DNA of 23,318 nt from a virus. The position numbers were made by a program, and so were the translations under genes. The DNA is taken from the IMG/VR virus record IMGVR_UViG_3300042988_000340, positions 1-23,318 of that record. One strand, written 5' to 3'. The notes beneath the pieces are model-generated. The model saw nothing but the letters and a program-made list of their open reading frames with translations, did not search any database and had not been told where the DNA came from. Positions 1 through 23,318 of the stretch are shown here, in pieces (the first letter of the stretch is position 1; every line of letters begins with the position of its first letter).

Positions 1-11
1 AGGCCTGGCGC

Positions 12-431
12 ATGGCCCGCCAGAGCATCGCGAAGCGCAAGCCCGAACCGCAGCCGATGCCGGGCACGGAGGCTGCTGCGCAGTCACCGATGATCCGCGC
101 CAACCAGGCCAAGCCCGACAGCGACGACCTGGAGGAAAGCCACGACAAGGCGCGCACCCGGCGCGAGATCGCCGAGGCGAACCTGGCCGAGTTGCGCGAA
201 GGCGAGCTCAGCCGCGAGCTGGTGCGCCGCGCGGACATCGAGAAAGCATCCTACGAGGCGGCCCGCGCGCTGCGCGACGGGCTGAGCAACTGCGCCAAGC
301 GCCTGGGCGCCACGGTGGCGGTCCTCACCACGCCCGAGGAATGCGCCGCCGCTATCGAGCGCGAGCACCGCACTCTGCTGCAGTCCTGGTCGCGCACGAT
401 GGGCTCCCTGTCGGAGCAGGCCGCGCCATGA
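12..431 (+). CDS. Terminase small subunit, Nu1/DUF1441-like (possibly 5'-partial)
   Basis: This is probably the DNA-recognition subunit of the packaging terminase, which binds the packaging site and hands DNA to the large subunit. The 139-residue product has a polar Pro/Gln-rich N-terminus, then a charged helical segment from about residue 45 (KARTRREIAEANLAELREGE) followed by LVRRADIEKASYEAARALRD. This layout is typical of the C-terminal oligomerisation part of Nu1-like small terminases. The usual N-terminal winged helix is not seen. The frame stays open to base 1 upstream of the ATG, so the true start could lie outside the window; only a weak AGG at bases 1-3 could serve as ribosome binding site. 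The gene ends in an ATGA overlap with the large terminase gene, which strongly supports its role. Family assignment is by pattern and position only. Confidence 0.68.
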   Translation: MARQSIAKRKPEPQPMPGTEAAAQSPMIRANQAKPDSDDLEESHDKARTRREIAEANLAELREGELSRELVRRADIEKASYEAARALRDGLSNCAKRLGATVAVLTTPEECAAAIEREHRTLLQSWSRTMGSLSEQAAP

Positions 432-2512
432 GCAACCTGGCCGACGGCTACGCCGCAGTCATGGCCGCGCACGCGCGCGGGTTCGAGCCGGATCCCGACA
501 TGCCGGTCGACGAGTGGGCCGACGAGTACGCCTACATCCCGGCCGATACCGGCGCCAATGAACACGGCAAGTACCGCACCAGCCGCACGCCGCACGCGCG
601 CGCCGTGATGCAGTGGCTGTCGGCCAACCACCCTTGCAAGCGCGTGGTGCTGATGGGTGCCAGCCAGATGCTCAAGACCCAGGTGGCGCTGAACTTCTTC
701 GGCGCCAGCGTCCACCAGGCGCCCAGCAACTTCCTGTGGATCGTCCCCACCGGCACGCTGGTCAAGCGCGCCAGCGGCCGGATCGACAAGACCATCCGCG
801 CGATCCCCGTGCTCGCCGATCGCGTGGCCAGCAAGCGCAGCCGCGACGCGTCGAACAACTTGACCACGAAGGAATTCACCGGCGGCACGCTGCATGTGCT
901 GACGGCCGGCGCCGCGGCCAACCTCTCCGAGGTGTCCGCGCGCTACCTGGTCTACGACGAGATCGACCGCTCCGAGAGCAGCGTCCAGGGCGAGGGCTCG
1001 CCGTCCGCCCTGGCGGAGGCCCGCCAGACCACCTTCGAGCAGAATCGCAAGGCCTACTACCCCAGCTCGCCGACCATCGAGGGCGAGTCGGCCATCGCAG
1101 ATCTGTTCGCCCAGGGCACGCAGCGCGAGGCGCTGGCCGACTGCATCCACTGCGGCCACGCGCAGCCGCTGGACTTCTTCAAGCTGATCCGCAGCGAGGA
1201 CGGCACCCAGGCCCTGTATCCGTGCGAGGAGTGCGGCGGGATCCACACCGAGGCCGACAAGGAACGCATGTTCGCCCGCGGCGCCTGGTCGGATGGCGTG
1301 GGCGGCGACGGTGAGACCGAGTCGGCCACGATCAGCCAGATGTTCTTGCCATATGGCTGGTTCCCCTGGATCGGCCTGATGAACAAGTACGAAAAGGCCC
1401 GCGAGCTGATGGAGGCCGGCAACGAGCACGAGATGATCGTGTTCTACAACACCCGGCTGGCCAAGTGCTGGGCCCGGGCGAAGGAGCAGACCAAGCACGA
1501 AGACCTGATGGCGCGCGTGGAGCCCTACCGCCTTGGCACCATGCCGGCGGCGGCCCTGCTGCTCACCGGCGCCGTCGACACCCAGAACGACCGCCTCGAG
1601 CTGCAGGTGCAGGGCTGGGGACCGGGCCTGGAGTCCTGGCTGGTCGACTACCAGGTGATCATGGGATCGCCCGCCGAGCTTGCCACCTGGGAGCGCCTCG
1701 ACCAGCTGCTGCTCGGCCGGTATCGGCATGCCGGATCCGGCCAGATGCTGAACATCGCCGCGGTGTTCATCGACTCCGGTGGATCTGCCACGCAGGAGGT
1801 CTACCAGTTCACCTACCCGCGCCGGCGCCGGCACATCTATGCGATCAAGGGCGCCAGTCGGCCCAACCGCCCGATCCTGAGCAGCAAGCCCTCGCTGGTG
1901 GACGTCAAGTACAACGGCAAGGTCGACCAGAAGGGCGCCCAGATGTGGATGATCGGCACCGACACCGCCAAGGACTACCTGGCGGCGCGCTGGCACAAGG
2001 CCAGCGGCCCGGGCGCCATCCACTTCCCCCAAGGCCTGGACGAGGGCTACTTCAAGCAGCTCACCGCCGAGTACATCACCCACAAGTACACCCGGGGCCA
2101 CCGCGTGCGGATCTGGGAAAAGAAGCAGAACGACCGCAACGAGGCGCTGGACCTGACGGTCTACAACCTGGCCGCCGCCTACTTCTGCGGCCTGCACAAG
2201 AAAACAGAGCACCAGTGGCAGGTGCTGCGCGACCGCCTAAACCCGCGCGAGCCGGAGCTCTTCGCGGCCGCCAATGAGCCCGTGCAGACGCCAGAACCGC
2301 CCAAAGCATCCCCCTTGCAACTTGACAAGAAACATGCGACAATGCATGCCGTCGCGGTCGAAGAACACCCCGAGAATCCACCGCCGTCAGACACGGCAAC
2401 CACACCCGACCAGGCGCAGGCCAGCCCGGCAAAGGTGTCTCCAAAAAGCCCACCCAAGCCCGTGCGAGCCCGCAACTTCCCACGCCGTAGCGGCTGGGTC
2501 AAACAGTGGTAA
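428..2512 (+). CDS. Terminase large subunit, phage lambda GpA family
   Basis: This is the ATP-driven DNA packaging motor and nuclease that docks on the portal. The 694-residue product has an ATPase domain with a variant Walker A at residues 76-84 (MGASQMLKT, the SQMxKT form usual in GpA proteins) and a Walker B at 174-180 (LVYDEID). Paired CxxC motifs (C239/C242 and C266/C269) look like a zinc-binding insert. The nuclease domain shows acidic residues at D384 (VDTQNDRLE), D449 (FIDSGG) and D575 (NEALDLTVYN). Residues 615-680 form a Pro/Ala/Thr-rich low-complexity linker before a conserved-looking end (RRSGWVKQW). The frame is open upstream to 341, but the ATG at 428 is preferred because it overlaps the small terminase stop (ATGA) and gives a normal N-terminus. 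A promoter-like sequence lies inside the linker-coding region. Confidence 0.96.
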   Translation: MSNLADGYAAVMAAHARGFEPDPDMPVDEWADEYAYIPADTGANEHGKYRTSRTPHARAVMQWLSANHPCKRVVLMGASQMLKTQVALNFFGASVHQAPSNFLWIVPTGTLVKRASGRIDKTIRAIPVLADRVASKRSRDASNNLTTKEFTGGTLHVLTAGAAANLSEVSARYLVYDEIDRSESSVQGEGSPSALAEARQTTFEQNRKAYYPSSPTIEGESAIADLFAQGTQREALADCIHCGHAQPLDFFKLIRSEDGTQALYPCEECGGIHTEADKERMFARGAWSDGVGGDGETESATISQMFLPYGWFPWIGLMNKYEKARELMEAGNEHEMIVFYNTRLAKCWARAKEQTKHEDLMARVEPYRLGTMPAAALLLTGAVDTQNDRLELQVQGWGPGLESWLVDYQVIMGSPAELATWERLDQLLLGRYRHAGSGQMLNIAAVFIDSGGSATQEVYQFTYPRRRRHIYAIKGASRPNRPILSSKPSLVDVKYNGKVDQKGAQMWMIGTDTAKDYLAARWHKASGPGAIHFPQGLDEGYFKQLTAEYITHKYTRGHRVRIWEKKQNDRNEALDLTVYNLAAAYFCGLHKKTEHQWQVLRDRLNPREPELFAAANEPVQTPEPPKASPLQLDKKHATMHAVAVEEHPENPPPSDTATTPDQAQASPAKVSPKSPPKPVRARNFPRRSGWVKQW
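2315..2348 (+). promoter_or_regulatory. Candidate sigma70-like promoter with inverted repeat over the -10
   Basis: TTGCAA at 2315-2320 and GACAAT at 2338-2343 are separated by 17 bases, each matching four of six consensus positions. The -10-like box is flanked exactly by CATGC (2333-2337) and GCATG (2344-2348), a perfect 5-bp inverted repeat that could be an operator. It lies within the low-complexity linker-coding part of the large terminase gene, about 180 bases before the helix-turn-helix gene. This is only a sequence match; activity is inferred. Confidence 0.28.
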
Positions 2513-2523
2513 GCGGGGTGAAC

Positions 2524-2787
2524 ATGGCAGACATCGTCGACGACTTCATGCAGCGCCTGCGCGCGATTGCGCCTGACTTCCCGGCTCAGGCGGCCCAGCA
2601 GCTTGAGGCGCAGACGCGCCAGGTGTGGGGTGGCACCGAGCCCTATGTGGCAAAGCGCCCTGCGCAGCTGCGCACCTTGAAGATCGGCGAAGGCCTCAGA
2701 GCCCAGAAGTCACTGCGCGACGTGTTTTCAGATGCCGGAATCACCAAGCAGCACGGTTATCGACTGTTGTCGTCCAAGAGCCGGTAA
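2524..2787 (+). CDS. Small helix-turn-helix protein, Mor/C activator-like
   Basis: This is a putative DNA-binding regulator of 87 residues. Residues 35-45 (VWGGTEPYVAK) followed by a C-terminal helix-turn-helix candidate at about 63-82 (SLRDVFSDAGITKQHGYRLL) match the general pattern of the Mor/C family of Mu-like late activators: WGG, a Tyr, a Lys, an Arg-rich helix, then a YRLL-type recognition helix. The full-length Mor N-terminal dimerisation domain is short or missing. The start at 2524 is chosen because GGGGTG at 2515-2520 gives a close upstream ribosome binding site; a GTG at 2506 overlapping the terminase stop is the alternative. The stop TAA lies inside a repeat that recurs after the portal gene. 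A regulator between terminase and portal is not part of the classical lambda order. An alternative is an accessory packaging protein. Confidence 0.6.
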   Translation: MADIVDDFMQRLRAIAPDFPAQAAQQLEAQTRQVWGGTEPYVAKRPAQLRTLKIGEGLRAQKSLRDVFSDAGITKQHGYRLLSSKSR

Positions 2788-2810
2788 CATTTTTCCCCCT
2801 GAACTTTTCC
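2784..2810 (+). repeat. Intergenic direct repeat, copy 1
   Basis: GTAACATTTTTCCCCCTGA (2784-2802) recurs exactly at 8331-8349. Both copies continue with CTTTTCC (2804-2810 here, after one extra A). The TAA in the repeat is the stop codon of the upstream gene, and the TGA at 2800-2802 is a second stop in the same frame. The remaining bases up to the fibre start at 2918 hold no recognisable gene; only a weak -35/-10-like pair (TTGCCT at 2851, AATCAT at 2875) was seen. Confidence 0.85.
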
Positions 2811-2917
2811 GCAGGCTTCGGCCAGCATCAAAGCCTACTGCGTGATGCATTTGCCTTCCTTGAGTGGCATCGCGAATCATCCGGCGTTACTCGCACCAAC
2901 TGGAGAGCATTAAGAAC

Positions 2918-4903
2918 ATGAGCTGGGAAGTACCTGCCGGCGGTAGCGGATCTGTCGGGTTCACGAACACTGGGCTGGCCTACGACGGCACAAACCTGTT
3001 GATCGGAGACTTCACGAATGGTCGGATCGTCAAGACCACACTGACTGGCGCATACGTCGGCGAGATCGTTTTGGCTTCGGCGCCAGCGACCAGCGTGCAG
3101 GGCGTCGCATACGACAGCAGCGATGGCACCTATTGGGTGTGCCATGCTCACGCCACTGCTGGAACTATCCGCCAGTACAACTCAAGCGGGACGCTGCTCA
3201 ACACGATCACACCAGGGGTCGGGACGCAGGGGCCTAACGGCTGCTTCTACGACGCGGCAAACGACCGCATTCTGACTGTCTGGCCAGGCTTCCCTAACGT
3301 GATTCGTGGCTATTCGTGCGCCACGTTGTCCACGACGCCGGTCGAGACTATCACTCTATCCGGCTTGAGCGGCGGTTACGTCGACGGCATTGCCCTAGAC
3401 CCTTCCACGCCTACCACCGATCTGTGGGTTACGGTGGATGGCGCCACGGAAGCCGAGCCCGCTTTTTTGTCGAAGGCAAGCAGGTCCACGGGCGCGGCCT
3501 CGTCGACCGTCGTTATGCCATCGTCTTGCGAAAGCATCGCCTTCGTCGGCAGCAGCTTGTACAGTTGCCACGACCAAGGGTTCCATCTGAGTGTGACAAA
3601 CGGCAACCGGGTATGGAAGCTGGACCCGACTACCGGGGAGGAGGCCTACGGGTTTTCTGTCCGCGCCAAGGGGGGCAGCTTCACGCTGTTGACTTCCACC
3701 GGGAACCAGGCCGTGTCCGGTCTGGGGTTCGTTCCCAAAGTTGTCTTTGTGTTTGGCATGTTCAATGGGGCGGGCATCGCATACGGGGACGCCTTTGGGG
3801 TCGCTGACAGCCAGACGCGCCAGTGGGCGATGTCGAGCCGGAACAATGACAACGTCACCCCGACGCAGTGCGACAAGTCGTGGGATTCCACGCTGTTCTT
3901 CCACTGTACTGATGGCCTGGGCGCCGTAGTGTGCCAGGCGGCGTTCGGCTCAGTCACCCACGACGGGTTTGCTCTCAAGGTCACAAACGCGGCGCTCGCG
4001 ACCAGGCGGCTGCACTACCTGGCCCTGGCGGGCGATGATGTTGAGGCCTACGTGAGCAAATTCGACCTGGCGACAGGTACAGGAAACCAGGCGGTGACCG
4101 GCGTCCCGTTCACCCCGAAGTGCGTGCTCATGTCGGCCAACCTGAGCAACACCACCGAAGGCATTTCCGCTATTGAGTCTCGCTTCGCACTTGGTGCCAT
4201 GACGTCAGCAGCGCAGTGGTGCGCAACATCCTACGCGCTTGACAACTTGGCCGCCGGGGACGAGCAGGGTGTGGGGCGCACTGACGCGGCCATCGTTCGG
4301 ATCTCGGACGTGTTCACGACCACCGCGCTGGCCGCCCGCACTTCCCTGGATGCGAACGGGTTCACTGTCAACAAGAGCACGGCACCTGGTGGGTCCATTC
4401 GCCTCGGATACGTTGCTCTGGGAGGCCCGGCCTTGTACGCAGTGGGTGCGTTCAACCAACCGACCAGCACGGGTGACCAGGCAATCACAGGCGTTGGGTT
4501 CAGGCCACTGGCCGAATTGTTCCTATCCGCCGGCCGAGTGGCCAGCACGACCCCGACAGGCGGGTCGCGGACTATGCTGGGTGCCGCCGTGTCCTCTACT
4601 GATCGACGCAGCTACGCGGCGACTGCTCAAGACGCGGTAAACCCGACCAACTCGGCCCGTGACATGGACGAGACGGCGTGCTTGATCGCCATCAGCGACG
4701 GCGGCACGCCGACACGCCTGGCAACTGCCGGGTTCGTGTCCCAAGACTCGGATGGGTTCACGGTGAACTGGTCCGCAGCGGACGCCACAGCAAGACAAAA
4801 CTTTTATCTGGCAGTGGGGGCGCCCCCACCAACGGACGCATCGGGCCGGCTATCTGAGCGTCGAAACCAGTCTGGTATCAACTTTTTCGGTGCAAGGAGA
4901 TAA
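2918..4903 (+). CDS. Putative phage fibre/structural protein with propeller-like N-terminus and three tandem repeats
   Basis: The 661-residue protein is probably a virion surface or adhesion protein. Residues 1-250 contain short repeated units of the GLAYDGTNLLIGDF type (also GVAYDSSDGTYWV, GIALDPSTPTTDLWV), which resemble NHL/WD-like beta-propeller blades. Residues from about 245 on hold three related units of about 128 residues, each carrying a TGNQAVTGVxFxPK motif at 260-274, 387-401 and 517-531, followed by an aspartate- and glycine-rich DGF.V block. The start at 2918 (MSWEVPAG) is preferred over a GTG at 2864; neither has a strong ribosome binding site. Base composition is lower in GC than flanking genes: 32 of 60 G/C in 3541-3600 against 46 of 60 in 17101-17160. 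The place between terminase and portal is unusual for a fibre gene. No exact family is recognised. Confidence 0.68.
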   Translation: MSWEVPAGGSGSVGFTNTGLAYDGTNLLIGDFTNGRIVKTTLTGAYVGEIVLASAPATSVQGVAYDSSDGTYWVCHAHATAGTIRQYNSSGTLLNTITPGVGTQGPNGCFYDAANDRILTVWPGFPNVIRGYSCATLSTTPVETITLSGLSGGYVDGIALDPSTPTTDLWVTVDGATEAEPAFLSKASRSTGAASSTVVMPSSCESIAFVGSSLYSCHDQGFHLSVTNGNRVWKLDPTTGEEAYGFSVRAKGGSFTLLTSTGNQAVSGLGFVPKVVFVFGMFNGAGIAYGDAFGVADSQTRQWAMSSRNNDNVTPTQCDKSWDSTLFFHCTDGLGAVVCQAAFGSVTHDGFALKVTNAALATRRLHYLALAGDDVEAYVSKFDLATGTGNQAVTGVPFTPKCVLMSANLSNTTEGISAIESRFALGAMTSAAQWCATSYALDNLAAGDEQGVGRTDAAIVRISDVFTTTALAARTSLDANGFTVNKSTAPGGSIRLGYVALGGPALYAVGAFNQPTSTGDQAITGVGFRPLAELFLSAGRVASTTPTGGSRTMLGAAVSSTDRRSYAATAQDAVNPTNSARDMDETACLIAISDGGTPTRLATAGFVSQDSDGFTVNWSAADATARQNFYLAVGAPPPTDASGRLSERRNQSGINFFGARR

Positions 4904-4905
4904 GC

Positions 4906-5892
4906 ATGGCTACTTACAACACGCCTAAACGCGGGGTTGCTTTCAAGATGTACGTGGGCCTGGTGGACCAGGCCGACACGCGCCTGCTGAAGGCCAATCC
5001 AACTATTGCGTCAGGCGATTTCCAGATCAGCAAGGACGGTGGGGCCTTTGCCAATCTGGCCACCTTGCCCAGCGCGAACCCGGCAAGCAGTCGCGCGGTG
5101 ATGATTGACCTGTCGGCCAGCGAGATGACAGCTGACAACATCGTGATCCAGTGCGTCGACGCATCGGGCGCAGAGTGGTGCGACCAGATCATCAACTTGC
5201 AGACCACCGCCAGCCAGCTCGACGACCTGGCAACGGCGGCAAACCTGGCAACGCTCGCCGGCTACGTTGACACCGAGGTCGCTGCAATCGTCACGGCCAC
5301 CACTGCGTCGGCCATTCGGACGGCCCTGGGCCTTGCTTCGGCCAACCTGGACACGCAGATCGGAACGCTGGCAACAGCGGCCAACCTGGCTACGGCGGTG
5401 GGCTACATCGACACCGAGGTCGCCGCCATCAAAGCCAAGACCGATAACCTGCCAGCGGCGCCGGCCGCCGTAGGCGACATCCCATCCGCTGCCACGATCG
5501 CAGACGCAGTCTGGGATGAGGCCCTGAGCGGTCATGCCACCAGTGGCACGACAGGCGCGGCGCTGTCCGCGGCGTCAGGTGGAGGTAGTGGGGGCCTCGA
5601 CGCTGCTGGCGTGCGAGCCGCCATCGGGCTGGCCTCGGCCAACCTGGACACGCAACTGGCCGCCTTGCCGACCGCAGCCGAAAACGCCGATGCCGTGTGG
5701 GACGAGGCTGTCGACGGCTCGACCACGGCGCGCGAGTCCATGCGTCTGCACAACAGCGCCCTGGGCGGCAAGGCCAGCGGCATGGGCTCCACCACCGCCG
5801 TGTTCCGCGACCTGGCCGACTCCAAGGCCCGCATCACTGCCACCGTGGACGCCGACGGCAACCGCACCGCAATCACGCGAGATCTGACCTGA
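4906..5892 (+). CDS. Putative phage fibre stalk / structural protein with VWDEA modules
   Basis: The 328-residue protein is likely a structural stalk or adaptor. Residues 1-100 form a beta-rich domain starting GVAFKMYVGLVDQ and ending near DQIINLQT, similar in pattern to N-terminal domains of baseplate or fibre-attachment proteins. The remainder is an Ala-rich, probably helical or trimeric shaft with duplicated units: LATAANLAT...GYxDTEVAAI twice, GLASANLDTQ twice and ADAVWDEA twice. Such VWDEA units are frequent in phage stalk proteins. A strong ribosome binding site (AAGGAGA, 4894-4900) sits 5 bases before the ATG, inside the end of the upstream gene. The gene ends in TGATG, coupling it to the next small gene. 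Function is inferred from composition and position; it might be a capsid or neck appendage rather than a tail fibre. Confidence 0.7.
   Translation: MATYNTPKRGVAFKMYVGLVDQADTRLLKANPTIASGDFQISKDGGAFANLATLPSANPASSRAVMIDLSASEMTADNIVIQCVDASGAEWCDQIINLQTTASQLDDLATAANLATLAGYVDTEVAAIVTATTASAIRTALGLASANLDTQIGTLATAANLATAVGYIDTEVAAIKAKTDNLPAAPAAVGDIPSAATIADAVWDEALSGHATSGTTGAALSAASGGGSGGLDAAGVRAAIGLASANLDTQLAALPTAAENADAVWDEAVDGSTTARESMRLHNSALGGKASGMGSTTAVFRDLADSKARITATVDADGNRTAITRDLT
5227..5430 (+). repeat. Internal duplicated shaft module in the stalk gene
   Basis: Bases 5227-5289 and 5368-5430 encode two near-identical 21-residue units (beginning LATAANLAT and ending DTEVAAI). Further copies of neighbouring motifs are GLASANLDTQ (near 5326 and 5626) and ADAVWDEA (near 5503 and 5686). 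The pattern indicates growth of the shaft by in-frame duplication. Confidence 0.75.
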
Positions 5893-6146
5893 TGTTTGCT
5901 AGGCGGTACTTCCCCAGCCGCCACTTTGCCGCCCGGTTCTTTGGCGACGGCGGCAGCAGCTCGTCCAGTGTCCCTGGGGCGCAATTCTTCGGGCGTCGTT
6001 ACTTTGGCGTCCGCGTCTTCGGATCTGCATATTACGGTCCTGGAGAGGCGACCACCTCTGCCACGTTTACTGTTGATAGCAAAGTCCGTCTGGGCCGCAA
6101 GATCGCAAAGTCGCCAGATACCCGTCTCGGAAGGACAACCCCATGA
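5892..6146 (+). CDS. Small Arg/aromatic-rich phage protein (MFARRYF type)
   Basis: This 84-residue protein starts MFARRYFPSRHFAARFFG and later repeats the theme as FFGRRYFGVRVFG and YYGPG. That gives closely spaced Arg-(Arg)-Tyr/Phe-Phe-(Gly/Pro) units separated by a poly-Ser stretch. Small proteins with this RYF/RFFG pattern are commonly seen among phage structural genes, but I know of no established function. It is coupled to its neighbours on both sides: TGATG with the stalk gene and ATGA with the next gene. That arrangement strongly supports translation despite the small size. The aromatic/Arg motifs could pack against other virion proteins or membranes; this is speculation. Confidence 0.7.
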   Translation: MFARRYFPSRHFAARFFGDGGSSSSSVPGAQFFGRRYFGVRVFGSAYYGPGEATTSATFTVDSKVRLGRKIAKSPDTRLGRTTP

Positions 6147-6694
6147 TCGACAAGCTCACCGCTGGCGACACGCTCAATTTTCTGACCTCTGGCGGCGACT
6201 ATCCAGCCGGCTCCGGGTGGTCGCTGGTGTACAAGCTGATCCCTCGCACCGCGGGTCCTTCGGTCATCTCTTTCTCCAGCTCGGCCGAGGGTGATGACCA
6301 CCGTGTAACTGTGGCCAGCACCACCACCGCGAACTGGACAGCGGGAACCTACAGCTGGGCGGTCTACGCTTCAAGAAGTGGCGAGCGCCACACGCTGCAA
6401 ACGGGCACGACCCAGATCATGGCTGACCCTGGCGCGGTGTCCACACTGGACACCCGTTCTCCTGCGGCGATCGCGCTCGAGGCAGCTGACGCCGCCCTGG
6501 CCGCCTACGGTGCCAAAGCCTACCTGCATTCCTACGAGATCGCCGGCCGCAGCCAGCGCTTCCAGGATCCGGCCACCTTCATGGCCTGGCGCGACAAGCT
6601 GAAGGCTGAGGTCCGACGCGAAGAGGCCGCCGCAGACATCGCCGCTGGCCGCCGGCCCCGTAACCAGATCCTTGCAAGGTTCAACACACGATGA
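6143..6694 (+). CDS. Two-part phage structural protein with gpW-like C-terminus
   Basis: The 183-residue protein appears to have two parts. Residues 1-95 look like an immunoglobulin-like beta domain (AGDTLNFLTSGGDYPAGSGW, then TANWTAGTYSWAVYAS and GERHTLQTG). Residues 105-183 are helical and end with SYEIAGRSQRF, MAWRDKLKAEVRREEAAAD and ILARF. This tail resembles head-tail joining proteins of the gpW type, where a GRS(V/L) strand is followed by an Arg/Glu-rich helix. In lambda, gpW lies just before the portal gene, and this gene also ends directly before portal with an ATGA overlap. A connector or adaptor role linking the fibre cassette to the head-tail junction is plausible but unproven. Confidence 0.62.
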   Translation: MIDKLTAGDTLNFLTSGGDYPAGSGWSLVYKLIPRTAGPSVISFSSSAEGDDHRVTVASTTTANWTAGTYSWAVYASRSGERHTLQTGTTQIMADPGAVSTLDTRSPAAIALEAADAALAAYGAKAYLHSYEIAGRSQRFQDPATFMAWRDKLKAEVRREEAAADIAAGRRPRNQILARFNTR

Positions 6695-8331
6695 ACACCG
6701 CCGTTGTCCCCTTCTACGACGCCAAGCGCGTCGCGCAAAAGCGCAGCGTGGTTCTGGAGAGCTGGCTCAGCCAGCAGCCAGGAAATGCATTCCGCCGCGC
6801 CGGCATCCAGCCGCCGATGCGGGCTCGGCGCAACTACTACGCCGCCCAAGTCAACCGCCTCACTGCCGGGTGGTCCGCCACCACGAGCAGCGCAAACGCC
6901 GACATCTTCCGCAGCCTCGACGCGCTGCGGGCCCGCAGCCGGGTGCTCGCCCAGAATGACGAGTACGTCAAGAAGTGGCTGCAGATGGTCTCCACCAACA
7001 TGGTGGGGCCGTTCGGCTTCCGGTTCCAGGCCCGCGTGTATGACCCGCCAACCAGCGCCAAGAGCGCCCCCAAGCCCGACAAGCTGGCCAACGACGCCCT
7101 GGAGAAAGCCTGGTCCGAATGGTGCAAGGTTGCGGACGTCACAGGCCGCAACCACTTCACCATGTTGTGCCAGATCATGGCACGCACGGCCGGGCGTGAT
7201 GGCGAGATCATGGCGCGATTTGTGCGCGGTAAGGAGGCCGGCAACCCCTTCGGCTTGGCCCTGCAGCTGCTGGACATCAACCGGCTGGACACCAACCTGA
7301 ACCGCCCCGAGGGCAACGGCGTCACGCAGATCCGCATGGGCGTCGAGATGAACCGCTGGGGCCGGCCGACGCACTACTGGCTGCGCACCCGCAATCCAGG
7401 TGACAACTACAGCGTGGCCCAGGGGCAGAGCCAGGCGGTGCACGAGCGTGTTCCCGCTGAGGACATCATCCACGCCTTCATCAGCGATGACCCCGAGCAG
7501 GCCCGGGGCGTGCCGTGGGCCCACGCGGCCATGGAGCGCCTCAACAACCGCGGTGCCTTCGAGCACGCGGCCATCATTGCGGCGCGTGTCGGCGCCAGCA
7601 AGATGGGGTTCTTCACCACGCCAGACGGCAATGCGGAGCCGGCATCCACTGGCGTCGAATCGGATGACGGCAGCGATGACGGCCAGCTGGTCACGGAAGC
7701 CGATCCGGGCACCTTCGACACCCTGCCCGAGGGCTACGACTTCAAGGCCTTCGACCCCGCCTACCCGAGCGACATGTTCGCGGACTTCATCAAGGCCAAC
7801 CTGCGCGGCACCGCCAGCGGCCTGGGCGTGGCCTACCACAGCCTGGCCAACGACCTGGAGGGCGTCAACTTCAGCAGCATCCGCAGCGGCACGCTGGAGG
7901 AGCGCGACTGCTGGATGGTCCTGCAGGAGTGGTTCGCCCAGTCCGTGCTCGAGCGCATCTTTCCCCAGTTCCTCGACGCGGCGCTCACGTTCGGCCTGGC
8001 AGTCATGCCCAACGGCAGCAGCCTGAGCGTGGCCAAGCGCGAGAAGTTCTCGGCGCATCAGTGGCAGGGGCGCCGCTGGGAGTGGGTGGATCCGAAGAAG
8101 GACATCGACGCCGATCTGACAGCTCTCGACGGCGGTATCAAGTCGCCGCAGATGATCGCCGCCAAGCTCGGCGTGGACTACGAAGACGTGCTGGCCGAGA
8201 TCAAGGCCGCCCAGGACATGCGTGATGCCATGGGCATCGTGCTTCCTGCCCGTGGTCAGCAACAGCCGGCGCAAGCTCCTGCGGCGGCGGATGTACCCGA
8301 TGCCAACGCGGACGATCCGGAAGCTAACTAG
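6691..8331 (+). CDS. Phage portal protein, lambda family
   Basis: This forms the dodecameric portal ring at the unique capsid vertex, the docking site for terminase and the channel for DNA. The 546-residue protein matches the lambda gpB-type portal pattern: an early RARSRVLAQNDEYVKKWLQM segment, NMVGPFGFRFQ near residues 107-117, LLDINRLDTN, a HAFISDDPEQARGVPWAHAAM block, and late GLGVAYHSLANDLEGVNFSSIRSG. The C-terminal segment carries QWQGRRWEWVDPKKDIDA and an Ala/Pro-rich tail. Start and upstream stop overlap as ATGA. Stop TAG is followed at once by an in-frame TAA that belongs to the second copy of the intergenic repeat. Unlike lambda gpB, no ClpP-type protease gene follows; an HK97-type protease-capsid fusion does. 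Confidence 0.96.
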   Translation: MNTAVVPFYDAKRVAQKRSVVLESWLSQQPGNAFRRAGIQPPMRARRNYYAAQVNRLTAGWSATTSSANADIFRSLDALRARSRVLAQNDEYVKKWLQMVSTNMVGPFGFRFQARVYDPPTSAKSAPKPDKLANDALEKAWSEWCKVADVTGRNHFTMLCQIMARTAGRDGEIMARFVRGKEAGNPFGLALQLLDINRLDTNLNRPEGNGVTQIRMGVEMNRWGRPTHYWLRTRNPGDNYSVAQGQSQAVHERVPAEDIIHAFISDDPEQARGVPWAHAAMERLNNRGAFEHAAIIAARVGASKMGFFTTPDGNAEPASTGVESDDGSDDGQLVTEADPGTFDTLPEGYDFKAFDPAYPSDMFADFIKANLRGTASGLGVAYHSLANDLEGVNFSSIRSGTLEERDCWMVLQEWFAQSVLERIFPQFLDAALTFGLAVMPNGSSLSVAKREKFSAHQWQGRRWEWVDPKKDIDADLTALDGGIKSPQMIAAKLGVDYEDVLAEIKAAQDMRDAMGIVLPARGQQQPAQAPAAADVPDANADDPEAN

Positions 8332-8356
8332 TAACATTTTTCCCCCTGACTTTTCC
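8331..8356 (+). repeat. Intergenic direct repeat, copy 2
   Basis: GTAACATTTTTCCCCCTGA (8331-8349) is identical to 2784-2802 and is followed by CTTTTCC (8350-8356), shared with copy 1 apart from one base. Its TAA is in frame with the portal gene immediately after the portal stop TAG. It lies in the 52-base gap before the protease-capsid gene. The T5-C5 tract is strikingly unlike the surrounding GC-rich coding sequence. Confidence 0.85.
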
Positions 8357-8383
8357 TTTCCATGCGCCCGACCATCAGGGCTC

Positions 8384-10255
8384 ATGGACACCACGCAGTC
8401 ACAACCCAACGCCAGTGCACTGAAGCCCGGTTCCCGCCTGCAGCGCGGGATGGCTTTCACGCGCGAGGCCATCAACGTCGAGGCCCGCACCGTCGAGCTG
8501 GCCTTCGCAAGCGAAACACCCTATGAGCGCTGGTGGGGCGTCGAGATCCTCGACTGCGCCCCGAAGTCCATGCGCCTGCAACGCATCAAGAGCGGCGCCC
8601 CGCTCCTGTGCGACCACAACACCCGAGACCAGATCGGAGTCATCGAGTCGGTACAGATCGGCGCGGACAAGGTTGCCCGCGCTGTGGTGCGCTTCGGGAG
8701 AAGCGCGCGTGCCGAGGAATGGTTCCAGGACGTGGTCGACGGCATCCGCAGCTCGGTCTCTGTGGGTTACGAGATCCACAGCGCCAAGCTGGTCGAGACC
8801 AAGGACGGCGTCGACACGTACCGCGTCGACGACTGGGAACCCTACGAAGTCAGCATCGTCTCCGTTCCCGCCGACACCTCGGTCGGCGTCGGCCGCGCTG
8901 CCGGCGAGGAATCCCCCGTCCTGCCCCTGAACACCCCCGCAAACACCCAACGCTCCAAGGAGTCCCCTACCATGCAAACCGCACCCGAAGCCACGCCGGC
9001 GCCCGTCGCCCCCGCCATCCAGTCGCAAGACACCGCCGCCCGCGACGCCGCGCAGCGCAAGCTGACTGCCGAGCTGATCGCCATCGGCGATGCGCACGAG
9101 CGCTTCAACGGCCGCCAGCTCGCCCGCGAAGCCATCGAGCGCGGCGACGTGAACACCGAAGCCCTGCGCTCGCACATCATGAACGCCATGACGGCCGCGC
9201 AGAAGGGCACCACGCCCGCGGCCAACCTCGACCTGAGCCGCGGCGAAGTGCAGCGCTTCAGCGTGCTGAAGGCGATCCGCGCCCTGGTCGACAAGGACTG
9301 GTCGGGCGCCGGCTTCGAGCGCGAGTGCCACCAGGAGATCCTGAAGCGCACCGGCCTGAGCGCCGCGGTGCACGGTGGCTTCTTTGTGCCGGTCGATGTC
9401 CAAAAGCGCGACCTGACGGTCGGCACCCCGACTGCCGGCGGCAACCTGGTGGGCACCAACCTGCAGCCGCAGAGCTTCATCGACCTGCTGCGCGCCCGCA
9501 GCGTGTGCGCTGATCTGGGCATGACCATGCTGACCGGCCTGGTGGGCAACGTCACAATCCCGAAGCTCACCGGTGCGGCCACGGCTTATTGGCTGGCCAA
9601 CGAGGCGGCGGCCATCACCGAGAGCCAGCAGACAATCGGCCAGCTCGCGCTGTCACCCAAAACCATTGGCGTCTACACCGAGCTCTCCCGCCTGCTGATG
9701 ATGCAGTCGACCCCGTCGGCCGAGGCGCTGGTAATGAACGACTTTGCCAAGCAGATGGCCCTCGGGATCGACCTGGCGGTGTTGGAAGGTTCCGGCTCCT
9801 CTGGCCAGCCCACCGGCATCTCGCTGACGGCCGGTATCGGATCGGTGACCGGCACCTCGCTCGCTCTGGCCGGTGTCACCGAGTTTCAGACCGACGTTGC
9901 CGCTGGCAATGCCCTGGATGTGGGCAGCGCTTACGTCACCACCCCGACGGTGGCTGGCCTGCTGCTGCAGCGCGCCCGGTTCTCCAGCACCGACAGCCGC
10001 ACGCTGTGGGAAGGCAACGTCCTGGAGGGCACCGTCATGGGCTTCCGTGGCCGCACGACCACGCAGGTGACAGCTGCATCCATGACCTTCGGCGATTTCG
10101 CCCAGGTCGTGCTGGCCGAATGGGGCATGCTCGAGATTGCGCTCAACCCGTACGCGAACTTCGGTGCAGCGATTTCTGGCATCCGCGCCATCCAGTCCGT
10201 CGACGTCGGTATCCGCCAGGCCGCCGCCTTCAGCCGGGCCACGTCCATCACCTGA
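8384..10255 (+). CDS. Fused HK97-type prohead protease and major capsid protein
   Basis: The 623-residue protein joins two functions usually carried by separate genes. Residues 20-172 form an S78-type prohead protease with candidate catalytic His78 (CDHN), Ser126 (SSVSVGY) and an acidic third residue in WEPYEVSIVSVPAD (E155). Residues 173-200 are a Pro-rich linker. Residues 200-320 form a charged helical scaffold-like delta domain (RKLTAELIAIGDAHERFNGR). The rest is an HK97-fold capsid protein, with GGNLVGTNLQPQSFIDLLR, AYWLANEAAAITES, a probable P-domain helix around FAKQMALGIDLAVLEGSG, and a C-terminal DVGIRQAAAF. The ATG at 8384 has AGGG at 8377-8380. The frame is open back to 8222 inside the portal gene, but that extension would cross the intergenic repeat and has no support. 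The protease should remove the scaffold domain during maturation. Confidence 0.9.
   Translation: MDTTQSQPNASALKPGSRLQRGMAFTREAINVEARTVELAFASETPYERWWGVEILDCAPKSMRLQRIKSGAPLLCDHNTRDQIGVIESVQIGADKVARAVVRFGRSARAEEWFQDVVDGIRSSVSVGYEIHSAKLVETKDGVDTYRVDDWEPYEVSIVSVPADTSVGVGRAAGEESPVLPLNTPANTQRSKESPTMQTAPEATPAPVAPAIQSQDTAARDAAQRKLTAELIAIGDAHERFNGRQLAREAIERGDVNTEALRSHIMNAMTAAQKGTTPAANLDLSRGEVQRFSVLKAIRALVDKDWSGAGFERECHQEILKRTGLSAAVHGGFFVPVDVQKRDLTVGTPTAGGNLVGTNLQPQSFIDLLRARSVCADLGMTMLTGLVGNVTIPKLTGAATAYWLANEAAAITESQQTIGQLALSPKTIGVYTELSRLLMMQSTPSAEALVMNDFAKQMALGIDLAVLEGSGSSGQPTGISLTAGIGSVTGTSLALAGVTEFQTDVAAGNALDVGSAYVTTPTVAGLLLQRARFSSTDSRTLWEGNVLEGTVMGFRGRTTTQVTAASMTFGDFAQVVLAEWGMLEIALNPYANFGAAISGIRAIQSVDVGIRQAAAFSRATSIT
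8957..8974 (+). promoter_or_regulatory. Internal ribosome binding site and start inside the protease-capsid gene
   Basis: AAGGAG at 8957-8962 lies 9 bases before an in-frame ATG at 8972 (codon 197). It falls exactly in the linker between protease and scaffold-capsid domains. It is a stronger ribosome binding site than the one at 8384, as expected if far more capsid protein than protease must be made. Confidence 0.7.
8972..10255 (+). CDS. Major capsid protein precursor from internal in-frame start
   Basis: The internal start would yield a 427-residue protein beginning MQTAPEATPAP. It holds the scaffold-like delta domain (about 125 residues) and the HK97-fold shell domain. HK97's own capsid precursor is 385 residues with a delta domain of about 100, so this product has the right plan and size. 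The strategy parallels lambda, where the scaffold Nu3 starts inside the protease gene, although there the capsid is a separate gene. The full-length fusion would then be a minor species that brings protease into the prohead. Production of both forms is inferred from the strong AAGGAG site and its location at the domain border; it has not been shown. Confidence 0.68.
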   Translation: MQTAPEATPAPVAPAIQSQDTAARDAAQRKLTAELIAIGDAHERFNGRQLAREAIERGDVNTEALRSHIMNAMTAAQKGTTPAANLDLSRGEVQRFSVLKAIRALVDKDWSGAGFERECHQEILKRTGLSAAVHGGFFVPVDVQKRDLTVGTPTAGGNLVGTNLQPQSFIDLLRARSVCADLGMTMLTGLVGNVTIPKLTGAATAYWLANEAAAITESQQTIGQLALSPKTIGVYTELSRLLMMQSTPSAEALVMNDFAKQMALGIDLAVLEGSGSSGQPTGISLTAGIGSVTGTSLALAGVTEFQTDVAAGNALDVGSAYVTTPTVAGLLLQRARFSSTDSRTLWEGNVLEGTVMGFRGRTTTQVTAASMTFGDFAQVVLAEWGMLEIALNPYANFGAAISGIRAIQSVDVGIRQAAAFSRATSIT

Positions 10256-10278
10256 TAACCCCCCGCCCGTAGGTAGAC

Positions 10279-10307
10279 CCCCGCGCGGCCATGAGCGCCG
10301 CGCGGGG
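10279..10307 (+). terminator. Perfect 11-bp stem-loop after the capsid gene (attenuator or mRNA end)
   Basis: CCCCGCGCGGC (10279-10289) and GCCGCGCGGGG (10297-10307) are perfect complements around a 7-base loop. It follows the capsid stop by about 23 bases. There is no T-tract, so full intrinsic termination is unlikely; partial attenuation or protection of the abundant capsid mRNA from 3' decay is more likely. The 92-base gap (10256-10347) contains nothing else but the ribosome binding site of the next gene. Confidence 0.65.
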
Positions 10308-10347
10308 CACCTGAAGGCAGGCAGGTACATCACCCAAGGACACAGCG

Positions 10348-10653
10348 ATGGTTCAAACCCTCAAACCCCTCGACAACGGCCTGGCCACCTACGTGGTGCT
10401 GCGCGCCATCTGCATCGGTGGCGACCGTGTCGAGCCAGGTGCTTCCATCCAGCTCACCAAGGTGCAGGGCACCGAGCTGGCCGCAGCCGCCAAGGTCGCT
10501 GCCGATGGCACGCCAGCCGCCAAGGCTGCGCAGGACGCCGCGAAGGCAGCCGCCAAGGCCGCCAAAGCTGCTGCCGCGGCCAAGCCAGCTGAAAAGCCGG
10601 CAGACCCGATTCCCGAAACCGCCACCACCTCGCAGGAGGGTCCCGCATCATGA
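10348..10653 (+). CDS. Small head-region protein with Ala/Lys-rich tail (gpFI-position)
   Basis: The 101-residue product lies directly downstream of the capsid gene, where lambda has the packaging accessory gene FI. Residues 1-50 look like a small beta domain (YVVLRAICIGGDRVEPGASIQLTKVQ) that ends ELAAAAKVAADG. Residues 55-85 are an Ala/Lys repeat resembling histone H1 tails (KAAAKAAKAAAAAK), then a Pro/Glu segment. The ATG at 10348 has AAGGA at 10336-10340, 7 bases away. The gene ends in an ATGA overlap with the next gene. A capsid accessory or DNA-contacting role is inferred from position and tail composition only; sequence similarity to FI itself is not evident. Confidence 0.62.
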   Translation: MVQTLKPLDNGLATYVVLRAICIGGDRVEPGASIQLTKVQGTELAAAAKVAADGTPAAKAAQDAAKAAAKAAKAAAAAKPAEKPADPIPETATTSQEGPAS

Positions 10654-11018
10654 GCCAGTTCAACTTTGCCGGAAACGCCACCGTCGTCAACATCTTGACG
10701 CCGGTGTCTGCGGCCAACACCGCAGCCGCTACCAGCTCGGGCGTCGACCTGATCGACTACGACGGCCCGGTCATCGTCACCCAGCACAAGGGCGCCGGCA
10801 CCGGCACGCTCGACGGCAAGCTTCAGGACAGCGCCGACAACTCCAGCTTCGCGGATGTGTCCGGCCTCGCCTACACGCAGGAAACGACTGGCGCCGGCAT
10901 CCAGAAGCTGGTGGTCAACCCCAAAAGCGTGCGCCGCTACATCAAGTACGTTGGCACCATCGGCACCGGCCCGCAGATCGTGGGCGTGTCGATGCAGGGC
11001 GTCAAGAAGACGATCTGA
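10650..11018 (+). CDS. Putative capsid decoration / head-associated beta-sandwich protein
   Basis: The 122-residue protein carries motifs that recur in small proteins encoded just after phage capsid genes: GVDLIDYDGPVIVTQHKGAG, then LDGKLQDSADNSSFADVSG, then RRYIKYVGTIGTGPQIVGVS. Alternating strands and the jelly-roll-like spacing suggest a beta sandwich. A capsid-decorating or head-stabilising protein is the most likely role, but the family has no function I can name with certainty. The start overlaps the previous stop as ATGA, so translation is probably coupled. The stop is followed by only two bases before the next ATG. Confidence 0.6.
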   Translation: MSQFNFAGNATVVNILTPVSAANTAAATSSGVDLIDYDGPVIVTQHKGAGTGTLDGKLQDSADNSSFADVSGLAYTQETTGAGIQKLVVNPKSVRRYIKYVGTIGTGPQIVGVSMQGVKKTI

Positions 11019-11020
11019 CG

Positions 11021-11305
11021 ATGTTCGCCGAGGACCTGGCCCCTTTCTTCGACACCGATGCCGGCTTCGCACAGACGGCGACGGTGGGGGCGGCCTCGTT
11101 CCCGGTCATCTTCGACAGCGCCTACCAGGCGCCTCTTGGCGGCATGATCGAGTCCACCGGCCCGGTCTGCCAGGCCAAGAGTGCAGACGTCAGCACGGTG
11201 GTGCAAGGCACGGCCATCACAGTCAACGCGGTGGCCTACAAGGTGCGCGAGGTCCAGCCGGACGGCACGGGCGTGACCACCCTGTTCCTCGAGCGTGCAG
11301 CATGA
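11021..11305 (+). CDS. Head-tail joining protein, gpFII-like
   Basis: The 94-residue protein matches the gpFII-type head-tail joiner in size, order and pattern. It begins MFAEDLAPFFDTDAGFA, then has FPVIFDSAYQAP in the middle, QAKSADVSTVVQGTAITVNAVAYKV, and ends VQPDGTGVTTLFLE. In lambda this protein sits beneath the portal on the filled head and provides the attachment site for the tail. The ATG at 11021 is two bases after the preceding stop, with only a weak purine-rich site upstream. The end forms an ATGA overlap with the next gene. A frame extending upstream of 11021 overlaps two genes and is not credible. Confidence 0.82.
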   Translation: MFAEDLAPFFDTDAGFAQTATVGAASFPVIFDSAYQAPLGGMIESTGPVCQAKSADVSTVVQGTAITVNAVAYKVREVQPDGTGVTTLFLERAA

Positions 11306-11745
11306 GCACCGCCTTCGACGATCTGGCCGACGCGTTCGCCTCGGTGCTGGGCCAAAGCCCGGCTGTCTGCTCAGTCATCGAGCAGGACGATGTGCAGCCG
11401 CTGGCCGCGTCTGAGACGACCGCCATCACCATTGTGCTGGGCGAATCACAGCCCGAGCAGCTCGGCGGGATCCAGGGCAATCCGGTCGACTGGATCACCG
11501 AGGTGTCGGTGCATTGCTTGGCGGGCGCCTTGGCTGTCAACGCACGGCCGACAGCCCATGCCCTGGCCGCCGCTGCCTACGCCCGCCTGGCTACCGATCC
11601 CAGCCTGGGCCTGAATGACTCCGCCGGCGTGCACATTGGCGAGCCGGTCCTTCGCCGCCAGTTCGAACGCACCGAGCGCAGGTTCGCCCTGGTCACCCTT
11701 GTGTACAGCGTGCGGCACCGCACCACATCCCTGAATCTGGAGTAA
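11302..11745 (+). CDS. Tail terminator / minor tail protein, gpU-like
   Basis: The 147-residue protein probably caps the head-proximal end of the tail tube and fixes its length. It begins with a helix (FDDLADAFASVLGQS), then has a short beta strand region (AITIVLGESQPEQLGG), DWITEVSVHCLAG, the helix RPTAHALAAAAYARL, and a C-terminal strand RRFALVTLVYSVRHRT. This helix-strand plan and the length agree with gpU-type terminators, and its place between the head-tail joiner and the tail tube fits. It is translationally coupled upstream by ATGA. GGAG at 11739-11742, at its own end, serves the next gene. Sequence identity to lambda U is not obvious, so the assignment leans on synteny. Confidence 0.7.
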   Translation: MSTAFDDLADAFASVLGQSPAVCSVIEQDDVQPLAASETTAITIVLGESQPEQLGGIQGNPVDWITEVSVHCLAGALAVNARPTAHALAAAAYARLATDPSLGLNDSAGVHIGEPVLRRQFERTERRFALVTLVYSVRHRTTSLNLE

Positions 11746-11750
11746 GCACC

Positions 11751-12713
11751 ATGGCACGTTACATGCGCGACAGCGCCATCCTCGCGAAGATCGAAACCAC
11801 CGAAGGCACTGACGCTACCCCCACCGGCAGCGCCAATGCAATCCTGGTGAGCGACCAGAGCATCGATCCTCTGGTCGCCAACAACGTCCCGCGCGATCTG
11901 ATCCGCAACTACTTCGGCGCCTCCGAGCACCTGGTCGGGACGGCCTACCTGATGGTCGAGTTCACCGTCGAGCTGCAGGGCAGTGGCACCGCGGCCACCG
12001 CGCCAGCCTGGGGCGCACTGCTTCGCGCCTGCGGCATGGCCGAGTCCGGCCTGGTGAGCTACGCGGCCTACGCGCCCGACACGCCGGCCGCCCAGAAAAG
12101 CGCGACGATCTACTACTACGACAGCGGGGTGGTGCACAAGCTCCTGGGCGCCAAGGGCACCGTCACCGAAGGCGGCATGTCGGTCGGCGGCCGGCCCACG
12201 CTTCGCTTCCAGTTCATCGGCGTGGACGGCGGGATCTCGGCGGCCTCCGTGCCCAGCACGACGCTGACTGGCTGGAAGACGCCGGCGGTCATCACCACGG
12301 CCAACTCGGGCGACGTGACGATCGGCGGCACGTACAGCGCCGGCGCCGTCAGCGGTGGCACCTCCTACACCTCGAAGGGCCTGACCTTCTCCCAGGGCAA
12401 CCAAGTGCAGTTCACCCCGCTGCTGGGCCTCGAGGGCGTCGACATCACCGGCCGGGAAGTCACCGGTTCCGTCGAGTTCGACCTCACGGCCGCGCAGGAA
12501 GTGACCTTCATGGGCATCGTGAAGGCCAACACCGTGCAGTCGCTCAGCCTGGTGCATGGTGCCACCACCGGCTACATCGTGGGCGTGAGCTTCGCCGCCG
12601 TGCAGCTGCTCAACCCGAAGAAGACCGAGATCAACGGCCGGCGCCTGATCGGCTACGACTTCCGCAGCGTGCCCAGCGCGGGCAACGACGATCTGATCAT
12701 CTGGTCAAAGTAA
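11751..12713 (+). CDS. Major tail tube protein
   Basis: This is the likely main building block of the tail tube. The 320-residue product has motifs common to siphophage tube proteins of this type: an N-terminal ILAKIETTEGTDATPTGSANA followed by EFTVELQGSG and APAWGALLRACGMAE, a central GGRPTLRFQFIG, and a C-terminal GREVTGSVEFDLTAAQ and NPKKTEINGRRLIGYDF. It is longer than lambda V (246 residues) and has no clear separate C-terminal Ig-like domain by eye, although residues 170-230 (Gly/Ser/Thr-rich) could form an extra surface loop or small domain. GGAG at 11739-11742 lies 8 bases before the ATG. It is followed by the chaperone pair, as expected for a tube gene. Confidence 0.87.
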   Translation: MARYMRDSAILAKIETTEGTDATPTGSANAILVSDQSIDPLVANNVPRDLIRNYFGASEHLVGTAYLMVEFTVELQGSGTAATAPAWGALLRACGMAESGLVSYAAYAPDTPAAQKSATIYYYDSGVVHKLLGAKGTVTEGGMSVGGRPTLRFQFIGVDGGISAASVPSTTLTGWKTPAVITTANSGDVTIGGTYSAGAVSGGTSYTSKGLTFSQGNQVQFTPLLGLEGVDITGREVTGSVEFDLTAAQEVTFMGIVKANTVQSLSLVHGATTGYIVGVSFAAVQLLNPKKTEINGRRLIGYDFRSVPSAGNDDLIIWSK

Positions 12714-12722
12714 GGCGGGCAC

Positions 12723-13052
12723 ATGTTCCAGCTCGATCCCGCCCCTACCTTCGACGCGTCGGTGTCGATAAGCGTGCCCGGCCAGGCCGATGGCATCGCT
12801 TTGCAGGTCACGTTCCGGCACAAGCGCAAGACCGCGATCGCCGACTGGATCTCCCGCGCCCGCGGCCGTTCGGACGCCGAGATCCTCGACGAGGTCATCG
12901 AGCGCTGGTCTGGTGTGCACAACGCCGCCGGCAAGGATGTGCCCTACAGCAGGGAGGCCCTGGACACGCTGCTGGAGAACTACCCCGCAGCGAAGGATGA
13001 CCTCTTCCAGACCTACTTGCGCGAGCTCACGGAAGCCAAAAGAAAAAACTGA
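12723..13052 (+). CDS. Tail assembly chaperone, gpG-like
   Basis: The 109-residue product is the short form of the tail assembly chaperone, which coats the tape measure and recruits tube subunits. It has a beta-rich N-terminus (FDASVSISVPGQADGIALQVTFRHK), then helices (KTAIADWISRARGRSDAEILDEVIERW, REALDTLLENYPAAKDDLFQTYLREL). Its place between the tube gene and the tape measure gene is diagnostic. The reading frame ends with the heptamer A AAA AAC just before its TGA, so a fraction of ribosomes should continue in the -1 frame into the downstream gpT-like part. AAGG at 12712-12715 provides the ribosome binding site. Confidence 0.85.
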   Translation: MFQLDPAPTFDASVSISVPGQADGIALQVTFRHKRKTAIADWISRARGRSDAEILDEVIERWSGVHNAAGKDVPYSREALDTLLENYPAAKDDLFQTYLRELTEAKRKN

Positions 13053-13120
13053 TCGAGGCTGCCAGCAGGCTGACAAATGGATGGCAAGACACCGCGACCA
13101 CCACTGCAGCGCTGGCAGCC
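13043..13120 (+). promoter_or_regulatory. Programmed -1 frameshift signal: A_AAA_AAC heptamer plus downstream stem
   Basis: The heptamer occupies 13043-13049 in the right phase (A AAA AAC) and is followed at once by the zero-frame TGA at 13050-13052. GGCTGCCAGC at 13057-13066 is perfectly complementary to GCTGGCAGCC at 13111-13120, giving a 10-bp stem with a 44-base loop that starts 7 bases after the heptamer, the usual spacing for a stimulatory structure. Confidence 0.82.
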
Positions 13121-13378
13121 CTTGGCCTCAAGCCCGACCAGCCGTTGACGGTCCCGCAGCTCGGCATCTGGCCCGACAACTGGGCCGCGTTCCGGGTCTT
13201 CTATCGCATCAGAACGCAGTGGGCGGTGGGGATGTCTGGCGCGATCGGGCTGCGCATGGAGGCGATGCCCTTCGCGTTGCAGCTCGAGCAGGTGAGCGCC
13301 GAAGACTGGCCCGACGTGACAGATGGTGTGCAGATCATGGAACACGAAACCCTGCGCCTGTGGCGCGAGAAAAGGTAG
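13049..13378 (+). CDS. gpT-like part of the GT tail assembly chaperone (made by -1 frameshift)
   Basis: This segment is read in the -1 frame relative to the upstream gene, continuing LIEAASRLTNGWQ directly after KRKN. It adds 109 residues for a joint product of 218 residues (12723-13049 joined to 13049-13378). The added part contains QPLTVPQLGIWPDNWAAF, FRVFYRIRTQW and MEAMPFALQLEQV, and ends LRLWREKR. It has no good start codon of its own until a TTG at 13145, without a ribosome binding site, so the frameshift is the likely route. In lambda the GT fusion binds the tape measure, while the excess G form coats it. The same arrangement is inferred here. The stop is followed seven bases later by the tape measure GTG. 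Confidence 0.78.
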   Translation: MIEAASRLTNGWQDTATTTAALAALGLKPDQPLTVPQLGIWPDNWAAFRVFYRIRTQWAVGMSGAIGLRMEAMPFALQLEQVSAEDWPDVTDGVQIMEHETLRLWREKR

Positions 13379-13384
13379 TGCAGC

Positions 13385-15421
13385 GTGCCTGATACCAAGA
13401 TCGTCCTGTCCGCAGTAGACCGCACGGCCGCCGCGTTTACCAGCGCCGCGCGCAACCTGCAGTCGCTGGGCCAGCGTGCGCTGAGCGTCGACTCCATCCT
13501 GGGTGGCCTCGGGGTCACGCTCAGCGCCGGCGCCGCATTCGCATGGGCCCGCAACGTGGCCACCGGCATCGATGCCCTCAACGACCTCCAGGATGCAACT
13601 GGCGCCAGCATCGAGAACCTGAGCGCGCTGGAGGATATTGCCGGTCGCACGGGCACGAGCTTCGATACGGTCGGCGCCACGGTCACCAAGTTCAACGCGG
13701 TCCTGAAGGATGCCAAGCCCGGCAGCGACGCCGAGGCGGCTCTGCAGGCACTGAACCTGAACATCAAGGAGCTGCAGCAGCTGGATCCGGCAGAGGCGCT
13801 GCGCCAGACCGCCGTGGCGCTGGCCGGCTTTGCGGATGACGGCGCCAAGGCGAGGCTGGTCCAGGAGCTGTTCGGCAAGAGCGTGCGCGAGGTGGCGCCG
13901 TTCCTGAAGGATCTGGCCGAGCAAGGCCGCCTGGCGGGCACTGTAACCACCGAACAGGCCAAGGCGGCCGAAGAGTTCAACAAGCAAATCTTCACCCTCC
14001 AGAAGAACATCCTGGACCTGTCGCGCTACCTGGCCGGCGACCTCATCACCAGCCTGAACGCCGCGGGCAACGCGATGCGCACCAGTGGCTTCGTGGAGGG
14101 CATGGCCGTGCTCTTCGGTGGCACCGCGCAATTCAAGAGCGACAAGCGCCTCACCGACCAGGTGGATGCGCTGATGAACCTGGAGCGGGCGCTCTCCAAC
14201 TTCCGCAAGGAAGGCTACGCCGAAGACTCCCGGGCCATCAAGAATGTGCTGGCCCAGATCGAGACGGTCAAGGAGCAGGTCAAGATCACCCAGGGCTTGC
14301 GCGCGATCGCAACTCCCTATGACCGCTCCGCAGAGCGCGTGCGTCGCCAGGGCGCAACACCGTTGTCGGTGGCGTTCACTGGCGGCACCGGCAAGCCAAC
14401 GGCCGCCCGCAACGAGGCGGTGCGAGCTGAAACCAATGACCTCGAGGTCTACATTCGCAGCCTCGAGCGCACGCTGGAGCGCACCGAGGATCTGTCGGCC
14501 GTCGAGACCGCGCGGCTGCGAATTGCTGAGTCGCTCAGCCGCACCTCCAGCGTGCTCATGCAAAAGCAGGCGCTGGACCTGGCACAGAAGATCGACGCGG
14601 CCAAGCTGCTGGAGCGGGAGAACCAGGCCCGTGAGAAGAACAACCAGATGGCCCTGGCTGCCGTTGACGCACTGGCCGCGGAAAACGAGGCCATCATCGC
14701 CAGCAATCAGTCGCTGAGCGACCAGGTGGAGGAAATGGGACTCACCACCCAGGCCGTGCAGGAGCTGCGCCTGGCGCGACTGGACGCGGTGATCGCCGCC
14801 GATCGCGAGCTGCTGGTCACCCGTCAGAACATCGAAGGCGGCGAGGCGGAGGCGGCGCAGATCGAGCGGCGCATCAACCTGCGTCTGCGTGAACGTGCCC
14901 TGGTTGAGAGCCAAGGCAACCGCCAGGTGCAGATCGACGCGGACCAACTGTCCAAGGAAGCAGCCCAGACCCTGAACGCCGACGTCAAGTCCGCGCTCAG
15001 CAACGCGTTTCGGGACAGCAAGAACCCCGCCCAGTCGTTCGCCACGGGCCTGGGCAATGTGATCTATACCCGCCTGACCAATTCGGTGGCCTCCGCCCTT
15101 GCCGATGGCCTGGTGGGGACCGGCGCCCCCGGCAGCTCGGGCGGCTTGCTGGGGACGCTGGCCAGCAGCTTCCTCTCGTTCCTGCCCAAGTTCGACACCG
15201 GCATCGGTTACGTGCCGTTCGACATGCCGGCCATCATCCACAAGGGTGAGCGGGTGCTGACGGCTGAAGAGAACCGCCGCGGTAGCGGCTTCGCCCCCAG
15301 CACTTCCATCGTGGTGCAGGGCGGTGGCAACTCCGGCGAGATCTACGCCAATGTCAGCAAAGCGCTTGATGCGCGCGATCGGCAGTGGGCAGATCGCCTC
15401 AAGGAAGCGGGAGTGTTCTGA
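13385..15421 (+). CDS. Tail tape measure protein
   Basis: The 678-residue protein sets tail length and is ejected with the DNA. The N-terminal part has the usual tape measure opening (DRTAAAFTSAARNLQSLGQRA), a short Gly/Ala-rich hydrophobic patch (SILGGLGVTLSAGAAFAW, residues 38-55), then DLQDATGASIENLSALEDIAG and TVTKFNAVLKDA, both typical of this family. The middle (about 340-530) is rich in coiled-coil helices (SLERTLERTEDLSAVETARLRIAES, LEREN). The C-terminal region holds SSFLSFLPKFDTGIGYVPFDMPAIIHKGERVLTAEEN, a conserved tape measure end. At about 0.15 nm per residue it predicts a tail near 100 nm. It starts at GTG 13385, with AAAGG at 13371-13375. It ends TGATG with the next gene. Confidence 0.94.
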   Translation: MPDTKIVLSAVDRTAAAFTSAARNLQSLGQRALSVDSILGGLGVTLSAGAAFAWARNVATGIDALNDLQDATGASIENLSALEDIAGRTGTSFDTVGATVTKFNAVLKDAKPGSDAEAALQALNLNIKELQQLDPAEALRQTAVALAGFADDGAKARLVQELFGKSVREVAPFLKDLAEQGRLAGTVTTEQAKAAEEFNKQIFTLQKNILDLSRYLAGDLITSLNAAGNAMRTSGFVEGMAVLFGGTAQFKSDKRLTDQVDALMNLERALSNFRKEGYAEDSRAIKNVLAQIETVKEQVKITQGLRAIATPYDRSAERVRRQGATPLSVAFTGGTGKPTAARNEAVRAETNDLEVYIRSLERTLERTEDLSAVETARLRIAESLSRTSSVLMQKQALDLAQKIDAAKLLERENQAREKNNQMALAAVDALAAENEAIIASNQSLSDQVEEMGLTTQAVQELRLARLDAVIAADRELLVTRQNIEGGEAEAAQIERRINLRLRERALVESQGNRQVQIDADQLSKEAAQTLNADVKSALSNAFRDSKNPAQSFATGLGNVIYTRLTNSVASALADGLVGTGAPGSSGGLLGTLASSFLSFLPKFDTGIGYVPFDMPAIIHKGERVLTAEENRRGSGFAPSTSIVVQGGGNSGEIYANVSKALDARDRQWADRLKEAGVF

Positions 15422-16044
15422 TGGCCATCCTGACCATTCCTGCCGGGTTGGCGGTGCGCAAGTTTGACTTCGGCCAGAACCGCTACGACATGGAGTTCGG
15501 CAACGGTGACACCGGTGTCAGCCAGACGCGCCTTGGCGCGCCACCGCGATGGACCGCCGCGATCGTGGGCCCTCAGTGGCTCACAGAAGCGGAAGCGGCC
15601 ATCTGGCGCGATCTGATCCTGCGCTTGGATGGACGCGTGAACCAGCTGGCCGTCTACGACTACGACCACCAGGCTCCAGCTGGCACCATGCGTGGCACCC
15701 TCACATTGGCTGCATCGGTGGCCGCCGGCGCCAGGTCGCTGAGCGTAACGGGTGGGGTGGGGCAGGCCGGCACCACCCTGCTGGCCGGCGACTGGATCGG
15801 CATCGGCTCGGGCAGCACCCGGCAGCTGGTCAATGTGGCCGCCAATGCCACGGCCAATGGCTCCGGCGTGATCTCGCTCACCATCTCGCAGTCAACGCGC
15901 TGGGCCCAGTCTTCCGGCAGCGGCGTCACTTGGGACAAGCCGACCGCCTTGTTCCGCCAGCGCACCAGCAGCAACAGCTGGTCGCGCGAGGGCGACGTGC
16001 GCACCGGCTACGCGCTGGACCTCATCGAGTCCTGGGAGTCCTGA
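15421..16044 (+). CDS. Putative distal tail / minor tail protein
   Basis: The 207-residue protein is the first gene after the tape measure, the position of minor tail protein M or a distal tail protein in siphophages. It begins MAILTIPAGLAVRKFDFGQNRYDMEF and then has RWTAAIVGPQWLTEAEAAIWRDLILRLDG, a helix-rich stretch ending in YDYDHQAPAGTMRG. The rest is beta-rich (GTTLLAGDWIGIGSGSTRQLVNV) and closes with VRTGYALDLIESW. This suggests a ring-forming protein that joins tube and tip. The start overlaps the tape measure stop in TGATG, which fixes the ATG at 15421. The name rests mostly on gene order. Confidence 0.68.
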   Translation: MAILTIPAGLAVRKFDFGQNRYDMEFGNGDTGVSQTRLGAPPRWTAAIVGPQWLTEAEAAIWRDLILRLDGRVNQLAVYDYDHQAPAGTMRGTLTLAASVAAGARSLSVTGGVGQAGTTLLAGDWIGIGSGSTRQLVNVAANATANGSGVISLTISQSTRWAQSSGSGVTWDKPTALFRQRTSSNSWSREGDVRTGYALDLIESWES

Positions 16045-16047
16045 CCC

Positions 16048-16641
16048 ATGACCGCAACGACCAACGCGGGATTCGACTCTGCCGCTTCTGCCGCCGTGGT
16101 GGGCGCGCTGTACCTGGTCCAGATGGACTTTGCCGGTGGCACGCTGTACTACACCAACTGGCCGCACGACGTCACCGTGGGCGCGCAGGTCTATACAGGC
16201 CTGGGCACGCTCGGCGCTGTGGGGCCCATCCGCGAAAGCGAGGACGGTGGCAGCCAGACGGTCGACCTCGAGCTCAGCCAGGTCAACGTGGCCATGCTCG
16301 CCCTGGCACTGGGCAACGTGGCGGAGTATCAGGACCGCGCCGTGCGGATCTACCTGGCCCTGACCGACTCGGCATTCGTGATCGCCGGCGACCCGGTGCT
16401 GCGGTTTGCCGGCTACATGGACACCGTGGCCGTCAAGCGCGACGGCGAGTCGGCCAAGATCACGATGCGCTGCACCAGCGGCGGTGCAGACGTCCGCAAG
16501 TCGCCCACCGCCCTGCGCATGAACGACGCCCAGCACCAGGCGCGCTACCCGGGCGAGCGGCTGTTCGAATACGCGCCAGACCTGATTGGCCAGCCCAAGC
16601 GGTGGCTGTCGGTGCGCTTCCAGACGAGCCTGATCCCATGA
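16048..16641 (+). CDS. Minor tail protein, DUF2163-like (gpL position)
   Basis: The 197-residue protein fits the DUF2163/BR0599-like group of tail-tip proteins in order and motifs. It opens AALYLVQMDFAGG-like (here GALYLVQMDFAGGTLYYTNWP), continues VGAQVYTGLGTLGAVGPIRESED, then VDLELSQVN, has a strand-rich FAGYMDTVAVKRDGESAKITMRC, and ends LRMNDAQHQARYPGERLFEYAPDL with a WLS motif. In related phages this gene precedes an NlpC/P60-like gene, as it does here. GGGAG at 16034-16038 lies 9 bases before the ATG. It ends in an ATGA overlap with the next gene. It probably contributes to the tip complex under the tape measure; its exact chemistry is unknown. Confidence 0.76.
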   Translation: MTATTNAGFDSAASAAVVGALYLVQMDFAGGTLYYTNWPHDVTVGAQVYTGLGTLGAVGPIRESEDGGSQTVDLELSQVNVAMLALALGNVAEYQDRAVRIYLALTDSAFVIAGDPVLRFAGYMDTVAVKRDGESAKITMRCTSGGADVRKSPTALRMNDAQHQARYPGERLFEYAPDLIGQPKRWLSVRFQTSLIP

Positions 16642-17042
16642 AGCGGCACAGCACGGAGTGGTTCAGCGCGCTGGACGGATACGTCGGCGACCATGCGGCA
16701 AAGCCGTTCGCCTGGGGTCCGCATGACTGCTGCACCTGGGCGGCTGGCTGGGTGCAGCTTGTGCGCGGCACAGACCCGATGGCAGATCTGCGTGGCTACG
16801 ACAGCGCCCTGTCTGCCAGTCGCGTGCTGGCCAGCGCCGGCGGCCTGCTCGCCGCTGTTACCGCGCGCATGGGACCGCCCATCGTCGGAACCATGGCCCA
16901 GATCGGCGATGTGGCGCTGGTTCGCCATGGCCATGGCTTGCTGAGCATGGGCATCTGCATCGGCCCCTACATCGCGGCGCCAGGCGAGGCCGGCCTGCTG
17001 ATGGTGTCGATCGCGCGTGCGGAGGCGGCATGGCGCGTCTGA
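16638..17042 (+). CDS. DUF6950 / NlpC-P60-like tail-tip protein (gpK position)
   Basis: The 134-residue protein carries FAWGPHDCCTWAAGWVQLVRGTD at residues 24-46. The W-G-x-x-D-C arrangement with Cys31 is like the nucleophile loop of NlpC/P60-type cysteine peptidases. A later block, GDVALVRHGHGLLSMGICIG, supplies His residues at the place of the usual catalytic His. Small proteins of this sort sit between the L-like and J-like tail genes and may open peptidoglycan locally during DNA injection. It starts in an ATGA overlap. Its last 13 bases overlap the next gene, whose ribosome binding site (GGAGG 17021-17025) lies inside this gene. Enzymatic activity is not proven, and a degenerate fold is possible. 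Confidence 0.72.
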   Translation: MKRHSTEWFSALDGYVGDHAAKPFAWGPHDCCTWAAGWVQLVRGTDPMADLRGYDSALSASRVLASAGGLLAAVTARMGPPIVGTMAQIGDVALVRHGHGLLSMGICIGPYIAAPGEAGLLMVSIARAEAAWRV

Positions 17043-20000
17043 TCCTGCTGTCGCTGCTGCTGGTGCCGGGTGTCGCCCTGGCCGATCCCATCACGCTGGT
17101 CGCCGGCCTGGCGCCCATCATCGGCGGCACGGCGGCCGCCTTCATCGTGTCCTACGGCGGCTACATCGCCTTCGGCCTGGTGCAACTGGCAGGTGCCGCC
17201 AGCGCCCGGCGCAAGCAGCGGGCAGCAGCTGCCCGCCAGCGCGCGGCCACGATCGCCAGCCTGCAGGACCGCAACGTCACCGTGCTGAGCACCGAAGAAC
17301 CCTGGCGGATCGCCTACGGCTCGCCGGCGCCGATCGGCGGTGCCCTGCAGGCCATTCTCACCAGCGGCGCCAACGACGAATACCAGCACCTGGTCATCGT
17401 CTACAACTGCCGGCCGTCCCAGTCGATCGACGAGGTCTACATCGAGGGCGTGCCGGTCGGTGCGCTGGACGGATCCGGCTGGGTGACTGGTGGCGCCTTC
17501 TTCGAGGCCCAGGGCGACCAGACGACCAGCGAGCTGGTCACCTTCAACGGCTCCGGCGTGGGCACCGTCTCCCGAACCGTTGTCAGCCTGCTGGGGGCCT
17601 TCGTCTACGACGGCGCCCCGGGTGAAGGCGTGACGGCCATCGAGTACCCGGCAACCGCCTCCGGCACCACGGTGACCGCGCCCAGCGCCGCCGGCTTGTC
17701 CGTCTGGGTGAGCTACACCTATGCCGCCGGCATCGCCCGCGTGAACCTCCAGAAGCACCTTTCACCAGGTGGCGTGGACACGGCCGACGCCTTTCTCATG
17801 GCTGCCGTGCCCGACAAGTGGACCGCCGCGCACAAGGCAAGCGGCATGACCTACCTGGTGGTGACGCTGGATCTGCGCTTCGGCGCCTTCCAGGGCGGCC
17901 CACCCAACATCACGGCGCGCGGGCAGTGGGCCCTCCTGTACGACTACCGAACCAGCACCACCGCATACAGTGCCAACTGCGCGCTGGTGGCCGCCGACTT
18001 CCTCCGTGCGGACTACGGCTTCGCGGCATCCTCCAGCCAGATCGACACCGCTGCGGCGATGGCGGCCGCCAACGACTGCGACTCGCAGGGCTTCGAGGCC
18101 CATGGCGTGATCAGCACCGGCAACTCCCGCGACTCCAACCTGCAGCAGATCGAAGACGCCATGGCCGGCGCCTCGCACTTCAGCGGTGGCGTGTGGCGGA
18201 TCATGGCCGGCGCGTGGTCGACGCCGGTGCTCACCCTGAACGACGCGCACCTTGCCGGCCCCATCGAGATCGTGCAGGCCAGCAACCCCAGTGCCGAGCG
18301 GTACAACACCGTGCGCGGCCAGTACGTGCCGGCCAGCGGCCTGGGTACGTCGCCGGACTACACCCCCTATGTGGTCGGCGCCTACCTCGCCGTGGACGGC
18401 AAGGAAAAGGTGTTCGATCTCCCGCAGCCGATGGTGGCCACCAATGCGCAGGCCCAGAAGCTGGCCGCCATCGCCGTCGAGCGCAGCCGCCTGGGCGAGA
18501 CCATCAACTACCCGGCCCACCTGGTGGCCTGGAAGCTGCAGCCCGGCGATCGCGTCACCATCAACAACACCGAGCTGGGCTATGTCGGCAAGACTTTCCG
18601 CATGACCGACTGGAGCTTCTCGCTCACGGCTCCGGTGGGCCTGGCGCTGACCGAAGACACGGCGGCGGTCTACACGGGCACCTTCACCGACCCGGATGCG
18701 GTGGACCCCACCAGCAACCTCGGCGATCCGTTTGCCCGGCCAGCGGCGCCGGCCAACCTGGTGGCCACCAGTGGCAATACGGTGCTGCAGCGCGCTTCCG
18801 ACGGCACCGTGATCACCCGGGTGCTGGTGACCTGGCAGGCGACCGATGTGCGCACCATCCTGCAGGGTGGATACACCCAGCTGCAGTGGCGCCTGGCCAC
18901 CGAAGCCACCGACGTGTGGCAATCCATGGACCTGCCGGCCGACGCCTCCAGCCAATATCTCACCGGCCTGCAGGACGGCACGGCGCTGCTCATCCGCGTG
19001 CACCACATCAGCGGCCTGGGGGTACCGGGCATCTTCTCCACCACCGCCCACGTCGTGCTGGGCAAGACAGAGGCCCCGCCGGATGTCGACAGCCTTGCGA
19101 TCAACGGCTTGGTGCTCAGCTGGCCACCGGTGGACGTGATCGACTTGGCCGGCTATCGCCTGCGTGCGGTTGCCGGTGCCACGGCCAAGTGGGCGGCCGG
19201 GTTTGCCTTGCACGAGGGCATCGTCACCGATCCACCGTACACACTCGTGGCGTCGTTGGGTGGCCTTTACACGTACATGGTCAAGGCGGTGGACACGTCG
19301 GGCAACGAGTCGGCAATCCCGGCGAGTGTGACGGCCACCAGCTCGTACACGCTGGCCGGAAATACGCTGGAGTCGTGGCCACAGGCGCCGCTGTTCGAAG
19401 GGGCCATTGTCGGCGGCACCGTGGTGTCCGGGCAGTTGGTGGCCAGCAGCACTGGCGCTCTGTTCTGGGGTGCAGATGCAAACCTGCACTGGCTGTCGGA
19501 CGCGGCCAACTACTGGGGCGCAACCAGCTACGGCCAGATGACCTACACCTTCGCGATCGGCCCCAGCGCGCCAGGTCTGCTGGTCCTGGACTCGTCGATC
19601 GCCGGCGACGTGGTCAACATCGACATACGCCGCGGCGTCGCTGCAGGCTTCTGGACCAGCGATGCGGCTACCTTCTGGACCAGCGACCCCGCAAGCTTCT
19701 GGACTGCGATCACCTCTGCCTGGGCGCCATGGCCAGGCGCCCTTGAGGTCGTCGCCGGCGAATACATCGAGATGCGCGTCACGACCAATGCCGGCGCCAC
19801 GCAGGGGGTGATCAGCGTGCTGACTCCCTACCTCGATGTGCCCACCGTCGAGGACTACGTCGACAACGCGGTGGTGGCCGCGGTCGGCACCAGGCTCACG
19901 CTGTCCAAGTCCTTCCGCAGCATCAAGAACATCCAGCTCACCGTGCAGCAGGACGGCGGCAGCGCGGTCACTGCGCGCTGGATCGACAAGCTGGCCACTG

Positions 20001-20077
20001 GCCCCCTCGTGCAAGCCCTCGACATCTCTGGAAACCCTGTCCCAGCCACCGCGGACGCCTACATCAAAGGATACTGA
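17030..20077 (+). CDS. Tail-tip / host-specificity protein, gpJ-like
   Basis: This large 1015-residue protein is likely the central tail-tip hub and spike that contacts the host receptor. Residues 1-58 hold a signal-peptide-like start with an AxA site (VALA at 15-18) followed by a long hydrophobic stretch. At 77-110, the motif SLQDRNVTVLSTEEPWRIAYGSP...GGALQAILTSG matches the N-terminus of J-like proteins. Residues 270-420 resemble the hub (TYLVVTLDLRFGAFQGGPPNI, ARGQWALLYDYRT). Residues 570-770 look like two fibronectin III domains (PAAPANLVATSG, YRLRAVAG, YTYMVKAVDTSGNESAIP). Residues 812-895 carry aromatic octapeptide repeats. The C-terminus is beta-rich. The start has a GGAGG 4 bases upstream and overlaps the previous gene by 13 bases. 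Confidence 0.9.
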   Translation: MARLILLSLLLVPGVALADPITLVAGLAPIIGGTAAAFIVSYGGYIAFGLVQLAGAASARRKQRAAAARQRAATIASLQDRNVTVLSTEEPWRIAYGSPAPIGGALQAILTSGANDEYQHLVIVYNCRPSQSIDEVYIEGVPVGALDGSGWVTGGAFFEAQGDQTTSELVTFNGSGVGTVSRTVVSLLGAFVYDGAPGEGVTAIEYPATASGTTVTAPSAAGLSVWVSYTYAAGIARVNLQKHLSPGGVDTADAFLMAAVPDKWTAAHKASGMTYLVVTLDLRFGAFQGGPPNITARGQWALLYDYRTSTTAYSANCALVAADFLRADYGFAASSSQIDTAAAMAAANDCDSQGFEAHGVISTGNSRDSNLQQIEDAMAGASHFSGGVWRIMAGAWSTPVLTLNDAHLAGPIEIVQASNPSAERYNTVRGQYVPASGLGTSPDYTPYVVGAYLAVDGKEKVFDLPQPMVATNAQAQKLAAIAVERSRLGETINYPAHLVAWKLQPGDRVTINNTELGYVGKTFRMTDWSFSLTAPVGLALTEDTAAVYTGTFTDPDAVDPTSNLGDPFARPAAPANLVATSGNTVLQRASDGTVITRVLVTWQATDVRTILQGGYTQLQWRLATEATDVWQSMDLPADASSQYLTGLQDGTALLIRVHHISGLGVPGIFSTTAHVVLGKTEAPPDVDSLAINGLVLSWPPVDVIDLAGYRLRAVAGATAKWAAGFALHEGIVTDPPYTLVASLGGLYTYMVKAVDTSGNESAIPASVTATSSYTLAGNTLESWPQAPLFEGAIVGGTVVSGQLVASSTGALFWGADANLHWLSDAANYWGATSYGQMTYTFAIGPSAPGLLVLDSSIAGDVVNIDIRRGVAAGFWTSDAATFWTSDPASFWTAITSAWAPWPGALEVVAGEYIEMRVTTNAGATQGVISVLTPYLDVPTVEDYVDNAVVAAVGTRLTLSKSFRSIKNIQLTVQQDGGSAVTARWIDKLATGPLVQALDISGNPVPATADAYIKGY
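19463..19705 (+). repeat. Two sets of aromatic octapeptide repeats in the tail-tip gene
   Basis: Codons 812, 820 and 828 start FWGADANL, HWLSDAAN and YWGATSYG. Codons 874, 882 and 890 start FWTSDAAT, FWTSDPAS and FWTAITSA. All have an aromatic-Trp pair every eight residues, and the second set shows 24-base near-repeats in the DNA (19649-19720 region). Confidence 0.72.
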
Positions 20078-20079
20078 CC

Positions 20080-21000
20080 ATGCCATTCACCCTCCCATCC
20101 AGTACCGGCGCCGCCTCGCTCACCGATGCGGCCACCACCGAAGCGCAGCAGAAAACCAACCTGACCAACTTGCGCGGCTTCATCGCCGAGATGCTGGGCA
20201 CCGACAGCACCAGTCGAGACTCGGCGCGCAGCCTTCTCGGCATCGATCAGCCGCAGCTCACGTTCAGCGTAGGGGCCAGCGCTCTGACCATCGCGCTCAA
20301 GACTCCGGCCGGCTCCGATGGCACGTCAGCAGCGCCGGTCAGCATGCCCTTCCGATCGGCCACGCTGACCAGCGGCGCGCTCGTGGTGCGCAAGTTGACG
20401 GCCGCCGCCAGCCTAGTGGTGAGCAGTGGCTCCACGCTGGGCACCACCAATGGCACAGACGCGTGGCTTTATGTCTACGCCCTGGACAACAGCGGCACCA
20501 TCGAGCTGGCGATCAGCGGGTCCTACTATGGCGACCACTTCATCGGCAGCACGACGGCCGAGGGTGGTGCAGGCGCCGCGGACAGCGATGCCACCATCTA
20601 CAGCACCACGTCGCGTAGCAGCGTGGCCATGCGCCTGCTGGCTGCCGTGCGCAGCAACCAGACCACTGCAGGCACCTGGGCCGCGGTTCCGGTGGAGTGC
20701 CGCTTGGCCGAGCTGGGCGGTATCGGAAACCCGGGCTGGAAGTGGCGCGACCTTACGGCATCGCGCTCAGCCGCCACCACCTACACCAACAGCACGGGCA
20801 GGCCGATCCATCTGTCAGTGTTCACTGGCACCGCGGCGTCGGAGCAGATCAACCTCACGGTGGACGGCGTCAAGATCATGGAGACCGGTGTCACCGCCAC
20901 CGGTGCCGTGGTGAACCTCTCCGCCATCATCCCGGCCGGCAGCACCTACTCGGTGGGCCTGGTTGCTGGCTCCATCAGCAAGTGGTTCGAGCTGCGCTGA
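20080..21000 (+). CDS. Putative tail fibre / receptor-binding protein
   Basis: The 306-residue protein follows the tail-tip gene, the usual place of side or tip fibres. Residues 15-60 (AATTEAQQKTNLTNLRGFIAEMLGTDS, SARSLLGI) resemble the short helical collar found at fibre N-termini. The rest is Ser/Thr/Gly-rich beta structure with FSVGASALTIALKTP, AWLYVYALDNSGTIELAISG and VECRLAELGG, and ends in a possible receptor-binding head (TNSTGRPIHLSVFTGTAASEQ, then STYSVGLVAGS). AAAGGA at 20066-20071 gives a good ribosome binding site 8 bases before the ATG. Compared with many fibres it is short, so it may be only a collar plus head. Receptor type cannot be read from the sequence. Confidence 0.74.
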   Translation: MPFTLPSSTGAASLTDAATTEAQQKTNLTNLRGFIAEMLGTDSTSRDSARSLLGIDQPQLTFSVGASALTIALKTPAGSDGTSAAPVSMPFRSATLTSGALVVRKLTAAASLVVSSGSTLGTTNGTDAWLYVYALDNSGTIELAISGSYYGDHFIGSTTAEGGAGAADSDATIYSTTSRSSVAMRLLAAVRSNQTTAGTWAAVPVECRLAELGGIGNPGWKWRDLTASRSAATTYTNSTGRPIHLSVFTGTAASEQINLTVDGVKIMETGVTATGAVVNLSAIIPAGSTYSVGLVAGSISKWFELR

Positions 21001-21002
21001 TC

Positions 21003-21338
21003 ATGAAGTACTACCAGACCCCCGACGGCGCCATCTGGGCGTTTGAAGACGATGGCAGCCAGGACCACCTGGTGCGTCCCAACATGGTTGCGCGCACGGC
21101 CGAGCAGGTGGCCGCCGCCCACGATGCGCAACGAGACGCCAAAGCCGAAGCCCTGGCGCAGATCCGTGGCCTTGAGGTCGCCAACTTGATGCCGCGGGCC
21201 ACCCGGGAATTCATGCTGATGACCCTCGAGGCTCAGGCAACGCCGGAGCGGCTTGCTCAGCTTCCGGCCTACGTCAAGCTGAAGGCCTTCGATACGCAGA
21301 TCGCCGGCCTGCGCGCCATTGTGCGAGGTGGCACATGA
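21003..21338 (+). CDS. Tail fibre assembly / chaperone-like small protein
   Basis: The 111-residue product begins MKYYQTPDGAIWAFEDDGSQDHLV, reading like the N-terminal part of phage tail fibre-associated or assembly proteins that follow fibre genes. Residues 30-110 are helical and charged (EQVAAAHDAQRDAKAEALAQIRGLE; EFMLMTLEAQATPERLAQLPAYVKLKAFDTQIAGLRA). It sits two bases after the fibre stop and overlaps the next gene through ATGA. No strong ribosome binding site is visible, so translation probably depends on coupling to the fibre gene. A chaperone role is inferred from the order and the start; alternatively it is a small virion component. Confidence 0.6.
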   Translation: MKYYQTPDGAIWAFEDDGSQDHLVRPNMVARTAEQVAAAHDAQRDAKAEALAQIRGLEVANLMPRATREFMLMTLEAQATPERLAQLPAYVKLKAFDTQIAGLRAIVRGGT

Positions 21339-21670
21339 TCGCCGCGCTGCTCTCTCCAGCGCTGGCGCTCCTGCTCCTCTGGCTGCTGTACGTGGTCGGC
21401 ATCCAATACCAGCGTGGCGGCTGGTGGCGGTTCCTGGTGCTTGTCGCGCTGCCCGCGCTTCTGCTCAACGTCATCCTGAACTACACAGTCCTGGCCCTCC
21501 TGACCTGGGACTGGCCGCAACGTGGCGAGTGGACATTTTCCAAGCGCTTGGAGCGGCTGGTGTTGGCGCCAGGCTGGCGGGGAGATGTCGCCTTCTATGT
21601 AGCCCGCCACCTGCTCGATCCGTTCGACCCGGACGGCTATCACGTCAAAACGAGGTCATCCCATGGCTGA
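21335..21670 (+). CDS. Small two-helix membrane protein of unknown function
   Basis: The 111-residue protein has two strong hydrophobic segments, about residues 3-25 (ALLSPALALLLLWLLYVVGI) and 32-56 (FLVLVALPALLLNVILNY), joined by a short polar turn. It then has a soluble tail with FSKRLERLVLAPGWRG, AFYVARHLLDPFDPDGYHV and a basic end. The DPFDPDGYHV motif is distinctive, but I cannot assign a function to it. It starts in an ATGA overlap with the fibre-assembly gene and overlaps the next gene by eight bases. Its place at the head of the lysis genes makes a holin partner or an inner-membrane effector possible, but nothing in the sequence proves this. Confidence 0.6.
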   Translation: MIAALLSPALALLLLWLLYVVGIQYQRGGWWRFLVLVALPALLLNVILNYTVLALLTWDWPQRGEWTFSKRLERLVLAPGWRGDVAFYVARHLLDPFDPDGYHVKTRSSHG

Positions 21671-22061
21671 GCCATCTGCCGGAAGCATCAGCATCACCGC
21701 GCTGGCGATCGCCGTCCTCGGACCGATGGCCGGTCCGTACTGCCTGATCATTTTTGCAGCGCTGGCCGGTGCGCTGTGGCCGCTCAGCACCATGGCAACC
21801 GTGACTCGCGCGCAGGGCGCGGCGTTCCTAGTGCGGGTGGTTGCCGGCGCCGTAGTGGTCACCGGCAGCGCGGCCTACTGGATCGAGAGCGTCTACAAGG
21901 TGCCAGCCCTGGAATCCTTTGCGCTCGTCGCGTTCATCTTCGGCGCAATGGGCAACGGCTGGAGGCCCGTGCTGGCCGGCCTGCGCGGCGCGCTTGTCAA
22001 CCTGGTCAACCGACTGGGAGAACCGCGAGGCGGCGACCAACGTGGAGGGCCCACACAATGA
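21663..22061 (+). CDS. Putative holin-like membrane protein
   Basis: The 132-residue protein has hydrophobic segments at about residues 9-42 (one long or two close helices: ITALAIAVLGPMAG, then CLIIFAALAGALWPLS), 53-74 (AAFLVRVVAGAVVVTGSAAYWI) and 84-100 (ESFALVAFIFGAMGNGW). It ends in a hydrophilic, partly basic tail (NRLGEPRGGDQRGG). Size, topology and position before lysis genes resemble phage holins, which form inner-membrane lesions at a set time. GAGGT at 21651-21655 lies 7 bases before the ATG. It ends with ATGA into another small membrane gene, which fits a holin/antiholin-type pair. No family name is certain. Confidence 0.65.
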   Translation: MAEPSAGSISITALAIAVLGPMAGPYCLIIFAALAGALWPLSTMATVTRAQGAAFLVRVVAGAVVVTGSAAYWIESVYKVPALESFALVAFIFGAMGNGWRPVLAGLRGALVNLVNRLGEPRGGDQRGGPTQ

Positions 22062-22360
22062 CTGCTCTGATGTGGCTCCACGAGCTGCTCTGCGGAATCC
22101 TCTTGTGGTCTTGTTTCTGTCGGGCCACCCGCACCAATGCACAGACCAGCCTGCCCATCTTGCTGAGTTTCTGGCTGCTGTCGATCGCGGCCATCTTCGC
22201 CACCATGGCGCCGGTTCTGATCGGCTGGGAGCCCGATGCCGTCAGCCTGCTCCTGCTGGCCAGCATCAGCCTGGTGCAAACCGTCACCGCCCGCTACTGG
22301 CAGCAGTCGCCGCCGGCCGCGTTTCAACGTCCTGACCAAGGAGTCACATCATGCGATTGA
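22058..22360 (+). CDS. Small three-helix membrane protein, second holin-like candidate
   Basis: The 100-residue protein has predicted transmembrane stretches at about 4-20 (LMWLHELLCGILLWSCF), 34-56 (ILLSFWLLSIAAIFATMAPVLIG) and 61-80 (AVSLLLLASISLVQTVTARY), and a short polar tail. Three helices within about 100 residues fit a class I-like holin or an antiholin partner. It overlaps the previous membrane gene via ATGA, with GGAGG at 22044-22048, and its 3' end overlaps the DUF5675-like gene, whose AAGGAG site lies inside it. With the two preceding membrane genes it makes a trio, so which one is the true holin is uncertain. Confidence 0.62.
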   Translation: MTALMWLHELLCGILLWSCFCRATRTNAQTSLPILLSFWLLSIAAIFATMAPVLIGWEPDAVSLLLLASISLVQTVTARYWQQSPPAAFQRPDQGVTSCD

Positions 22361-22794
22361 CCCTGAACCGCCGGCCATCCCTGGGCGGCGCCACCATCGG
22401 CGAGCTGCTCGAGGACGGTGCGCGCCTCTGCTATACGCTCGAAGACGAGATCCGCGAGGTCGTTGGCGAACCTGTCGGCAATTGGAAGATCCGCGGCGCC
22501 ACCGCGATCCCGGCCGGCGAGTACCGTGTCACGCTGGAGCACAGCCCGCGCTTCGGTGCCGACACTCTCACGATCAACAATGTGCCGGGCTTCGTGGGTG
22601 TTCGCATGCACGGCGGGAACAGCAGCTCCGACACCGAAGGCTGCCCGCTGCTGGGTCTGCGTGTGACCGACAACACGATTGTGGGCGGAACCAGTGGCCC
22701 GGCTGTCGCCCTGGTCAAGGCCCGGGTGCGCCAGGCGCTGGCGGCTGGCCAGCATGTGCTCCTGACCATCAACAACCCCACGGCGGTGGCGTGA
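22351..22794 (+). CDS. DUF5675-family protein, candidate cell-wall enzyme of the lysis cassette
   Basis: The 147-residue protein fits the DUF5675 group: a compact beta domain (TIGELLEDGARLCYTLEDEIRE, GEYRVTLEHSPRFG) leading to RMHGGNSSSDTEGCPLLG at 85-102. The H87...C98 layout (HxGN...DTxGC) recalls the His/Cys motif of YkuD-type L,D-transpeptidases (HG...SxGC), so a peptidoglycan-acting cysteine enzyme is conceivable. The Arg usually found after the Cys in YkuD is absent. It occupies the endolysin slot between the holin-like genes and the spanins, and no other lysozyme or amidase gene is in the window. AAGGAG at 22338-22343 lies 7 bases before the ATG. Catalytic function is inferred, not established. 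Confidence 0.74.
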   Translation: MRLTLNRRPSLGGATIGELLEDGARLCYTLEDEIREVVGEPVGNWKIRGATAIPAGEYRVTLEHSPRFGADTLTINNVPGFVGVRMHGGNSSSDTEGCPLLGLRVTDNTIVGGTSGPAVALVKARVRQALAAGQHVLLTINNPTAVA

Positions 22795-22865
22795 TGTTCT
22801 GCGCCCTGTGTGGCTCCAGCTCGCACGCGCGATCGCGCTGCCCGTGGGCGAGGTTCTGCCCATGA
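22794..22865 (+). CDS. Micro-gene for a 23-residue CCHC zinc-knuckle protein
   Basis: The 23-residue product begins MFCALCGSSSHARSRC and ends CPWARFCP. Its Cys/His spacing is exactly C-x2-C-x4-H-x4-C (C3, C6, H11, C16), the CCHC zinc knuckle known from nucleic-acid-binding proteins. It starts in a TGATG overlap with the DUF5675-like gene and stops in an ATGA overlap with Rz, so coupled translation is strongly suggested. Phages can carry longer proteins with CGxxxHxxxxCP knuckles, but a lone knuckle at this place is unusual. Possible roles are RNA or DNA binding; a mere leader coupling Rz translation is an alternative. Confidence 0.58.
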   Translation: MFCALCGSSSHARSRCPWARFCP

Positions 22866-23318
22866 GCGCGCTGCTGGCCCTGATGTCGCCACGAGTGTGG
22901 ATCGCTGTGGCGCTGGCCATTGCCCTGGCCGGCACCTACTGGAAAGGCTACACCGGCGGCAAGCACGCGGTGCAGCGGGAGTGGGATGCCGCCACTGCCC
23001 AGGCCACGGCGGCTGCCCTGGCCGCCGAACAGGCCGCCCGCGCCAAAGAGCAAGCCCTGCAAACCCAAGTCCGAAAGGTCGCCAATGACTACCAGGCAGA
23101 AAAGACTCGCCGCGCTGCTGCTGATCAGCTTGCTGCTGACAGCCTGCGCCAGCTCCAGGCCGCCATCGCCGCAGGTGGTGCAACCCGCGCGGATCCCGCC
23201 GCCCCCGCCGGAGCTGATGACGACCCCCGAGACGGCATCATTGCCGAGTGTGCAGGAGCTCTTGTCCAAATGGACAAGGCAGCTCGAAGCCTGGCAGACC
23301 AGACGCGCGCTCTGCAGG
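22862..23318 (+). CDS. Inner-membrane spanin Rz (3' end outside the window)
   Basis: The frame is open to the window end, 152 codons so far, close to the full length of lambda Rz (153). It has an N-terminal transmembrane anchor at about residues 11-27 (RVWIAVALAIALAGTYWKG) and then long Ala/Gln/Arg-rich helices (AVQREWDAATAQATAAALAAEQ, KAANDY-like and RRAAADQLAADSLRQLQAAI) suited to coiled-coil formation in the periplasm. Rz-type spanins join an outer-membrane lipoprotein partner to fuse the membranes at the end of lysis. It starts at the ATGA shared with the zinc-knuckle gene. The presence of Rz1 inside it in another frame makes the assignment strong. Confidence 0.88.
   Translation, partial: MSALLALMSPRVWIAVALAIALAGTYWKGYTGGKHAVQREWDAATAQATAAALAAEQAARAKEQALQTQVRKVANDYQAEKTRRAAADQLAADSLRQLQAAIAAGGATRADPAAPAGADDDPRDGIIAECAGALVQMDKAARSLADQTRALQ
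23085..23318 (+). CDS. Outer-membrane spanin Rz1 lipoprotein, nested in Rz (3' end outside the window)
   Basis: This gene lies wholly inside Rz in the +1 frame and is open to the window end after 78 codons. It begins MTTRQKRLAALLLISLLLTAC, a basic start, hydrophobic core and lipobox LTAC with Cys21 as the lipidated residue. The next residues (ASSRPPSPQ) and IPPPPPEL are Pro-rich, the hallmark of Rz1. A good ribosome binding site (GAAAGG, 23073-23078) is 6 bases before the ATG. Residue 22 is Ala, so sorting to the outer membrane is expected. It works with Rz to disrupt the outer membrane. At 78 or more codons it is longer than lambda Rz1 (60). Confidence 0.88.
   Translation, partial: MTTRQKRLAALLLISLLLTACASSRPPSPQVVQPARIPPPPPELMTTPETASLPSVQELLSKWTRQLEAWQTRRALCR

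Follow-up and report, generated by a model that had tools for sequence, protein, structure and literature searches.

Gene layout and a possible internal start

The DNA analysed here, referred to as the window, is a 23.3-kb (23,318-nt) IMG/VR virus record. ORF analysis identified one uninterrupted frame of 623 codons at 8384-10255 encoding a protease followed by a capsid, and the Pfam domains along this single frame bore out a sequence-only reading of the locus, which had taken the prohead protease and the HK97-fold capsid to be one gene (Table 1). Peptidase_S78 (PF04586) scored above its cut-off (30.4 bits vs 21), and the match to Phage_capsid (PF05065) spanned residues 352-617. PHROG 617, a 'major head protein' family of S78 protease and HK97 capsid fusions, matched residues 20-622 of the 623 (E = 1.7e-135). 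The capsid part matched the solved capsid of phage R4C (8gta) with E = 1.3e-32, and Foldseek on the same part retrieved R4C, RcGTA and HK97 proheads with a probability of 1.00. Residues H78 and S126 were invariant in an alignment of 14 homologues and are candidate catalytic residues. An assembly artefact joining two genes was ruled out, as 177 homologous ORFs were also fused.

Table 1. Features of the protease-capsid gene; coordinates are positions in the window, residues are those of the full-length product
Feature	Coordinates	Strand	Basis or remark
Protease-capsid fusion gene, product 1 (full-length)	8384..10255	+	First start ATG 8384; 623 codons
Peptidase S78 (prohead protease) domain, residues 72-165	8597..8878	+	Pfam; predicted fold 36-158
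Disordered hypervariable linker, residues 161-213	8864..9022	+	pLDDT < 50; alignment
Internal Shine-Dalgarno (SD) AAGGAG	8957..8962	+	Sequence; anti-SD pairing; near relatives
Internal start codon ATG	8972..8974	+	GTG in L002, L003, L006, L032
Predicted product 2: capsid precursor, 427 aa (MQTAPEA...), delta-like scaffold and capsid without protease	8972..10255	+	Suggested by the conserved start; compare the 439-aa gene of L162
Helical delta-like scaffold segment, residues 214-323	9023..9352	+	Model; putative role after the HK97 gp5 delta domain
Probable maturation cleavage region, residues 343-362	9410..9469	+	Disordered in model; 8gta chain start aligns with 352
HK97-fold capsid domain, residues 352-623	9437..10252	+	PF05065; 8gta; Foldseek

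An AlphaFold model was generated from 14 sequences, and since its mean pLDDT was 70 and its pTM 0.49, domain boundaries alone were taken from it. The model gave a beta-rich protease domain, the linker, a helical segment, a disordered stretch and then the capsid fold, in that order. The sequence-only reading had also placed an AAGGAG 9 bases ahead of an in-frame ATG at the domain border, and these positions were verified: the ATG is residue 197, which lies inside the disordered linker between the protease domain and the helical segment. The linker was hypervariable, with no invariant residue from R171 to G254 in the 14-sequence alignment, and both its residues and its length varied freely among homologues.

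Among the 99 internal in-frame ATGs in the long genes of the window, 3 paired with the anti-SD at -8 kcal/mol or more strongly, and the ATGs at 10037 and 7915 paired better than that at 8972. Because these two other internal ATGs have the better SD pairing, the window sequence taken singly is suggestive of an internal start and not conclusive. ATG 10037 is capsid codon 552 and ATG 7915 lies within the portal gene, both being in-frame ATGs with a strong SD; the position of ATG 10037 was not conserved in a scan along the homologous capsid genes. No sigma-70-like site, which would have offered an internal promoter as an alternative, was found in 6600-10700, although this is a weak test.

Elsewhere in the window, a stretch of about 3.4 kb (2864-6294), with the terminase large subunit on one side and the head-tail joining/portal genes on the other, contained predicted genes of 679, 328 and 132 aa, an unusual place for cargo. 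None of the three matched Pfam or PHROG at E 0.001, and the 679-aa gene had no match among 50,697 phage records and none in PADLOC.

Conservation of the border start among homologues

Since the single sequence was not clearly beyond chance, homologues were collected for comparison. They were drawn from 54 phage records in which cover was 80% or more, IMG/VR loci and two bacterial genomes, and the 177 fused ORFs were reduced to 111 representatives at <80% identity. An in-frame ATG or GTG was present at query residues 180-216 in every representative (111/111), and it was preceded by a properly spaced SD of 4 nt or longer in 103 of the 111; the count was 105/111 when the stretch was widened to 172-250 and TTG was allowed. 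The sequence-only reading had named homologues without the ribosome binding site or the ATG as evidence against itself, and this comparison did not refute it. Along the gene, an ATG behind an SD of 4 nt or longer occurred at residues 180-199 in 78% of genes, no other bin of 20 residues exceeded 26%, and the peak was seen in the coding frame only.

For a null expectation, each gene was recoded synonymously using its own codons, leaving the protein and its Met residues unchanged. Among the 111 representatives, 96 ATG starts had an SD of 4 nt or longer, compared to 58.6+-3.6 expected, and 56 had one of 5 nt or longer, compared to 33.4+-3.5. The excess was kept on thinning to <60% identity (61 vs 38.6 expected) and <50% (39 vs 25.0), and in clusters at <45% identity (23/25 observed vs 14.4+-1.6 expected); at <40%, with 11 sequences only, the observed 10 vs 7.2 expected was not beyond the null. 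Other in-frame ATGs in the same genes showed no SD excess (222 vs 240.5+-9.1 expected), indicating that the recoding null is calibrated, and a chance motif was ruled out by these nulls. The recurrence of the border site across homologues is far beyond chance. Its anti-SD energy had a median of -6.2 kcal/mol, and the remaining internal ATGs one of -2.4 (p about 1e-48). The third residue after the border start was D or E in 50% of cases and in 10% after other Met residues, which resembles an ordinary capsid N-terminus.

All six AAGGAG bases were common to the window and four of its five near relatives, the fifth having AAGGAA. In the near relatives L002, L003, L006 and L032 the AAGGAG was constant while the flanking bases differed, and the start was a GTG one codon away from the ATG, with Met replaced by Val and a start codon kept. 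Members that kept the ATG with a weak or absent SD included some cyanophage and Murka-type phages; L046, L092, L126 and L149 had little or no SD, and the border SD energy in Murka (L040) was -3.5 kcal/mol.

These substitutions and counts bear on whether the motif could be conserved for the protein it encodes. The fusion might be the sole product, at 1:1, with linker self-cleavage stripping the protease from every subunit and K/E-E-x-x-M serving as the cleavage site. Prohead proteases do cut assembly proteins, a cut in the linker would be expected anyway, and the SD bases code for a conserved K-E or E-E. Nevertheless, the SD excess in the family of the window exceeds the amino-acid requirement, the ATG/GTG swaps exchange Met for Val, the linker around the site is free to change, and the identical motif follows a stop codon in an unfused relative (L162, described below); we consider this explanation unlikely. 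The recoding results indicate that selection acts on the SD and start at the codon level, beyond the protein sequence, in the family of the window.

In L162 (1000-3361), protease and capsid were unfused: the ORF at the protease position ended with TAA, and a 439-aa delta-capsid gene opened a few bases later with TAAGGAG-ATTCCATC-ATG. This is plausibly the ancestral arrangement, and the fused genes look like the L162 layout minus the stop codon, with the start retained. Such an ancestor could have left the internal start behind as a relic whose role was lost after fusion. We regard this as very improbable, as the site is retained at <45% identity within an otherwise unconserved linker, and neutral linker DNA would have let a leftover site decay. 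In another relative, L025 (2938-4815), the same protease and linker start were joined to a different PF05065 capsid, and the protease-capsid border may be a point of module exchange. Separately, about 170-230 extra N-terminal residues were annotated ahead of the protease domain in cyanophage and roseophage members (L043 775-3285, L044 799-3249, L051 919-3303 and L053 778-3288).

Two probable products from one gene

Conservation of the site makes it very probable that the internal start works, and that both the fusion and a capsid precursor are made from one gene. In the explanation that we favour, initiation at 8384 would give a protease-delta-capsid fusion, and initiation at 8972, behind the AAGGAG in the linker, would give delta-capsid alone, the equivalent of HK97 gp5. 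As both products share the delta and capsid parts, that is, the assembly domains, the fusion could enter the shell with the protease inside, co-assembling as a minority subunit that takes its own protease along into the prohead. This protease would then cleave in the linker and also near residue 350, where delta meets capsid, to leave a single mature capsid protein. Ribosome use of the second start, capsid-alone as the major product, co-assembly and the cleavage sites are all steps that we infer, and we judge the explanation as a whole to be likely.

It had further been proposed that start strength would yield little fusion and much capsid. The window itself agreed with this proposal: the internal start paired with the anti-SD at -8.0 kcal/mol and the first start at -3.0, and the internal start was less structured, with an unpaired probability of 0.63 compared to 0.49. 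The family did not follow suit: of 109 genes, only 67 had an internal start stronger than the best candidate for the first start (medians -6.2 vs -5.8 kcal/mol). Moreover, HK97 gp5 (-3.7 kcal/mol) and lambda E (-4.1 kcal/mol) are capsid genes with a weak SD, and SD pairing alone therefore does not predict capsid yield. The proposal is thus borne out only in part, and control of the protease:capsid ratio by SD strength would be plausible for the window.

That the two starts are similar in SD energy across the family, and that yield cannot be read from sequence, also allows for an internal start that works in regulation, in ribosome traffic or for a minor product, and not in bulk capsid supply. 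This seems improbable to us, given that the complete delta-capsid precursor is the only long in-frame product and that the internal start of the window is much the better of the two by pairing and accessibility.

A protease on every capsid subunit would be hard to reconcile with HK97-type heads, where protease and capsid have separate genes, and a second start would resolve this simply. Two-start expression would also predict where the capsid precursor truly begins in a widespread phage family annotated as a 'major capsid protein' of 600-700 aa, and would correct estimates of capsid size and stoichiometry based on annotated length. Protease dosing would become testable through a few base changes in a cultured and structurally solved phage such as R4C.

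Comparison with known systems

The border site was compared with other phage systems. The PHROG 617 phages VP882, phiHAP-1, ep3, Arya, PPpW-3, R4C and RcCronus have the same architecture from end to end, and are at most about 40% identical to the window. In their records the gene is given as a single long 'major capsid protein', with no second start. The solved virion chain of R4C (8gta) starts at residue 362 of the 629-aa fusion product, in which the border Met is residue 189. This agrees with the removal of everything ahead of the capsid fold, although internal initiation is not thereby demonstrated. The T = 7 head of R4C has 415 capsid copies, and the paper describing it contains nothing on the protease or the precursor N-terminus (PMC10276861). 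A viral scan with the R4C query gave no matches, and the paper on a phiHAP-1-like prophage of V. campbellii held no virion protein data. XM1 was dropped as a comparison, its capsid gene being short and separate.

HK97 gp4/gp5 resembles the window in that a prohead protease of HK97 type precedes a capsid whose N-terminal delta segment is cleaved off. Protease and capsid are two genes in HK97, unlike the single ORF of the window with its two proposed starts. The contrast with lambda drawn in the sequence-only reading did not hold up in the form given, as lambda C/Nu3 works in the same way: by means of an SD-preceded in-frame start located where protease meets scaffold, the gene yields a protease-scaffold fusion and the downstream product alone. 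The lambda gene stops with the scaffold, the capsid having a gene of its own (E), whereas in the window the scaffold simply runs on into the capsid, so that the downstream product would include it. The proteases also differ, lambda C belonging to the S49 family and the protease of the window to S78. Within lambda gene C (L350 1819-3138), the strongest internal SD-ATG was at codon 309, and GenBank nests nu3 in C from codon 239. Later work on the lambda procapsid reportedly puts Nu3 at the later of these starts.

Protease, scaffold and capsid also share one gene in the Gifsy-2 'tripartite' gene, in NF045540 and in gp5 of Pseudomonas phage MD8, with a ClpP-like protease and a PF25209 capsid in place of the S78 and PF05065 pair of the window. 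Pfam and NCBIfam detected no ClpP-like domain in the window protein, which is thus not of the NF045540/Gifsy-2 type. The Gifsy-2 fusion was reportedly described by Effantin et al. in 2010. A protease-capsid fusion of the ClpP type has already been published (PMC8508860), and the MD8 paper describes the fusion and leaves an internal start unmentioned. An SD and ATG just past the ClpP domain were present in 20/20 representatives of this type, against a recoding null of 8.9+-2.1.

The S78-like protease/gpT-like capsid fusions of NF045541 have a related protease half, a single gene and a border SD with ATG, and differ in capsid family. The window matched NF045541 (scaf_prot_MCP2) with 165.3 bits over residues 30-279 only, below the cut-off of 525. 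A border SD and ATG were found in 43/45 of these fusions (recoding null 33.9+-2.4); the border SD energy was no better than the null and the sequences are close relatives, so that the case for codon-level selection is weak in this type. In both the ClpP and the NF045541 types, the border was the only near-universal SD-preceded ATG.

Protease-capsid fusions are already known (NF045540, NF045541, PHROG 617 and 4523, Gifsy-2 and MD8), as is the logic of nested starts, from lambda C/Nu3. The searchable literature yielded no account of internal initiation in protease-capsid fusions, but it misses most subscription papers, so that this absence is no proof. Taken across these systems, we lean slightly towards a general rule in which the single-gene protease-capsid fusions of tailed phages, with unrelated proteases (S78 or ClpP) and different capsid families, would all depend on a conserved internal start. 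The fusion would be a minority subunit that delivers the protease, and the dose would be encoded in translation, not in separate genes.
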